Assembly (NCBI GenBank): GCA_013178015.1
Contig: JABLXR010000021.1
Location: 1 to 60,403, forward strand
DNA from: Anaerolineae bacterium
GTDB lineage: Bacteria; Chloroflexota; Anaerolineae; DRVO01
Reading direction: 5' to 3'
Length of the DNA: 60,403 nt
Shown here: in pieces, positions 1 through 60,403 of the stretch
Numbering within the stretch: position 1 is the first letter of the stretch
How the letters are laid out: each line of letters begins with the position of its first letter
Notes under the pieces: model-generated
What the model saw: the letters and a program-made list of their open reading frames with translations, nothing else
Told to the model about the DNA's origin: nothing
The model's database searches: none
Made by a program: the position numbers and the translations under genes

Positions 1-28
1 TATCACGCATCACGTATCACGCATCACG
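1..28. repeat. Tandem 14-bp low-complexity repeat (TATCACGCATCACG x2)
   Basis: Two perfect copies of a 14-bp unit open the window, and the array probably continues to the left. The same CACGCATCACG theme recurs, on the other strand, at the gene end near 34660-34733. It lies upstream of the isomerase gene and codes for nothing visible. Confidence 0.8.
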
Positions 29-57
29 ACCCACTAGCGTCGGCTAAGGAGCACGGT

Positions 58-996
58 ATGGACATAGGCATGTCGCTGTTCGACCTGAACTACGAGCAGC
101 TGGGCAGGGCTCTCTCGATCATCGCCGATTCGGGCGTCAGGGCCATCGAGGTAAGCTTCATCCCCTTCACCGCCACCGACGAGCAGCTGCGGCACCTTTC
201 GCGCCGCTACGCTAATGCCGGCGCCCCCTGGCGCTCCATACACGCCCAGTTCGGAGAGGACGGCGACCTGGGGTCCACCATCGAGAGCTTGCGCCGGCAC
301 GGCGTCGAGGTCCACAAGGACCTCATCCGACGGGCGCACGTGGTGGACGCCCCCTACATAGTCGTGCATCCTGGGAGAGGTGTGCGGGACCTGACTCGCA
401 TTCCGGCGCAAGAGGTGAGCACCCGGCGCAGCCTGGAGGAGCTGGTGCCCCTGGCAGAAGAGGCCGGGGTGGTGCTGGCGCTGGAGAACATGCTGCCGCA
501 CCATTCTTACGAGCAGTCGGAGCGGATGCGGGCCCTGGTGGAGGAGTTCGACTCACCAGCACTTAGGACCTGCTTCGACAGCGGCCACGCTCACGTGGGC
601 GAGGGAGTGCCGCACGTGGTGCAGGCTCTGGGGGAGACCATCGTGACCGTGCATCTGGCCGACAATGACACTTCCGGGGACCTGCACCTGCAACCGCCCT
701 ACGGCACCATCAACTGGGCTCAGGTCTTCCGAGGCCTGGCGGACGCCGGCTTCCAGGGGCCGATGACGGTGGAGACCCGCCCCTGGGGCGCCTCCAGACC
801 TAGCCGCTTGGTTCTGGAGCTGCAGGCCCTGCACCACACGTCCACGGGCATAGAGGGTGCTCTGCCCCAGATTCGGCGCGACAATGGCACGGGCGCATGG
901 CTGCGCTGCCCGCTGTGTGGGCACTACACGGTGGAGACACGCGAAGGCCTCTCCTGTGCCTGCGGTGAGGACAAGTTGGACTACCGGCAGATATAG
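58..996 (+). CDS. Sugar phosphate isomerase/epimerase-like TIM barrel with C-terminal zinc ribbon
   Basis: This 312-aa protein looks like the AP-endonuclease-2/xylose-isomerase-like TIM-barrel family, which isomerises or epimerises sugars in the cytoplasm. Likely metal ligands sit in HPGRG (about residue 102), LEN (about 143), CFDSGHAH (about 173), VHLADND and the late VETRPWG. The last 30 residues carry CPLC and CAC, a probable zinc ribbon that is not part of the usual fold. The ATG follows AAGGAG at a good distance. It converges with the opine-dehydrogenase gene. The substrate cannot be told from sequence. Confidence 0.85.
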   Translation: MDIGMSLFDLNYEQLGRALSIIADSGVRAIEVSFIPFTATDEQLRHLSRRYANAGAPWRSIHAQFGEDGDLGSTIESLRRHGVEVHKDLIRRAHVVDAPYIVVHPGRGVRDLTRIPAQEVSTRRSLEELVPLAEEAGVVLALENMLPHHSYEQSERMRALVEEFDSPALRTCFDSGHAHVGEGVPHVVQALGETIVTVHLADNDTSGDLHLQPPYGTINWAQVFRGLADAGFQGPMTVETRPWGASRPSRLVLELQALHHTSTGIEGALPQIRRDNGTGAWLRCPLCGHYTVETREGLSCACGEDKLDYRQI

Positions 997-1073
997 GGCC
1001 CGGCGAGGCCTATCCGATCAAGGCGCGGGACACCTGGGGCGCATTCACGGCATCTCGCCTTCCCGTGGGCCCT
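995..1073. terminator. Inverted repeat between convergent genes
   Basis: AGGGCCC (995-1001) and GGGCCCT (1067-1073) form a perfect 7-bp inverted repeat spanning the 84-bp gap between convergent genes. It has no T tract, so a terminator role is inferred from its position. Confidence 0.35.
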
Positions 1074-1080
1074 CGCTCGT

Positions 1081-2190
1081 CTACTCCGGCCGCACGCCCT
1101 CGTTCACGAAGGCGGTTAGCTCTCCCACAGTCAGGTTCTCTAGGCCCAGCCTGTCCAGGGTGCGGCCGCGGCGCCAGTAGTCGGTGTGGTGGATCACCGA
1201 CGCCAGCCGGATGATGGCGTCCATCATGCCGACGGCCACCCCGTAGCGCTGCCCCAGAGCGGCGATGGGCACCAGGCTCATGGGCACATCCTCGGTGATA
1301 TAGCGATGGTTGAGGGATGAGGGTCCCTTGATGCCGTAGTACCCGGGCTGGTTGTGGATGGCCTCGTAGAGGTCGTCGCCCCGGGCGTCATAGGCCATCT
1401 GCAGCCACTCCTGAGCCGTCTGCGCCCGCACTCCTAGCGCCGCCGCTACCGTCACCCTCTCCCGGTCCAGGACGTCGAGGACGCGCGCCACCGAAGGGCT
1501 GGCGCCGTCTATGTAGAACTGGAAGTCCCCATGGGTGGCCTCGATCCAGCCGGCATTCAGGATGGTGAGGGCAGGGTGGAAGATGGCACCCATGTTGTCC
1601 AGACTGGTCTTGAGAACGTTGCCGCCGTCTATGAACTGGGGGTAAGCAGGGCGCAGGGCCTCCAGCACTCTCTGGGTGCGAGTGGCCGGGAGGGCCGCCA
1701 GGGGCACGGCCTCCTTGATACGGAAGATGCGGGCCTGAGCCGGGCCCTCGCTGCGGCTGGCGTAGATGAGGGTGGCGGCCTCGGCCACGGTGACGTCCTT
1801 CTGGCAGCCGGAGTCGCGCAGCATCTTCTCGAACTCGATGGCGCCGCAAGTGCGGCCCGGATTGAGCACCACCACCTGACCGTCGGCCAGATGAGGGGCG
1901 GCCTGGGTGGCGATCTCCCGGTGAGCCGTGGAAGGAGTGGCCACCATCACCACTTCGGCACCGTCGAGGGCCTCGGCGTAGTCCGAGGTCACGCCGGCCA
2001 GGCGGCCGAAACCCCCGCGTTCGCCGCCGTTGATCACCAGGTCTATCCCTCCCCGTTGGCGGATGGCGGCTACGCGCTCGGGGGTGCGGTTGAACAGGGT
2101 CGTAGGAAAGCCCATGAGGGCCAGGTGGGCGGCCATGGCTTTGCCCCCGTGGCCGGCTCCCAGAACGGTGAATCTGGTGTTGTTGCCCAT
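1081..2190 (-). CDS. NAD/NADP octopine/nopaline (opine) dehydrogenase family protein
   Basis: The 369-aa protein has an N-terminal Rossmann fold (VLGAGHGGKAMAAHLAL, residues 9-25) and a C-terminal opine-dehydrogenase-type helical domain containing the family-like HPALTILNAGWIE and a late HHTDYWRRGRTLDRLG segment. Such enzymes reductively couple an amino acid with a 2-oxo acid, or run in reverse to break opines down. AGGAG lies 10 nt before the ATG. It is downstream of the B12-binding gene on the same strand, about 105 bp away with a hairpin between, so the two may be co-transcribed. The substrate pair is unknown. Confidence 0.85.
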   Translation of the reverse strand: MGNNTRFTVLGAGHGGKAMAAHLALMGFPTTLFNRTPERVAAIRQRGGIDLVINGGERGGFGRLAGVTSDYAEALDGAEVVMVATPSTAHREIATQAAPHLADGQVVVLNPGRTCGAIEFEKMLRDSGCQKDVTVAEAATLIYASRSEGPAQARIFRIKEAVPLAALPATRTQRVLEALRPAYPQFIDGGNVLKTSLDNMGAIFHPALTILNAGWIEATHGDFQFYIDGASPSVARVLDVLDRERVTVAAALGVRAQTAQEWLQMAYDARGDDLYEAIHNQPGYYGIKGPSSLNHRYITEDVPMSLVPIAALGQRYGVAVGMMDAIIRLASVIHHTDYWRRGRTLDRLGLENLTVGELTAFVNEGVRPE

Positions 2191-2234
2191 GTTGAGTGCT
2201 GCTCCTTGTTTGGTGGTCCCCCACGAGTCCTGTC

Positions 2235-2281
2235 CTCACGCGAAGCCGCCAAGCTGCGCTCGTTGGGCGTCTTCGCGTGAG
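2235..2281 (-). terminator. 11-bp stem hairpin between B12 gene and opine dehydrogenase
   Basis: CTCACGCGAAG (2235-2245) and CTTCGCGTGAG (2271-2281) are exact reverse complements with a 25-nt loop that can extend the stem. It sits after the B12 gene stop and before the dehydrogenase start, both on the minus strand. It could attenuate read-through or stabilise the downstream RNA. Confidence 0.45.
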
Positions 2282-2294
2282 TTCTGCGGCGCTC

Positions 2295-4001
2295 TCAGCG
2301 ACGACTGTCACCTCCGGCAGCGGCGGACCGGCGAGCCCGCTTCGCCCGTACGCGCACCGGCAGCAGATCCGCCAGACGCTCGCGCTCCCGGAGGGGCTGG
2401 CCCGATTCCGGGTGCACGGCCACGCAGGCGCCCCGCTCGTCTATGCGGCTGACGATGCGGCCGCAGGCATAGAGGTTGTTCTTCAGGTGGGGCGCATCCA
2501 GGATGCCCGCGGTCACCGCCCGCGTCAGTACCGCAGCGTCCGCCAGCGGGTCCCGCACCTCGGCAGCAGCCAGGGCCTTGATGGCCTCTAGAGTCACCCT
2601 CGCCTCCGCCACCAACTCCTCCTTGCGCTCGCGGACGCGGGGGTCCACGGTCATGTCGGGCTGGCCGCGGACGGCATTCTCAACTGCCCGGCGGGTGACC
2701 TTGCTAGCGGCGATGACGTCTTCGGCGGTGGCGGCGTGGTGAGCCTCCGTGTGCCCCACCACGTGGACGATGTGCGGGTTCACCGCCATCTGCAGGTAGG
2801 TTGCGGCACCGAGGTGGCCTCGAGCCGCCTCGTCATCCAGGGGGTGGCTGAGCAGGCCCACGCGAGTCTGCCGCCAGATGCGGAAGTCCGGTCCGGCCAG
2901 GGGCTCGATGATCTCCAGGCAGGCCAAGGCTTTGGCCAGGTCCATGGTGTCGGAGACGCCGGGCGGGCTGTTGAACATGAGCTGGGCGACGTAGTCCCGC
3001 ACCCCGTAGGCCTTGGCGTTGTAGGCGGAGAGGTAGGCGGACACCACGTAGATCACGTCGGGGGCATCGCGCATGCCCCAGTGGTGGGGCTCGTTGAGCT
3101 CCACCGGAATGCCCCGCTCGCCGTACCAGGCGATCAGCTTCTGGTGCTCGTGGACCGACTGCTCCAGGCTGTGGGGCCCGCGTCCGTCCATGGCGTTGAA
3201 CCAGTAGAGGGGCACGGCGGGCCAAGCGATGTTGATGGTATCCACGTACATCTCGGCCAGCCGGATGAGGTCGTCGGTGCCGGAGTAGGTGCGCATGAGG
3301 GGGTAGTTGCCCCGGCGCGAGGCCCGGTACAGGGCTCGGTAGTCGTCCGCACTGCGTACAGGCACGCCGCCGGCCCCGGCCCGGCCCGGGTCCTGGCGCT
3401 CGGGGTGGAAGAAATTGGCTTGTGCGTCCTGGTCTGTGCCCAGGGAGATGACATCCAGGGTGCGCGATTCGGCGATCTTCTCTATCCCCTCGACCGTCTC
3501 CTGCATGGTGGGCAGGCCGAAGTGATGCCGCAGTAAGGGGTAGGGCGCCTTCCAGGCGATGCGCTCCAGGAGCGTGTGAGGGAAGTCCTCCTCCAGGGTG
3601 GGCAGGCGACTACCCCGCACGTAGGCGAGCACCTCGTCCAGCGTCTGAGAGCCATCGAAGACCGCATCGAAGAAGTCGCCCAAAGCCCGAGCCTGGTCGG
3701 CCACGGGCGGCGTACCGCCGAAGGCGAAGCGCACGCCCCGCCCCCGCAGATCGGCCCCCGCCTCGGCCAGCTGCCGCAACAGCCTCTCGCCCGTCTCTGG
3801 GGTGAGCCGGTAGGAGACGCCCACCAGATCGGCGGCTTCGGCCCGAGCCACTTCGATGACCCGCTCCACGGGCACGGCTGGGCCCAGGAACACGGTCCGC
3901 CAGCCGGCCTGCTCGGCCAGCCGCAGGAAGTTCACCACACCGGCGACGTGGACGCACTCGCCCAGGGCCGCACCCACAACTACCTTCTGCTTTTCGTTCA
4001 T
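2295..4001 (-). CDS. Cobalamin-binding-domain protein with mutase-like C-terminal region
   Basis: The 568-aa protein starts with a B12-binding Rossmann fold. GECVHVAG at residues 14-21 aligns with the GADCHAVG of glutamate mutase small subunits, keeping the cobalt-ligand His18 and Gly21 but with Cys16 in place of the Asp of DxHxxG. The long C-terminal part (about 170-500) contains SLGTDQDAQANFF and ELNEPHHWGMRDAPD and looks like a TIM-barrel, methylaspartate-mutase-E-like region. Binding and catalytic domains would therefore be in one chain. GGAG lies 8 nt before the ATG. A c-di-AMP riboswitch lies in its leader. The reaction is unknown; an aminomutase-like carbon-skeleton rearrangement is one possibility. 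Confidence 0.7.
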   Translation of the reverse strand: MNEKQKVVVGAALGECVHVAGVVNFLRLAEQAGWRTVFLGPAVPVERVIEVARAEAADLVGVSYRLTPETGERLLRQLAEAGADLRGRGVRFAFGGTPPVADQARALGDFFDAVFDGSQTLDEVLAYVRGSRLPTLEEDFPHTLLERIAWKAPYPLLRHHFGLPTMQETVEGIEKIAESRTLDVISLGTDQDAQANFFHPERQDPGRAGAGGVPVRSADDYRALYRASRRGNYPLMRTYSGTDDLIRLAEMYVDTINIAWPAVPLYWFNAMDGRGPHSLEQSVHEHQKLIAWYGERGIPVELNEPHHWGMRDAPDVIYVVSAYLSAYNAKAYGVRDYVAQLMFNSPPGVSDTMDLAKALACLEIIEPLAGPDFRIWRQTRVGLLSHPLDDEAARGHLGAATYLQMAVNPHIVHVVGHTEAHHAATAEDVIAASKVTRRAVENAVRGQPDMTVDPRVRERKEELVAEARVTLEAIKALAAAEVRDPLADAAVLTRAVTAGILDAPHLKNNLYACGRIVSRIDERGACVAVHPESGQPLRERERLADLLPVRVRAKRARRSAAAGGDSRR

Positions 4002-4074
4002 GGTCTACACTCCACTAACTGAGATATGGCGAACACTCGGCGTCACAATCGAACCGGATCGGGGAAGGCAAGAT

Positions 4075-4157
4075 GCCTCTGGCCCGAAGCCTGAGCCGGC
4101 CCAGCCGGGGCACGGCCAGATGCGGGGACCCTGGGGACGCTCTTCGGGCCCTGAGGC
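4075..4157 (-). promoter_or_regulatory. Long hairpin between riboswitch and B12 gene (possible expression platform)
   Basis: On the minus strand the arm read from 4157 to 4142 pairs with the arm read from 4089 to 4075 through GGCCCGAAG/CTTCGGGCC plus an outer GCCTC/GAGGC, giving about 14 pairs with a small bulge. It lies between the aptamer and the B12-protein start, where a transcriptional expression platform would be. No strong U tract follows. Confidence 0.45.
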
Positions 4158-4189
4158 TCAATGGCGGGGCCACTTCCCCCGTTCTTCCG

Positions 4190-4335
4190 GCTGCCTACGA
4201 GGTTAGCTGACGGGTTCGGGCTGGAAGAGCTGCCCTACGCGCCTGCTCGGCGGGGATGGCACTTCCATCCCCGTACCTAAGCGCGACTCACCCCGGCTGG
4301 TTGGATCCCCCGCCTCCCACTCGGGAGTTCGGCGC
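4190..4335 (-). ncRNA. Cyclic-di-AMP riboswitch (ydaO/yuaA class)
   Basis: Read on the minus strand, this region shows the ydaO/yuaA consensus in order: a GCCGAAC 5' strand, GGGGGATCC, CCGGGGTGAGTC, TTAGGTACGGGG with its hairpin, CCCGAACCCGTCAGC, and the diagnostic TAACCTCGTAGGC closing the outer stem. Order and spacing match the family as known from Bacillus ydaO, which binds c-di-AMP and usually switches expression off. The next gene on this strand starts at 4001 (B12-binding protein). Usual targets are cell-wall hydrolases, K+ transporters and osmolyte genes, so this target is unexpected. Confidence 0.9.
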
Positions 4336-4484
4336 CGGTAGTATACCACGAGCAGAGCCGCCGCGCGCGGCAAGTACCGCCGCCGGGGCAGCCCAGGTTG
4401 TGCCGAACCGGGCGGGGCCAGACCCCATCTTCGTGCAGACCGCGATAGCCCGTCACCCGGAGGGACAGGCCCTACATCCGCGAC
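4336..4484. other. Leader/upstream DNA with no gene seen
   Basis: This lies between the end of the MBL-hydrolase gene and the riboswitch. The promoter for the riboswitch transcript should be here or in the MBL gene. A GGTAGTATACC palindrome at 4337-4347 is the only AT-containing motif noticed. Confidence 0.4.
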
Positions 4485-5228
4485 CTAATGGTAGCTCTCC
4501 GGCACCAGCAGCCGATCCATCCGGGCCAAGGCCGCCTGAAGGTGCCGGTACCCTTCCCTGAGGGCGGGCATGGTGTGGCCGGGCAGGAAGACTTCCACGT
4601 CCAGGGCGGCCAGGCGGCGCACCGTCTCCAGGTGGGCTTGCAGGTCGCAGTCGGGGATGTTCTGCAGCAGGATCTTCCCCCCGGCGAATACGTTGTCCCC
4701 CCCGAACAGGTGCAGCTTGCCATCGCGCCGGAAGGTGAAGGCGCAGTGGCCGGCGCAGTGACCGGGCGTCTCCAGCAGCTCGAAGGTGACGTCTCCCACC
4801 GTCAGGGCCTCACCGTCCTCCAGCACGCGGTCCACCGGGCAAGCGCGGAAGACGTAGTCGGGGTCGTAGAGGCCGGCGCGCTTGGCGGCGCCCATGCTGA
4901 TCATCTCTTCGTCCCCCCGGCGCAGGGCCTCGGCCGTGTGGGACGTGGCCACCACCTGCACGCCCAGCCTCTCGTAGAAGTCCGCCGCCCCGCCGCTGTG
5001 GTCGGCGTGCTTGTGGGTGACGAGCAGGTGAGTCACCGCCTCCGGATCCAGTCCGTCGCCCCGCAGGTGACGCAAGATCAGGTCGGTGCCCTCGCCACCC
5101 ACGCCGGCGTCCACCAGGGCAATGGGCCCGTCGCAGTCCACGGCGTAGACGGTGCAGTCGCTGCGGTGAGACAGGAACAGACCATTGGCGCCGCTTCCCA
5201 CCAGGTACACACGATCGGTCAGGCGCAT
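4485..5228 (-). CDS. MBL-fold metallo-hydrolase
   Basis: The 247-aa protein has the metallo-beta-lactamase signature THKHADHSGG (HxHxDH, about residues 78-87), then further His/Asp ligands in ETPGHCAGH and FGGD and a late LPGHT. These bind two metal ions for hydrolysis of thioesters, lactones or phosphoesters; glyoxalase-II-like enzymes are relatives. I chose the inner ATG at 5228 because AGGAGG (5235-5240) sits 6 nt upstream; an ATG 24 bp earlier lacks this. The substrate is not predictable. Confidence 0.85.
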   Translation of the reverse strand: MRLTDRVYLVGSGANGLFLSHRSDCTVYAVDCDGPIALVDAGVGGEGTDLILRHLRGDGLDPEAVTHLLVTHKHADHSGGAADFYERLGVQVVATSHTAEALRRGDEEMISMGAAKRAGLYDPDYVFRACPVDRVLEDGEALTVGDVTFELLETPGHCAGHCAFTFRRDGKLHLFGGDNVFAGGKILLQNIPDCDLQAHLETVRRLAALDVEVFLPGHTMPALREGYRHLQAALARMDRLLVPESYH

Positions 5229-5260
5229 TAGGAGCCTCCTCGGGAACCTCATCTGCTCGC

Positions 5261-5266
5261 ATTATA
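5261..5266 (-). promoter_or_regulatory. -10 box TATAAT for MBL hydrolase gene
   Basis: A perfect TATAAT on the minus strand lies 33 nt before the MBL start. No good -35 is visible 16-18 nt upstream. In DNA this GC-rich a perfect hexamer is notable. Confidence 0.5.
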
Positions 5267-5389
5267 CAGAGCTTTTGCCTGCCGGGAGCGCCCGGATCGC
5301 ACCGCGGCGGGAACACCGAGGAGAACCGGGTAGAGCAGAGGCTCGCAGGGGGCTGGTGAGGAACTGGAGCAGATGTCCTTCCCTATCTG

Positions 5390-5426
5390 TCCTCTGCGAT
5401 CTCCGCGGTCTCGGCGGTGAATCCCC
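5390..5426. repeat. Dispersed CTCTGCGATCTCCGCGGTCTC-type intergenic repeat
   Basis: This short segment shares its GCGGTCTC..GCGGTG..AATCCCC pattern with the inverted repeat at 18447-18620. It is non-coding and lies in the divergent MBL/MATE gap. Confidence 0.5.
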
Positions 5427-5447
5427 CGTTCGGCTTTCCTACGCTAA

Positions 5448-5465
5448 GTATTGGATGTACAATAC
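5448..5465 (+). promoter_or_regulatory. Palindrome GTATTG-N6-CAATAC overlapping a TACAAT -10
   Basis: GTATTG (5448-5453) and CAATAC (5460-5465) are perfect inverted half-sites. The right half overlaps TACAAT (5458-5463), a -10 candidate for the MATE-Nudix transcript. This layout is typical of an operator for a dimeric regulator (TetR/MarR/MerR style). The regulator gene is not nearby. Confidence 0.45.
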
Positions 5466-5580
5466 ACTGAACTAGCGCCTCGCCGGTGACTTCCTGGTGA
5501 GCGTCTGGGGGCACGTCCGTGGCCCGGCCGCCATCACCAGCCAGCCCCCGCGCATCGGGCCTCATCTCGGGAGAGAGACA

Positions 5581-6984
5581 GTGACTTCCGAAGCAGAGAT
5601 CATTGCTCCGGCCCGGCCGGCACGCGCCCGTCGAGCGGTGACCATCCCTCTGGACGACAAGTCCGTCGGCTCTGCCGTCAACAAGCTGGCCTGGCCCATC
5701 ATTCTGGAGAACCTCTTCCAGACCGCCCTGGGAACCACCAACATGCTCATGGTCTCCCGGCTGGGGGCGGCCTCGGTGGCCGGCATTGGCAGCGCCACCC
5801 AGCTCCTCATGGTGATGCAGGCCGCCTTCGGAGCCATCACCACCGGCACCACCGTCATGGTGGCGCGGGCCGTCGGGGGCGGCGACTACCAGATGGCCAG
5901 CCGGGTGGCCAAGCAGTCGGTCAGCCTGGGGGTGATGGTCTCGGCCCTTATCGCCCTGGCGGGCCTGTTCTTCTCCGACCTGGCCGTTCGGGCCATGGGC
6001 ACTGAGCCCGAGGTAGCCGCCCTGGGAGGCGCCTACCTGAGGGTGGTCACGGCTGCCTCTCTGGTGATGGTGATGATGTTCGTCGTGGGCGCTGCTCTGC
6101 GTGGAGCGGGCGACACGCGCACACCGATGAAGGTAACCGGCCTCATCAACCTCATCAACGTGGGTGTATCGTACGTTCTCATCTTCGGCAAGCTCGGCTT
6201 CCCCGCCCTGGGAGTAGTGGGTTCAGCCTGGGGTGCCACTGTGGCCCGCACCGTGGGTACAGCTATCCTCATGACGGTGCTCATTCGGGGCCGCGGGCCG
6301 GTGAGTATCCGCGGACGAGACGGGTGGCGGCCGGACCTCGGGATAGTGTCGCGGCTCTGGCACCTCGGCTTCCCCACCATGGTGGAGCAGTTCCTGCTCC
6401 GGGGCGGGGCGCTGCTCTACGGCGTCATCGCCATCAGCCTAGGGACAGTGGTGTACGCCACCCAGCGCATCACCTTCCAGGTGATATCCTTCTCCTTCAT
6501 GCCGGGCATGGGGTTCGCCATGGCCGCCACTACCATGGTTGGTCAGTGCCTGGGTGCGGGCCGGCCCGACTTGGCGGAGCGTTCCTCTTGGTATGCAGTT
6601 CGGGTGGCCCTGGCGATCATGCTGGCGGCGGCCGTCGCCATGTCGGTGCTGGGTCGGTCCATCATGGCCCTCTTTACCGATGACCCCGAGATGATCGCCA
6701 TCGGCTCCCAGGCACTGATTGTTATCGCCATGTCCCAGCCGTTCCAGGCTCTGGGGCAGGTGCTGGCCGGCAGCCTGCGGGGCGCAGGCGACACCCGATT
6801 CCCCATGATCGCCACTTTCACCGGCATCTGGCTCATCCGCCTGCCTCTGGGCTACCTGTTCGGGGTCATACTGGGTTGGGGACTGTCCGGAATCTACATT
6901 GCCAACGTACTGGACGCCGCCGGCAGGGCCACGGTGAACTACCTCCGCTACCGCACCGGGCGGTGGCGCAGTATCAGAGTCTGA
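5581..6984 (+). CDS. MATE family multidrug/Na+ antiporter
   Basis: About 467 aa with twelve hydrophobic segments in two homologous halves. MATE hallmarks are the early LAWPIILENLFQT, AALRGAGDTRTPM in the first half and the matching LRGAGDTRFPM in the second. These transporters expel cationic drugs or metabolites using Na+ or H+ gradients at the cytoplasmic membrane. I chose GTG 5581, preceded by GGGAGAGAGA, over an upstream GTG at 5497 whose extra 28 residues are not family-like. The Nudix gene follows after 5 bp, so they are probably co-transcribed. Confidence 0.9.
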   Translation: MTSEAEIIAPARPARARRAVTIPLDDKSVGSAVNKLAWPIILENLFQTALGTTNMLMVSRLGAASVAGIGSATQLLMVMQAAFGAITTGTTVMVARAVGGGDYQMASRVAKQSVSLGVMVSALIALAGLFFSDLAVRAMGTEPEVAALGGAYLRVVTAASLVMVMMFVVGAALRGAGDTRTPMKVTGLINLINVGVSYVLIFGKLGFPALGVVGSAWGATVARTVGTAILMTVLIRGRGPVSIRGRDGWRPDLGIVSRLWHLGFPTMVEQFLLRGGALLYGVIAISLGTVVYATQRITFQVISFSFMPGMGFAMAATTMVGQCLGAGRPDLAERSSWYAVRVALAIMLAAAVAMSVLGRSIMALFTDDPEMIAIGSQALIVIAMSQPFQALGQVLAGSLRGAGDTRFPMIATFTGIWLIRLPLGYLFGVILGWGLSGIYIANVLDAAGRATVNYLRYRTGRWRSIRV

Positions 6985-6989
6985 ATTCC

Positions 6990-7463
6990 ATGAGCACTCC
7001 GGAAGCCCGCCGCGATGCGGAGCCGCACCTCTACACCGTCGCCGTCGAGGGCGCCGTGTTCCACCGAGGCCGCTATCTCTTTGTGGTACGCTCCCGTCGA
7101 GACCGGGTCTACCCCGGCGTCCTCACCCTCCCGGGCGGCAAGGTGGAGATCGAGGCCGAGGGCGAGTCCGTCCTGGAGCGAAGCGTCCGGCGCGAGGTGA
7201 GTGAAGAAGCCGGCGTGGAGGTGGAGGACGACGTCCACTACGTCGAAAGTAAGACCTTCCGCCTGGACGATGGGCGCCACGTGCTGGACGCGGTTTTCCT
7301 CTGCCGCTATCGGGCCGGCGTCGCCCGCCCCGATGCCCGAGAGACGGAAGCGGTGGTCTGGCTCTCTCCCGAGGAGCTCGCCCGGCGGCCGGACGCCCAA
7401 GACTGGCTCATCCGCAGCGTGGCCCTGGCCGAGGTCAAGCGCCGCGCCCTAGGCTGGCAGTAA
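6990..7463 (+). CDS. Nudix hydrolase
   Basis: The 157-aa protein carries a Nudix box: GGKVEIE (about residues 47-53) and REVSEEAGV (about 70-78), the Mg-binding loop-helix that cleaves nucleoside diphosphates linked to another group. The stretch between the two halves is slightly longer than the canonical spacing, so the helix register may be shifted. The start ATG lies 5 bp after the MATE stop. The MATE-Nudix pairing may combine export with clean-up of damaged or modified nucleotides, but that link is inference. Confidence 0.8.
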   Translation: MSTPEARRDAEPHLYTVAVEGAVFHRGRYLFVVRSRRDRVYPGVLTLPGGKVEIEAEGESVLERSVRREVSEEAGVEVEDDVHYVESKTFRLDDGRHVLDAVFLCRYRAGVARPDARETEAVVWLSPEELARRPDAQDWLIRSVALAEVKRRALGWQ

Positions 7464-7467
7464 CCCA

Positions 7468-7589
7468 GAAGAGGGGGAGAGGGGGAGACAGGGAGACAGG
7501 GAGACGGGGAGGCGTGAGCAGCGTCTCCGTGTCTCCGCGTCTCCCCCTCTCCCCGTCTCCCCCTCTCCGCGTCTCCGCGTCTCCCCTGT
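7468..7589. terminator. Low-complexity GGGAGAC/GTCTCC inverted tract between convergent genes
   Basis: The left half is repeated GGGAGAC/GGGGGAGA and the right half repeated GTCTCC/CCCTCTCC, so the whole 120-bp gap can fold into one long imperfect hairpin on either strand. It lies exactly between the convergent Nudix and UroD-like genes. A bidirectional terminator role is inferred from that position. Confidence 0.55.
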
Positions 7590-7596
7590 CAGTCGT

Positions 7597-8676
7597 TCAC
7601 GCTCGGTCGGCGCGGCCGTCCCACCAGAAGGTGCGGAAGCGCTCCAGAGCCTCGCATACGGCATCTACGTTTTCTGGCGGTGTGGGCGGGTAGATGCCGC
7701 AGATGAACTCCAGCCCCCCGGCCGGTGAACCCAGCTTCCGCACTTCCTCCTCGATGAGCTCGTGGATCTCCTGCCTCGTCCCCCAGGGCACTACGCTCTG
7801 TCGGTCCACATCCAGCCGGATGCACATGCGGCCCTTGACCTCGCGGGCCAGGTCATCAATCCCGTTGAGCAGGTCCTGAGGATTGATTATGTCCACTCCG
7901 GCCTTCACGAACTCGTCCATGAAGTCCATAATGTAGCCGTCGCTGTGGAGGGCGACTATGGCTCCTGCGTCGTGGATCAGGTCGATCAGGGTCTTGTAGG
8001 CGGGGGTAACATAGCGGCCGAATTTGGCCGGGCTAATGAGAGTGGCCTTCTGGGTACCTAGGTCGTCGCCGAAGTTCATCACGTCTATGCCCAGGCTCAG
8101 CCACTGCCGCAGGTAGCGCTGGTTCTGTTCCAGCAGCACGTCAATGAGCTTCTGCAGTCGGGGATCATCGGTGGCCACGTCCACCATGAAGTTCTCGAAG
8201 CCCCGCAGGTAGTAGAGACGCATGAAGAGGAACCCGTGAGGCAAGCTGCCTGCTGCCACCTTGCCGGCCGCTCTGGCCTCATCGACCTGCCGCCGGGCAC
8301 CCTCCCAGTCCGCCGGACCTCGGTCCCACCGAACGAGGGGATCGGGCGGGGCGAACATCTCCAGCGCTTCCCAGTCGGCCAGGGGAGCGTTGATGACCAC
8401 CCCTTCGATGCCGTCCATGTCGGTGCGCCAGATGCAGCCCCAGGCGTCGGTGAAGTCCTCGCCCGCACGGTGCCCGGGCCCGAAGTCGTAATTCTCGTAG
8501 TCTATCTGCCCCACCTGGAAATCGGGGAAGAGGGTCGGGTGCCGGGCCAGGACCTCCTCCAGCTCTCGGCCCAGCTGTACACGGGAGGCACCGGAGATAG
8601 AGACGGCCATAGGTATCCATTCCGGGCCCTGGAAGCGGGCGTTGCGCAGGTAGTTTTCACGTTCGGTGAGCGCCAC
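7597..8676 (-). CDS. Uroporphyrinogen decarboxylase (UroD)-family protein without zinc Cys
   Basis: The 359-aa protein belongs to the UroD/MtaA-like TIM-barrel superfamily. The region matching the HxCG zinc motif of MtaA/CmuA-type methyltransferases reads LHSDGYIMDF, and LDVDRQ replaces the GGCDT-like segment, so both zinc Cys are missing. It lacks the classical N-terminal UroD signature, so haem synthesis is unlikely. GTG start with GAGGAGAGG upstream. It is one of two UroD-like proteins here; the other (47149-48369) keeps the zinc motif. The reaction is unknown. Confidence 0.8.
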   Translation of the reverse strand: MALTERENYLRNARFQGPEWIPMAVSISGASRVQLGRELEEVLARHPTLFPDFQVGQIDYENYDFGPGHRAGEDFTDAWGCIWRTDMDGIEGVVINAPLADWEALEMFAPPDPLVRWDRGPADWEGARRQVDEARAAGKVAAGSLPHGFLFMRLYYLRGFENFMVDVATDDPRLQKLIDVLLEQNQRYLRQWLSLGIDVMNFGDDLGTQKATLISPAKFGRYVTPAYKTLIDLIHDAGAIVALHSDGYIMDFMDEFVKAGVDIINPQDLLNGIDDLAREVKGRMCIRLDVDRQSVVPWGTRQEIHELIEEEVRKLGSPAGGLEFICGIYPPTPPENVDAVCEALERFRTFWWDGRADRA

Positions 8677-8849
8677 GTTCCTCTCCTCGTGGGACTACAG
8701 GGATGCGCCCCGATTGTCTGCCGGGAGCCTCGGGCTGTCCAGCGAAGGCGAGGCATCCCGGTGCGGCTGGCCAGCCCCTCCCTATGTGCTGTACCCTGGC
8801 TACTGCCCGGCGCGGCCCCGACCGTCCGCCGCAGCGCAGGGGATGCCCA

Positions 8850-10109
8850 ATGACAGCCACCCACCGCAAGCGCATAGTGTGGACCCTTGCCCTCTGCACG
8901 TCGCTGGCCCTCTTCGGCGATGCCACTCTGTACGCGGTGCTGCCCGCCCAGTACGGCCTCCTGGCTGTGAGCACGGCTCAGGTAGGCTGGCTCCTCAGCG
9001 TGAACCGCCTCGTCCGGCTCCCCCTCAACCTGGTGAGCGGCTGGCTGGCCGATCGGCTGGGGTGTAGGGGCCCGTACGTGATCGGCGTGGCCGTCGGGGC
9101 TCTGTCCACCGCTGCCTATGGCCTCCTGCGGGGGTTCTGGCCCCTCTTGATCTCGCGCGCCCTCTGGGGCTTGGCCTGGTCTCTGCTCACCGTGGCCGCC
9201 TATGGGATGATTCTAGATGCCAGCCGGGCGGACGATCGGGGGCGTCTCACCAGCATCTACGCCTCCTACTCCTACTTCGGCGGGTCGGTGGGCATGCTGC
9301 TGGGCGGCTTCCTGGTGGACTGGCTGCAGCTTCCCCGCGCCATGGTGGCGCTCAGCCTCTTCAGTGCCATCGGGGTGATGGGCGCGCTCACCCTGCCTCA
9401 GACGCCGCCGGCGCCCCGGAGGACCGTCGAGCCGGAGCGTCCCTCCCTGGGGGCGGCCGTCCGCGCCTCCTGGCAGGGGATGGTGGGCGCCGACCTGCGC
9501 CTCTGGGTTATCGCCGCGTTGAACTTCGCCCATCGCTTCTTCTTCGCCGGGGTGTTCTACTCCACGTTCGGGCTCTACCTCCGGCAAGCCGTGGGGGAAG
9601 AGGCTCACCTGGGCGCCTGGGTTATCGGTGTCGCTTCCCTCACCAGCCTCCTTCTGTTCGCCCGCAACGTCACCACCATCGTCACCTCCCCGGCCTTGGG
9701 ACATCTGAGCGACAGGTTGGGGGATCGAGTGCGCGTCCTGGTACTGGGCGAGGTGCTGGGAGTAGCCGGGCTGGCCGCCTTCGCCGGCAGCACCGCGCCC
9801 GCCTACATCGGGGCGGGAGTGCTGCTGGCCGCGGTGGCGTATGGGGTAGTGCCGCCGCTACTGGTGGCCTGGCTGGGCGACCTGACCCGAGCCGGATCCC
9901 GCGGGCGACACGTGGGTGGTTACCAGACCGCAGGGGACCTCGGGTCCGGCCTCGGCCCCCTGGCGGCCTACGCCTTCCTGCCTCTGCTGGGCATTCGGTG
10001 GGTGTACGGACTCAGCGCCGCCTTCCTGGCTCTGACCGTCCCTCTCATCCTGTGGGCCAGAACCAGGGCCGCCCAGGCAGAGAAGCCCCTTGTTTCAGAG
10101 CCTGCGTGA
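8850..10109 (+). CDS. MFS transporter
   Basis: About 419 aa with twelve predicted membrane segments. The MFS loop-2/3 motif appears as GWLADRLGCRGPYV (about residues 58-71) and again as GHLSDRLGDRVRVL in the second half. This secondary transporter acts in the cytoplasmic membrane; substrate unknown. I chose ATG 8850 (MTATHRKR) because residues encoded upstream are Pro/Arg-rich and look non-coding. It is divergent from the UroD-like gene, which could hint at a shared substrate. Confidence 0.85.
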   Translation: MTATHRKRIVWTLALCTSLALFGDATLYAVLPAQYGLLAVSTAQVGWLLSVNRLVRLPLNLVSGWLADRLGCRGPYVIGVAVGALSTAAYGLLRGFWPLLISRALWGLAWSLLTVAAYGMILDASRADDRGRLTSIYASYSYFGGSVGMLLGGFLVDWLQLPRAMVALSLFSAIGVMGALTLPQTPPAPRRTVEPERPSLGAAVRASWQGMVGADLRLWVIAALNFAHRFFFAGVFYSTFGLYLRQAVGEEAHLGAWVIGVASLTSLLLFARNVTTIVTSPALGHLSDRLGDRVRVLVLGEVLGVAGLAAFAGSTAPAYIGAGVLLAAVAYGVVPPLLVAWLGDLTRAGSRGRHVGGYQTAGDLGSGLGPLAAYAFLPLLGIRWVYGLSAAFLALTVPLILWARTRAAQAEKPLVSEPA

Positions 10110-10135
10110 CCCGGTCAGGCGATCCCGTGGTAAGA

Positions 10136-10190
10136 GGGTCCGGGGGCTGAAGCCCCCGGCTACCTAGGCGAAGCCCGCCTTCGCGGGCTG
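10136..10190 (+). repeat. Partial copy (F) of the modular multi-hairpin repeat
   Basis: It contains hairpin 1 (CCGGGGGCTGAAGCCCCCGG, 10140-10159), the linker CTACCTAGGC, and hairpin 2 (AGCCCGC-CTTC-GCGGGCT, 10172-10189). It lacks the later modules of the 22-28 kb copies. It sits between convergent genes and may terminate both. Confidence 0.75.
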
Positions 10191-10266
10191 ACCGACCGGG
10201 TCGGCAGTGCCCACGAGACGGAGGCAGACCTAGAGCTGACGGAGCAAGTGACGATGACGGCATCGG

Positions 10267-10653
10267 TCATACGGGGTAAGCCCTGCCCGTCTCGCGAAAC
10301 GCTGCCAGGATCTCTTTCCGCTCCTCATTCAGCTTCTGATAGAGCGAGAGCGTCAGCATCTCGAATTCGGGTACGCCGGTGGGGTCGGCGCAATAGAGGA
10401 GGCGACCGGCGCTGATGATCTCCTTCTGGAACACGGTCGAGACCTCACGGGCGTTCAGCAGATCCACCGGTCTGCGGAGGGCGTCTTCCAGCGCCAAATG
10501 AGAGGGGGTCAGCATCAGCGAGGGCTGCTGCCGGGACTGGTCAGGAGGTAACAGAACCGCGATGTCCACGTCGCTGTCGGGTCACTCATCCCGCGTCCCG
10601 TAAGTCCCAAATGGGCCGGCGAAGCGGCCGGAGAGGGCCGTGGCACCGGCCAT
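10267..10653 (-). pseudogene. MNT-type nucleotidyltransferase interrupted by in-frame TGA
   Basis: Reading the minus strand from ATG 10653 gives an N-terminal FGTYGTRDE, then TGA at 10584-10582, then in the same frame PDSDVDIAVLLPP and a normal MNT C-terminal half ending ..FETGRAYPV. Ignoring the stop, the motif fits GSx10DxD with exact spacing (GT-x10-DVD), and the stop falls where Arg is common, so CGA to TGA would explain it. MNT proteins act as antitoxins for HEPN toxins. No HEPN gene is next to it, so it may be an orphan decaying antitoxin. Sequencing error or UGA read-through remain possible. Confidence 0.8.
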
Positions 10654-10678
10654 CAAACGGCAGCGGCGCCTTGCTGCC

Positions 10679-12064
10679 CTACTTCGCCTCAGGCCCCCAC
10701 CACTCCCGCCTCGGCAGAAGCCTGCGACCGTCGCTGAACCCGTCCCCGCGCTCGGCCAGCACTTGCACCAGACGCTCCCGCCAGCGCGCCACCTCATCTG
10801 CGTGACCGGGGTCCCCTGCCAGGTTCCTCAGCTCCTGCCGGTCGCTCTCCAAGTCGAAGAACTGCTCCTCGTCGGTGGCCGGGAACCAGATGTACTTGCG
10901 CTTGCCGTCGGTCAGGTAGTGCATGGCCGGCTCCAGGGCGTAGCAGGGGGAGTGCTCGCCGTGCAGGAACTCCCGCCAGGGCTCCCCGCGGGCCGCTGCC
11001 AGGGCGCTGCGGCCGGTCATCCCGGGAGGCGGTTCCACCTCGGCTACCTCTAGGATGGTGGGCATGACATCCTGCAGGCCCACCACCCGATCGCAGGTGC
11101 CCGTGGGCCCCTCGTATCCCTGGGGGTAGCCTATGACGAAGGGGATGCGAGCCGAGCCCTCGTAGGCGTAGGTCTTACGGTGGAGGTGATGGTCGCCGAG
11201 CATGTCCCCGTGATCGGCGGTGTAGACGAACAGCGTGTCCTGGGCGAGGCGACTACGGCGCCACTCCTCCAGCATGTAGCCGAACTGGAAGTCGATGTGA
11301 GTGATCAGCCCCATGTAGCCGATGCGCCCCCTCCGGGTCTGCTCCGGAGTAAGCCGACCGTGCCAAGCCGTCACAGGCAGGCCAGGCCCTGCCACGTCAT
11401 ACCTTTCTGCCCAGTCCCCCACAGGCACCGGCGGCTGCTCCCGATCGGCGTACATGTCCCAGATGGCCCCCGGCGGGTCGTAAGGCGAGTGAGGGGCGTG
11501 GTGAGAGACCCACAGGAAGAACGGTCGGGTGGGGTCTCGGCGGCGGAGCATGTCCATGGCCACCTCGGTGGTCCAGTTGGTGCGATGGTACTGCTCCTCC
11601 TTGTCCCAAGGCCGCGCCGTCCACCCGTTGGCGTCCACTCCATGGGAGCGCTCGTGAGCCCAGGGCCCCAGACGAGCCCTCAGCCATTCCCGATGGTCCA
11701 GTTCGCCTGGCGAGACCTCGTGGAAGCCGTAGAGCTTGCGGACTGGGTGCAGGTTGCGGAAGCCCACGTTGAAGCAGTGGTAACCGTTGTCGGCCAGGAC
11801 GTGGGCCAGCGTGTTGGGCTCGTGCCACTCGGTGGCGGAGTAGCCCACCAGCCCGCAGTGGTAGTTGCCCTTGCCCGACAGCAGGATGCGCCGGGCCCCG
11901 GTGGTGGACGGGATCTCAGAGTAGGCGTTGGGGAAGTAGAGCCCGTGTTGCACCAGGCTATCCAGGTTGGGCGTCTCCACCAAGGGGTGCCCGGCCAGGC
12001 CGAAGAAGTCGCCCCGCTGCTGGTCGGTGGTGAACAGAACGATGTTGGGTCTCTTCACAGACAT
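10679..12064 (-). CDS. Sulfatase-like alkaline phosphatase superfamily hydrolase with Thr at the nucleophile site
   Basis: The 461-aa protein shows the N-terminal metal site NIVLFTTDQQRGD (residues 6-18), the late TADHGDMLGDH and the HRKTYAYEGS segment of the sulfatase fold. At the nucleophile site, where CxPSR gives formylglycine, it reads IPSTTGARR: aligned by the conserved NAY and (L)SG ends, Cys is replaced by Thr and Pro by Gly, with Arg kept. Thr is the nucleophile in NPP-type phosphodiesterases of this superfamily, so it may be a phosphoesterase rather than a sulfatase. It follows the DUF3604 gene on the same strand. Confidence 0.85.
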   Translation of the reverse strand: MSVKRPNIVLFTTDQQRGDFFGLAGHPLVETPNLDSLVQHGLYFPNAYSEIPSTTGARRILLSGKGNYHCGLVGYSATEWHEPNTLAHVLADNGYHCFNVGFRNLHPVRKLYGFHEVSPGELDHREWLRARLGPWAHERSHGVDANGWTARPWDKEEQYHRTNWTTEVAMDMLRRRDPTRPFFLWVSHHAPHSPYDPPGAIWDMYADREQPPVPVGDWAERYDVAGPGLPVTAWHGRLTPEQTRRGRIGYMGLITHIDFQFGYMLEEWRRSRLAQDTLFVYTADHGDMLGDHHLHRKTYAYEGSARIPFVIGYPQGYEGPTGTCDRVVGLQDVMPTILEVAEVEPPPGMTGRSALAAARGEPWREFLHGEHSPCYALEPAMHYLTDGKRKYIWFPATDEEQFFDLESDRQELRNLAGDPGHADEVARWRERLVQVLAERGDGFSDGRRLLPRREWWGPEAK

Positions 12065-12124
12065 GAGATGCTCATCTCCTCAGGGCCTCGACCGAGGTCG
12101 GGGCTAGGGGGCCTGACGGCCGGA

Positions 12125-12142
12125 TGTCCGCCTGCGCGGACA
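12125..12142. other. Perfect hairpin TGTCCGC-CTGC-GCGGACA
   Basis: A 7-bp stem with a 4-nt loop lies in the 209-bp gap between the DUF3604 stop and the sulfatase-like start, both minus strand. It may be a terminator or RNA stability element; no U tract. Confidence 0.4.
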
Positions 12143-12202
12143 CCGGTGCTGGTGAGCAGCTTGCCTCGGCACAGGCCGACGCTCGGCGGCAAGGCCCTAC
12201 AG

Positions 12203-12221
12203 CCTCGAATTCCATTCGAGG
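12203..12221. other. Perfect hairpin CCTCGAA-N5-TTCGAGG
   Basis: A second 7-bp stem with a 5-nt loop in the same intergenic gap, closer to the DUF3604 stop. With the hairpin at 12125 it could limit read-through into the sulfatase-like gene. Confidence 0.4.
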
Positions 12222-12273
12222 GCCTGCTGCTCGAGTGCGTTGGCGTCGTCACCGACTTCGGTACCCTTCAGGG

Positions 12274-14187
12274 TCATGACACCCACACCGGGCTAGACCA
12301 GGCCTGGTGCCGGTCCGGCTGGCGCACGCGCACGTAGTAGTAGCTCACCGGCTCAGCGTTGGTCTCCTGCCCTCCCTTGGGCTCGCGATCGTTCCACTCC
12401 AGCCAGTGCTCGTACCCAGTGGCTCCCACCGAGTGGACCACCGAGCCGTTCCGGATCACGTCCACCTCGAAGTCGGGCACTGTCCCCACCACGTGAGCCG
12501 AGACCCGGACCTCGTCGGCCTCGATCTCGCTCCCCATGAACGCTCCGTTGACTTCCATGCGAAGCAGGATGCGCGCTCCCGTGGTGGCGTAGCAGCGCCG
12601 ATCGTGGAGAGCGTCCCACAGGGCCTCACGGGTGAGCTCGGGGACGTACACCCCCGCCAGCCCACCTCCCTCGCCGAAGAAATGGGGCGGCCGGCCAGGC
12701 TGCCCGAAGTGGGTGTCGGTGCCTCCCACGAACCCCAGCCGGTGCCCCATCGCCAGAGCTGCCCGCACACTGTGCGGCCCCGACGCCTCCGAGATGCCCC
12801 AGGCAGAACAGATCTCCACCAGGCGCTGGAATTTGTCGTTGCGGAAGCTCCAGTCGGTGGGTCCGCAGAACTTGGGGTGGTGGGGGATGGTGAGAGCACG
12901 GTAGCCTTCCTCATCCAGGCGCCCCCACAGCTCGTCCGGCGTCAGCCCGTCCTGTCCCCTGATGTAGATGCCACTGTCCCCCCGGTAGTAGACGTTCTTG
13001 TGCCCATAGCGGCCTACCCCGCACTCGAAGGACACCAGGGTGACGAACTCGCCCGGGGCGTAGTAGCGGTTGCTCTTGGCCACGTCATCCGCCCACAGGG
13101 CGTGCAGTGCCTCATGCCGCTCGGTCTCCCAGTCGGGGAGATTGTCGAAGTCCATCCGCCCACCGTAGTGGTTGGCCGGGGCGCAGAAGTCCAGCCGCTC
13201 CACTTCCCGCGCCCAGGTGTAGTATTCGTCCAGAGTGCCGGTGCCGATGCTGACGTAGACTTGACCGTGGAGGTCGCCGAAAAGGATGCGCTGCCCTGGG
13301 TCGCAGAAGCCTACCCCGATCGGGTTGCTGCGGCCCGACAGCGCCTTCTGCCGATCGAAGGCGCGAATGATCGCCACGCCGGCCTCCCGGGCCTTGGCGG
13401 GAATGCGCTTCTGCGAGCCATCCTGCGGGAGAAGATCAACCTTGTCCGACACCTCCTCCATCGGCCCGGAGGTCTCCAGTTCCACCTGGCCCTGGTACCT
13501 CGCCGCCAGGTTCGCTCCGTACTGGTCTATAGCCTGGACCGTCAGCGGGAACCGCTCCCCTGGCTGAACGGTAGCGGGGGCGATGGCTCGCAGGGCCGCC
13601 GCCCCCGCCCCGGTGACGGTTACCGTCGGAGGGGGTGACACCGGCAGGTAGACGCCGTCACCGTTGAAGTCTATCCCCATAGCCAGGGGCGAGTCCTGAG
13701 CGAACCAGGGGCACCGCAGTTGAGAGCCGTCCTCGGTGCCGATGTAGATGCGCACCTGTCGACCTGGGGGGACCTCACCCTCCACCAGCACCGCGTCCAG
13801 CACCTGGAACCGGGTGCAGTCCGACACCGATAGCTCAAACCGCGTCCCCTGGCCCCCCTCCACCCGAGCCCAGGCAGAGTAGCCCGGATTGACCACCCCT
13901 GCGGGAACCAGAATCTGGCGGCCGCCATGCAGGGGCCGGCCCAGGTGAGGCGTCCACCCCGCCGGAATCTCGATGGCCAGGTGGCTGCCGGGGCGCAAGG
14001 GCTCGTCGCCCGCCGCGTACGTGACCACCCAGTGATGGCCGCTGTAGGCCTCGGCCACCGAGGGTTCGATAGAAGCCGAGCCCGGCGCCGCCGGCGAGGT
14101 GCGCCAGAGGCTATTCTGCACGTACCACTCGTTCTGGGTCCAGGACCGAGGTCGGCCCTGCCCAGCGTGCTGAGCTCCGGATGCCAT
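12274..14187 (-). CDS. DUF3604 (PHP-like) domain protein
   Basis: About 637 aa. The C-terminal two thirds carry DUF3604 features: FGDLHGQ followed by GTGTLDEYYTWAREVERLDFCAPANH, a later IPHHPK and GGTDTHFGQPG, consistent with PHP-type metal-dependent hydrolases. The N-terminal part (about 1-300) is beta-rich and Ig-like. No signal peptide is visible. I place the start at 14187, where GGAGG lies 6 nt upstream; an ATG 6 nt earlier abuts the ribosome site. DUF3604 proteins often sit beside sulfatases, as here; the function is unproven. Confidence 0.8.
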   Translation of the reverse strand: MASGAQHAGQGRPRSWTQNEWYVQNSLWRTSPAAPGSASIEPSVAEAYSGHHWVVTYAAGDEPLRPGSHLAIEIPAGWTPHLGRPLHGGRQILVPAGVVNPGYSAWARVEGGQGTRFELSVSDCTRFQVLDAVLVEGEVPPGRQVRIYIGTEDGSQLRCPWFAQDSPLAMGIDFNGDGVYLPVSPPPTVTVTGAGAAALRAIAPATVQPGERFPLTVQAIDQYGANLAARYQGQVELETSGPMEEVSDKVDLLPQDGSQKRIPAKAREAGVAIIRAFDRQKALSGRSNPIGVGFCDPGQRILFGDLHGQVYVSIGTGTLDEYYTWAREVERLDFCAPANHYGGRMDFDNLPDWETERHEALHALWADDVAKSNRYYAPGEFVTLVSFECGVGRYGHKNVYYRGDSGIYIRGQDGLTPDELWGRLDEEGYRALTIPHHPKFCGPTDWSFRNDKFQRLVEICSAWGISEASGPHSVRAALAMGHRLGFVGGTDTHFGQPGRPPHFFGEGGGLAGVYVPELTREALWDALHDRRCYATTGARILLRMEVNGAFMGSEIEADEVRVSAHVVGTVPDFEVDVIRNGSVVHSVGATGYEHWLEWNDREPKGGQETNAEPVSYYYVRVRQPDRHQAWSSPVWVS

Positions 14188-14214
14188 GCTCATCCTCCAC
14201 GACGTAGGGGGATA

Positions 14215-14319
14215 GAACGCTGATGACGCTGATAGGCCGCAGATTCGCGCCGATCTGCCTCTTAATATCCTCCCCCTCGATCGGCGTCAATCAGCGCAGC
14301 ATCAGCGTCATCAGCGTTC
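14215..14319. repeat. 19-bp inverted repeat of the GAACGCTGATGACGCTGAT family
   Basis: 14215-14233 and 14301-14319 are perfect reverse complements. They flank about 67 bp between divergent starts (DUF3604 and spermidine-synthase-like). The same 19-mer recurs at 44274-44292 and 45269-45287. It could form a cruciform or hold regulatory sites. Confidence 0.75.
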
Positions 14320-14355
14320 CGCTCGCTCTGGCTCGGACCGAGCCCGGAGGGTAGA

Positions 14356-16071
14356 ATGTCAGCACTGGGACCGGTGCGCGGCGCCCAGGTCGGACGAGCC
14401 GTCCGTCTATCGTGTCGGATGAGTGCCATGAGTGCCGAGAGCACCTCGATCCAGGCCCCGACCACTCCTGCCCCTGGGGAAGCCGCCCCTACTCGCGCCC
14501 GCGCCGAGGCCAGACCTTGGATCTGGCGGCCCAACCTGCTCGTCTTCCTCTCCAATGCCTGCGTGATGATCCTGGAGCTGGTGGCAGGCCGCATCATCGC
14601 ACCCTACGTGGGCGTCTCTCTGTACACCTGGACCAGCGTCATCGGGGTGATCTTGGCCGGCATCAGTCTGGGCAACTACCTGGGCGGCCGCCTGGCGGAC
14701 CGCTGGGCCTCCCTCCGCCTGCTGGGCGGGGTCTACCTCCTGGGTGGGCTCTCGTCCTTCATCATCCTCACCGTGGATCTGATGGCGGACTGGGTGCCCT
14801 ATCAGTGGTCCATCGTCTGGCGCATCTTGGCCCTGACCGCTGCTCTCTTCGTGCTTCCCAGCGCCGTGCTCGGCTGCATCTCGCCCATAGTGGCCAAGCT
14901 GGCGGTGCAGGACCTGGCCCGTACCGGCCGTACGGTGGGCATGATCTATGCCTCCGGGGCGGCGGGCAGCATCGTGGGTACTTTCGCCACCGGCTTCTTT
15001 CTCATCTCCTGGTTCGGCACCTATGCCATCGTCCTGGGTGTAGCAGTGGTGCTTCTGGGCCTGGGCTTCGCCCTGCTCCTGACGGGAAAACCCCGGGCGC
15101 TGGGCGCCTCATTCATGGGATCGCTAGCCCTGGCCGGGGTGATCTGGTGGCCCACCCACTCGCTCTCCCCTTGCACCCTGGAGACCGACTACTTCTGCAT
15201 CAAAGTGCGGGAGGAGAATCGCCACGGCGATATCGTCCGGCTTCTCATCCTCGACCGACTGGTCCACAGCTACTCCTCCCTCTCCGATCCCACCAGGCTG
15301 GTGTACGGCTACGAGCAGGTATACGCCGAGGCCACTCAGTACCAGGCCCAGAGGAACGCCACGCTCAGCGCCCTCTTCATCGGAGGCGGCGGCTACACCT
15401 TTCCCCGCTACATGGAGAACGTGTACCCCGGCAGCCGGCTGGACGTCATCGAGATAGACCCGGCCGTCACCCGAGTCGCCTACGAGTACATGGGCCTGCC
15501 CGCCGATTCCACCGTCACCAGCTTCAACCAGGACGCCCGCCTGTTCCTGGAGCGTGAGCCCGACCACCACTACAACCTGATCATGGGCGACGCCTTCAAC
15601 GACTACTCGGTGCCCTACCACCTCACCACGCACGAGTTCAACCAGAGGGTGCGCGCCTGGCTGGCTGACCACGGGCTGTACCTGGTGAACATCATTGACG
15701 GAGCCGGCGGCGATTTCCTTCGCGCCTACACCCACACCCTGAGGCAGAGCTTCGAGCACGTCTACGTCATCCCCACCACCGAGAACTGGCGCTGGTCGGT
15801 GCGCACCACCTACGTGCTGGTGGCGGGGCGCCACCCCCTGGATCTCGAAGCCTTCAAGGACATAGACGGCGGCGATGGCAGCGCCCTCCTGGCCCACCGT
15901 GTCCTTAGCCAGGAAGAGCTGGATGAGGTGCTGGCCGGCGGGCGCACCATCACCCTCACGGACCGGTACGCGCCGGTGGACCAGCTTCTCGCCGCCGTGG
16001 TGAGGGATGAGTTGCCCGAAGGAGTGCAGCCACCCACCCCTACACCCGAGTTCTGGGACCAATTGCCCTGA
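14356..16071 (+). CDS. Membrane-fused spermidine-synthase-like protein
   Basis: The 571-aa protein has an N-terminal membrane domain of about seven hydrophobic segments (about 55-265) and a C-terminal aminopropyltransferase-like Rossmann fold: ALFIGGGGYTFPRY (SAM-type motif I), DVIEIDP, then MGDAFNDYSVPYHLTT. Such fused proteins are common in bacteria and are often called polyamine synthases, though many are untested and may use other methyl or aminopropyl transfer. GGAGG lies 5 nt before ATG 14356; inner ATGs at 14419 and 14428 are alternatives without a clear site. Confidence 0.8.
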   Translation: MSALGPVRGAQVGRAVRLSCRMSAMSAESTSIQAPTTPAPGEAAPTRARAEARPWIWRPNLLVFLSNACVMILELVAGRIIAPYVGVSLYTWTSVIGVILAGISLGNYLGGRLADRWASLRLLGGVYLLGGLSSFIILTVDLMADWVPYQWSIVWRILALTAALFVLPSAVLGCISPIVAKLAVQDLARTGRTVGMIYASGAAGSIVGTFATGFFLISWFGTYAIVLGVAVVLLGLGFALLLTGKPRALGASFMGSLALAGVIWWPTHSLSPCTLETDYFCIKVREENRHGDIVRLLILDRLVHSYSSLSDPTRLVYGYEQVYAEATQYQAQRNATLSALFIGGGGYTFPRYMENVYPGSRLDVIEIDPAVTRVAYEYMGLPADSTVTSFNQDARLFLEREPDHHYNLIMGDAFNDYSVPYHLTTHEFNQRVRAWLADHGLYLVNIIDGAGGDFLRAYTHTLRQSFEHVYVIPTTENWRWSVRTTYVLVAGRHPLDLEAFKDIDGGDGSALLAHRVLSQEELDEVLAGGRTITLTDRYAPVDQLLAAVVRDELPEGVQPPTPTPEFWDQLP

Positions 16072-16120
16072 CCAGGGGGCCCCGGCGCGTCTGCCCGATG
16101 GGCCCAGGGAGGAGAGTGCC

Positions 16121-16732
16121 ATGAGCCAGGCCGATGCACTCAAGACCTATCGTGAGAAGCGCGACTTCTCCCGCACTCCTGAGCCAGCCGGAGAGGCACG
16201 TCCGGCCGGCGAGAAGCCCATCTTCGTGGTGCAGAAGCATGCCGCCTCCACCCTGCACTACGACTTCCGTCTCGAGGTGGCCGGAGTGCTCAAGTCCTGG
16301 GCGGTGCCCAAGGGTCCTTCGCCCAACCCCAAGGACAAGCGCCTGGCCGTCCCCACCGAGGACCACCCTATGGAGTATGCCGATTTCGAGGGCAACATTC
16401 CTCAGGGCGAATACGGGGGTGGCACCGTTATCGTGTGGGATATGGGCACCTATCGCAACCTGGCCCGCGACGACGACCGCCCGGTCCCGATGGAAGAGGC
16501 ACTGGAGCGGGGTCGCGTCAGCGTCTGGCTGGAGGGGCATAAGCTCCGGGGAGGCTATGCCCTCATCCGCACCGGCAAGGGTGAGGACGCCCGCTGGCTC
16601 CTCATCAAGATGGATGACGACGAGGCCGATCCGGGGCGTGACCTGGTTCGGGACCGGCCGGAATCCGTCCTCAGCGGCCGCACCGTCGAGGAGGTCGCCG
16701 CCCAGGCTGAGGACGAGTCCGAGCCAGAATAG
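16121..16732 (+). CDS. Stand-alone LigD-type 3'-phosphoesterase domain protein
   Basis: The 203-aa protein is the 3'-phosphoesterase (PE) module of LigD without ligase or polymerase domains. The catalytic signature is QKHAASTLHYDFRLE (about residues 37-51), followed by SWAVPKGPS and FEGNIPQGEYGGGTVIVWD. PE trims 3' phosphates and ribonucleotides during non-homologous end joining, using Mn2+ bound by the His and Asp residues. GGGAGGAGAG precedes the ATG. No Ku or ligase is in the window, so partners must be elsewhere. Confidence 0.9.
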   Translation: MSQADALKTYREKRDFSRTPEPAGEARPAGEKPIFVVQKHAASTLHYDFRLEVAGVLKSWAVPKGPSPNPKDKRLAVPTEDHPMEYADFEGNIPQGEYGGGTVIVWDMGTYRNLARDDDRPVPMEEALERGRVSVWLEGHKLRGGYALIRTGKGEDARWLLIKMDDDEADPGRDLVRDRPESVLSGRTVEEVAAQAEDESEPE

Positions 16733-16753
16733 CGGTGGAGCCGCGCCGCCGAT

Positions 16754-16769
16754 GCACCCCTAGGGGTGC
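16754..16769. terminator. Perfect 16-bp palindrome GCACCCCTAGGGGTGC
   Basis: It lies 22 bp after the phosphoesterase stop. As RNA it would need a few central bases open as a loop. Likely a stop signal or a protein-binding palindrome; no T tract. Confidence 0.4.
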
Positions 16770-16861
16770 CACAGCAACCGTGCGGCACTGGCAATGGTGC
16801 GCGCTGATTGGCATGTGCTCCTCAAGCGTCGCGTCCATTCAGCCCCAGCCCTCGAATGCGC

Positions 16862-16890
16862 TTGCATCCCCATCGGGCAGCGATGATAAT
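16862..16890 (+). promoter_or_regulatory. Sigma70-type promoter for DUF1328 gene
   Basis: TTGCAT (16862-16867), 17-nt spacer, GATAAT (16885-16890). The start codon is 59 nt downstream with AGGAGG before it. Good match to the vegetative consensus in this GC-rich DNA. Confidence 0.65.
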
Positions 16891-16948
16891 ACCCGCGTGT
16901 ATGCTCTACTCGACGGTCCATCTACCCTGTTAGCTTGAGGAGGCTGTA

Positions 16949-17110
16949 ATGTTACGGTGGGCTCTGATCTTCCTCGTCATCGCGCTGATTCTCGCCCTAC
17001 TCGGTTTTACCACCATTGCCGGGGCCGCCATCGAGATCGCGAAGATACTCTTCTACCTCTTCTTGGCCATCTTCGTGATCACTCTCATCTTGGGGCTGTT
17101 CCGCCGCTAG
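16949..17110 (+). CDS. DUF1328 small membrane protein
   Basis: The 53-aa protein is almost entirely hydrophobic with two membrane helices separated by [13 protein letters not shown], and ends LGLFRR. This is the typical length and layout of the DUF1328 (YtjA-like) family, often linked to stress. TTGAGGAGGCTGTAATG gives a strong ribosome site, and its own promoter lies at 16862-16890. Function unknown. Confidence 0.8.
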
Positions 17111-17279
17111 ACACCTTCATCTCCGTAGAGGGACAGGAGTATGCTCTTGTCCCTCCGGCCTTCCTTCTCGGGCCGGGCGGCCTATGCCGGCAGGAGACAG
17201 AGGGAAGGCTGGCGGCTGAAGGCACCTGCTGAGGGCCCGCGGCCGGGTACCAGGCCCCTTCCCCTCGAGCGTCCTCCCT

Positions 17280-17301
17280 GGGCAGGCACGGTGGCCTGCC
17301 C
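17280..17301. repeat. Hairpin GGGCAGGC-N6-GCCTGCCC (dispersed family)
   Basis: A perfect 8-bp stem. With its CCTACC flank it matches, on the opposite strand, the GTAGGGGCAGG hairpin at 26531-26558, so it is a small dispersed palindrome. Confidence 0.55.
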
Positions 17302-17326
17302 CTACCAGGTCGCGGGTATCGTTCAC

Positions 17327-17348
17327 GGGCGGACCACTACGTCCGCCC
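17327..17348. other. Hairpin GGGCGGAC-CACTAC-GTCCGCCC before promoter
   Basis: A perfect 8-bp stem ending 2 bp before the -35 box of the next promoter. It could be an upstream terminator or an operator-like site. Confidence 0.45.
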
Positions 17349-17350
17349 TG

Positions 17351-17378
17351 TGGACACCTCCTCGCTGGGTGGTAGAAT
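17351..17378 (+). promoter_or_regulatory. Sigma70-type promoter for Gfo/Idh gene
   Basis: TGGACA (17351-17356), 16-nt spacer, TAGAAT (17373-17378) preceded by GG. The coding start is at 17442. The rest of the 17111-17441 gap holds the two hairpins above and no gene. Confidence 0.6.
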
Positions 17379-17441
17379 GCCGGCCAGTCACGCCGGGGCG
17401 CCCTACACGCACGCCCCGAGCGGGGGGGAGGTTCCACGAGA

Positions 17442-18419
17442 ATGGACACCGTGAAAGTGGGCTTCATCGGCCTTGGCGGCATGGGCCAGCATCACCTGCA
17501 ATCCCTACGCAGCATCCCCGAGGCGCGGGTGGTAGCCGTCTGCGACATCAACCCCGAACTGGCCACCTCAGTAGGGACCGAGTACCGAGCCCGCTCCTAC
17601 ACCGACCATCACGAACTGCTCGACAAGGAAGAGCTGGATGCCCTTTACGTGGTGATCCCGCCCTTCGCCCACACCGACGCTGAGCTGATCGCCGCCCGCA
17701 AAGGCATACACCTATTCGTGGAGAAGCCCGTCGCCTTGAGTCTGGACAAGGCGAGGGAGATATGGCAAGCCTGCCGCAGCGCCGGCATCATCACCAGCGT
17801 CGGCTACACCCTGCGGTACTTCGGCTACGCCACTCGGTTGCGCCGCTTCCTGGCCGATCGGACTGTGGCCATGATAGTCATCAACCGCTGGGGCGGGATG
17901 GCCGACCTGCCCTGGTGGCGCCAGATGAACCGCTCCGGCGGGCAGCTGGTGGAGCAGACCACCCATCAGGTGGACATGGTCCGCTACGTCACCGGCAAAG
18001 AGATCACCTCGGTGTACGCCGATTACGCCCTCCGCGTCATGGGAGACTGGGAGTACGTGGACATACCGGACGTCTATTCCGTGGCCATGAGGCTGGAGGA
18101 CGGTACCCCAGTGAGCCTGACCACTTCCTGCCAGATGCACAAGGGCGGCGGCGACTCCAGCATGCACTTCCTGCTCGACGGCAGCCGGATCGAGCTCAGG
18201 GGAGCCAGGCTACGCACCCTGCCCGAAGAGAACCCCGACTTGGACGGCGAGCACGGACAGGAGGTCAACGTAGATCGCGCCTTCGTGGACGCCATCTTGC
18301 AGAAGGACCCGTCCCTCGTGCGCAGCCCTTACGACGACGCCATGAAGACCCTGGCCGTCACCCTGGCGGCCAACGAGTCGGCCCGTAAGGGCATACCAGT
18401 AAGGCCGAGCCTGAGCTAG
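17442..18419 (+). CDS. Gfo/Idh/MocA family oxidoreductase
   Basis: The 325-aa protein has an N-terminal NAD(P) Rossmann fold (VGFIGLGGMGQHHL, residues 6-19), the family EKP motif (HLFVEKPVALS, about 90-100), and a C-terminal sheet domain with GGQLVEQTTHQVDMVRY, where Gln/His-x3-Asp matches the usual active-site GxxxDxxxHxxD-like segment. It would oxidise or reduce a sugar or cyclitol. GGGGGAGG precedes the ATG. It appears monocistronic; substrate unknown. Confidence 0.85.
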   Translation: MDTVKVGFIGLGGMGQHHLQSLRSIPEARVVAVCDINPELATSVGTEYRARSYTDHHELLDKEELDALYVVIPPFAHTDAELIAARKGIHLFVEKPVALSLDKAREIWQACRSAGIITSVGYTLRYFGYATRLRRFLADRTVAMIVINRWGGMADLPWWRQMNRSGGQLVEQTTHQVDMVRYVTGKEITSVYADYALRVMGDWEYVDIPDVYSVAMRLEDGTPVSLTTSCQMHKGGGDSSMHFLLDGSRIELRGARLRTLPEENPDLDGEHGQEVNVDRAFVDAILQKDPSLVRSPYDDAMKTLAVTLAANESARKGIPVRPSLS

Positions 18420-18446
18420 CACGGCGGGCTTGGCCCGGGGCATCTT

Positions 18447-18610
18447 ACCGCAGAGAGCGCCGAGACCGCTGGAAAGACGCAAAGACAAGGTACGAAGACG
18501 CGGAGCCGGCTAACCGACAGTGGGTAACGTGCTCGCCCACGGGCCTCTCAGGCGTCCTCGACCTACGTTTTCCTTCTCTCCGCCTCAGCGGTCTCCGCGC
18601 GCTCCGCGGT
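18447..18610. repeat. 25-bp imperfect inverted repeat (ACCGCAGAGAGCGCCGAGACC type)
   Basis: 18447-18471 pairs with 18586-18610 over 25 bp with a few mismatches, and AAGACGC runs lie inside. A similar half-unit occurs at 5390-5426. It fills most of the 271-bp gap before the methyltransferase gene and is non-coding. Confidence 0.6.
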
Positions 18611-18690
18611 GGAATCCCCAGGCGGCGTCGCATGGTGCGCCCCGCCGTGGCTGTGCTATCCTCCCTGTCGCCACACCCTAAGGAGGCACC

Positions 18691-19497
18691 GTGGACACGG
18701 CCGGCTTCTGTGACGAGTATGCCAGTACGGCTGAGATCTACGACCTGTTCCCGCCTTACCGGGATCGGGCCGACGTAGGCTTCTTCGTCGAGGAGGCTCT
18801 TAAGGCCGACGGCCCGGTGCTCGAGATCGGGTGCGGTACCGGTCGCGTGCTCATCCCCACTGCCAGGGTGGGCAAGGAGATCACGGGGCTTGACCGGTCG
18901 GCCGCCATGCTCTCCATCTGCCGCCGTAAGCTGGCCCAGGAGCCCGAGGAGGTCCGAGGCCGGGTCACCCTGGTGGAGGAGGACATGCGGCACTTCGACC
19001 TGGGCCGTCGGTACGGCCTGGCCACCATCCCTTTCCGCCCGTTTCAGCACCTGATCACCATCGAGGACCAGATCTCGTGTCTCCTCACCATACGGCGCCA
19101 TCTCCTCCCCGACGGCAAGCTGGTGCTCGACCTGTTCAACCCCTCCATCCCTCTCTTGGCGACCCCTGTGAGCCCGGGCGAGCAGGCGGCAGAAGACTGG
19201 TTTGACCTCCCGGACGGCAGAAAGGCCCGCCGCTTCGACCGTGTCGTCTCCCGGGACCACTTCCGCCAGGTCCAGGATATCGAACTACTCTACCACGTCC
19301 GCCACCTGGACGGCCGGGAGGAGCGGCTCGTATGCGGCTTCCCCATGCGCTACCTTTTCCGCTTTGAGGCCGAGCACCTCCTTGCCCGCTGCGGCTTCCA
19401 GGTGGAGGCGCTCTACTCCGACTACGACCGCAGCCCTTACGGGGCCACCTACCCGGGCGAGCTTATCTTCGTGGCCGTCAAAGCTGCCGAGGACTAG
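18691..19497 (+). CDS. Class I SAM-dependent methyltransferase
   Basis: The 268-aa protein has motif I VLEIGCGTGRVL (about residues 45-56), an acidic residue after the next strand (ITGLDRS), and EEDMRHFDLG as motif II-like. It resembles the broad methyltransferase-11/25 group; the acceptor is not predictable. GTG start with AAGGAGGCACC upstream. It is the first of four closely spaced genes (next starts 3 bp later), so it may modify a product of the sulfur/selenium pathway encoded behind it. Confidence 0.85.
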   Translation: MDTAGFCDEYASTAEIYDLFPPYRDRADVGFFVEEALKADGPVLEIGCGTGRVLIPTARVGKEITGLDRSAAMLSICRRKLAQEPEEVRGRVTLVEEDMRHFDLGRRYGLATIPFRPFQHLITIEDQISCLLTIRRHLLPDGKLVLDLFNPSIPLLATPVSPGEQAAEDWFDLPDGRKARRFDRVVSRDHFRQVQDIELLYHVRHLDGREERLVCGFPMRYLFRFEAEHLLARCGFQVEALYSDYDRSPYGATYPGELIFVAVKAAED

Positions 19498-19500
19498 ACC

Positions 19501-20670
19501 ATGGCTTCATCTGTTGCCGGCAAGACGCCCTCCCAGCTGGAGCGCATGACCCTGGGCGTGCCCCTGCGTCAGGTCCCGTCCCTGGTGCCCGGGCTGATCG
19601 CCTCGGGCCTGGTGGCCTGGGTGGGCCTGACTCTGGCAGATTGGATCGGCGTCCGCCTGTTGGGCTTCCGGCAGAACCCCATCTCCCCCATCATGGTGGC
19701 CATCGTAGTGGGCCTGGCCGTCTCTAACCTGACGCGCACACCCAGAGTGCTGCAGCCGGGGGTCCGCTTCAGCGTCCGCAAGCTCCTTCGCCTGGGCATC
19801 ATCCTCCTGGGCATCCGCCTGAGCCTGCTGGACGTAGCCCGCGTGGGGGCCTATGGCGTGCCGGTGGTGGCGCTGTGCATCGCGGCCGGCCTGGTCTTTA
19901 CCGGGCTCCTGGTCCGGCGGCTGCGGCTGCCCGAGCGGCTGGGCACCCTGATCGCCGTGGGCACCGGCATCTGCGGCCTCTCGGCCATCGTGGCTACCGC
20001 ACCCTGCATCGAGGCTGAGGACGAGGAAGTGGCCTACGCCGCCGCCAACATCACCATCTTCGGTGCCCTGGCCACGTTCCTCTACCCCTACCTGGCCCAG
20101 GCCCTGTTCGGGCTGGACGCGGCCCGGGTGGGCCTGTTCCTGGGCACGTCGGTGCACGACACCTCCCAGGTGGTGGCCTCCAGCCTCATCTTCGATCAGG
20201 TCTTCCTGCCGGACGGTCCGGCCTCAGCAGCCGACGTGGCGGTGGTGATCAAGATGGTGCGCAACGTGTTCATGGCTGCCGTCGTTCCCCTGATGGCCTA
20301 CCGTTACGCCCGTGGCCGGGCCCGCCGAGCCGGCGGGCGGGTGGAAGTGCTCGGGCTGCTGCCTCTGTTCGTGGTGGGGTTCCTGGCCGTGGCAGCGCTG
20401 AGGAGCATCGGCGACGCCGGGCTGGCCCGGGGGGGCCTGGCCCTCGGCCTCTGGAACCGCGAAGGCTGGGGCAACCTGATCGGGAGCGTCAAGGGAGTGG
20501 CGGAGAACCTGCTCCTGGCGGCACTGGCCGCCGTGGGGCTGAGCACCGACTTCGGCTTCCTCCGCCGGCTGGGACCGCGCCCCTTCCTGGTTGGCTTCGC
20601 CGCCGCCCTTATGGTAGGCGTGGTGAGCGCCGCCCTGGCCGTGGCCTTCGGACCGCTCATCCGTCTGTGA
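19501..20670 (+). CDS. YeiH/UPF0324 family putative sulfate exporter
   Basis: The 389-aa polytopic membrane protein has about ten helices and family features NPISPIMVAIVVGL, KLLRLGIILLGIRLS, GTGICGLSAIVATAP and GTSVHDTSQVVAS. The family is annotated as sulfate exporters with little direct proof. Its position between a methyltransferase and a desulfurase/DUF3343 pair supports a role with oxyanions of sulfur or selenium. Confidence 0.85.
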   Translation: MASSVAGKTPSQLERMTLGVPLRQVPSLVPGLIASGLVAWVGLTLADWIGVRLLGFRQNPISPIMVAIVVGLAVSNLTRTPRVLQPGVRFSVRKLLRLGIILLGIRLSLLDVARVGAYGVPVVALCIAAGLVFTGLLVRRLRLPERLGTLIAVGTGICGLSAIVATAPCIEAEDEEVAYAAANITIFGALATFLYPYLAQALFGLDAARVGLFLGTSVHDTSQVVASSLIFDQVFLPDGPASAADVAVVIKMVRNVFMAAVVPLMAYRYARGRARRAGGRVEVLGLLPLFVVGFLAVAALRSIGDAGLARGGLALGLWNREGWGNLIGSVKGVAENLLLAALAAVGLSTDFGFLRRLGPRPFLVGFAAALMVGVVSAALAVAFGPLIRL

Positions 20671-20704
20671 CTGCCGAGACCGCCGTGGCAGTGCGACCGG
20701 TGCG

Positions 20705-21859
20705 GTGCCGGTGATCTACCTGGACAACGCTGCCACCTCCTGGCCCAAGCCGCCCGAGGTGACTCGGGCCATGTGCGATTTCCTGGAGCGCACCGGGGGG
20801 AACCCGGGCCGCTCCGGCCACAGCCTGTCCATTGCGGCGGGCCGGGTGCTCTACGGGGTGCGCGAGCAGGTGGCGGAGCTCTTCGGCGTCTCCGACCCCC
20901 TACGAGTCATTTTCACCCTCAACGCCACCCACGCCCTCAACCTGGCCCTCAAGGGGCTACTCCACCCGGGCGATGGCGTGGTCACCACCGGCATGGAGCA
21001 CAACGCCGTTATGCGCCCCCTGCGGCGGCTGGAGGGCGAGGGGGTGCACCTCACCGTGGTACCCTGCCGCCGGGACGGCACCCTGGACCCGGCGGCGGTC
21101 GAGGAGGCTCTCCGCCCGGACACGAAGCTGATCGCCATGAACCATGCCAGCAACGTAGTGGGCACGCTGCTGCCGGTGGGCGAGGTGGCCGCCATCGCCC
21201 ACTGCCACGGTCTGCCGCTGCTGGTGGACGCGGCTCAGACCGGCGGGGCTCTGCCCCTGGACATGGGGGCTCTGGGCATAGACCTGCTGGCCTTCACCGG
21301 CCACAAGAGCCTCCTGGGGCCCCCGGGCACCGGAGGCCTGGTCCTGGGCCCCCACGTGGACCCGGATGCCCTCGCCCCCCTGTACGAGGGGGGCACCGGA
21401 AGCCGCTCCGAGTCTCAGCGTCAGCCGCCGGACCTGCCGGACCGGTACGAGAGCGGCACCCCCAACGGCGTGGGCATCGCCGGCCTGGGAGCGGGCATAG
21501 CCTGGGTGCAACAGAGGGGAGTGGAGGCCATCCGGCAGCACGAGCAGACGCTGACCAAGGGGCTGATCGAGGGCCTGAGTGCCATCCCCGGGGTGACGGT
21601 GTACGGCACCCTGGACCCGGCCCGCTCCGTGGCGGTGGTCTCCTTCACCGCCGAGGGACAGCAGGTGTCCGAGATCGGGCTGAGGCTGGACGAGGAGCAC
21701 GGGGTCCTGTGCCGGGTGGGCCTGCACTGCGCCCCGGCCGCCCACCGGACCATCGGCACCTTCCCTTCGGGCACGGTGCGGCTGGCGCCGGGGCCCTTCA
21801 CCTTCCCGGAGGACGTGGAGAGGGCGGTGGAGGCGGTGGCGCAGGTGGTGCGGTCTTGA
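20705..21859 (+). CDS. Cysteine-desulfurase-like class V aminotransferase
   Basis: The 384-aa PLP enzyme starts VIYLDNAATSWPKP, has the Schiff-base Lys in FTGHKSLLGPPGTGG (about residue 203) and the mobile catalytic Cys in CRVGLHCAPAAH (about 341). This is the cysteine desulfurase subfamily that neighbours DUF3343 genes. It would release S (or Se from selenocysteine) as an enzyme-bound persulfide. GTG start. Overlap with the next gene suggests translational coupling and hand-over of the persulfide to that carrier. Confidence 0.85.
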   Translation: MPVIYLDNAATSWPKPPEVTRAMCDFLERTGGNPGRSGHSLSIAAGRVLYGVREQVAELFGVSDPLRVIFTLNATHALNLALKGLLHPGDGVVTTGMEHNAVMRPLRRLEGEGVHLTVVPCRRDGTLDPAAVEEALRPDTKLIAMNHASNVVGTLLPVGEVAAIAHCHGLPLLVDAAQTGGALPLDMGALGIDLLAFTGHKSLLGPPGTGGLVLGPHVDPDALAPLYEGGTGSRSESQRQPPDLPDRYESGTPNGVGIAGLGAGIAWVQQRGVEAIRQHEQTLTKGLIEGLSAIPGVTVYGTLDPARSVAVVSFTAEGQQVSEIGLRLDEEHGVLCRVGLHCAPAAHRTIGTFPSGTVRLAPGPFTFPEDVERAVEAVAQVVRS

Positions 21860-22080
21860 CCGGCCTGGGCGTGGTCCTGTTTCACACTACGTCTTCGGCC
21901 CTGCGGGCGGAGAAGGTCCTCCTGGGGGCCGGCCTGCGGGTGAAGCTCATCCCCACTCCGCGGCAGTTCTCCAGCGATTGCGGCCTGGCCCTGCGCTTCG
22001 ACTGGGAACAGGTGGAGGCGGTGAGGGGGCGCCTGGAGGAGGCGGGGGCGGAGTACGCCGAGGTTCGGGCGCTGGAGTAG
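21856..22080 (+). CDS. DUF3343 putative Se/S carrier-like protein
   Basis: The 74-aa protein has the DUF3343 pattern: VVLFHTTSSALRAEKVL, IPTPRQFSSDCGLALRF with the conserved Cys, and a C-terminal helix. TTG at 21856 overlaps the desulfurase stop (TTGA); GTG 21871 is the alternative start. The family has been proposed to carry selenium or sulfur from desulfurases, and the fused arrangement of the two genes here fits that. Confidence 0.85.
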   Translation: MTGLGVVLFHTTSSALRAEKVLLGAGLRVKLIPTPRQFSSDCGLALRFDWEQVEAVRGRLEEAGAEYAEVRALE

Positions 22081-22150
22081 ACGGCGGGTGAGGCGGGGCA
22101 CACCGGACGATGGACGTCCCCCGGAGGGTGGAGCGGCCTGGCGAAGACCT
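22081..22150. other. Spacer after DUF3343 gene
   Basis: A short CCCCCGGAGGG stretch looks like a decayed first arm of the repeat that follows. No gene. Confidence 0.3.
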
Positions 22151-22272
22151 ACCGGAGGGTGAACCCTCCGGCTACCTAGGCCAAGCCCGCCCTCCGGCGG
22201 GCTCATGTGTCAGCCGGCGAAGGCCGGCTTCGCAATGTCTAGCACGCGGGTTTACCCCGTGCGGTGTCTGGC
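22151..22272 (+). repeat. Modular multi-hairpin repeat, copy A
   Basis: The 122-bp unit has, in order, hairpin 1 CCGGAGGGTGAACCCTCCGG, linker CTACCTAGGC, hairpin 2 GCCCGCC-CTCC-GGCGGGC, hairpin 3 AGCCGGC-GAA-GGCCGGCT, and hairpin 4 around GCACGCGGGTTTACCCCGTGC. Copy B follows as a near-identical direct repeat after 40 bp. Confidence 0.85.
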
Positions 22273-22312
22273 GGGCACACCCGTCCGCATTGCTGAAGTC
22301 AGTGGGGAGTTC

Positions 22313-22434
22313 ACCGGAGGGTGAACCTGGCGGCTACCTAGGCCAAGCCCGCCCTCCGGCGGGCTCATGTGTCAGCCGGCGAAGGCCGGCTTCGCAAGAT
22401 CTAGCACGCGGGTTTACCCCGTGCGGTGTCTGGC
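22313..22434 (+). repeat. Modular multi-hairpin repeat, copy B
   Basis: It has the same length and order as copy A, with hairpin 1 degraded on its right arm (ACCTGGCGG). A decayed extra hairpin-4 module follows to about 22470, reaching toward the TnpA gene 3' end. Confidence 0.85.
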
Positions 22435-22513
22435 AGCCACACCTGCACCACACGGTTTTGCCCCTTTCGATGTCCGGCGTCCACGTGCCTGTCGCGTGCC
22501 CGCCGTCGAGCTT

Positions 22514-22927
22514 TCACTCGGCCTGACACCGCTCCACCGCTGGCAGCGTAGCGCCGTCGCGGTGATGCGCCTTCTGTCCCAGGACGTACTCGCTTACCGC
22601 TGCAACCGACCCCTTCGACACCGAGAATACCCCGTAGCTGCCCTGCCATCGGAAGCCGCCGCCCAGGATCTCGTGGTTCACCAGGTGAGACGAAGCCCCC
22701 TTGAGCTGTCCTACCAGGGTGGACACCGCTACCTGAGGGGCCAGCCGCACCAGCAGGTGGACGTGGTCCTCGGTTCCCCCTACAGCCAGGCAGAGACAGC
22801 CGAGCTCGGCGCACTTGGCCACCAACGCCCCATACAGACGGTCCTCGACCGGCGTCGTGATCATCGGTAAGCGATCCCACGTTGCCCACACTAGGTGAAG
22901 GTATACCTCGGAGTACGGAGTTGGCAT
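22514..22927 (-). CDS. tnpA: Y1/HUH single-strand transposase, IS200/IS605 or REP-associated (RAYT) type
   Basis: The 137-aa protein has the Y1_Tnp pattern: YLHLVWATWDRLP (about residues 9-21), the HUH motif DHVHLLV (about 54-60), and the catalytic-Tyr helix WQGSYGVFSVS followed by YVLGQKAHHR. Such enzymes nick and join hairpin-marked single-stranded DNA. The C-terminus after AHHR is short and unlike the usual acidic tail of this group, so it may be truncated. Hairpin repeats flank both sides (A/B left, C right), as expected if the protein acts on them. No accessory tnpB is present. Confidence 0.85.
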   Translation of the reverse strand: MPTPYSEVYLHLVWATWDRLPMITTPVEDRLYGALVAKCAELGCLCLAVGGTEDHVHLLVRLAPQVAVSTLVGQLKGASSHLVNHEILGGGFRWQGSYGVFSVSKGSVAAVSEYVLGQKAHHRDGATLPAVERCQAE

Positions 22928-22968
22928 CGAACCTCTTCCCTTGCCACTGGCTATCCATGCTCAGACCC

Positions 22969-23145
22969 ACCGGAGGGTCAACCCCCCGGCTACCTAGGCC
23001 AAGCCCGCCCTCGGGCGGACTCACACCTCTCCCAGCCGGCGAAGGCCGGCTTCGCAAGATCCAGCACGCGGGTTTACCCCGTGTGGACGGCCCGGCGGCC
23101 ACATCCACGTCTGCACCACGCGGGTCTACCCCGTGCGCCGCGCCC
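22969..23145 (+). repeat. Modular multi-hairpin repeat, copy C
   Basis: All four hairpins are recognisable, with small changes in hairpin 2 (CCCGCCCTCGGGCGG), and hairpin 4 is present twice about 52 bp apart (CACGCGGGTTTACCCC and CACGCGGGTCTACCCC). It ends about 10 bp before the methyltransferase stop codon. Confidence 0.85.
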
Positions 23146-23154
23146 ACGCCCCCC

Positions 23155-26100
23155 TCACCCGATGGGCCACTCAGGGATGGCCGCGTCTACCTCCTCCATC
23201 AGCCGGACCGTCTCCCCCAGGGCCATGATCACCTTCTGGTAGTGCTGCAGGTCCTCGAACGAGAGCCTGCGGCCCCGCCGGTCCTTGAGCCACTTCTCGC
23301 ACACCCGGTACCCGCCCACGTGGAACTCCCACACCTCCGGCGGCACGTCCCGGAAGTACTGGTCCGGGTTGATGTAGACCCGACCCCGCTCCAGGGGACG
23401 GCCGCTGCCGGGCTCGGGCTCGCCCGGGGCCAGGTACCGGGGGTAGCCGCGGGCCACCTCGTTGGTGCCGGGCACGGGGAAGGTGGTGAAGGGATGGGCC
23501 AGCGCCCCCGCCTCCAGCAGGTGCAGCCCCACCAGCTCCGCCCCCAGCCGGCACAGCTGCCGGAAGAGGTCGGCGTCCGAGGTGAGGGGGATGCGGGGGA
23601 AGTCTATCTTGAGGAACTCGGCGTAGCGGTCGCGGTAGGTGGGGGAGTGGAGGACGGCATAGACGTAGTGGAACACGTCCTCCGGGCCGAAGGTGGCCAC
23701 CAGGTCGCCGCTGCCGTCGGGGACGAAGGAGAGGCCCACGCCCGTTTCCAGGTCGGCCACGAAGCGGGGGTCGAGGTTGGGGGTGCGGCCGCCGGGGCCG
23801 GCGGGCCAGGGGGAGTCATTCAAGGACATCTGGTGCTGGCTAGGGGATGTGTGCGAGGGAGGGTACAAGTACAGAGCGAACACACTGGAGCCATCCTTGA
23901 CTTCCACGCATACTGCCGGCGCCGGGACACGCGACACCAGGGCGTGTCGCCAGCACTGCGCCCGAGTCTGTCGGACCGTGTTCAAGCACAGGTTATCCCT
24001 GCCGAACACGTGATCCAGCAACTCGCGGCGAGGGCGGTCCATCACCGCAGCGCTGAAGTAGCCGGTTCGCCAGTCGAAAGGGCGGTACATGCATATGCCT
24101 ACCCAACGTTGCCAGGACTGATCCGCACGAAGCTGCGCCCGCGCCCGGGACAGCACCCAAGTGGAGCTGTCTTCCAGGTGGTATCTCTGGCTTAGTTCGT
24201 CGTCCGTGTAGTCCTCGTTGCGCAGGTCAGAGATGCGGTGGCGCATCTCCTCTTCGTCGAACGCGATGGCAAAGTGATCGCGGTGCGTCTGGAAGCCCAG
24301 AACGTTCACCGGCATCGCCTCGGTCAGCTTCCACCCGGCCTGATACTCCCCCAGCAGGTCAATGTCCTGGGGCGTGAACAGGTAGTAGGGCGACTGCGGC
24401 TGCAACTGCCGCCACTCCGTAGTCGCGGCCTCGTTCTCCCACAGAGCGGCGTACTTGCCCTCGCGCGTGCCCCACAGCTCCGCGTGGTGCACCGTCGCCG
24501 GCCCCTCGCGCCCGGGCTCCTTGACGAAGATGCCGATGGCCACTCCCTGCTGGATGTCGAAGACATTGTGATCGGGCGAGCCGTCGGGCGAGACCTCGCG
24601 CTTCTTGGCGTTGCCGTGCAGGTCCAGGACGTAGATGTCGCTGAAGGTGCCCATGAGGCACTGGCGCATGCCCCGGAAGGTGGGGTTGTCCAGGTAGCCG
24701 TGGTTGCTGATGAAGGCCAGCACCCCGGCGCCCGTCTGCTCGATGCGCCACTGGGCCCAGCGGATGAACTTGACGTAGTCGTCCTGCAGCCACTTGGGGT
24801 TGCGCTCCCCCAGCGGCTGGCCGTCCACCTGGTAGTAGCTGGGCACTTCCGTCCCGTCGGGCAGGCGGCCCTTGAGCAGGCCGTCTATCCAGTCCCCCTT
24901 GTTGGCCGAGTGGCCGGAGTAGGGCGGGTTGCCGATGATGACCATGATGGGCAGGTCGCGCTTGACCTCGGCGGCGGCGTTGGCCTCGTCGCTGATGGCG
25001 CGGTAGGGCCCGAACAGGCTCTCCACCTGCCGCTCCGCCTCCTCCAGGGTGTTGGTCAGGTACACCCCCAGCCGCTCCTCGCTGCCGAAGTCGTAGGCCC
25101 ACTCCGCCCGCAGGGGCTCGGGCAGGTCCTGCCCCGCCAACTGCATCCCCAGCTTGAGGTGGGCCACGGCGTAGGGGGCCATGAGCAGCTCGAAGCCGAA
25201 CAGCCGGCGCAGGAGCTGCTCCCGCACGTAGCCCGACCACATGCCGGCGTTGCCCCGCTCCATGTACCGTTCCCGGATCAGGTCCACCGCGGCGTAGAGG
25301 AAGGTGCCCGTGCCGCAGGCCGGGTCCAGCACCAGCACCTTGGGGGCGCTCCGGCGCACGGTGCGGGGCTCGCCGTTCTCGGTGACCTGGTGGTCGTACT
25401 GCACCGGGGCCGTGTCGGCCAGGCCGTCGGGGAGCCCGAAGCGCTCCTTGAGCAGGTGGTCCACCGAGCGGACGATGTAGGAGACCACCGGCTCGGGGGT
25501 GTAGTAGACGCCCCGCATCTCCCGCAGGCGGGGGTCGTAGGCGGCCAGGAAGGTCTCGTAGAAGTGGACCACGGGGTCCTCCTGGCGGGTGCGGCGGCCG
25601 AAGTGGGCCAGGATGCGGTCCATGTGGGCCTGGTCCAGCAGGTGAGCCAGGTCGTCCACGAAGGGGACGTAGGGCTCCTCGTCCATGTCCACCCCGGTGA
25701 TGGCGTCGAAGAGGCGGCGCAGGAAGGGGTTGGTGCGGGGGATCTCCCGGGCGGCGTGGTAGCGGTGGAAGGGCTCCGGCCCCTGGTGGTTGACCCGGGC
25801 GGCGAAGAGGCCGTAGGCCACCGTCTGGGCGTACATGTCGGCGAACTGGGAGACGTTCTCCGGCCGATCCAGGTCAGGGAGGAGGGTGCGGGCGAAGGCC
25901 CGGCGCAGCCCGCGCAGCATGTCGGACGGCTGGCCCCGCTCGAAGGCCTCGATAACCGTGTCGCGGATGATGTGGGTGAGGCGGGCCATACGCTGGGCCA
26001 GCTCGGCGGGGGACTCCACCGGCTCGGGGGCGTGGGCGAGGAAGTCGTGCAGCAGGGCCTCGACCTCGGCCGTCCCCTGCCGGTCCCGCCGCAGGCCGTC

Positions 26101-26469
26101 GCCGGCGGTGAGTCGGGCCAGCCGGGCGGTGCGCCGGTGCTCGCCGTCCACGTACCAGCGGAACTCGAGGAAGTTGGTGAGCACCAGGTTCGCCAGGGAG
26201 CGGAGGTAGCGCCGGAGCTGCTCGGTGCGCTCGGCCTCGTCCAGGGAAGCGTCCAGGTCCTTAGCTTCCAGGTAGCCGGCGGTGGCCCCGGCGCCCACCA
26301 CCACGAAGTCGGGCGCTCCGGCCTGGATGCGGGAGGGCTCGATGGTGGCGGCGATGCCCATGCCCTGGGCCTCCAGGAGGGCCTTGAGGGCGGGGTAGAA
26401 GGTGCGCTCGGTGGCGCGGCCCGAGCGCCACTCGCGCTCGATCTCGCTGAGGTAGGCGGAGCAGGACAT
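23155..26469 (-). CDS. Single-chain restriction-modification enzyme (type IIG/ISP-like N6-adenine methyltransferase)
   Basis: The 1104-aa protein has an N-terminal PD-(D/E)xK-like nuclease motif (PD at 53-54, then E68-A-K70), a helical region with MRGVYYTPEPVVSYIV, methyltransferase motif I LDPACGTGTFL (about 380) and motif IV NPPYSG (about 515), then a long target-recognition region. It should methylate adenine and, if the nuclease motif is live, cut unmodified DNA. No separate R or S gene is adjacent. It is bounded by inward-facing repeats C and D, with a promoter carried by D. A 2.3-kb antisense open frame reflects high GC only. Confidence 0.85.
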   Translation of the reverse strand: MSCSAYLSEIEREWRSGRATERTFYPALKALLEAQGMGIAATIEPSRIQAGAPDFVVVGAGATAGYLEAKDLDASLDEAERTEQLRRYLRSLANLVLTNFLEFRWYVDGEHRRTARLARLTAGDGLRRDRQGTAEVEALLHDFLAHAPEPVESPAELAQRMARLTHIIRDTVIEAFERGQPSDMLRGLRRAFARTLLPDLDRPENVSQFADMYAQTVAYGLFAARVNHQGPEPFHRYHAAREIPRTNPFLRRLFDAITGVDMDEEPYVPFVDDLAHLLDQAHMDRILAHFGRRTRQEDPVVHFYETFLAAYDPRLREMRGVYYTPEPVVSYIVRSVDHLLKERFGLPDGLADTAPVQYDHQVTENGEPRTVRRSAPKVLVLDPACGTGTFLYAAVDLIRERYMERGNAGMWSGYVREQLLRRLFGFELLMAPYAVAHLKLGMQLAGQDLPEPLRAEWAYDFGSEERLGVYLTNTLEEAERQVESLFGPYRAISDEANAAAEVKRDLPIMVIIGNPPYSGHSANKGDWIDGLLKGRLPDGTEVPSYYQVDGQPLGERNPKWLQDDYVKFIRWAQWRIEQTGAGVLAFISNHGYLDNPTFRGMRQCLMGTFSDIYVLDLHGNAKKREVSPDGSPDHNVFDIQQGVAIGIFVKEPGREGPATVHHAELWGTREGKYAALWENEAATTEWRQLQPQSPYYLFTPQDIDLLGEYQAGWKLTEAMPVNVLGFQTHRDHFAIAFDEEEMRHRISDLRNEDYTDDELSQRYHLEDSSTWVLSRARAQLRADQSWQRWVGICMYRPFDWRTGYFSAAVMDRPRRELLDHVFGRDNLCLNTVRQTRAQCWRHALVSRVPAPAVCVEVKDGSSVFALYLYPPSHTSPSQHQMSLNDSPWPAGPGGRTPNLDPRFVADLETGVGLSFVPDGSGDLVATFGPEDVFHYVYAVLHSPTYRDRYAEFLKIDFPRIPLTSDADLFRQLCRLGAELVGLHLLEAGALAHPFTTFPVPGTNEVARGYPRYLAPGEPEPGSGRPLERGRVYINPDQYFRDVPPEVWEFHVGGYRVCEKWLKDRRGRRLSFEDLQHYQKVIMALGETVRLMEEVDAAIPEWPIG

Positions 26470-26534
26470 GAGCTGACTACCTCCCGGTGGAGAGCCACAG
26501 GTGCCGCCCTACAACCACACCGCATCCCGTCGTA

Positions 26535-26558
26535 GGGGCAGGTCACCGCGCCTGCCCC
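26535..26558. repeat. Hairpin GGGGCAGG-N8-CCTGCCCC (dispersed family)
   Basis: A perfect 8-bp stem in the leader of the methyltransferase gene. It shares GTAGGGGCAGG and TGCCC ends with 17280-17301 on the opposite strand. Confidence 0.55.
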
Positions 26559-26630
26559 CAGGACGGCCACGGGTGCCGGCCCCACAACATGTGGCGCGTA
26601 GTGGTGAGTTCGGTTGCTGAAATGTGAGTC

Positions 26631-26659
26631 AGTGTAGTATCGGGCGGGAGGGATGTCCA
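26631..26659 (-). promoter_or_regulatory. Promoter at outer end of repeat D, facing the methyltransferase gene
   Basis: On the minus strand: -35 TGGACA (26659-26654), 17-nt spacer, -10 TACACT (26636-26631), followed by a downstream segment (TCAGCAAC) shared with the promoter at 28071-28099. The predicted RNA has a leader of about 155 nt before the methyltransferase ATG. Confidence 0.6.
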
Positions 26660-26686
26660 GAAGGGGTGGCGAGGCAGGCGATGACG

Positions 26687-26880
26687 GCGTGGTGCGGGGT
26701 ATGGGCGCAGGCCGTCCGCACGGGGTAAACCCGCGTGGCGCAGGGTATGGGCGCAGGCCGTCCGCATGGGGTAAACCCGCGTGCTAGATCCTGCGAAGCC
26801 GGCCTTCGCCGGCTGGGAGACGTGTCAGCCCTCCGGCGGGCGGGCATGGCCTGGGTAGCCGGAGGGTTCACCCTCCGGTG
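26687..26880 (-). repeat. Modular multi-hairpin repeat, copy D (inverted)
   Basis: Opposite orientation to A-C. It holds hairpin 1 (26857-26879), a degraded hairpin 2, hairpin 3 GCCGGC-CTTC-GCCGGC, and at least two tandem hairpin-4 modules of 46 bp, each containing GGGTAAACCCGCGTG and TATGGGCGCAGGCCGTCCGCA. Confidence 0.85.
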
Positions 26881-26953
26881 AGCTCCCGCCCTCCGGTGGG
26901 ACCCCCACCCCCCGGTGGACGCCCCACCCTCCAGCGGGCTCTCTCCCCCGGGC
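26881..26953. other. CCCTCCGGTGGG-rich short repeats
   Basis: Degenerate CCCTCCGGTGGGA / CCCCCCGGTGGAC / CACCCTCCAGCGGG units abut copy D, like decayed duplicates of hairpin-1 arms. No gene. Confidence 0.45.
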
Positions 26954-28033
26954 TCAGCCAGTCGCCACCAGGGGCACGTACGTCGTGCGCACCTCGGGCG
27001 CGACGTGGACGGTGACCGACAGAGTGCGTTCGGCGGGTGTCAGGGCGGCGTCGGCGCGCACGACCACGGCGGCGGTGTAGGTGCCGTAGGGCAACCCGGC
27101 CGGATCGACGGTAACCTGGAACGCCTCCCCTCGGGCGCCGGCCCGGGGCGCGACCTCCAGCCATTGCTCGCTCGGGGCCGCCACCGTCCAGCTGAAGGAC
27201 AGCCCCAGGCCGTCCACCATGACGGCATGCGGTCCCAAGGCGGGACTTCCCGGAGTCACTACGGCCGCCAGCGAGTCCAGCCCCAGCGTCAGGCTAGGGA
27301 GGCCGGCATGGGCGGCCTGGTGCACCTCGAGGCTGTCCCGTTCCTGCACGAACGCCAGCCCCTCGATCCGGGCCAAGTCCGCCTCGGCGGCCAAGGCGGG
27401 ACAGGTGTAAGCTATGGTCCGCGATCCGCGGGGAGCCAGCGGTCCCACGGACAGGGCCGGGCTGAGGTGCCGCAACAGGCGGTGGGTGCGGCCTACTTGG
27501 GCCCGTTCGTAGAGGGCGAAGTAGAGATCGGCGGAATCGAGCGGCCGTTCGGACACGTTGGTCAGGCGGGCCTCGAAAGCCACTTGCCGCCCCTCGACGT
27601 GCCTGGCTACGGCCAGGCGTAGCGGACTGGGCGCCGCCAGCTCCTGCTCCACAGCATCGCGGTACCAGCCGTAGCTCTCCTCGGCGTCGTTGTTGGAGCC
27701 ATAGATGCCCAGGCGGCTGCCGTCGAAGAAGGCGAAGGGGACGTGGGTCCCCGGAGGCACGTAGAGATGGAAGCGTCGCTCGAACAGCTCGCGGTCCAGG
27801 TCGAGGTTGTACTCCAGGACCAGGACCTGCTCCGGGCCGTACTCGTCGGCGACGCGGTCCAGGGCGTCCGCGGCCGTCGCCGCCCACTGGCAGCCCTGGG
27901 TGCAGAAGAACTCGACCAGGACGGTCCGCTGGGCGCCGCCGCCCTCCGCTCCGGCGGGCAGGGCGATGACGGCGAGCAGCAGAGAGAACGCCAGCAGTAC
28001 AGCCCGCGCCACTCGCTTGGTGAACCTTCCCAC
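26954..28033 (-). CDS. Secreted thioredoxin-fold protein with beta-sandwich C-terminus
   Basis: About 359 aa. An N-terminal signal sequence (RVARAVLLAFSLLLAVIALPAGAEG) is followed by a thioredoxin-like strand VLVEFFCTQGCQWAATAADAL; the Cys pair is Cx3C rather than CxxC, and the usual second Cys is absent. The C-terminal part (about 265-350) looks like an Ig/BACON beta-sandwich and the chain ends TTYVPLVATG, a tail type I associate with exported Chloroflexota proteins. GTG 28033 is chosen (GGGAG 8 nt upstream; signal peptide follows directly); earlier starts would read through the repeat. A redox or binding role outside the cell is likely. Confidence 0.65.
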   Translation of the reverse strand: MGRFTKRVARAVLLAFSLLLAVIALPAGAEGGGAQRTVLVEFFCTQGCQWAATAADALDRVADEYGPEQVLVLEYNLDLDRELFERRFHLYVPPGTHVPFAFFDGSRLGIYGSNNDAEESYGWYRDAVEQELAAPSPLRLAVARHVEGRQVAFEARLTNVSERPLDSADLYFALYERAQVGRTHRLLRHLSPALSVGPLAPRGSRTIAYTCPALAAEADLARIEGLAFVQERDSLEVHQAAHAGLPSLTLGLDSLAAVVTPGSPALGPHAVMVDGLGLSFSWTVAAPSEQWLEVAPRAGARGEAFQVTVDPAGLPYGTYTAAVVVRADAALTPAERTLSVTVHVAPEVRTTYVPLVATG

Positions 28034-28070
28034 GGAAGTCGCTCCCGATGAACATCGTTGCTGATACGTG

Positions 28071-28099
28071 AGTGTAGTCTCGGCGCCGGTCGGGGTCCA
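28071..28099 (-). promoter_or_regulatory. Promoter at outer end of repeat E, facing the thioredoxin-like gene
   Basis: On the minus strand: -35 TGGACC (28099-28094), 17-nt spacer, -10 TACACT (28076-28071), then TCAGCAAC. Same arrangement as at 26631-26659. The gene start at 28033 is about 38 nt downstream of the -10. Confidence 0.6.
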
Positions 28100-28127
28100 G
28101 ACAGGCGGGCGAGCGTAACGCCGCGGG

Positions 28128-28322
28128 CTGCCCGGGGTAAGCGGCGTGGCGCGGGGTATGGGCGCAGGCCGTCCGCACGTCGTGACGGCACGCGGGCGCA
28201 ACGTGGCCGCCGGCGCGCCGCACGGGGTAAGCGCCGTGACGCGGGGTATGGGCGCAGGCCGTCCGCACGGGGTAAACCCGCGTGCTAGATCCTGCGAAGC
28301 CGGCCCTCCAGGCCGGAACCCT
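28128..28322 (-). repeat. Modular multi-hairpin repeat, copy E (inverted)
   Basis: It contains hairpin 3 in altered form (GCCGGCCCTCCAGGCCGG) and about three hairpin-4 modules with diverged interiors; the GGGTATGGGCGCAGGCCGTCC core appears twice. Hairpins 1 and 2 are missing or reduced to AACCCTCC at the edge. Confidence 0.8.
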
Positions 28323-28367
28323 CCCCGCCCTTGGCGCGTCTCTACACTGCGAGCCCGCCGGATGGCG

Positions 28368-28396
28368 TTGCCGTCCGGCGGGGACCCCGGTACAAT
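28368..28396 (+). promoter_or_regulatory. Sigma70-type promoter for lipoprotein gene
   Basis: TTGCCG (28368-28373), 17-nt spacer, TACAAT (28391-28396). The start codon lies 40 nt after the -10 with GAAGAGGTGA before it. Confidence 0.7.
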
Positions 28397-28415
28397 GGCC
28401 GAAAGCGTTTCGGCC
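28397..28415. promoter_or_regulatory. Inverted repeat GGCCGAAA-GCG-TTTCGGCC at predicted transcription start
   Basis: A perfect 8-bp stem with a 3-nt loop directly after the -10 box. It would be a DNA operator or a hairpin at the extreme 5' end of the mRNA. Confidence 0.55.
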
Positions 28416-28435
28416 GGCCAGAAGAGGTGAACGCC

Positions 28436-30319
28436 ATGAGACGACTCTATGACCTGGTACTGCCTGTGCTGCTGGTGGCCACACTGGCGACGCTGGTGGG
28501 AGGCTGCGCCACCCCGGCGCCGACGGCGACCAGCGCCCCCACCCAGCCGCCCATCCCTACGGACACGGCGACGCCGGAGGCTGCCGCCACGCCGGTCTCG
28601 CCTCTGCCCACCCCCGGCCCCACGGAGCCGGTCGCGGGCATGGCCACCTTCACCGACCCGGAGGCGGGCTACTCCATTGACTACCCGGAGGGCTGGTACA
28701 TCTACCCCACTTACGGCGGAGTGACCATCATCACCACCCTCGACCCCGGCGCTCCGGGCCGGGGCGGAGTGCCCTCGGACCAGACCAAGATAGACGTGGT
28801 GCCCAACCCGGCCGGTAGGCCCGAGACGCTGGAGGAGATGGTGCAGCGTATCCGGACCGAGACCCAGGTGCTGGCCGAGGAGGAGATCGAGCTGGCCGCC
28901 GGCATCCCGGCCGTGCGGGTGGAGTTCACCGGCAACATCGGGGGCCGGATGGCGGCCGTGCTGGCCGTCATCGAGGGCACCAGCATCCAGGTCCAGGCCT
29001 ACGGCGACCTGGAGCCTCTGGACGCCATCGCCTCAACCCTCCGCCCCGCCGACGAGGATGCTATGCTGCCGCCGCCCTCGTCCGCCGGCTGCATCAACAC
29101 CGCTCCCTTCTCCGAAGGCTGCCGCCAGTACCAGCCGCCCGAAGCGCTCACGGAGGAAGCCGGCCTCCTGGGCGTCCTGCCCACCGCCGGCATCGGCACC
29201 CTGGCTTGGAGCCCCGATGGCCGGAAGCTGGCCTATGCCGTGAGCAGCCAGGAGGCCGGCTTCCCCCGGCTGGAGGTGCGCCGGTTGCCTGACTTCGCCG
29301 TGACCGACCGCTGGCACGTGGAGGGCATCGGCGACGTGGCCTGGACGCCCGACGGCGAGGGGTTGGTCTTCACCTTCCCCAAAGAGGATTTCGCCATCGG
29401 GATCGCCCTGGCCCGGCTGGGAGAAGCCGACTGGGCGGACCTCATGCCCGGCACGGGGCGGCTGAGCGTGAGCGACGCCAAGCAGTTCGTGGCCTGGCTC
29501 GGCGATACCACGGTGGCCTTCACGCTGCACTGCGGCACCGCCTGCGAGTCGCTCTACTCCCTGGACGTGGAGACGGGCGAGCTTGCGCCCCTGGTGAACC
29601 TGCCCGGCGGCGAGGCGCCTTACGCCGAGGTGTTCGCCACCGTGTACCACTTCAGCCCCGACCAGGAGTGGCTGGCCGCCACCAGTTGGGGTCGAGGGCT
29701 GGGCGAGGCGGTGGTCCTGCCCTGGCCGGGCCCGGAGGATCCGCTAGCCCTGGCGGACCTGGCGGGGGCGGAGTGGACGCAGGCACTCGGTTGGGCTGCA
29801 GATGAGGTGCTCTTCGTCGCCTACTCAGGCGATCCTTCAGAGTGGGAGGGACTGCCGAAGCCTCTGTTCCATGCCTGGCAGCCCGGTGCCGAAGTGACCT
29901 CGATCGTCGCCGAGGGCGGCTACAGCGCCGCCGCCTCCCCCGAGGGGAACCGGCTGGCGGTGGTGTTCCTGGGGGAGCCAGTGGCGCTTGGGCAGGGACG
30001 GCTCACTTCCGAGGGCAACGTGCCGTACGCGGCCATCCTGGCCTGGCCGGAGTTGGGGCTACTGGGATGGGCTCCCCTGGGCGAGGTGCCAGTGACCAAC
30101 ACCAACGACCTGTTCGGCCAGGTGCCCCCCGTGTGGTCGCCCGACGGGCGTTGGGCCGTGTTTTTCTCGCCTGAGGGCGGGGCATTGGCGCTGGACGCCG
30201 AGGGACAGGCGCGGGAGCTACTCCGGCCGGGCGTAGCGGTGATGCAGGCCGCCTGGGGCGACGAGGGTCACCTGGCGCTGTTGGTCGAGGGGCAGGTGTG
30301 GCTGCTGCGGTTCGACTGA
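28436..30319 (+). CDS. Lipoprotein with beta-propeller-like repeats
   Basis: About 627 aa. A signal peptide ends in lipobox LVGGC (Cys24) and is followed by a long Pro/Thr/Ala linker (about 25-65). Residues 70-210 resemble a PsbP/LpqN-like domain starting FTDPEAGYSIDYPEGWYIY. From about 240 onward come WSPDGRKLAYA, WTPDGEGLVF and WSPDGRWAVFF repeats of a TolB/WD40-like propeller. It should be anchored outside the membrane. It has its own promoter and leads a cluster with pgmB and an oxidoreductase. Function unknown. Confidence 0.8.
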   Translation: MRRLYDLVLPVLLVATLATLVGGCATPAPTATSAPTQPPIPTDTATPEAAATPVSPLPTPGPTEPVAGMATFTDPEAGYSIDYPEGWYIYPTYGGVTIITTLDPGAPGRGGVPSDQTKIDVVPNPAGRPETLEEMVQRIRTETQVLAEEEIELAAGIPAVRVEFTGNIGGRMAAVLAVIEGTSIQVQAYGDLEPLDAIASTLRPADEDAMLPPPSSAGCINTAPFSEGCRQYQPPEALTEEAGLLGVLPTAGIGTLAWSPDGRKLAYAVSSQEAGFPRLEVRRLPDFAVTDRWHVEGIGDVAWTPDGEGLVFTFPKEDFAIGIALARLGEADWADLMPGTGRLSVSDAKQFVAWLGDTTVAFTLHCGTACESLYSLDVETGELAPLVNLPGGEAPYAEVFATVYHFSPDQEWLAATSWGRGLGEAVVLPWPGPEDPLALADLAGAEWTQALGWAADEVLFVAYSGDPSEWEGLPKPLFHAWQPGAEVTSIVAEGGYSAAASPEGNRLAVVFLGEPVALGQGRLTSEGNVPYAAILAWPELGLLGWAPLGEVPVTNTNDLFGQVPPVWSPDGRWAVFFSPEGGALALDAEGQARELLRPGVAVMQAAWGDEGHLALLVEGQVWLLRFD

Positions 30320-30346
30320 GTCTCGACTCGCCAAGGGAGTTCGGAC

Positions 30347-30985
30347 ATGCGGAGAGGCTTCATCTTCGACCTGGACGGAGTCATCACCGACACGGCCGAG
30401 TTCCACTTCCGGGCCTGGAAACGGCTGGCCGATGAGGAGGGCATCCCCTTCACCCGGGAGGACAACGAGGCCCTGCGGGGCGTCTCCCGGCGGGAGAGTC
30501 TGCGGCGGATGCTCAAGGGCCGGACCATTCCTGAGGAGACGGCCCAGGAGTGGATGGAGCGCAAGAACCGCTACTACCGCCGCCACCTGGAGGACATCAC
30601 TCCGGCCGACACCCTGCCGGGAGCGAGGGACTTCCTGCAGCGGTCTCGGGAGGCAGGGGTGAAGGTGGGCCTGGCATCGGCCAGTCGCAACGCCCGCACG
30701 GTGGTGGAGCGTCTGGAGATCGGTCACCTGCTGGACGCCCTGGGGGATGGGCACTCGGTGGTGAACACCAAGCCAGCGCCCGACCTCTTCGTGTGGGTGG
30801 CCGGGGCCCTGCATCTGCCAGTGGATCGCTGCGTGGTGTTCGAGGACGCCGAAGCAGGGGTGGAGGCCGCCCTGGCGGGCGGCATGAAGTGCGTAGGGAT
30901 CGGGCCCGAGGAACGGGTGGGCCGGGCTCACCTGGTGTGCTCGGGGCTGCACGAGATCAGCGTGGAGCAAGTGCTGGCCCTGTAG
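30347..30985 (+). CDS. pgmB: Beta-phosphoglucomutase (HAD superfamily)
   Basis: The 212-aa protein has HAD motif I FDLDGVITDTAEFHF with the two catalytic Asp (residues 8 and 10), cap residues GVSRRESLRRML, motif II GLASASRNA, and KPAPDLF / VFEDAEAGVEAA as motifs III-IV. These match beta-phosphoglucomutase, which interconverts beta-glucose 1-phosphate and glucose 6-phosphate after maltose or trehalose phosphorolysis. No phosphorylase gene is adjacent. It lies 27 bp after the lipoprotein gene. Confidence 0.88.
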   Translation: MRRGFIFDLDGVITDTAEFHFRAWKRLADEEGIPFTREDNEALRGVSRRESLRRMLKGRTIPEETAQEWMERKNRYYRRHLEDITPADTLPGARDFLQRSREAGVKVGLASASRNARTVVERLEIGHLLDALGDGHSVVNTKPAPDLFVWVAGALHLPVDRCVVFEDAEAGVEAALAGGMKCVGIGPEERVGRAHLVCSGLHEISVEQVLAL

Positions 30986-31059
30986 GGCCGTGACTTGGGG
31001 GACGAACTCGGCAGAGGACGCGTGTAAGCCTCTGCCGGAAGCAGGCAGGAGGTGCCGGC

Positions 31060-32163
31060 GTGGCCGATGACATCAAAGTCGCCTTTGTGGGCGTGCACCG
31101 CGCCCGCTCGTTCTTCTCCGCCTTTCAGGCCCATCCCGACACACGGGTGGTGGCCCTCTGCGACGTGAAAGAGACGTCGCTGGCCGAGGCCGGCGAGGCC
31201 ATGGGCGTCGCCCATCGGTACACGTCCTACGAGCGCATGCTCGATGAGGCCCGGCCGGATGTGGTGGTGGTGGCCACCCCCATGCAACACCACGTCTCCC
31301 AGAGCATCGCCGCCCTGCAGCGGGACGTGAGCGTGCTCTCCGAGGTCACCGCCGCCGTAACCCTGGACGAGGCTCGCTGGCTGGTGGAGGCGTGCCGGCG
31401 CAGCCGGGGCGTGTACATGATGGCGGAGAACTGCACCTACATGAAGCCCAACGTCCTGGTGCGGGCCCTGGTGCAGGCGGGGCTCTTCGGGGAGACGTAC
31501 TACGCCGAAGGGGAGTACCTGCACGAGCTATCCGCTCTCCACCACGGTCCCGATGGTCGGCCCACGTGGCGCTACTACTGGCAGGTGGGCGTCAACGGCG
31601 CCACCTACGCCACGCACAGCCTGGGGCCGTGCCTGCAGTGGATCGGGGAGAGGGTGGCCCGGGTATGCTGCATCGGCACCGGCCGCTGGACGGATCCGGA
31701 GCACGCTCTGGAGGACACGGTGCTGATGCTGGGCAAGACGGCCACGGGCAAGCTCATACGGGTGCGGCTGGACATGCTCTCCCGGCGGCCGCACGCCATG
31801 ACCAACTACACCTTGCAGGGCACCAAGGGCGCCTACGAGAGCGCTCGCAGGCCGGGCGAAGGCAACTGGATCTGGCTGGCGGACCTCGCCGAGGACCCCA
31901 ATCGCTGGATGCCGCTGGAGTCGCTGGAGGAGGAGTTCTTGCCGGAGCCCTGGCGCGATCCTCCCGAGGCCGCCCTTCGGGCCGGCCACGGCGGCGGGGA
32001 CTACTTCGAGGTCATGGACTTCGTGGCGGCGGTGAAGGGGGAGCGCCCGCCGGCGATCGGGATTGACGAGGCCATGGACATGACCCTGCCCGGCCTGGTC
32101 AGCCAGGAATCCATCCGACGGGGAGGGGAGTGGCTGGAGGTGCCGGACTCGCGGGAGTGGTGA
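31060..32163 (+). CDS. Gfo/Idh/MocA family oxidoreductase (GH109-like features)
   Basis: The 367-aa protein starts with a Rossmann fold (VAFVGVHRARSFFSAF; the GxGxxG is altered to GVHRAR) and has SEVTAAVTLDEA where EKP is usual. MMAENCTYMKP and GLFGETYYAEGEYLHE resemble the GH109 glycosidase branch, which uses NAD in a redox-elimination mechanism. GTG start with AGGAGG 7 nt upstream. With pgmB it suggests sugar handling. The lost glycine-rich loop may weaken cofactor binding or shift its mode. Confidence 0.75.
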   Translation: MADDIKVAFVGVHRARSFFSAFQAHPDTRVVALCDVKETSLAEAGEAMGVAHRYTSYERMLDEARPDVVVVATPMQHHVSQSIAALQRDVSVLSEVTAAVTLDEARWLVEACRRSRGVYMMAENCTYMKPNVLVRALVQAGLFGETYYAEGEYLHELSALHHGPDGRPTWRYYWQVGVNGATYATHSLGPCLQWIGERVARVCCIGTGRWTDPEHALEDTVLMLGKTATGKLIRVRLDMLSRRPHAMTNYTLQGTKGAYESARRPGEGNWIWLADLAEDPNRWMPLESLEEEFLPEPWRDPPEAALRAGHGGGDYFEVMDFVAAVKGERPPAIGIDEAMDMTLPGLVSQESIRRGGEWLEVPDSREW

Positions 32164-32203
32164 GGAAGCGGGATGTACCTCCCTGCCACACCGTGGGTCG
32201 GAG

Positions 32204-32566
32204 TCAGCCGCGGCGCCATTGGTTGAGCCAGCACACGCGCCCTCTCAGCCCGTTCGGCTCCACGTTGGCCAGCAAGTGATCCAGCGCCAGCACGAGTGTC
32301 CCTACATCGCGCCAGCGCCTCTGCGCCGCAACGATGATGCCCGCGTGTCCAGGGTACTCCCGCGACAATAGCACGAAGTCGCGCACGTTATAGGTGAAGA
32401 TGGCGCGGCCGTGAGCAGTAGCCCCAAGCAGCTGCTCTCGATCGCTGGCCTCTAGCGGCATCCACCCGTTGGGGGTGCGCGTGACGTCGTGGCCGCGCAC
32501 GAGTAATTGCTGGTATACGGCGTCATCCGAGGCGTCGGCGTCCAGATGCAGCTTCAGTCTGGGCAC
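32204..32566 (-). CDS. DUF5615 PIN-like toxin
   Basis: The 120-aa protein has the DUF5615 layout: LHLDADASDDAVYQQLLVRGHDV at the start, SDREQLLGATAHGRAIFTYNVRDF with conserved acidic residues, then HAGIIVAAQR. These PIN-like proteins are predicted ribonuclease toxins paired with DUF433 proteins, as here: its start overlaps the antitoxin end by 13 bp. Confidence 0.8.
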   Translation of the reverse strand: MPRLKLHLDADASDDAVYQQLLVRGHDVTRTPNGWMPLEASDREQLLGATAHGRAIFTYNVRDFVLLSREYPGHAGIIVAAQRRWRDVGTLVLALDHLLANVEPNGLRGRVCWLNQWRRG

Positions 32567-32961
32567 GCCGCTGTCTCTAGCTCGACCTCCTCAGCTATGG
32601 CCGCCTCGATCTCCTGGCGATGCGCTTGAGCGAATGCGAGGGCCTGCTCGACTTGCTCCGCCGTCAGGAATCCGTAGCTTTCAGCGACCTCGGCCGGAGA
32701 GCGCCCCCAGTGAGTCACAGCCAGGTGGAGCGTCTGCACGCGTACGCCCGTTCCCGAGACGACGGGTGTGGGGATGCCCGAGGCGCCCAAGCGATAGGAG
32801 ATGAGCGGGAAGCGAGTGTCCGCGGCCTCGCCGCTCAGTTCAGCAACCCTATCGGCCACGGCCTTGAGGATGAACTGGTTGAGGGAGATGCCCTGACGCC
32901 TGGCTGTCTCCTGAGCATGCCGCTTCAGCTTCTCGGGCAGGTATAGGGGATAGCGTGTCAT
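32554..32961 (-). CDS. Ribbon-helix-helix/DUF433 fusion antitoxin
   Basis: The 135-aa protein has an N-terminal Arc-like ribbon-helix-helix region (YPLYLPEKLKRHAQETARR..SLNQFILKAV, residues 4-35) and a C-terminal DUF433 domain (PVVSGTGVRVQTLHLAV..AEVAESYGFLTAEQVEQAL). Most DUF433 antitoxins are the latter domain alone. The N-terminal part should bind DNA and repress the operon. AGGAGG precedes the ATG; the promoter is at 32988-33017. Confidence 0.8.
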   Translation of the reverse strand: MTRYPLYLPEKLKRHAQETARRQGISLNQFILKAVADRVAELSGEAADTRFPLISYRLGASGIPTPVVSGTGVRVQTLHLAVTHWGRSPAEVAESYGFLTAEQVEQALAFAQAHRQEIEAAIAEEVELETAACPD

Positions 32962-32987
32962 GCCTGACTACCTCCTCGCTCTGGGAT

Positions 32988-33017
32988 ATCATAAGCAGTA
33001 GCTTAGGCTCGGGGCAA
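32988..33017 (-). promoter_or_regulatory. Promoter for the DUF433/DUF5615 operon
   Basis: On the minus strand: TTGCCC (33017-33012), 18-nt spacer, TATGAT (32993-32988), 27 nt before the ATG. Confidence 0.55.
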
Positions 33018-33061
33018 GGCAGCGCCAGGAAGTGCGCTGCGTGGAGTTCCCGGTTAGAATC

Positions 33062-33112
33062 TGTGGATAAGTAGCGGCAAACCTGTCAACATCGGGCAAT
33101 AATTGTTGATAA
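33062..33112. other. AT-rich patch with DnaA-box-like 9-mers
   Basis: TGTGGATAA (33062-33070) is the exact complement of the DnaA box TTATCCACA, and TGTTGATAA (33104-33112) differs by one base. Between them lie CAACA..TGTTG inverted arms. It sits in the 286-bp divergent gap between the toxin-antitoxin operon and yccF; the rest of the gap is featureless. Confidence 0.4.
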
Positions 33113-33247
33113 GTCCTTAACGCAGAAGGTCGGCCACGGGCCCAGGGCTTACCGGTTCGGTTCGCCTCCTGGCCCTCAGGCGGCGGCGCGCCTATAGTGG
33201 TGGCGCTCGGCGGAGGACGCCTATCCACGACGGAGGGAGGCGAGGCG

Positions 33248-33664
33248 GTGGCGAGCGCGAGCCGGAACCCCGGCTGTCTCATACAGCTTCTGTGGTTCGC
33301 TCTGATCGGCTGGTGGGCGGGCCAGGCCTGGATCGCGGTGGCCTGGTTCCTGATGGTCACCATCGTGGGCATTCCCCTGGGCATCGCCATGCTCAATCAC
33401 CTGCCCAAGGTGATCGCCCTGCGGGACCCCAGCGCCGTCGGTGTGACCATCACCTACGCGGGGGACCGCGTCTACGTGTCTGGGGTGCACGGCGTGCCCC
33501 AACGCAACTTTCTTTTGCGGGCCGTCTACTTTGTGCTCATCGGCTGGTGGCTGACCGCCCTGTGGATGGAGGCCGCCTACGCCATCTCGCTGACCATCAT
33601 CGGGCTGCCCCTGGGCTTCTGGATGTTCGACCGAGTGCCGGCTCTGCTCACCCTCAAGCGCTAG
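33248..33664 (+). CDS. yccF: YccF-domain inner membrane protein
   Basis: The 138-aa protein has two repeats of the YccF domain: LIQLLWFALIGWWAGQAWIAVAW..IVGIPLGIAMLNHLP (first) and AVYFVLIGWWLTALWMEAAYA..IIGLPLGFWMFDRVP (second). About four membrane helices. GTG 33248 follows GGAGGGAGG. Function unknown. Confidence 0.85.
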   Translation: MASASRNPGCLIQLLWFALIGWWAGQAWIAVAWFLMVTIVGIPLGIAMLNHLPKVIALRDPSAVGVTITYAGDRVYVSGVHGVPQRNFLLRAVYFVLIGWWLTALWMEAAYAISLTIIGLPLGFWMFDRVPALLTLKR

Positions 33665-33690
33665 ATACTCGTCCGTTGGAGGTGACCACC

Positions 33691-34677
33691 GTGGCTCAGA
33701 GCTACGAGACGCTGGAGATCCGACCGTATCAGGCTATGTGCATCGTCTGCCGTCTGGCAGCGGGGGAGAGGGATGCCGGGGGCGGCCGCCTGGGGGAAAT
33801 CCTCCGCGCGGTACGGGAGAAGCCCTACCGCCCGGTCACCCTTCGCGCCCAGGTCAGCAGCGTCTATGCCTTCCAGAATCCGGGCCGGGCCGAGGACACC
33901 CCCGAAGGCGAGCTGTACAACACCAAGCGCGACCTGGACCTGCTCCAGCGCCTGGGGCTGACGCCGGGGACGGTGATGCCGGCCATAGACCTGTTCGACC
34001 TGCTCCTGCGCCTAGTCCCCTCGGCACAAGGTATCTGCGGCTACGGCGAGGTCACGTCGGAGGCCTGGCGCGGCTGCCCACGGGCCGAGAGCGGTGACTA
34101 CGAACGCGGGCGGGAGAAGGGTCTGTCCTTCGTCATCCCGGGAAGGACGACGGAGGAGATGGCCCGAGCCAAGGAGGAGTCGGCCCGAGCCATCTACGAA
34201 GCAGAACACCTCTACATTCGTCCCCACCACGTGATGTGCATGACCTGCTTCTATGGGGGGCATCTGGACAACCTGGCCCCCATCGAGGAGGACAACCTCT
34301 ACGAGGCCATCGTCGCCATCCAGCGCCGCCCGGAGATCCCTATCACTCTCATCGCCGGGCCCTGCATGATCTGCCCCCCCTGCCATATGTACGACCCGGA
34401 GACGAACTGGTGCTACCTGAGCGTGGGCATCGGGCTGCGGGACGAGAAGAAGGACCTGGACGTGCTCCAGCGCCTGGGGCTCAGCTACGGTGACACGCTG
34501 CCGGCGCGGGAGTACCTGAAGCTGCTCTACGAGCGGATACCCTCCACTCGACTCATCTGCGCCTACGGCGACGGCATCCAGCGGGCCTACTCCTGGCGTG
34601 TCTGCGATGACCCCGAGGGCAGCGAGCGCTACCGCAAGGGCCGTGAGGCCGGGCTGGGAGTGACCCGTGATGCGTGA
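33691..34677 (+). CDS. Duplicated Cys-rich DUF1284-like protein
   Basis: The 328-aa protein is two tandem halves. Both begin with an IRP..MC..C segment (LEIRPYQAMCIVC at about 8; LYIRPHHVMCMTC at about 177), carry LDLLQRLGLTPG or LDVLQRLGLSYG, and end ICGYGE or ICAYGD plus GREKGL or GREAGL. The second half keeps a metal-binding CMICPPCHMYDPETNWCY cluster, while the first has AQVSSVYAFQNPGR with all these Cys lost. This resembles a duplicated DUF1284. GGAGGTGA precedes GTG 33691. Its last codons are built from the low-complexity repeat that follows. Function unknown. Confidence 0.65.
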   Translation: MAQSYETLEIRPYQAMCIVCRLAAGERDAGGGRLGEILRAVREKPYRPVTLRAQVSSVYAFQNPGRAEDTPEGELYNTKRDLDLLQRLGLTPGTVMPAIDLFDLLLRLVPSAQGICGYGEVTSEAWRGCPRAESGDYERGREKGLSFVIPGRTTEEMARAKEESARAIYEAEHLYIRPHHVMCMTCFYGGHLDNLAPIEEDNLYEAIVAIQRRPEIPITLIAGPCMICPPCHMYDPETNWCYLSVGIGLRDEKKDLDVLQRLGLSYGDTLPAREYLKLLYERIPSTRLICAYGDGIQRAYSWRVCDDPEGSERYRKGREAGLGVTRDA

Positions 34678-34733
34678 GGCGTGACTCGTGACACCTGACG
34701 CGTGGGGAGCGCTGTGCGATAGCCTCACGCATC
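34669..34733. terminator. 12-bp inverted repeat GATGCGTGAGGC/GCCTCACGCATC at convergent gene ends
   Basis: 34669-34680 and 34722-34733 are perfect complements. The loop is made of CGTGAC-type low-complexity units related to the first 28 bases of the window. The stem begins inside the last codons of the Cys-rich protein gene. Confidence 0.6.
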
Positions 34734-34745
34734 GCCGGTCATGCT

Positions 34746-35729
34746 TCACCTGCCGCCAGCTGGTGGCGTGGGAATCCCGGAGCCCGCCCCGCTGAGCGAC
34801 TTGAGGTACTCCACGATGGCATCCAGCTCACCGGGCTGTATGCGGCCGGAGTAGTCTGGCATGAGCGCGGGCGGAAAGCCCTCGCGCACCTCCTGGTGTG
34901 CCTCCAGGATAGATCGGCGCAGGTAATCCTCGTTCGCCATGACCACTGTGCCATCCATGAGAGTGACGTTGCTGCCGTAGAGCCCGAAGAAGGTCGGAGC
35001 CAGCGACGCGCTGCCGTCCACCGTGTGACACAGCAGGCAGCCAAAGCGCTCCACCGACGCAGCTCCCGCGGCTGCCAGTGGATCCAGGGCCGGCTCCGGC
35101 GTGGCAGGAGCGATACTGGCTGCCCACCCCGGATTGGGCAGCGAGGGGTTGAGCACCGCCACAGGGAAGGAGTACACGTAGTCGTTGGACCACACCCCGC
35201 CGTGGCAGGCGATGCAGCCCGGCACTCTCCCGGCGACCTGCACCGCGCCATCGGGGCCGTACTCGGCCCAGAACCAGTCGTTGTGGCCGGGGTTGTAGTC
35301 CGGCTGCTTCTGCATCACCGAGACAAAGCGGAGAGTGCGGTCGGCTCCGTAGTTCTCCAGCACGATGGTGGCGGCATTGGGCAGATGCCCCGGTCGGAGT
35401 TGAATCTCCTCTACTAGGTCCGGGCTGAGGTAGGCGGTCAGCCACTCTCCATGTGGGCTCTGGCCGCGGTAGAAGACGCCCTTACCCGGGATGGTGTCCC
35501 ACTGCTGGCGGTAGTTGGCGTTCTGCAGTTCCACCCAGAGCCGCGTGGCCACTGCCTCGTTGAGGGGCGCCTCCAGCACCGAGGGCAACGCGGGGGTAGG
35601 GGTCAGGCCGCCCTGCGCCGCCACCCCTACGGACCATCGGCCTTCACGGCCCGGCGACAGGGCCAGGAGCGCCAACAGGCCGGTGCAGGCGACGAGGATC
35701 ACTAGCCGGATGTGTTGCCGGTCTCCCAC
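34746..35729 (-). CDS. Exported dihaem protein: cytochrome P460-like domain plus cytochrome c domain
   Basis: About 327 aa. An N-terminal hydrophobic segment is followed by a P460-like domain (WVELQNANYRQQWDTIPGKG.., NPGHNDWFWAEYGPDG, haem motif CIACH at about 170) and a COX2-type cytochrome c domain (CLLCH at about 230, MPDYSG with the axial Met). P460 proteins bind a modified haem and can oxidise hydroxylamine or NO-type substrates. It is a paralogue of the tetrahaem protein encoded just upstream on the same strand. GTG 35729 has AGGAGG 7 nt upstream. Confidence 0.8.
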   Translation of the reverse strand: MGDRQHIRLVILVACTGLLALLALSPGREGRWSVGVAAQGGLTPTPALPSVLEAPLNEAVATRLWVELQNANYRQQWDTIPGKGVFYRGQSPHGEWLTAYLSPDLVEEIQLRPGHLPNAATIVLENYGADRTLRFVSVMQKQPDYNPGHNDWFWAEYGPDGAVQVAGRVPGCIACHGGVWSNDYVYSFPVAVLNPSLPNPGWAASIAPATPEPALDPLAAAGAASVERFGCLLCHTVDGSASLAPTFFGLYGSNVTLMDGTVVMANEDYLRRSILEAHQEVREGFPPALMPDYSGRIQPGELDAIVEYLKSLSGAGSGIPTPPAGGR

Positions 35730-35852
35730 TTCATTACCTCCTTCGCTGCGGCGGTGGACACAAGGTCCGGCAGGCAATGGCCACCGCCTGCCGGACCGAT
35801 TCGGCTGTCCTGAGCGTAGCGACGGGAGGATTCCTGCCCCTCGTCCCGTCTG

Positions 35853-37526
35853 CTAGCTAAGGCTTCTGATGTAGGCGATCAGAACTTCGACTTCTTGATC
35901 GTCGAGCAGGCCGGCGTAGTTGGGCATCAGTTGCCCCGGGAACCCTTCCACCGTCTGCTGGTGAGCGCCGAGTATGGAGCGCCGTAGGTACTCCTCATCC
36001 GCCACCACCTGCTCGCCCGTGTCCAGGGTCACGGTGCTGCCGTACAGGCCCTGGAAGGTAGGACCGATAAGGATCTGTCCGGTGGACGTGTGACAGGTGA
36101 AGCAGCCCATCTGCAGCGCCACCAGCCGGCCCTCCTCGGCCAGAGCCGGCGGCACAGTGGCCGCCGCCTCCGGAGTGGCGGCCGGCGCTTCCGCTTCGCC
36201 CAGAGTGCGCAGGTAGGCCACCATGGCCTCTATCTGCTCCGGTGTGGTGAGCGTGGAGTAATCGGGCATGATGCCGCCAGGGAAGCCCTCCACCACCTGG
36301 GCGTGGGCGGCGATGATGGACCGGCGCAGGTACTCCTCATCCGCCACCACCTGCTCACCCGTATCCAGGGTCACACTGCTACCATAGAGCCCCAGGAAGG
36401 TAGGACCGATGAGAGGAGTGCCCGTAGTAGTGTGGCAGGTCAGGCAACCGAGTTGCTGCACGTACTGACGGCCTGCCTGCGCCAGCGAGGTCTCCGCCGG
36501 CACCGTGACCGTAGGTGCGGGGGTGGCCATGGCGGCGCCCGGGTTGGGGACCGACGGGTTTATCGGAGCGATGGGAGCAGAGAAGATGTAGTCGTTAGAC
36601 CAAACCGAGCCGTGGCAGGAGATGCAGCCGGGCACCGCCCCCGCAATGTCGAGGGCGCCTCCAGGGCCGTACTTGGCCCAGAACCAGTCATTGTGGCCGG
36701 GGTTGTACCCCTCCCGCTTCCACATGACGGTGTAGGCATCGAGGGTGCGGTCCTCGAGGTAGTTCTCCTTGACGATGATGGCCCCGTCAGGCATGGAGCC
36801 GGACTGGCTCGCTACGGCCAGGGCCGCCTCTGGGTTCAGGTAGGTGGAAAGCAGCATGCCGTGGGGGAACTGGCCAGTGTAGAAGGTGCCCTTGCCGGGG
36901 ATGGTGGACCAGTTGTCCTGATAATCCGCCTGCTGCAGTATCTGCCAGAGCTCTTGGGCCAGCTGTTGATCCTCGGCGGCCCGGTCTGCTGTCGGAGTGG
37001 CAGCGGGCGCGGCGGCCGCTACCGGGGCGGCGAGGGCCTCTAAGAAGGCCATCAGAGCATCCATCTGCTCGCCGGTGATGGCCCCAGAGTAGTCCGGCAT
37101 CACAAGGCCGGGGAAGCCCTCCACCGGCCGGTCGTGGAAGCTGACGATGGCACGCCTCAGATAGGCGTCCGTGGCCTCGACGATGAAGCCGCCCTCCAGC
37201 CGGAGCATGCTGCCGTACAGGCCTCTGAACGAGGGCCCGATGAGCCGCCTCTCGGTCAGGCTGTGACAGGAGAGGCAACCGAGACGGCGGGCGTACTCCC
37301 GGCCCGCCTGTATGAGGGCGATCTGCATGGGGGAGGCGCCCTCGGGGATGGGCACCAGGGCGGCAGGAGCGGGCGGCAGGGCCGTAGCGCCGGTCACGGC
37401 GCCGGGGGCCTGGGCCGCCACCGCGGCAGGTGAAGCCGGAGACGCTAGCGACAGAGCCGCCAGCAAGACCACCGCCACGACCGCGACCGCCCACCAGAGG
37501 GTTTTCGACTTGGTGCTCAGACTCAT
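35853..37526 (-). CDS. Exported tetrahaem protein: cytochrome c - P460-like - cytochrome c - cytochrome c
   Basis: About 557 aa with an N-terminal membrane anchor or signal (LWWAVAVVAVVLLAALSLA). Four CxxCH motifs: CLSCH (84-88), CISCH (about 300, inside the P460-like domain with NPGHNDWFWAKYGPGG), CLTCH (about 360) and CFTCH (about 474). The three cytochrome c domains are of the cytochrome oxidase subunit II C-terminal type, each with a VMPDYSG/IMPDYST/LMPNYAG Met ligand. The last two are near duplicates. ATG 37526 follows AGGAGG. It probably relays electrons from the P460 centre to a terminal oxidase outside the membrane. Confidence 0.85.
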   Translation of the reverse strand: MSLSTKSKTLWWAVAVVAVVLLAALSLASPASPAAVAAQAPGAVTGATALPPAPAALVPIPEGASPMQIALIQAGREYARRLGCLSCHSLTERRLIGPSFRGLYGSMLRLEGGFIVEATDAYLRRAIVSFHDRPVEGFPGLVMPDYSGAITGEQMDALMAFLEALAAPVAAAAPAATPTADRAAEDQQLAQELWQILQQADYQDNWSTIPGKGTFYTGQFPHGMLLSTYLNPEAALAVASQSGSMPDGAIIVKENYLEDRTLDAYTVMWKREGYNPGHNDWFWAKYGPGGALDIAGAVPGCISCHGSVWSNDYIFSAPIAPINPSVPNPGAAMATPAPTVTVPAETSLAQAGRQYVQQLGCLTCHTTTGTPLIGPTFLGLYGSSVTLDTGEQVVADEEYLRRSIIAAHAQVVEGFPGGIMPDYSTLTTPEQIEAMVAYLRTLGEAEAPAATPEAAATVPPALAEEGRLVALQMGCFTCHTSTGQILIGPTFQGLYGSTVTLDTGEQVVADEEYLRRSILGAHQQTVEGFPGQLMPNYAGLLDDQEVEVLIAYIRSLS

Positions 37527-37779
37527 CACTGGACCTCCTACGATACCGCTAACACCATGGCGTAGTGCACCGAGGAAGGAGGGGCAGGTGCTCCTTCCGC
37601 CGCCAACGACACGACTGGTGGCACCGCCGGGCTCGGGCGAGCGCGACAGCACACCTGTCAGGTACACTATTACAGCGGGCTGACCGGGCTGTCAACCCGG
37701 ATAGCCATGCCGGTCTTCATCCCGAGTGCCGCGTGTCGCGGCGTGGCAAGTTCCGACGCAGCGACGCCAGATCCCCTGC

Positions 37780-37801
37780 GGGCGATCCTGGGCAATCGCC
37801 C
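37780..37801. other. Hairpin GGGCGAT-N8-ATCGCCC in divergent gap
   Basis: A perfect 7-bp stem in the 506-bp gap between the tetrahaem cytochrome gene (minus) and the flavoprotein gene (plus). Apart from this and the -10 box at 37972 I see nothing else in the gap. Confidence 0.4.
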
Positions 37802-37971
37802 CAGGCCCGCGAACGTCCGCACAGGGCCCCTCGCGGTTGAGAGGTAGCCGGCATGTCATGTCCGTCTCCCGCTAGCCGGGGACGGCTGAGGCGTATCGGG
37901 CCTCGGAATGACACCGGGCAGCCAGTTCCTCACGATGCCGTGGCCCAGTCCAGCGATCCAGGCCGATGGTG

Positions 37972-37977
37972 TACAAT
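37972..37977 (+). promoter_or_regulatory. -10 box TACAAT for flavoprotein gene
   Basis: TACAAT lies 56 nt before the ATG at 38033; no convincing -35. The same GTACAAT context recurs at 28390, 48408 and 5457. Confidence 0.45.
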
Positions 37978-38032
37978 GCCTCTCACCGCCCGTTGGGCCG
38001 GCGGCATTCTGAATGCTGGTTGGAGGGTTAGC

Positions 38033-39370
38033 ATGAGAGAAGTGGACGTCCTCATCGTAGGCGGCAGCGTGGCAGGCAGCATCGCCGCCGTCACCGCCCG
38101 CAGGAACTACCCCGAGGCCAGCATCCTGGTGGTGCGGCCCGAGCCTCGCACCGTGGTTCCCTGCGGCATTCCCTACCTTTTCGGCACCCTGGGTTCCTGC
38201 GAGCTCAACCTCACGCCGGCAGACCGGCTGCCCTCGCACCGAGTGGACCTGCTCGTCGACCGGGTCAGCAGCATAGACCGTACCGGTCACCAGGCCACCA
38301 CCGAGGGGGGCGAGACGATCGCCTGGCGCCGCCTGATCCTGGCCACAGGCTCCACCCCCATCGTGCCCCCCATCCCCGGATCGGACCTGCCGGGCGTGTT
38401 CCGGGTGGTCAAGCAGGTGGAATACTTGGAGCAGATGCTGGAGGCCATGCGCCAGGCCAGGGACGTGGTCTTCGTGGGCTGCGGCCTCATCGGGCTGGAG
38501 CTGGCGGACGAGTTTCGCAAGCAGGGACTCAACGTGACCGTGGTGGAGATGATGTCCCGCTGCCTGGAGTTGGTGTTCGACGAGGAGGTCTCCCGCGTGG
38601 CCGAGGAGGAGATCCAGAAGCGCGGCATCGGCCTGCGCACCGCCACCCGGCTCACCGCGGTCGAGGGCCAGGAACGGGCGGAGGCGGTCGTGCTCAGCAG
38701 CGGCGAGCGCCTCCCTGCCGACCTGGTGGTCTTCGGCATCGGCGTGCACCCCAACGTGGAGCTGGCCCAGGCCGCCGGCCTCCATCTGGTGGAGGGGGCC
38801 GGGGTATGGGTGGATCGGTTCATGCGCACCAGCGACCCTAGCATCTTCGCCGCGGGCGACTGTGCCGCCAAGTCCACCTACCTGACCGGGGCTCTCTCGG
38901 GGGTGAAGCTGGCCTCGGTGGCCTCTGCCGAGGCGCGGGTGGCCGGAGCGAACCTCTTCGACCTGCGCCGGGAGTTCCCGGGTGTGGTGGGGGCCTACTC
39001 CACCAAGATCGGCGACGTAGCCATGGGGCTGGCAGGAGTAGACGAGAAGGGCGCCCGCGCCCTGGCGATAGACTGCGTCACTGGCTCGGCTCAGGCGACG
39101 GACAAGCACCCGGGAGCCATGCCCGGGGCCACCATGACCAGGGTGAAGCTAGTGTTCCGGCGACACGACGGTCTCCTCATCGGGGGGCAGGTCGTGGGCG
39201 GCGACACTACTGGGGAGATGGTCAATACCATTGCGGTGATGATCCAGAGCCGGATGACGGCTCATCAGGTGGCCTCCATTCAGGTGGGCACCCACCCGGC
39301 CCTGACGGCCTCGCCCGGACACTACCAGCTCTTCAATGCTGCCGAGATGGCTCTCATGCGGATGGGGTAG
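38033..39370 (+). CDS. FAD-dependent pyridine nucleotide-disulfide oxidoreductase (CoA-disulfide reductase/NADH oxidase type)
   Basis: About 445 aa. FAD site VLIVGGSVAGSIAA (residues 5-18), a single Cys in VVPCGIPYLFG matching the redox Cys of CoA-disulfide reductases and NADH oxidases, NAD site VVFVGCGLIGLELADEF, and the second FAD segment IFAAGDCA. The C-terminal domain is the dimerisation type. GGAGGG precedes the ATG. It is divergent from the cytochrome genes and may act in redox balance; the electron acceptor is uncertain. Confidence 0.85.
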   Translation: MREVDVLIVGGSVAGSIAAVTARRNYPEASILVVRPEPRTVVPCGIPYLFGTLGSCELNLTPADRLPSHRVDLLVDRVSSIDRTGHQATTEGGETIAWRRLILATGSTPIVPPIPGSDLPGVFRVVKQVEYLEQMLEAMRQARDVVFVGCGLIGLELADEFRKQGLNVTVVEMMSRCLELVFDEEVSRVAEEEIQKRGIGLRTATRLTAVEGQERAEAVVLSSGERLPADLVVFGIGVHPNVELAQAAGLHLVEGAGVWVDRFMRTSDPSIFAAGDCAAKSTYLTGALSGVKLASVASAEARVAGANLFDLRREFPGVVGAYSTKIGDVAMGLAGVDEKGARALAIDCVTGSAQATDKHPGAMPGATMTRVKLVFRRHDGLLIGGQVVGGDTTGEMVNTIAVMIQSRMTAHQVASIQVGTHPALTASPGHYQLFNAAEMALMRMG

Positions 39371-39372
39371 GA

Positions 39373-39473
39373 GAGGAGACAGGGGAGGGCAGGAGACCGA
39401 ACAGTGGCGGCCACTATCTGCTGCCTGCTGTCTCCTTCCCTCCTGTCTACTGTCTCCTGTTTCCTCCCCTCAG
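39373..39473. terminator. GGAGAC-rich / GTCTCC-rich inverted tract between convergent genes
   Basis: A purine-rich left part (GGAGACAGGGGAGGG..) pairs imperfectly with a pyrimidine-rich right part (GTCTCCTTCCCTCC..). Same style as 7468-7589 and again exactly between convergent genes. Confidence 0.55.
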
Positions 39474-39715
39474 ATCTCCGAGAGGCCGAACTCGCTCTCG
39501 ATGAGGGCCACGCCGGCCGGTGTCAGGCTGAAGAGGCCGGTGGGAAGGCGCCGGATGAGGCCGCGGGCTTCCAACAAGTCGACCGCCTCCGCAGTCTGCT
39601 CGTCGGCTAGACCGTGCAGGTCGCCCAGGGCGCGGAGGTCGGCCTGGGCCTCCGTATTGCCTCCAGTGACCTTGTAGAAGCGCTGGAGCAGGTGATGTGC
39701 TTCTCGCTCTCGCAT
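39470..39715 (-). CDS. Small winged-helix-like protein
   Basis: The 81-aa protein is predicted mostly helical with a late beta-wing: ADEQTAEAVDLLEARGLIRRLPTGLFSLTPAGVALIE resembles a recognition helix plus wing of MarR/PadR-like proteins. It lacks an obvious partner domain. Possibly a small regulator; the ribosome site is weak. Confidence 0.55.
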   Translation of the reverse strand: MREREAHHLLQRFYKVTGGNTEAQADLRALGDLHGLADEQTAEAVDLLEARGLIRRLPTGLFSLTPAGVALIESEFGLSEI

Positions 39716-39764
39716 GGCGTCTCACTCTTACGTTAGGGGTCATGGGAGAAACGGCCCGGTTGGC

Positions 39765-40697
39765 TTACGGGACGCCGCGAACCATGTCCAGGGGCGGGTG
39801 TCGGGCGTACTCCTCAGCGGGGTGATAGTGGACGTACACCCGGCGCAACAGGTCTATTCTGTCATAGAGCCGTCTCTCCACCTGAGACGCGATCCGGTCC
39901 CCTTCGGCCACGGTCAGGTCACCGTCCACGCCTATGGTCAAGGCGACCACCAAGTACGGGCCGAACCGGTGAGCCCGCACATCCTCCACTCGATCCACCC
40001 CCGGCAGCCCCGCCAGGGCCTCTTCGATCTGGCGGGAAAGGGACCTGCCGGGAATGGTGTCCATGAGATCGGCGGAGGACTCTCGCAGGATCTCGATTCC
40101 GGTTCGAAGGATGACCAGCGCCACCAGGGCGCCGACCAGCGGGTCTACCCAGGCGTAACCCCGCCTGCCAAAGAAGATGCCGATGGCCGCAGCACCGGCG
40201 GAGAAGATGTCATTGCGGTGGTCGTAAGCTAGCGCCAGCACGGCGGGGATCTCCGTTCGCCGGCCGACCCGCTGGGTGTAGACGGTGAGCCCGATCTTGA
40301 GGAGGACAGTGCCCAGGGCCACCCACAAGGCAACAGCCGCGGCGCCTCCGAAGGACGTCTCGCCGGTCAGCACGTCGTAGACGCTGTTGACGGCGCTCCA
40401 GAAGATAGACACGGCGGTAGTGATGACGAAGGCGCCCACCACTACAGCAGCGACGCTCTCCAACTGGGTATGGCCATAGGGGTGCTCGGGGTCGGCGGGC
40501 TTACGAGCCAGCCCCACAAACACGCGCACCACCATCAGGTAGGCGACGTCAGAGGTGGAGTTGATTCCATCGGCCAGCAGCGCCGGGCTATGGCCGATGA
40601 CGCCGATAGCGGTCTTCGCCGCCGCCAGCACCACGTTGGCGACCAGGCCCAGGTTTATGGCCAGTATGTTCTGTTGGTGTCGGCTAGGGGCGGGCAT
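39765..40697 (-). CDS. Cation diffusion facilitator (CDF) transporter
   Basis: About 310 aa with six membrane helices and a C-terminal cytoplasmic ferredoxin-like domain. The transport site is formed by ADGINSTSDVAYL (helix 2: Asp/Asn..Asp) and YDHRNDIFSA (helix 5: His..Asp). Asn in place of the helix-2 His/Asp of zinc transporters leans toward manganese or iron, but helix 5 keeps His, so the metal is uncertain. AGAGGAGCCG precedes ATG 40697; an earlier ATG has no site. Confidence 0.85.
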   Translation of the reverse strand: MPAPSRHQQNILAINLGLVANVVLAAAKTAIGVIGHSPALLADGINSTSDVAYLMVVRVFVGLARKPADPEHPYGHTQLESVAAVVVGAFVITTAVSIFWSAVNSVYDVLTGETSFGGAAAVALWVALGTVLLKIGLTVYTQRVGRRTEIPAVLALAYDHRNDIFSAGAAAIGIFFGRRGYAWVDPLVGALVALVILRTGIEILRESSADLMDTIPGRSLSRQIEEALAGLPGVDRVEDVRAHRFGPYLVVALTIGVDGDLTVAEGDRIASQVERRLYDRIDLLRRVYVHYHPAEEYARHPPLDMVRGVP

Positions 40698-40881
40698 CGG
40701 CTCCTCTGAACCAGGCACGTGCACTCATAGTACCTGCTCAGGCCACCTACAGGCCAAGTCGGTCCCCGATGCCGGCCGCCGGAAAGGTGTGGGCACTGGA
40801 GCAGGGGCCCGCTTGCTCGTGGGCTCATCCCGCGCCTGTCCCCACGCGAGAGCAGCAGCATGGCCGAGAGTGGCCCCCACG

Positions 40882-41439
40882 TCAGTCGGCGACGAGGTAG
40901 GCGAAGGCGGCCTCGGTGGCGTCTAGCGGTCCGTCGGAGCAGTCGAAGTACTTCAGACCAAGGGAGGCGCACTCCGCCTGTAGATACCGGCTGAATCGGA
41001 CCATGTCGGCGATGAAGGCGAGCGCCTCGGCGTCCGAGTAGCCCGCGAGCCAGTTAGCCTCGCCGGCGCGGACTTCACGGAGCTTGGCCTCAGGAGTGGC
41101 GGCGGCGTACCCGATGAAGCAGGCTTTCACTCGACCACGATAGTCCTGCATCAACCGCGCCACCGGCCGGGGCAGGAGCGTGTCGCCCTCGATGAGATAC
41201 ATGGGGTGAATGTATTCCTCCTCCAGCAGGTTCACCGCCATGGCCCGCAGGATGGGCCACAGCTTCTCCCCTCTCACCTCGGAAGGGTCGTCCGGGTCTA
41301 GGCCGAACTCGGGCAGCCCGCGGGCGAGCCCCATCATGAGCACGTCTACCGAGAAGTAAGGTATGCCCCGGCGCGTGAGGAGATGCCGTGCCAGCGTGGA
41401 CCTGCCCGCCCTCGAAGCACCACCCACCAGGTACAGCAC
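40882..41439 (-). CDS. P-loop kinase-like protein
   Basis: The 185-aa protein has Walker A GGASRAGRST (residues 6-15) directly after the first strand, a FSVDVLMMG segment and IEGDTLLP. This layout fits small-molecule or shikimate/adenylate-kinase-like ATPases. GTG start with GGAGGG upstream. Substrate unknown. Confidence 0.7.
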   Translation of the reverse strand: MLYLVGGASRAGRSTLARHLLTRRGIPYFSVDVLMMGLARGLPEFGLDPDDPSEVRGEKLWPILRAMAVNLLEEEYIHPMYLIEGDTLLPRPVARLMQDYRGRVKACFIGYAAATPEAKLREVRAGEANWLAGYSDAEALAFIADMVRFSRYLQAECASLGLKYFDCSDGPLDATEAAFAYLVAD

Positions 41440-41494
41440 GCGCCGGAGTCCCTCCTACGGAGTCGGTCGGCCCTGCCGGGCCGGTACCACCGCG

Positions 41495-42916
41495 CTAGTC
41501 GAAGCGCATGAAGCGCCGCCCGGTCTCCACGAACTCGGCCAGCGAGGGGTGATAGGGGTGGATGCGCTTCTTGATGGCGTAGCCCTTGAAGAGCTTATAG
41601 GCCAGCCGGTAGGCCGGGTTGCGCGGCAGCCGGATGAGACGCTTGATCAGCGGCACCGCCCAGGGCCACTCCACCGCCAGGGCGAACAGGTGGTTGAGGT
41701 TCTCCAGCTGCCGCTTGGTGGCCGGATCGAAGCTGAGGATGGTGCTGTCCCAGGCAGAGGAAGCGATGTCGTCCAGGCTGCCGGCCATCAGCCCCTGCTC
41801 GCGGGTGAAGTCCCCCAGAGCGGTGCGGGGGTAGGGCTGATAGAGGAAGGAATTGGCGTACCCGGGCCGACAAGCCACGTTGAGCTCCAGCGTGGCCCAA
41901 TCCGACTCCAGAGTGCCCGTGGGCAGGCCCAGCATGTTGGTGGTGATGATGCTGATGCCGGCCGAGTATAGCAGGCGGCTGGCCTCCAGGATCTGCTCTC
42001 GGGTCAGGTTCCGCCTGAGCACCTGATTGCGCAGGCGATCGTCGCCCGACTCCAATCCCATGCCCACGCTGACGCACCCGGCGTCTCTGAGAAGACGGGC
42101 CACGTCTTCGTCTACCAGGTTGGGCCGGACGTTGCAGAAGAAGGGCAGCCCGATCTCCTCCGGGTAGCGGGCGCAGAACTCGTCCAGCCAGGGCCGCGGC
42201 CAGATGAAAGTGTCGTCCAGGAAGACCACGAACTCGAGCGGGTAGCCTGCCCTCACCCACTTGAGCTCGGCCAGGACGTTGCTCACGCTCCGGCGACGCA
42301 CCACCGACCCCTTGCCCCGATACAGCTCGTGGTAGGCCTGGTTGTAGCAGTAGGCGCAATTGTAGGGGCAGCCCCGACCGGTGATGAAGTGCTTCAGTCG
42401 GCTCTTGCGGATGAAGGGATCCTTATCGAAGACAAGCTTGCGGTCGGGCGGCGGCAGGGCATCCAGATCCGGAGTGGGCGGGCGCACCGGGTTCCGGTGG
42501 ATACGGCCGTCCGCGGACTTGATCCACCAGTTGGGGATCGAGGTAGGGTCATCGCCGCGGGCCAGGGCGTTGGCCAGGTCCACCAATGCTTCCTCTCCTT
42601 CACCCAAGCAGACGCCATCCACGCCCTCCGCCTCGATCATCTCGGGAAAGAAGGTGGGGTGAGGACCGCCGAAGACGGAGAAGGCGTCCACCTGGGCCCG
42701 CAGGCGCCGATTCAGGTCCAGGTAGTAGCTTTGGGAACCAGTGGTGACGCTGTAGCCCAGCACGTGGGGACGGTACTCCTGGGCGAAGCGGACCGGGTCC
42801 TCGGTGGCGGCCACCGTCAGAGCCACGTCGTGGCCGGCCCGCTTGAGGGCGCTACTCAGGTGCAGGATGCCCTGAGGTTCGTAGTCTATCTGCTTGATGG
42901 CGAACAGGATCCGCAA
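41495..42916 (-). CDS. B12-binding-domain radical SAM protein
   Basis: About 473 aa. The N-terminal half (1-150) is the B12-binding-like Rossmann fold without DxHxxG (QGILHLSSALKRAGHDV; VFGGPHPTFFPE; VCLGEGEEAL). The radical SAM cluster motif is GRGCPYNCAYCYNQ (CxxxCxxC, about 185-198), followed by LDDTFIWPRPW and GMGLESGDDRLRN. This is the BchE/P-methylase-like class that methylates or cyclises unreactive carbons. A TTG start is chosen: GGAG lies 9 nt upstream and the fold begins immediately. Confidence 0.85.
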   Translation of the reverse strand: MRILFAIKQIDYEPQGILHLSSALKRAGHDVALTVAATEDPVRFAQEYRPHVLGYSVTTGSQSYYLDLNRRLRAQVDAFSVFGGPHPTFFPEMIEAEGVDGVCLGEGEEALVDLANALARGDDPTSIPNWWIKSADGRIHRNPVRPPTPDLDALPPPDRKLVFDKDPFIRKSRLKHFITGRGCPYNCAYCYNQAYHELYRGKGSVVRRRSVSNVLAELKWVRAGYPLEFVVFLDDTFIWPRPWLDEFCARYPEEIGLPFFCNVRPNLVDEDVARLLRDAGCVSVGMGLESGDDRLRNQVLRRNLTREQILEASRLLYSAGISIITTNMLGLPTGTLESDWATLELNVACRPGYANSFLYQPYPRTALGDFTREQGLMAGSLDDIASSAWDSTILSFDPATKRQLENLNHLFALAVEWPWAVPLIKRLIRLPRNPAYRLAYKLFKGYAIKKRIHPYHPSLAEFVETGRRFMRFD

Positions 42917-42970
42917 GGCGACACTCCAGCTAGAGCATACACGCAACTGTGATGGAATAGCACGTGCAGT

Positions 42971-42995
42971 GGTCAGGGGCAAGGAGCGCCTGACC
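42971..42995. other. Hairpin GGTCAGG..CCTGACC in divergent gap
   Basis: A perfect 7-bp stem with an 11-nt loop. It lies in the gap (42917-43318) between the radical SAM gene and the MntA gene; no coding signal is visible in the rest of that gap. Confidence 0.35.
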
Positions 42996-43318
42996 ATGCC
43001 TGGGCAGAGGCACATCCTCCCCCTAGTTCTGGGCTATCAGTGCCCAACACCGGCTATCCGGCGAGGAGAGCGGTTCTCGCCCCCAATGCGAGCCGCCCCT
43101 GCGAGAGGATGACTCTCCGGGGGCGGAAGCCTATCGCCAGGGGGCAGATGGCTGGAGCCCCGTCCCGCTCGGCATGGAACGGTGACGCAGGGGCTTTAGC
43201 GGCCACGTCCCCGATCGCGAGGTCTCACGCCGCCGTTGCCGGCCTCCGCCTGCTGGCCTAGACTGGATCCAGGTGCTCAACCGCTGCGAGGCGAACCGTG
43301 GCAGATGGAACGGAATGC

Positions 43319-43759
43319 ATGAAGGCATCGGAATCGTTGGTGTCCAGGCTCCGCCAGGGGCTGCCGGATATCCTGGCGGATGAGCCGGTGGCGGCAGCGT
43401 ACCTGTACGGCTCCAGCGTCACCGGCCTGACGACGCCCTTCAGTGACGTGGACGTGGGATTGGTAGTTGGCCGCGAGATTGACCCCCTGCCGCGGCTGAA
43501 GCTGATGCTGAGGGTTCAGCTGGCGCTAGAGGACCGCTGCGGCATCCGGAACGCGGACGTGCGGGTGATAGACGATGCGCCGATAGTCTTCCGAGGACGA
43601 GTAGTGACCGAAGGGATTCTAGTCTACTCCAGAGACGAAGAAGCTCGCGTCGAGTTCGAGACTACCACCCGCATGCGATACTTCGACTACTTGCCCATAC
43701 ACAACGAGCTACGAGACCAGTTCTTCCGGCGCATTCGGGAGCGGGGGCTGCATGGTTGA
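43319..43759 (+). CDS. mntA: MNT-domain nucleotidyltransferase antitoxin
   Basis: About 146 aa. GSSVTGLTTPFSDVDVG (about residues 31-47) is an exact GSx10DxD motif, followed by DVRVIDDAP with the third acidic residue. MntA antitoxins AMPylate the Tyr of the HEPN toxin's RX4HXY motif to silence it. The gene overlaps hepT by 8 bp. A GTG 21 nt upstream (43298) is an alternative start. Confidence 0.85.
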   Translation: MKASESLVSRLRQGLPDILADEPVAAAYLYGSSVTGLTTPFSDVDVGLVVGREIDPLPRLKLMLRVQLALEDRCGIRNADVRVIDDAPIVFRGRVVTEGILVYSRDEEARVEFETTTRMRYFDYLPIHNELRDQFFRRIRERGLHG

Positions 43760-44168
43760 TCCAGAGAAGCTGCGCGGCCTCATTGAACGCCTTCGGCAGT
43801 ACACGGGTTACCTGCGCGAGATCGTCCAGCAGGACGAGGTGGCCTATCTGAACGATCCTAGGTCGGTAGGCAGTGCCCGCTACTATCTCCAGGTTTCTGT
43901 CGAGACCTGCATCAACATAGCCAATCACATCATTGCCTCTGAGGGGCTCCGATCCCCGCACGACTACAAGGACAGCTTCACGGTTCTGAACGAGGCTGGG
44001 GTGCTGCCCAATGACCTTACGCGGCGCCTGCGGGACTTGGCCGGTCTGCGCAATCTACTCGTACACGTCTACTGGGAAGTGGACGACCGCATGGTCTACA
44101 GAGGCATCCGAGCCGAACTGGGCGACTTCGATGCCTTCATCGGCTGGATAGCTAGACTCCTCCAGTAG
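43752..44168 (+). CDS. hepT: HEPN-domain (HepT/DUF86) ribonuclease toxin
   Basis: The 138-aa all-helical protein ends with GLRNLLVHVYWEVDD (about residues 101-115), an exact RX4HXY motif: Arg and His form the RNase site and Tyr is the AMPylation target of MntA. It also has a conserved VSVETCINIANHII helix. Together with the preceding gene it forms a complete MntA/HepT toxin-antitoxin operon. Confidence 0.88.
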   Translation: MVDPEKLRGLIERLRQYTGYLREIVQQDEVAYLNDPRSVGSARYYLQVSVETCINIANHIIASEGLRSPHDYKDSFTVLNEAGVLPNDLTRRLRDLAGLRNLLVHVYWEVDDRMVYRGIRAELGDFDAFIGWIARLLQ

Positions 44169-44252
44169 CCGGCCGGGCCGCCACTTTCCCACACCCGAGG
44201 CGGTCACATGCCGGAAGCGCCGGTCGTGGCCTGTCACTTCTACCTCGGTCGT

Positions 44253-44362
44253 ATCAGCGGAGATAGGCGCCGCATCAGCGTCATCAGCGTTCTCTCCCAT
44301 CACGGCGCCGGCTCGGGCGGCACCGCCACGTGGGCGCTCGGGTCGCCGGCGCCGAAGGGCAA
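44253..44362. repeat. 110-bp direct repeat, left copy
   Basis: It matches 45248-45357 without gaps and with 7 mismatches. It contains the 19-mer ATCAGCGTCATCAGCGTTC (44274-44292) and a stretch equal to the 3' end of the hypothetical gene at 45295-45675. The remaining 44169-44252 is featureless. Confidence 0.9.
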
Positions 44363-44409
44363 CCTGTGGGCTTCCAGCTAGCACCGCCGCTCCGGGGTGG
44401 TGCGGCACC

Positions 44410-44438
44410 TTGTCCCGCCGGAAGGGCCATGGTATCCT
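44410..44438 (+). promoter_or_regulatory. Promoter for AbrB/PIN operon
   Basis: TTGTCC (44410-44415), 17-nt spacer, TATCCT (44433-44438). The start codon is at 44477 with GAGGAG upstream. Confidence 0.65.
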
Positions 44439-44443
44439 AGCCA

Positions 44444-44458
44444 TAAACTCATAGTTTA
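44444..44458. promoter_or_regulatory. Operator-like palindrome TAAACT-CAT-AGTTTA
   Basis: A perfect 6-bp inverted repeat in an AT-rich island just downstream of the -10 box, covering the expected transcription start. It is a likely binding site for the AbrB-type antitoxin, giving autoregulation. Confidence 0.65.
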
Positions 44459-44476
44459 CTAGTCAGAGGAGCTAAG

Positions 44477-44752
44477 GTGCCCAAAGCTTATACCCTGCAA
44501 GAGAATGGCCAAGTGACTCTGCCTGCAGAATGGAGGGAGAAGCACGGGCTCAAGAAGGGCGACCTGATCACGTTCATTGAGACTGAGGAGGGTCTCCTGG
44601 TGCAGCCACGCGAGGTGGTGGCCATGCGCCTGCTTGACAAGATCGGTCAGGCCCTGAAAGAGAGGGGGATCGAGCTGGATGAGCTCATCGAGGACGGCCG
44701 CGACATCCGCGAGGAGCTAATCCGGGAGAGACGCGCCGACAAGGATGCTTAG
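44477..44752 (+). CDS. AbrB/MazE-type antitoxin
   Basis: The 91-aa protein has an N-terminal swapped-hairpin DNA-binding domain (YTLQENGQVTLPAEWREKHGLKKGDLI, residues 5-31) and a charged C-terminal helix that would wrap the toxin. GTG start with GAGGAG 6 nt before. It overlaps the PIN toxin by 8 bp and has a palindromic operator upstream. Confidence 0.88.
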   Translation: MPKAYTLQENGQVTLPAEWREKHGLKKGDLITFIETEEGLLVQPREVVAMRLLDKIGQALKERGIELDELIEDGRDIREELIRERRADKDA

Positions 44753-45200
44753 GCTCTTCCTCGACGCCAGCGCCATCTTCGCTGCTGCCTACTCCCCCAC
44801 CGGCGCGGCTCGAGAGCTTTTCGCCCTGGCGCTGAGAGGACAGGTGCAGCTCCTGGTCAACCGCGGCGTGCTTGCTGAGGTGGAGCGCAACCTAAGCCGT
44901 AAGGCACCCGAGGCCTTGACTCACTTCCAGCTCCTGATGGAACTGATCGAGCCGGAGATCTTGCCCGATCCAGAGCCACAGGTGCTGAGGGAGATAATGG
45001 CCTTCGTCGTGGCGAAAGACGCCATCGTCATCGCCGGGGCAGTCTCGGGCAAGGCCGACTATCTCGTTACCTTCGACCGCAGACACCTCATCGACCCACC
45101 CGGAATTCAGGAGCGTGCCGGACTGCCCATCGTCCTCCCCGAGGTGGCTCTGTGCGCGGTGCGACAAGAGCAGGCAGGAGAGGATGGCAAGCGGGCGTGA
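44745..45200 (+). CDS. PIN-domain ribonuclease toxin
   Basis: The 151-aa protein starts LRLFLDASAIFAAAYS with the first Asp, then has GVLAEVERNL, VVAKDAIVIAGAV and YLVTFDRRHL with the later acidic residues of a PIN active site. The partner is the AbrB-like antitoxin before it. It ends just before the right 110-bp repeat. Confidence 0.85.
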   Translation: MLRLFLDASAIFAAAYSPTGAARELFALALRGQVQLLVNRGVLAEVERNLSRKAPEALTHFQLLMELIEPEILPDPEPQVLREIMAFVVAKDAIVIAGAVSGKADYLVTFDRRHLIDPPGIQERAGLPIVLPEVALCAVRQEQAGEDGKRA

Positions 45201-45247
45201 GCTGCCGGGCGGCCGCCTTGCCTATCCGGCATGACCCCTGTAGCTTC

Positions 45248-45357
45248 ATCAGAGGAGATCAGCGCCGCATCAGCGTCATCAGCGTTCTGTCCCATCACGG
45301 CGCCGGCTGGGGCGGCACCGCCACGTGGGCGCTCGGGTCGCCGGCGAGGAAGGGCAA
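45248..45357. repeat. 110-bp direct repeat, right copy
   Basis: 995 bp to the right of the left copy. It includes the last 63 bp of the hypothetical gene ending at 45295, so this is probably the original and the left copy the duplicate. Confidence 0.9.
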
Positions 45358-45675
45358 GCGGCGCAGGGTCAGGTAGTCGTCGCCCAGCAGGCGTAGCTGC
45401 ACCATCCAGTTGCGCCAGGGCAGGTCCGTGCCCTCCTTCATCCCGTCCCGGTCGAACTCCTGGTGATACTCGAACACGGCCACCTGGAACCGCTGCGTCC
45501 TCCGCTCCACCAGGATCACCGGGTCTCCCCCGACGACGAGCTTCTCATCGCGAGCGTCGGTGTTGCAGGTGGCCTGGGCCAGGGTCAGGTGAAGGGCCCT
45601 GTCCGCTCCCCGAAGGAGGCGCTGGCTGCGGCCATGCTTGTCCGTCACCGTGGCCGTGGGCACGCATGAGGGCAC
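45295..45675 (-). CDS. Hypothetical protein
   Basis: The 126-aa protein has no family I recognise. It seems beta-rich (ALHLTLAQATCNTD, EKLVVGGDPVILVERR, FQVAVFEYHQEF, WMVQLRLLGDDYLTL) and ends in a Pro/Ala-rich tail. The 3' end is duplicated at 44253-44362. No good ribosome site, so the start is uncertain. Confidence 0.45.
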   Translation of the reverse strand: MPSCVPTATVTDKHGRSQRLLRGADRALHLTLAQATCNTDARDEKLVVGGDPVILVERRTQRFQVAVFEYHQEFDRDGMKEGTDLPWRNWMVQLRLLGDDYLTLRRLPFLAGDPSAHVAVPPQPAP

Positions 45676-45783
45676 CGGTGCCGGAGTATGGCGGGGGCTT
45701 CCAGTTATGTCACGCCAGGAGGTGTCAGGGACTCCCCCTGCATTCCGCCCCCAAGCCCATCATCCAGCCAGGCCGAGCGGCAT

Positions 45784-46797
45784 CTACTCCATCACCAGCA
45801 CCGCCGCTCCCTCGACCCGGCCCTGGCGCAGGGCAGCGAGAGCCTCGTTGGCTCGTTCCAGGGGGAAGGTAGTGACGGTAGTGCGGACGGGCACCTCGGG
45901 CGCCACCCGGAGGAACTCCTCGCCGTCGCGTCGGGTGAGGTTCGCCACCGACCGTACCACCCGCTCCTCCCAGAGGATGCGGTAGGGGAAGGAAGGGATG
46001 TCGCTCATGTGGATGCCGGCACACACCACGGTGGCCGCCTTGTCCGAGGAGCGCAGGGCTGCCGGCACCAGTGGCCCCACCGGAGCGTAGATGATGGCGG
46101 CGTTGAGCCTCTCCGGAGGCATCTCGTCCGAGCCTCCGGCCCAGACCGCCCCCAGGCGTCGGGCGAACTCCTGCGTCTCTACGTCGCCCGGGCGGGTGAA
46201 GGCGTAGATCCTCTTTCCCTGGTAAACGGCCACCTGGGCGATGATGTGGGCTGCTGCCCCGAATCCGTAGAGCCCCAGCTTCCCCACGTGTTCGCCCGCC
46301 ATGCGGTAGGAGCGATAGCCGATGAAGCCAGCACACAAGAGAGGGGCAGCCTCGGCGTGGCCGTACGATGGGGGCAGGGGGAAGCAGTAGCGCTCGTCGG
46401 CGACGGTGTACTGGGCGTAGCCACCGTCCACAGTGTAGCCGGTGAAGAGGGCGTTCTGGCATAGGTTCTCCCGCTCCCTCTGGCAGTAGGGGCAGGTCTG
46501 GTCAGTCCAGGCGAGCCAGGGTACCCCCACCCTCTCGCCCAGCGGGAACCGCTCCGCCTCCTTGCCTCGCCGCACCACCGTCCCCACGATCTCGTGACCG
46601 GGGATGAGGGGCAGCTTGGGGTGGGGGAGCTCCCCGTCCACGATGTGCAGGTCAGTGCGGCACACGCCGCAAGCGTGCACCTGGAGGAGCACCTGGCGCC
46701 GCCCCGGCTCAGGCACCGGCACCTCCCGGCAATGGAGCGGCTCGCCCGGCCGGTCCAGGACCATCGCGTGCATGGTATCCGGTATGCTCATGTCCAT
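45784..46797 (-). CDS. Zinc-dependent alcohol dehydrogenase (MDR family)
   Basis: The 337-aa protein has catalytic-zinc residues ACGVCRTDLH (Cys at about 43) and GHEIVG (about 67), and the NAD fold LYGFGAAAHIIAQVA. The structural zinc site reads DQTCPYCQRERENLC: the first of four Cys is Asp, so zinc may be held differently or lost. The closest relatives by pattern are AdhP/AdhA-like alcohol dehydrogenases. GGGAG precedes the ATG. Confidence 0.85.
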   Translation of the reverse strand: MDMSIPDTMHAMVLDRPGEPLHCREVPVPEPGRRQVLLQVHACGVCRTDLHIVDGELPHPKLPLIPGHEIVGTVVRRGKEAERFPLGERVGVPWLAWTDQTCPYCQRERENLCQNALFTGYTVDGGYAQYTVADERYCFPLPPSYGHAEAAPLLCAGFIGYRSYRMAGEHVGKLGLYGFGAAAHIIAQVAVYQGKRIYAFTRPGDVETQEFARRLGAVWAGGSDEMPPERLNAAIIYAPVGPLVPAALRSSDKAATVVCAGIHMSDIPSFPYRILWEERVVRSVANLTRRDGEEFLRVAPEVPVRTTVTTFPLERANEALAALRQGRVEGAAVLVME

Positions 46798-46924
46798 CGT
46801 TGACTCCCACGGAGCAGTCGGCGTCGCCCGTACGCGCCCACAGACCTCTCACGCTAAGCTGCCAGGGCGCTGAGTCTCTTCCCTCTAGCCCCTCTGCGCG
46901 AGACCCTCCTGCCGCGGCGAGCCG

Positions 46925-47095
46925 CTACGGCTGGCTTTGGTCGGGAGCAGAGGCCGCGCGCTTTAGCCGCTCCAGCTCCTCCTCCAGATCCTCCAGTTCC
47001 CGGATCATGCCCGGCGGGGCCGAATGCGCCGGCAGACGCGCCTCCAGGTCGGCAATCAGACGCCTAAGTTCCGCCATACGATCCTCGTCAGCCAT
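46925..47095 (-). CDS. Small coiled-coil protein
   Basis: A 56-aa protein with the pattern MAELRRLIADLEARLPAHS, then PPGMIRELEDLEEELERL: two helices joined by PAHSAPPG. I recall similar short, unnamed proteins in bacteria but cannot give a function. The upstream ATG at 47152 would add a segment derived from intergenic repeat-like DNA, so the inner ATG is preferred. Confidence 0.55.
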   Translation of the reverse strand: MADEDRMAELRRLIADLEARLPAHSAPPGMIRELEDLEEELERLKRAASAPDQSQP

Positions 47096-47148
47096 ATGGT
47101 CCGGACCTTGCCCTCTTGGCGCCTTTGCGTCCTTGCGTGATATACCCA

Positions 47149-48369
47149 TCACCCCAATCGCCGAGCCTCGTCCAGCATGGCCTCCACGTTCTCCACCGGC
47201 ACGTTCTGCTGGATGTTGTGCACCTGAGTGAAGACGAACCCGCCTCCCCGTCCCAGCACCTCGATGTTGTGCCGGACGTGCTCCCGCACCTCATCCGGCG
47301 TCCCCAGCGGCAGGACCCTCTGGGTGTCACAGCCGCCACCCCAGAACACGATCCGCTCGCCGAACTCGGCCTTGAGCCGCTCGGGCTCCATGTTGGCCGC
47401 CGAGATTTGCACCGGATTGAGGATGTCCACGCCGGCCTCGATCCAGTGAGGGATGTAGTGGTAGATGGAGCCGCAGGAGTGGAGGAAGGTCTTCCAGGGG
47501 GTGTGGGCGTGCACCCAGGCGCACAGCCGGGCATAGTGGGGTACGATCATCTCGGCGAAGAGCTCGGGCGCGATTAGCTCTCCCCGCTGGGTGCCGGCGT
47601 CGTCCGAGGCGATCCCCCAGGCCAGAGCCCGGTCGCCCACGGCCTGGTGGTAGAGCTCGAGGCAAGAGATGACCGCGTCCACGTAGCGGGCCATCATCTC
47701 GTGGGCGGTGTCCTTCTCCACCATGAGCATGCACAGCCAGTCGTCCAGCGAGCCCTGGGTGATGTTGTCCGATAGCAGCCAGCTCAGGCCCATGAGGCTG
47801 ATGCTGGCCCCCCACCCCAGGATGGCCTTGTCGGTGCTCTCGTAGAGGTACTTCGCCCGCTTCTCCAGCGCCCGCAGGTCCTCGTCGGGAACGGTATCTT
47901 TGGGCCGGAAGGCGTCGGGGTCAATGTGCCCCCTCATGGTGGGGCGGAGGAAGTCGAAGTAGTAGCCGTCTTTGGGCATGCGGGCATAGGGCTCGCCGTC
48001 GGGCCGGCATAGTACCCAACTGCCGTCCCGCTCCTCCCGAATGTCGGTCCCGGGGGGAAAGTACACCCTCTGGCCGCAGAAGAGGTCACAGGCTACGCCC
48101 TGGGAGGCGTCCTGCTCCGCCCAGCGGGCAGTGGCTGCCTCCAGGGGTACCACGTCTATCTCCAGCCGCTCTAGCACCTCCGGCTCGACCTCCGCCAGGA
48201 TCTGCATGGAGTCTACCAGCTTGGTGGGCGTATCCAGCCCCATCCGCTCCTTCAGCCGAGCGTAGACCACGGCGTTGATGCCCGAGGCCCGCGTCCCGCC
48301 CAGGTCGAGCGGTGGCCTGTCCGCCTCCTGCCACTCCAGTGCTCGTCGCACCCGCTCTCTTGAGTTCAT
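47149..48369 (-). CDS. UroD/MtaA-type zinc methyltransferase family protein
   Basis: The 406-aa protein of the UroD superfamily has LHSCGSIYHYIPHWIEAGVDILNP (about residues 290-313), the HxC zinc motif, and FWGGGCDTQRVLP supplying a second Cys. These mark corrinoid:substrate methyltransferases of the MtaA/MtbA/CmuA group rather than true haem-pathway decarboxylases. GGAGGG lies 7 nt before the ATG. No corrinoid protein of MtaC type is adjacent; a divergent DUF362-ferredoxin gene is. Confidence 0.82.
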   Translation of the reverse strand: MNSRERVRRALEWQEADRPPLDLGGTRASGINAVVYARLKERMGLDTPTKLVDSMQILAEVEPEVLERLEIDVVPLEAATARWAEQDASQGVACDLFCGQRVYFPPGTDIREERDGSWVLCRPDGEPYARMPKDGYYFDFLRPTMRGHIDPDAFRPKDTVPDEDLRALEKRAKYLYESTDKAILGWGASISLMGLSWLLSDNITQGSLDDWLCMLMVEKDTAHEMMARYVDAVISCLELYHQAVGDRALAWGIASDDAGTQRGELIAPELFAEMIVPHYARLCAWVHAHTPWKTFLHSCGSIYHYIPHWIEAGVDILNPVQISAANMEPERLKAEFGERIVFWGGGCDTQRVLPLGTPDEVREHVRHNIEVLGRGGGFVFTQVHNIQQNVPVENVEAMLDEARRLG

Positions 48370-48402
48370 CCCTGGTCCCTCCGCCCAAGGTCGGTTGCCT
48401 CA

Positions 48403-48408
48403 ATTGTA
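48403..48408 (-). promoter_or_regulatory. -10 box TACAAT for the zinc UroD-like gene
   Basis: On the minus strand GGGTACAATTG places TACAAT 34 nt before the ATG. The rest of the divergent gap to 48689 holds a perfect TTGACA at 48588 (plus strand) without a good -10, and nothing else clear. Confidence 0.45.
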
Positions 48409-48689
48409 CCCGACCCAGCGCTGGAGGGGCAGGGGGAAAGGGATGCCGACGTAGATCTGGCGGCTTGACCAACCGGCCGGGGGCTGCCCTGGGCGTCGGT
48501 CTCTTCGTGTAGAGCCCATGCGGCCTGGCCCCGGCAGGGGTACTCCGACCTCGGAGTGAGCCGGGAAGGCAGCCCTGTCCACCCAAGTTGACAATCCGCC
48601 CCTGGGTGCGTCAGTCTTGGGACGTTGCCGGTCGCCGTCTAGACCCGGCCAGGAGAGAGGTCAACTCATTTGTCGGCTCTTACCGCCTC

Positions 48690-49814
48690 ATGAGTCACGT
48701 CAGCATTCGCCCCTGCCCGTCCTACGCCCGCGCTGAAGTCGAGGCGGCCGTCGCCCGCGCCGTGGGGGACCTGGGCGGCTTCCGCTCGTTCATCCGGCCC
48801 GGCGAGACGGTGCTGGTCAAGCCCAACCTGCTGGTGGCTTCCTCGCCGGAGAAGGGGGTCACCACCCACCCCGAGGTAGTGCGGGCCGTCGTAGTCGGTT
48901 GCCAGGAAGCCGGCGCCGAGGTGTGGGTGGGCGACAGCCCGGGCTTCGGGAGCGCCGTCCGAGTGGCGGAGCGCTGCGGCATCATGGACGTCTGTCGGGA
49001 GACCGGCGCCCGCTTCGTGCCCTTCACTGGCGGGAAACCTGCCCCCCACGCCGAAGGGAGGGTGGCCAAGAGCTTCGTGCTGGCCCAGCCGGTGCTCCGG
49101 GCCGATAAGGTCATCTCTGTGGCCAAGCTCAAGACTCACGGGCTGATGCTCTACACCGGCGCGGTGAAGAACCTCTACGGCACCATCGCCGGCATCGAGA
49201 AGGCGCGCCTGCACGTGACCTATCAGTCGCCAGCCGCCTTCGGCCGCATGCTGGTAGATCTCTACCATGCTGTCAGCCCGGCACTCTCCGTCGTGGACGC
49301 GGTGGTGGGCATGGAGGGGGCAGGGCCGCGGAACGGCGACCTCCGCGACGTAGGCTTGATCCTGGCGGGCGCCGATGGTCTCGCTGTGGACCTGGCTGCC
49401 GCCGCCGTGATAGGCGCGGACCCGGAACGCATCCCATACCTAGCGGCCGCCGCTGAACTCGACCCCGATGCCCTGCGGCTCGATCGGCTGCAGGTGTCGG
49501 GCTTGTCCTTGGAGCAGGCTGCGGTCCCAGGCTTTCGCCTGCCGGAGACGCTGCGCCGCACCAACTTCCCTCGCTGGATGGAAGACCTGGCCCGCCGGTG
49601 GACCACGGCCAGGCCGGTGGTCATCCCCGACCTGTGCGTCGCCTGCGGGGTGTGCCGCGAGAGCTGCCCGCCGGGGGCCATAGAGATCGAGGAGGGCCTG
49701 GCCCGCATAGATGATGGGCGCTGCATCCGCTGCTACTGCTGCCAGGAGATGTGCCCCCAGGGCGCCATCGAGCTGCGCCACAATCCCCTGGCCCGTCTCC
49801 TGCCCTGGCGCTGA
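48690..49814 (+). CDS. DUF362 protein with C-terminal 2x[4Fe-4S] ferredoxin
   Basis: About 374 aa. The DUF362 part (1-300) has VLVKPNLLVASSPEKGVTTHP, GDSPGFGS, ISVAKLKTHGLMLYTGAVKNLYG and AVVGMEGAGPRNG. The last 60 residues hold CVACGVCRESCPPGA and CIRCYCCQEMCPQGA, two 4Fe-4S clusters. Such proteins are thought to transfer electrons; some activate corrinoid proteins. ATG 48690 starts the domain, but its ribosome site is poor and an upstream start is possible. Confidence 0.82.
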   Translation: MSHVSIRPCPSYARAEVEAAVARAVGDLGGFRSFIRPGETVLVKPNLLVASSPEKGVTTHPEVVRAVVVGCQEAGAEVWVGDSPGFGSAVRVAERCGIMDVCRETGARFVPFTGGKPAPHAEGRVAKSFVLAQPVLRADKVISVAKLKTHGLMLYTGAVKNLYGTIAGIEKARLHVTYQSPAAFGRMLVDLYHAVSPALSVVDAVVGMEGAGPRNGDLRDVGLILAGADGLAVDLAAAAVIGADPERIPYLAAAAELDPDALRLDRLQVSGLSLEQAAVPGFRLPETLRRTNFPRWMEDLARRWTTARPVVIPDLCVACGVCRESCPPGAIEIEEGLARIDDGRCIRCYCCQEMCPQGAIELRHNPLARLLPWR

Positions 49815-49837
49815 TCTCCAGAAGGGTGAGCCCGATG

Positions 49838-50020
49838 CGAGGAGTTCGCGCGCCCACGCGCGAGCGGACCCGGGCAGACGGTACCCCCGCGTCTGGGGGA
49901 CGCTCACTCCTCGGTGAGGGACACGCGCGCCACAGCCAACCGCCTGTCCCGCCGAGGACACGACCGCCCTACGAGGCCACGCCCTGACACGACCCTCGAG
50001 GAGTTCGCGCGCCCACGCGC
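49838..50020. repeat. 24-bp exact direct repeat pair
   Basis: 49838-49861 and 49997-50020 are identical (CGAGGAGTTCGCGCGCCC then ACGCGC), 159 bp apart, with weaker similarity continuing after each (GACGG..ACCCC). They fill the convergent gap after the DUF362 gene; no gene is seen. Confidence 0.75.
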
Positions 50021-50095
50021 TAAATGGCCCCCACAGACGGCACCCCTCCCTTCTCAGCGAGGGGCCGGGGGGAGAGGTTCCTGCCCGAGGTAGAT

Positions 50096-51361
50096 CTACC
50101 TCAGCTCGTCTAGGTTCTCCTTGATCTTGCCGATGGCCTCCAGCACCCGATCCACGTGCTCCCTCTGCATGAGGAAATCCTTGCCCAGCGCCACCACTTC
50201 GGTGTCGTAGACGCGCTCGGCCTCCGGGCAGCGGACCTTCGAGTAGTCCGGTGGCTCCCCGTGGTGGGGACAGAGCACCGGGCATCCCGTCCGGCCGAAG
50301 CTCATTTGGGCGAACACGGGATTCTTGTAGAGGGGCTGGTTATGGGCGGTGCCGCAGTGTATGCCTTCTGCGTTCATCGCCTGCACGAACCGGTCCCGGG
50401 ACACCCCGCCCCACTGCTCCGGCTGGTAGCGCAGGAAGTAGAAGTAGTAACCACGTTTGGTGATGCGGGGATCGCCCCGCTTGAGGGCAGGGATGCCACC
50501 GATGCGGTCCAGCTCACGAGCGAAGTATTCCCCGTTCTCGTAGCGGGTCTGCGTCTGGGCATCCAGCCGGGACAGGGCGGTGAGCAGGAGCGCCCCCTGG
50601 AACTCAGTCATGCGGTTGTTACCTGCCGGGATGTAGTGCTCGTACTTGGCTCCCCCCGGGATGCGCCCCAGGTCGCCGTAGGAGTAACAGTTGCGGGCGA
50701 AGTCCTCGTCACTGGTGGTGATGCTGCCCCCCTCACCCGCGGCCAGGGGCTTGCCCATCTGATGGCTGAAGCCGCCCAGGTGCCCCAGCGATCCTACCCG
50801 CTTGCCCCGCCACTCCGACCCGTGGGCCTCGGCGCAGTCCTCCAGCACCACCAGGTCGTGCTTGCTGGCGATCTCCATGATGCGGTCCATGTCGGCCGGG
50901 TAGCCCCCGTAGTGGACGGGCATTATGGCTCGAGTGTGCGAGGTCATGAGGCTCTCGACATGGTCGGGATCGATCTGGTAGGTATCCGGGACGATGTCGG
51001 CGAAGATGGGGATGGCGTTGGCCAAGACTACGGCGGTGGCGGAGGCGATGAAGGTGACTGCGGGGACGATCACCTCGTCGCCGGCCTCGATCCCGGCGGC
51101 CCGGAGGGCCAGGGTGAGGGCTGCCGTGCCGTTGGCCACGGCCACGGCGTGCTTGGTGCCCACCCACTCGGCCCAGGCCTTCTCGAATTGGGCCACCTTG
51201 GAGTCGAGAGGGTGTTCGTAGTAGAACCCGGCGCTGCACCACTTGCCGCTCTCCAGGACTTCGATCACGGCAGCACGGTCGCTGTCGTCAATGATGGGCC
51301 ACTGCGTCTTGAGGCCGCCGGGTACGACCGGCGCGCCACCGTTGATAGCCAGCTTGGGCAT
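50096..51361 (-). CDS. DegT/DnrJ/EryC1/StrS family aminotransferase
   Basis: The 421-aa PLP enzyme has VANGTAALTLALRAAGIEAGDEVIVP (about 80-105), VLEDCAEAHGS (PLP-ring Asp) and GGFSHQMGKPLAAGEGG, whose Lys is the expected Schiff-base residue. These enzymes aminate keto-sugars, or in some branches act as dehydratases. AGGAGG precedes the ATG. No nucleotide-sugar genes lie nearby. Confidence 0.88.
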   Translation of the reverse strand: MPKLAINGGAPVVPGGLKTQWPIIDDSDRAAVIEVLESGKWCSAGFYYEHPLDSKVAQFEKAWAEWVGTKHAVAVANGTAALTLALRAAGIEAGDEVIVPAVTFIASATAVVLANAIPIFADIVPDTYQIDPDHVESLMTSHTRAIMPVHYGGYPADMDRIMEIASKHDLVVLEDCAEAHGSEWRGKRVGSLGHLGGFSHQMGKPLAAGEGGSITTSDEDFARNCYSYGDLGRIPGGAKYEHYIPAGNNRMTEFQGALLLTALSRLDAQTQTRYENGEYFARELDRIGGIPALKRGDPRITKRGYYFYFLRYQPEQWGGVSRDRFVQAMNAEGIHCGTAHNQPLYKNPVFAQMSFGRTGCPVLCPHHGEPPDYSKVRCPEAERVYDTEVVALGKDFLMQREHVDRVLEAIGKIKENLDELR

Positions 51362-51393
51362 GGTGCCCCCTCCTCAGTGTAGTTGCTAGAGAG

Positions 51394-51762
51394 TCAGTCC
51401 CGCAGAGGGAGTATGCGAGCTCGGGCTCTGCTTTCGGCTACGCTTGCCAGCGCTCCCGTTTCGAGAAGAGAGCGATACTGGCATAACGCGGCTAGGACTA
51501 CCGGAGCCAGGTGCTGCGGGGCAACATCCTGCGTCCGGACCTGAATCACGCTTGGCCCCTCGGCACGGGTGACAGCCAGAATGGCCCCGAAATCGAGATC
51601 GTGAGTCAGGACGACATACTCCCTGCTGCGCGCCCACTCCATGATAGCCTAATCCGTGGAAGCGGGGTTGCCCATGCTGGACCAATGAACCGCACACCAT
51701 CCACCCTGTTCCAGCACGGGCACCCACTTCGGCGAGAGGTTCATGTCTACCAGGATCCTCAT
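51394..51762 (-). pseudogene. DUF5615 PIN-like toxin interrupted by in-frame TAG
   Basis: From ATG 51762 the frame reads RILVDMNLSPKWVPVLEQ .. HWSSMGNPASTD, then TAG at 51651-51649, then in the same frame AIMEWARSREYVVLTHDLDFGAI and a normal DUF5615 end (VIQVRTQDV..RARILPL). Total length (122 codons) fits the family, so one nonsense codon disables the toxin. Translation restarting at ATG 51642 would give only the C-terminal 82 residues. The partner antitoxin overlaps by 4 bp and is intact. Confidence 0.85.
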
Positions 51763-51989
51763 GCCTCGGCCAGGGGCATCTCGCTCTCCTCGACGCGCCA
51801 GGCGGTGTGGGCCAGCGCCTCGGAGATGTCCTCCGGTTCTAGATAGGGGTAGAGCTCAAGAATCTCGGCTGTGGAGTAACCTGACGCTACCAGTCCTACC
51901 ACGGTACCAACCGTGACGCGGAGCCCGCGAATGACCGGCTTGCCCCCCATCACCTGTGGGTCGCGCGTGATGCGTGTCAGCGGCTTCAT
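51759..51989 (-). CDS. DUF433 antitoxin
   Basis: A 76-aa DUF433 protein: ITRDPQVMGGKPVIRGLRVTVGTVVGLVASGYSTAEILELYPYLEPEDISEAL, here quoted only in parts of its pattern: PVIRG.RV, then STAEILELYPYL. It is the stand-alone form, unlike the fusion at 32554. ATG 51989 has AAGG at 4 nt. ATGA overlap with the broken DUF5615 gene. Confidence 0.85.
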   Translation of the reverse strand: MKPLTRITRDPQVMGGKPVIRGLRVTVGTVVGLVASGYSTAEILELYPYLEPEDISEALAHTAWRVEESEMPLAEA

Positions 51990-52164
51990 ATTGCCTTGCT
52001 CCTCGCCAGCTTGACCGGGCGGGACTGCCATGGACCCTCACCTGGTGAGGAGCCACATCGGCCGGCTTCCAGTATACAGCATCATGCCGGAGGCGCCGTT
52101 CACGGCCATAGCCACTGCGCCAGTGTATGCCGAGGCGGCTCCCAAGAGCCACTGACTGCCCCCT

Positions 52165-52235
52165 ACCACCGCAACAGTTCCCAGGTGCGGTTGCGCAGTC
52201 GGGCCAGGCGAGCGAGAGCCTTGCCCCCGGTCTGT
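52165..52235 (-). other. Possible remnant of a coding sequence end
   Basis: One minus-strand frame reads GGKALARLARLRNRTWELLRW then stop, which looks like a genuine protein C-terminus, but the frame is closed just upstream. The rest of 51990-52250 shows nothing certain. Confidence 0.25.
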
Positions 52236-52250
52236 CGTGGTCAGCGAAGC

Positions 52251-53192
52251 TCAGCCCTTGATTCCGGTCAAAGCGATACCCTGAACGAAGTAGCGCTGGG
52301 CCAGCAGGAACAGAGTCACGGTCGGGGCCGTGGCCAGGGTCGTACCGGCCATGAGCACGCCCCACTCCACGTTGTGTTGAGACCGGAACAGGGTGAGGCC
52401 CAGTTGGATGGTGCGCATGCGGTCGCTCTGGATAATGACCAGGGGCCACAGGAAGTCGTTCCAGGACGCCTGGAAGGTGAAGATCGAGACTACAGCCAGC
52501 ACCGGCTTGGACAGAGGCATGATGATCTGGCTATAGATGCGGTACTCGCTGCAGCCGTCCACCCGAGCCGCATCCTCCAGCTCCCGGGGCAAGGTGCTGA
52601 AGAACTGCCGCACCAGGAAGACGCTGAACCCGCCTCCGACTGCTGGGAAGATTAGCCCTGGGTACGAGTCGAGCCAGCCGACGCCGCCACGGCCCAGTAT
52701 ATCGTTCCCTCCCGCCAGGGGAGTGTACTTTACGATGAGGAAGGTAGGTATGAGCGCAATGAGACCGGGAAGCATGGCAGTGGCGAGCACCACCATGAAC
52801 ACAGCGTCCCGTCCCCGCCAGTGCAGCCGAGCGAAGGCATAACCAGCCATGCTCACCAACAGCAGCGTGATCAATGTGGTGAAGCCGGAGACGATGAAGC
52901 TGTTCTTGAAATAGATGTCGAAGTTGCCCTTGGTCACTGCAACGACGTAGTGCTCGACAGTGTACTCGGTGGTCCAGATCACGGGCGGCATCTGGAAGAT
53001 GACGTGTCGGGGCTTGAAGGAGGTGAAGATCATCCAGATGAAAGGTATGAGCATGGACAAGGCAGCAGTGCCGAGCGCCAGGTATCCCAGCAGGCGCGAT
53101 GCGGTCCGAAGCCATCTAGCCGGCGCGGCCACCCGGTCCTGAGACACGATCGCGCCGGCTCTGGTGACGTCCGTTGTCATGCGCGCACCCAT
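52251..53192 (-). CDS. Carbohydrate ABC transporter permease (MalG type)
   Basis: The 313-aa protein has six membrane helices and the EAA loop ELEDAARVDGCSEYRIYSQIIMPLSKP (quoted in part: EDAARVDGCSE) that docks on the ATPase. It pairs with the permease just upstream (6 bp gap) and a lipoprotein receptor. No ATPase gene is in the operon, so a shared MsmX-like ATPase is likely. ATG 53180 is an alternative start. Confidence 0.88.
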   Translation of the reverse strand: MGARMTTDVTRAGAIVSQDRVAAPARWLRTASRLLGYLALGTAALSMLIPFIWMIFTSFKPRHVIFQMPPVIWTTEYTVEHYVVAVTKGNFDIYFKNSFIVSGFTTLITLLLVSMAGYAFARLHWRGRDAVFMVVLATAMLPGLIALIPTFLIVKYTPLAGGNDILGRGGVGWLDSYPGLIFPAVGGGFSVFLVRQFFSTLPRELEDAARVDGCSEYRIYSQIIMPLSKPVLAVVSIFTFQASWNDFLWPLVIIQSDRMRTIQLGLTLFRSQHNVEWGVLMAGTTLATAPTVTLFLLAQRYFVQGIALTGIKG

Positions 53193-53198
53193 ATCGCG

Positions 53199-54104
53199 TT
53201 AGTCGGAGACGAAGCCATAGACCTGAAGCCGCAGGTTCACTATGGACAGCCCCAGAAGGATAACGAACAGCACCCAGGACTGGGCGGCAGCGTACCCCAT
53301 GTTGAAGTAGCGGAAACCGTTGATGTAGATCTGGTGCACGATGGTCGTGGTGGCGAAGGCGGGGCCCCCATCGGTCATGGCGTAGATGGGACCGAATATC
53401 TGGAACGAGCCGATGATGCTGGTCACCAGCAGATACAGGGTCACAGGCTGAAGGCTGGGGATGGTGACGAAGCGAAAGCACTGCCAGCGGCCAGCGCCGT
53501 CCACTCTGGCCGCCTCGTACAGGCTCTCGGGGATGCCCTGTAACCCTGCCAGGTAGATGATCATCGTTCCGCCCACCCCGCCCCAGACGCTCATGAGCAC
53601 AATGGAGGGCATGGCCTGACTGGTGCTCTGGAGCCACTGCTGGGCCGGGATGCCAATGACGCGGAGGAGGGCATTGATAAGACCAAAGTGCGGGTCTAGC
53701 AGCCATAGCCAGACCATGGACAGGGCTATGCTGGACGTGACCATGGGCAGGTAGAACACCACACGGAACATATGGCGCATGCGGATGGCTGAGTTGACAG
53801 TGATGGCCAACAACAAGCCGATGCCGATGGAGAAGGGGATGTTGCCCAGGGTGAAGTACGCCGAATTCTTCAGGGAGCGCCAGAAGAGCACGTCTCCCGT
53901 CAGCCGACTGAAGTTGGTGACCCCCACCCACTTGGTGGCGAGGACCACGCTGTAGTTCGTCAGGCTGAAGTAGAGGGACGAGAGCGCCGGGGCGATCCAG
54001 TACACGGTGAGGAAGAAGAGCAGGGGAGCGACGAAGACAATGGCAGCCTTCTCCTGCTGCGTCAGTCCCACCCGCTTCTTCCGCGACCCCATTGCTGCTG
54101 CCAC
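53199..54104 (-). CDS. Carbohydrate ABC transporter permease (MalF type)
   Basis: About 301 aa with six helices. The start of the family (EKAAIVFVAPLLFFLTVYWIAPAL) and the EAA loop (LYEAARVDGAGRWQCFRFVTIP) are clear. I prefer GTG 54104, which has AGGAAGG 4 nt upstream; ATGs at 54122 and 54209 would add residues with no membrane or domain character. It is the middle gene of the receptor-permease-permease operon. Confidence 0.87.
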   Translation of the reverse strand: MAAAMGSRKKRVGLTQQEKAAIVFVAPLLFFLTVYWIAPALSSLYFSLTNYSVVLATKWVGVTNFSRLTGDVLFWRSLKNSAYFTLGNIPFSIGIGLLLAITVNSAIRMRHMFRVVFYLPMVTSSIALSMVWLWLLDPHFGLINALLRVIGIPAQQWLQSTSQAMPSIVLMSVWGGVGGTMIIYLAGLQGIPESLYEAARVDGAGRWQCFRFVTIPSLQPVTLYLLVTSIIGSFQIFGPIYAMTDGGPAFATTTIVHQIYINGFRYFNMGYAAAQSWVLFVILLGLSIVNLRLQVYGFVSD

Positions 54105-54216
54105 TGTACCTTCCTGTGCCATGTACACACCGGTGCTTGCCAGCATGCACCCAGAATCGAGACGAACGCCCCCCTTCGGCTCGGCCGGAGAGAGGCGTTC
54201 CGGACACAACGCTTCA

Positions 54217-55605
54217 TCAGGCGCCGGTGGCTTCCACCAGCTCAGCGATCTTGCGTCGCGTGTCTTCTGCCGCCTTCGCCAGAGCTTCCTCTACCGTCAT
54301 CTCCAGGCGCAGAGCCGCCTGGACGTAATGGCCGATGTTCTCCAGGGTAGGCCACTCGGTCGCCTGCGGGGTGGTGGTACCCCAGCCATTCTCGGGGATG
54401 GCCTGGAACGCCTTCAGCAGCGGATCCTGCATGTACTCAGCTTCAGCGGCGATAGATCGCCGCGGGGGTGTGTAATTCTCTGGTGAGAGCATGCCTGTGA
54501 TGGTTTCCTTGGACACAATGTGCTTCAGAAGCTTCCAGGCACCCTCGGCGTCTTTGGTATTGACGCCGATGCAGTGCACGTTGGGGCAGGCGTAGTGCTT
54601 GCGCTCCTTCTTCATTGTCGGCTTGCCCACGCCCAGGAACTCCAGCCTGTCGGGGGCATAGCGCTTGAAGTTGCCTACAACGGCGGAACCATTGGCCGAC
54701 ATTCCCGTGATCCCCTCCGCGAGCGCGTTCAGGTCCGGGTTCTGCGTGGTCATGCCGGTGACGGGACAGACCCTGTGCTTGTTGATCAGGTCCACCAGGA
54801 ACTGTAGCGCCTCGTGCGACTCCGGCGAGTCCACCTTGACGTCGTTCGGATCCCAGCTACCCCAGGGGACAACCACGTCCGTCCCGTTCTGCACCAGCAG
54901 GTACCAGTACTCAAATGTCGCGTGCGTGGGGTCACCGGCTGCCATGAGATAGCCCGCCCGCTTGATGTTGTCGCCATCATACTGGACAAGCTTGGTGGCA
55001 TATTCAACCAAGTCGTCCCAGGTGTCAGGCCCCTCTTCCGGGTCGAGTCCGACCTCCTCGAAATAGTCCTTGCGATAGCAGAGCGTCCGGATGTCCAGAA
55101 TATGTGGTAACCCCATGAGGCTGCCCTTGTAGCGGGAGATGTCCACCATGTCCGCGTAGAAGTCTTCGATCTCATCCTGATAATCGGAGGCGATCATGTC
55201 GTCAAGGGGCAGAAACTGCTTCCGTGCGGCGTAGGGCCCTACCCAGTCACTACCCGTCTCCACGAGGTCTACTGGCAGTCCGCCGGCGAAGCTGGTCATG
55301 AGCTTCTCACCTAAGTGATCCCAGTCGCTCATGTCAACCGTGACCTTGTAGCCCGGGTTGGCCTCATGGAACGAGGGTATGGCAGTCTCGGTGAAGTAGA
55401 CTTCCACATCCCGGTCCATGGCCAGCTTGATGTAACGCAGTTCGACCTGCTCACCGGCCGCCGGCGGTGCCGCTTTGACCTCCTCGGCCCCGGGTGCCGC
55501 CTCGCCGCTCGGGGCCGGCGTGGCGCCGGCGCAGGCGGCCAGTGCGCCCGCTAGGGCAGCGCCTCCTGTCAGCTGCAGCACGTGCCTTCTGGTCAGACGT
55601 CTCAT
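54217..55605 (-). CDS. Sugar ABC transporter substrate-binding lipoprotein
   Basis: The 462-aa protein has a Tat-like twin-Arg start (TRRHVLQLTGG), lipobox ALAAC (Cys25), then an extracellular solute-binding fold of the MalE/UgpB group (IPSFHEANPGYKVTVDM; WDDLVEYATKLV; WKLLKHIVSKE). It captures the sugar outside the membrane. AAGGAGG lies before the ATG, and a -10 TACAAT is at 55746-55751. The ligand cannot be told. Confidence 0.9.
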   Translation of the reverse strand: MRRLTRRHVLQLTGGAALAGALAACAGATPAPSGEAAPGAEEVKAAPPAAGEQVELRYIKLAMDRDVEVYFTETAIPSFHEANPGYKVTVDMSDWDHLGEKLMTSFAGGLPVDLVETGSDWVGPYAARKQFLPLDDMIASDYQDEIEDFYADMVDISRYKGSLMGLPHILDIRTLCYRKDYFEEVGLDPEEGPDTWDDLVEYATKLVQYDGDNIKRAGYLMAAGDPTHATFEYWYLLVQNGTDVVVPWGSWDPNDVKVDSPESHEALQFLVDLINKHRVCPVTGMTTQNPDLNALAEGITGMSANGSAVVGNFKRYAPDRLEFLGVGKPTMKKERKHYACPNVHCIGVNTKDAEGAWKLLKHIVSKETITGMLSPENYTPPRRSIAAEAEYMQDPLLKAFQAIPENGWGTTTPQATEWPTLENIGHYVQAALRLEMTVEEALAKAAEDTRRKIAELVEATGA

Positions 55606-55745
55606 TTCCCTTCCTCCTTAGGTGGCTAGGCAGGAACCGACCGCCGGGAGGCCGGATGCGGGCCGGGTCTGACAGCGCTGAAGGGCCGCTCAGGCCCGCA
55701 ACCGTGCTCCCGCCAGCCTTGCAGCGAGACACCGATCGTGATTCT

Positions 55746-55751
55746 ATTGTA
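55746..55751 (-). promoter_or_regulatory. -10 box TACAAT for the sugar ABC operon
   Basis: TACAAT on the minus strand 140 nt before the receptor start; a second TAGAAT lies 4 nt downstream. No good -35. Confidence 0.4.
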
Positions 55752-55825
55752 GAGCACGCCACAACGATGTGGCGGCCGAGATGCGGCCAACCGCCGGCCA
55801 TGCCGGGCGCCCCCAGGGAGATGAT

Positions 55826-56998
55826 GTGAACGTCGTGTCAGAGGAACAGGTCCACGACCTCCTGTCGCACCTGAACGACAGCACCTACCTGCACGGCCAC
55901 CCCCTCGCCAGCCTGGCAGCTACAGAAGGTCTACAGCGGGGCGAGGCACTGCGGCAACTGCTGCTGGACGAGATCGGCCACCTCAAGCCGCCCGACGCCA
56001 CTCCTCCCGACGATCCGGCCTGGCGCCCGTGGCAGGCACTCTGGCTGCGCTTCGTAGAGCAGCGAACTCCCGTCCAGGTGCAGGACCACATGGGCCTGAG
56101 CGAGAGGCAGGTCCGCCGCGAGCAGAGCCGCGGCATCGCCGCCCTCGCCGCCCTGCTGAGCGACAGGCTAGGACAGCCCGACGACGGGCAGGGCGCCGAC
56201 GCTTTCCGCCGCGCCGCCGATGCCCTCGAGGTCTCCCCCACGGAGCTGGACGCCCGACAGGTGTTGTACCAGCTGGCCCTCATCCTCCGTCAGCGCTATC
56301 GAGACTGCGAGGCCGCCCTGCAACTCCCGGAGCACTCCCTGCCCGTCTACGCCGACCGCGTGACTCTGCGACAGGTGCTGGCCCGCATTCTGAGCGAGTT
56401 GGCCCCCCTGGGCACGGGCACCGCCGTCCGGGCGGAGCTGACGTCCGTGGGAGACGAGGTGATCTTCCGCTTCACCGTGCAAGGCAGAGAAGCCCTCCCG
56501 CTCGATGCCGACCTGCTGCAGGAGTGCAACTACCTGGCGGAGCTAAGCCTAGGACGGGTAGAGGCAGCCGGCCGAGGCTCGGTCGTATGCGCCTTCCCCG
56601 CCCGGCGTCCCTCGCTCCTCCTGCTCATAGACGACGAACCGCTGGCCAACCAGTTGCTGCGCCGGTGCGTCCAGGGCCACGCGGTGAAGGTGATCGCGGT
56701 ACATGACGCAGCCCGCGCCGTCGAAGAGGCCAGCCAGATCCGTCCCGACGTGATCGTGCTGGACGTGCTCATGCCCGGCGTGGACGGCTGGGAAGTGCTC
56801 CAGCAGTTGCAGTCCACCCCCGAGACCCGTCCCATCCCCGTCATCGTCTGTTCGGTATGGAAGGACCCGGAGCTGGCCCTCACCCTCGGGGCCCGGGAGT
56901 TCATCCGCAAGCCCGTCACCCGCCCCCGCCTGCTGCAGGCTCTGGCTCGAGTTCTTCCCAGTGCCGACGCGGGGGGATCTCGTCCAAGCTGGTCCTGA
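55826..56998 (+). CDS. Receiver-domain protein with HTH-like N-terminus and kinase-remnant middle
   Basis: About 390 aa. Residues 60-115 have a sigma-region-4-like helix-turn-helix (WLRFVEQRTPVQVQDHMGLSERQVRREQSRGI, in part VQDHMGLSERQVRRE). Residues 145-255 look like a decayed histidine-kinase core: VYADRVTLRQVLARILSEL resembles an N-box helix without its Asn. The C-terminal receiver has LLLIDDEP and phospho-Asp in VLDVLMPGVDG (about 312) and Lys in FIRKPV. GTG 55826 follows GGGAG. Its 3' end overlaps the convergent hybrid kinase by 83 bp. Confidence 0.78.
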   Translation: MNVVSEEQVHDLLSHLNDSTYLHGHPLASLAATEGLQRGEALRQLLLDEIGHLKPPDATPPDDPAWRPWQALWLRFVEQRTPVQVQDHMGLSERQVRREQSRGIAALAALLSDRLGQPDDGQGADAFRRAADALEVSPTELDARQVLYQLALILRQRYRDCEAALQLPEHSLPVYADRVTLRQVLARILSELAPLGTGTAVRAELTSVGDEVIFRFTVQGREALPLDADLLQECNYLAELSLGRVEAAGRGSVVCAFPARRPSLLLLIDDEPLANQLLRRCVQGHAVKVIAVHDAARAVEEASQIRPDVIVLDVLMPGVDGWEVLQQLQSTPETRPIPVIVCSVWKDPELALTLGAREFIRKPVTRPRLLQALARVLPSADAGGSRPSWS

Positions 56999-59105
56999 GA
57001 AGCTGCATCACCTGTGGCTTGCCCAGCCGCCGCTTGCAGGACACGGCGAACGTCTCCCTGCTTTCGCTCAGGTCCTCACCCGGGTTCACCACGGCCGATA
57101 CGGTGATCACTGGCACCTGTTTCAGGGCTCCGTCCCGGCGCAGTAGCCGCAGCAGGTCCGTGCCGTCCATGTCCGGGAGGCGAAGGTCGAGCAGGATGAC
57201 GTGGGTGCTACCCAGGCGCACCCTCTGCAGGGCCTCGGCAGCCGAGCCCACCGCGTACACCCGGTAACGCCGGTCGGCCGACTCGAGGGTGGCCCTGATG
57301 AAGCGCTGCATGCGGGGATCGTCGTCTACCACCAGCACTTCTTCGGCCCCGGGGCAGACCCGCGCCAGGGTCTCCAGCAGGCGGGCCCGACTCACCGGCT
57401 TGACCAGGTGGGCCTCCGTTCCCTCCAGTCTGTCCTCGCCGCTTCCGTGCAGCGATAGGGAGACCACCGGCACGTCGTCCGGCACCTCGTCCAGCAGGTC
57501 CCGCACCTCCTCTGGGTTGGTGTCCCTTTGGTCCACCACCACCGCTCGAGGCCGAAGCTCTCTCACCGCGGAGGCAACGGCAGACGCGTGGCCCAGCACC
57601 ACATCGTACTCGGGGAGCTCCTCGGCCAGGGAGGCCCGGACCTCCTCCCGACCCAGGCAAAGCAGTATGTCCCGGCTCAGCCCCTGCTTCTGCAGCTCTT
57701 CCCAGTACGACGGCGGGATGCCGCGAGTGGCGGGCACTGCTTCTTGGCTAGCCGGGGCGAAACTGACGAAGAAGGTGCTACCTCGACCCACCTGGCTGGT
57801 AGCCCAGACACGACCCCCATGCATCTGCACCAGCCGGCGAGAGATGGCCAGACCCAGGCCTGTGCCCTCTACCGGCCGGCCGCCGGGGGCATCCAGGCGC
57901 ACGAACTCCTCGAAGATGCGGTCAAGCTTGTCTTCAGGGATGCCGGGGCCGGTGTCGGACACGCTGAGGAGTACCTCGCCCCGGTGGCGGTACACCCGAA
58001 GGGTGATCTTCCCCTCGTCGGTGAAGCGGACGGCGTTGTTGAGCAGATTCAGGACCACCTGGCGCACCCGAGTCCGGTCCAGGTAGAGAGGAGGGAGGTC
58101 GTCCTCGTAGTGCTCTTCCAGCGCTAGCCCTTTGCGTTCCTGCCAGGGGCGAACGATGCTGGCCGCCTCGCGCGCCACGGTCGCCAGGTCGCAGTACTCG
58201 CGCCTGAGAAGCAGCCGGTGGGCTTCGATCTGGGCCAGGTCCAGGATGTCGTCTATCAGCCGGGAGAGGTGACTGCTACTGCGGTAGATCTCGGTCAGGT
58301 CCTGGAGCAGGCGGGGTGGCCAGGGCTGGGTGCTGTAGACCTCGGGGCTGTTCACCATGAGCTCGCTGAAGCCCACGATGTAGTTGAGGGGAGCCCGGAG
58401 CTCATGGCTGACCATGTTGACGAACTCGGTCTTGAGCCGGCGAGCCTCCACCAACTCCGCCTGAGTCTGGGCCAAAGCGTGGTTGGTGCGCTCGAGAAGG
58501 TAGTAGGCGTTCCTCATGGCAGTGACAGCCTTGATCGCCTCCCTCCGACGATCCTGCGAATCGGCCGCCGCCTTCTCGGCCCGGTGGGCGGCGGAGCGAG
58601 CCCAGGAGAAGGCGGTCTGGAACTGATGAGAAGACGCCAGGCTGGCGGCAGACACCAGGAGAACGCTGGCCAGAGATGCTTCCAGCGGGAGGCCGCCGGG
58701 CGGGCCTAGCCGGGCCTGGAGGAGGAGGCCCAGGGCAAGGTAGCCCCCCGTGAGCAGGGTCAGCGGCGCGGACATGGCCGAGACCAGCACCACCAGGGCC
58801 GGAAGCATGGCCAGTGACAGAACGCCGCCGACGAGGTGCACCTCCAGCAGGACGGCGGTGGACAAGCAGAGGGTCACCGCGAGGGCCGCCCAGCCGAAGT
58901 GCCGCCGGAGGAGCGCGCCTCCCAACACCACCGCGGCCAGCACGGCAACGAGGACGGGCCAGGTCCGCTCCCAGCGGCTGTCGTGGGAGAAGAACCGCAT
59001 GGCCGCCGACCAGACCAGTACCGCCCCCACCACGATCAGGAGCTTGAGGTACTGCCGCCTCAGGTCCTGCAGGTCACGCGCCAGAAGCTCCGTTCTCGCA
59101 CTCAT
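56916..59105 (-). CDS. Hybrid sensor histidine kinase with two receiver-type domains
   Basis: About 729 aa. Six or so N-terminal membrane helices (about 18-165), a coiled coil, then HisKA with FVNMVSHELRAPLNY (His at about 233), HATPase with NLLNNAVRF, DTGPGIPE and GTGLGLAIS, then a degenerate receiver (VVVDQRDTN, no clear acidic pocket) and a canonical one (VLVVDDDPRM..LLDLRLPDMDG). GGGAG precedes ATG 59105. It is the likely partner of the convergent receiver protein. Confidence 0.88.
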   Translation of the reverse strand: MSARTELLARDLQDLRRQYLKLLIVVGAVLVWSAAMRFFSHDSRWERTWPVLVAVLAAVVLGGALLRRHFGWAALAVTLCLSTAVLLEVHLVGGVLSLAMLPALVVLVSAMSAPLTLLTGGYLALGLLLQARLGPPGGLPLEASLASVLLVSAASLASSHQFQTAFSWARSAAHRAEKAAADSQDRRREAIKAVTAMRNAYYLLERTNHALAQTQAELVEARRLKTEFVNMVSHELRAPLNYIVGFSELMVNSPEVYSTQPWPPRLLQDLTEIYRSSSHLSRLIDDILDLAQIEAHRLLLRREYCDLATVAREAASIVRPWQERKGLALEEHYEDDLPPLYLDRTRVRQVVLNLLNNAVRFTDEGKITLRVYRHRGEVLLSVSDTGPGIPEDKLDRIFEEFVRLDAPGGRPVEGTGLGLAISRRLVQMHGGRVWATSQVGRGSTFFVSFAPASQEAVPATRGIPPSYWEELQKQGLSRDILLCLGREEVRASLAEELPEYDVVLGHASAVASAVRELRPRAVVVDQRDTNPEEVRDLLDEVPDDVPVVSLSLHGSGEDRLEGTEAHLVKPVSRARLLETLARVCPGAEEVLVVDDDPRMQRFIRATLESADRRYRVYAVGSAAEALQRVRLGSTHVILLDLRLPDMDGTDLLRLLRRDGALKQVPVITVSAVVNPGEDLSESRETFAVSCKRRLGKPQVMQLLRTSLDEIPPRRHWEELEPEPAAGGGG

Positions 59106-59241
59106 GGGTCCCGGCTCCCCCAGTCGGCTGCATGCGCACCCTAAGAAGGGCAGCAATAACGGCTGCGAGCATTATAGCTGCTTGATCGCCGGGGCGGGAA
59201 TCGCTGCCGCTCGTGCGCTCGGGTTCAGCCGCCTGTCCCGT

Positions 59242-60201
59242 CTACATGGCGCTGAAGCGCAACGAGCGAGTGTCGGTCTCCATCCCGGTGCGCTCCACCA
59301 GCGGGCCGTACAGCTCCGGGCGGCGCGTGCGCATCCAGCGCAACCCGGTGCACTGGTCCCGCAAGGAGGCGTCCAGGTCGGCCACCACCATCTCGTCGCG
59401 GGCCTTCCACGTCTCCGCCAGAATGCGGCCGTAAGGGTCGAGGATCATCGAGTTGCCGGTGCGGATCTCGTCATCGTCCACCCCCACGCCGTTGGCGAAC
59501 ACCAAGAAGAGGCCGTTGTCGTGGGCTCGGGCCGGTAGCCACCGCATCAGCCACTGCCGGCCTTTGGGGCCCCGAAACTCGGCCTCTATGGCCTCCGGAT
59601 CGGCCTCCCGGTTGTCCCAGAGGGCCCGGTCCACCCGGCCCATGGTGTGCGGGTCCTTGAGGGCGCAGCCCCCCGTCTGATGGGGCGCCAGGAGCACCTC
59701 GGCACCCTTGAGGGCGGTGATGCGCACGTTCTCCCCGATGTTGTTGTCGTAGCAAATGAGCACTCCCACCCGACAGCCGTGGGGGGTGTCGAACACAGTG
59801 TACTCGGAGCCGGAGGAGACGTAAGCGCTGATGAAAGCGTGGATCTTCCGGTGCCGGCGCATCTGCCCATCGGGCATGGCCACCACGTAGGTGTTGTAGA
59901 GGGTACCGTCGTCGGCCAGCTCTATCAAGCCCGCTCCCACCGTCAGCCCATACCTGCGAGATAGGGCGAGCAGCTCCTGCGATGACGGCCCCTCGAAGAC
60001 GGGCTCCGCCAGCTCGAGGAGCTCCTGGCGGGAGAGGTGACGGAGGTGCCAGTAGCCGGTGAGGCAGCACTCGGGGAAGGCCAGTATCTGCACCTGTCGC
60101 TGGGCCGCCTCGGCGGTGAAGGCGCGCACCTTGGCCAGGTTGGCCTCCTTGTCGCCGGGCGCGTGCTCGAACTGAACCGCGGCCACGCGTACGTCTTTCA
60201 T
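59242..60201 (-). CDS. Carbon-nitrogen hydrolase (nitrilase superfamily)
   Basis: The 319-aa protein starts VRVAAVQFEHAPGDKEANL and has the Glu-Lys-Cys triad: ILAFPECCLTGY (Glu), HRKIHAF (Lys) and VGVLICYDNNIGEN (Cys). Family members hydrolyse amides, N-carbamoyl groups or nitriles in the cytoplasm. ATG 60201 has GGAG 7 nt upstream; upstream in-frame starts would add non-family residues. Substrate unknown. Confidence 0.88.
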   Translation of the reverse strand: MKDVRVAAVQFEHAPGDKEANLAKVRAFTAEAAQRQVQILAFPECCLTGYWHLRHLSRQELLELAEPVFEGPSSQELLALSRRYGLTVGAGLIELADDGTLYNTYVVAMPDGQMRRHRKIHAFISAYVSSGSEYTVFDTPHGCRVGVLICYDNNIGENVRITALKGAEVLLAPHQTGGCALKDPHTMGRVDRALWDNREADPEAIEAEFRGPKGRQWLMRWLPARAHDNGLFLVFANGVGVDDDEIRTGNSMILDPYGRILAETWKARDEMVVADLDASLRDQCTGLRWMRTRRPELYGPLVERTGMETDTRSLRFSAM

Positions 60202-60403
60202 GCATTCACTCCAAGACGAAGGGATGGGCCCTGGAACTCCTCTCCAGCTTACCCCAGAACCGATCACCAGGTAAGTGGGGCCAGTCGCATCATTGCCTGC
60301 CAAGTCCGCATGATCCCGACTGGTCTCGGTGCGCCTAGCAGCGGTATCTGCGCTCATGGGACACAAGCCGGGGAAAGGGATGCCCATCCCCCACTCTCCC
60401 CAT
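60202..60403. other. Upstream region at window edge
   Basis: It holds the nitrilase leader with its ribosome site. I see no further gene before the window ends. Confidence 0.4.

Follow-up and report, generated by a model that had tools for sequence, protein, structure and literature searches.

A c-di-AMP riboswitch and its predicted control of a B12 mutase-like and opine dehydrogenase operon in Anaerolineae

The riboswitch locus

The window, by which we mean the whole stretch of 60,403 nucleotides of an Anaerolineae bacterium analysed here, carries on its minus strand a c-di-AMP riboswitch aptamer followed by the genes of a B12-binding enzyme and of an opine-type dehydrogenase (Table 1). A preliminary description had read at this place the ydaO/yuaA consensus ending in CAGCTAACCTCGTAGGC, with the B12-binding gene next on the strand and the dehydrogenase gene after it, and both readings are borne out: cmscan finds a full-length match to RF00379 (model positions 1-134 of 134) with 80.8 bits, far over the gathering score of 38, and an E value of 3.2e-17. 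This is the sole Rfam match in the whole window and the single copy of the riboswitch in this genome; the span 4001-4335 first assigned to it comprises the leader and the aptamer minus the first bases of the latter. The conserved core GTCAGCTAAC, the GGGGUGA motif, P1 and the tail-loop pairing are all present in the cmscan alignment and in an alignment with 20 relatives, AGCTAAC is unchanged across the 20 aptamers, counterpart tail-loop arms are discernible in the aptamers of relatives, and CAGCTAAC lies within the aptamer RNA. As an RNA it is unremarkable within a known riboswitch class, and the novelty resides in its target operon.

Table 1. Coordinates of the features of the riboswitch locus in the window
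Feature	Position	Strand	Basis or remark
Opine dehydrogenase, CENDH family, 369 aa	1081..2190	-	PF02317 (Octopine_DH), 8e-51
B12-binding and glutamate-mutase-epsilon-like enzyme, single chain, 568 aa	2295..4001	-	Pfam, AlphaFold2, Foldseek
Shine-Dalgarno GGAG	4010..4013	-	8 nt upstream of ATG
Candidate expression platform, 9-bp inverted repeat GGCCCGAAG...CTTCGGGCC	4081..4150	-	arms at 4150-4142 and 4089-4081; no U-tract
c-di-AMP riboswitch aptamer (ydaO/yuaA, RF00379)	4177..4344	-	cmscan, full length
3' arm GGAAGA of tail-loop pairing	4183..4188	-	read from sequence
Signature CAGCTAACCTCGTAGGC	4193..4209	-	read from sequence
5' arm UCUUCC of tail-loop pairing, can pair with GGAAGA	4223..4228	-	read from sequence
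Putative extended -10 promoter TGGTATACT	4340..4348	-	by eye from sequence

A gene or promoter that would separate the aptamer from the B12 gene was looked for: the intervening 176 nt, down to 4001, hold no coding gene, and the scan of positions 3950-4500 on both strands returned neither a promoter or terminator nor a full sigma-70 consensus site. Upstream, on the same strand, about 140 nt separate the aptamer from the end of an MBL-fold hydrolase gene (5252-4485). As the putative extended -10 element lies directly 5' of the aptamer, transcription would start at the first helix of the latter, making the aptamer the leading part of its mRNA; TATAAT or TATACT boxes occupy a similar position directly 5' of the aptamer in two other loci (L127 and L129).

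Terminator-type platforms are common in the RF00379 class, without being strictly defining, and a terminator shortly after the aptamer is the customary layout of c-di-AMP OFF switches. Classical intrinsic terminators are found 34-46 nt past the aptamer core in three riboswitch-operon loci (L126, L128 and L130). The scan of the leader in the window found no intrinsic terminator after the aptamer and no U-tract, which sets this locus apart from the class. The leader holds an inverted repeat whose 3' arm could also pair with the aptamer GCCCGAA (4221-4215), and its CCCCGGCTGG (4110-4101) is complementary over 10 nt to the aptamer CCAGCCGGGG (4300-4291). Among shuffled sequences, 0.5% show a 9-bp arm with an additional pairing to the aptamer, and 5% show the 10-nt pairing. 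As an expression platform, this repeat and these pairings are candidates that the sequence makes suggestive only. Sequestration of the Shine-Dalgarno by the aptamer core was rejected, its duplex energy being at the level of shuffled sequences, and so was an unusual folding energy of the whole leader (z -0.22). It is the lack of a U-tract terminator and the chance level of Shine-Dalgarno sequestration that leave the platform of the window as a candidate.

The two enzymes of the operon

The 568-aa product of the first gene combines a B12-binding domain (PF02310, 1.9e-13) with a Met_asp_mut_E domain (PF06368, 1.4e-7). The top Foldseek matches of its AlphaFold2 model (pLDDT 84) are the epsilon subunits of glutamate mutase (6h9e_B and 1cb7_B, E 1e-15 to 3e-15), followed by ornithine 4,5-aminomutase and lysine 5,6-aminomutase, and its N-terminal domain resembles in fold the sigma subunit of glutamate mutase. 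It shares with glutamate mutase (GlmS/GlmE; 1cb7, 6h9e), its best fold match, the B12 domain and a TIM-barrel-type, MutE-like catalytic domain, and differs from it in being a single chain, in an identity of about 16-18% and in its cobalamin motif (residues 16-21), which reads CxHxxG, with Cys where DxHxxG has Asp, and is invariant in 26 homologues. Because of this motif we file the protein as glutamate-mutase-like and not as glutamate mutase; the phylum sample yielded no bona fide MutE sequence on which the glutamate-binding residues could be mapped.

A paralogue of about 1,200 aa, which numerous genomes of the class encode, fuses the B12-binding and glutamate-mutase-like domains to a MutL/GlmL reactivase domain; one copy (L136 2-3172, minus strand; G051:C50) adjoins a distant opine-dehydrogenase-like gene. 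The longer paralogue has the same layout plus the reactivase, which supports adenosylcobalamin chemistry. The protein of the window is a single-chain, glutamate-mutase-like enzyme, predicted to be of the adenosylcobalamin type.

The 369-aa product of the second gene matches N-(1-D-carboxylethyl)-L-norvaline dehydrogenase (CENDH, 1bg6) over its whole length (phmmer, 1.7e-75). It has the NAD-binding domain, the Octopine_DH helical domain and the catalytic His and Asp regions of opine dehydrogenases, its HP..LN and RY..ED motifs lining up with those of 1bg6. What distinguishes it from 1bg6 is its genomic partner, the B12 mutase-like gene. Judged by its sequence, it is a true opine dehydrogenase relative of the CENDH type.

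Distribution and gene neighbourhoods

The riboswitch is present in 67 of the 396 genomes of the class. By crossing the riboswitch-bearing genomes with the homologues of the B12 protein and then reading the loci, we found it 5' of this operon in six genomes, which belong to five families: the window (G000, f1), G244 (f36), G091 (f31), G025 (f24), and G075 and G008 (f7), the opine gene and not the B12 gene coming first after the riboswitch in f7. Riboswitch and operon occur together in about 24 genomes, which contain about 43 riboswitches; assuming about 3,500 genes per genome, we estimate that chance would yield about 0.02 adjacent cases, against the six seen. In the protein tree, from which the G091 protein (L127) is left out, the riboswitch label corresponds to three changes over four rows, a pattern that may reflect several gains, or gain and loss.

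In 80 homologous loci of another genome collection the B12 and opine genes stand together in nearly all, and the covariance model found no riboswitch in these loci. The operon is also present in a cultured relative, Anaerolinea thermolimosa (L050). The upstream sequence reaches at least 400 nt in 70 of the 77 usable loci, and the model recovered 25 of 25 control loci. The absence of the riboswitch from some 70 homologous operons for which 400 nt or more of upstream sequence could be scanned, though the model recovers all controls, points to a lineage-specific wiring, and the pairing is a minority state among operon-bearing genomes. The wider phylum has B12 homologues and riboswitches as well, yet the contig of the window is the only one on which both were found. 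The regulation deduced in the preliminary description from position alone thus gains support from the recurrence of the pairing in six genomes and five families, and the pairing does not extend to the 70 or so further loci; the regulatory link between riboswitch and operon is predicted, and well supported by comparison. That the link would be accidental, the aptamer being a real but decayed or bystander copy, is very improbable: it would fit the lack of an aptamer in most homologous operons and of a clear expression platform in the window, but the aptamer is intact over the full model length and the pairing recurs far beyond random expectation.

Genes of the NhaA, Na_H_Exchanger, CitMHS/ArsB-type or Na_Ca_ex families, among them the Na+/H+ antiporter families PF06965 and PF00999, lie in 13 of the 80 homologous loci, a raw count. 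In L092, L093 and L099 the beginning of the B12 reading frame overlaps with an NhaA gene, and a Na_H_Exchanger gene lies upstream of the riboswitch of G025. The pair is followed by AsnB-type amidotransferases in about 18 loci, by DUF5698/DUF2179 membrane proteins in 17 (for example L101 9216-9836 and L079 7768-8352) and by ATP-grasp ligases in 8. Small PII-like proteins also recur beside it (L096 2487-2825; no Pfam match).

The host genome is equipped to make c-di-AMP, since it encodes a CdaA-type diadenylate cyclase (DAC domain), followed by a YbbR/CdaR-like gene; it also encodes two c-di-AMP receptor domains (CdAMP_rec, DarA/PstA-type). In G025, a tandem CdAMP_rec gene stands between the aptamer and the B12 gene, whose reading frame is interrupted there. 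Such tandem genes, with two receptor domains in one chain, stand directly 5' of the B12 gene in L033 (4136-4840) and L129 (6339-7037, minus strand). In L033 the row runs Na+/H+ exchanger, CdAMP_rec, B12, opine, and the receptor gene precedes the B12 gene with no aptamer. In L082 and L094 the divergent neighbours include CdAMP_rec-like genes. On a further contig (L144 61-596, minus strand; G151:C268), the riboswitch lies directly 5' of a CdAMP_rec gene, which places a receptor gene under the riboswitch of its own ligand, and a B12-opine pair lies about 5 kb away.

A model for the operon and its alternatives

The c-di-AMP regulons known frequently point to osmotic and ion-homeostasis proteins, and sediments, hot springs and digesters abound in Anaerolineae (Chloroflexota), whose osmolytes are poorly known. 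In the model we propose, a dedicated mRNA would begin with the class-typical riboswitch and carry the two genes of the operon, whose products, the glutamate-mutase-like enzyme and the CENDH-type opine dehydrogenase, would make or recycle an opine-type amino-acid derivative, acting as a compatible solute or a cation-stress metabolite. High c-di-AMP, signalling that there is no osmotic stress, would shut the operon off, and low c-di-AMP would allow its expression. To this reading as a whole, a c-di-AMP off-switch on an opine-type osmolyte or cation-stress operon with its ligand response, direction and product all conditional, we assign a probability of about 0.68; the OFF direction taken by itself is likely. 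The osmolyte role and the product of the operon are what we infer: an earlier guess in this sense is supported by the antiporter and exchanger neighbours of 13 of the 80 loci and of one riboswitch-bearing locus, and the restriction of these neighbours to a minority of loci speaks against it.

The riboswitch could instead control the operon for a catabolic or nitrogen-related pathway, such as the turnover of amino acids or opines, with glutamate or nitrogen status, rather than osmolytes, as the route by which c-di-AMP acts. Such a pathway would suit the likeness of the mutase to glutamate mutase, as a rule an enzyme of fermentation, and the downstream AsnB-type amidotransferases, and in B. subtilis c-di-AMP has been connected with glutamate homeostasis (PMC7857571); we hold this alternative to be rather unlikely, as the genes around the pair code for Na+/H+ and Na+/Ca2+ transporters and for c-di-AMP receptors, and not obviously for fermentation. 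It is likewise unlikely that the device would be an ON switch, or would work by pausing or Rho, with the GC-rich leader pairing with the aptamer when the ligand is missing. The lack of a U-tract terminator in the window and the leader elements complementary to the aptamer would suit such a device, but these complementarities are only mildly unlikely by chance and absent from the other loci, and the relatives have the ordinary terminators that OFF switches would have.

Our preferred reading, the off-switch on an osmolyte operon, has a precedent in Dehalobacter, where a c-di-AMP riboswitch, in a tandem Na+/c-di-AMP arrangement, shuts off the lysine-2,3-aminomutase gene of an unusual amino-acid osmolyte (PMC9337991). 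Both systems place such a riboswitch on a mutase or mutase-like gene; the window differs in its B12-domain, glutamate-mutase type of enzyme, in the added opine dehydrogenase and in having no Na+ riboswitch, RF03071 exceeding its cut-off in none of 298 genomes of the class. With the ydaO/yuaA class at large it shares the full-length match, the typical conserved core, the aptamer-first transcript and, in related loci, the terminators, and departs from it in a target made of B12 mutase-like and opine dehydrogenase genes instead of cell-wall, K+ or known osmolyte genes. The open-access literature searched, to which the full target list of Nelson 2013 does not belong, holds no record of this target operon, no paper joining opine dehydrogenase, cobalamin and glutamate mutase, and none joining the c-di-AMP riboswitch, ydaO and Chloroflexi.

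The riboswitch points to an uncharacterised enzyme pair that is widespread in Anaerolineae and, if the model holds, would connect B12-dependent chemistry with a second messenger and predict a new opine-type osmolyte. More tentatively, and with the odds somewhat against it, the Anaerolineae may possess an undescribed opine-type compatible solute produced by a B12-dependent carbon-skeleton (or amino) mutase and an opine dehydrogenase, and placed in some lineages under c-di-AMP control by the riboswitch and a co-transcribed receptor protein.

At other places in the class the riboswitch stands 5' of genes for LytR-CpsA-Psr, ABC transporters, a cation ATPase and Proton_antipo_M proteins. In L003, L004, L008, L010 and L017 it lies 5' of a nucleotidyltransferase gene resembling that of an enzyme of di-myo-inositol-phosphate (osmolyte) synthesis, accompanied in L003 by a CDP-alcohol phosphotransferase; this association speaks for the osmolyte reading of the B12-opine operon. 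In L013 and L114 it is found upstream of a caspase-like gene, confirmed by Pfam in L114.
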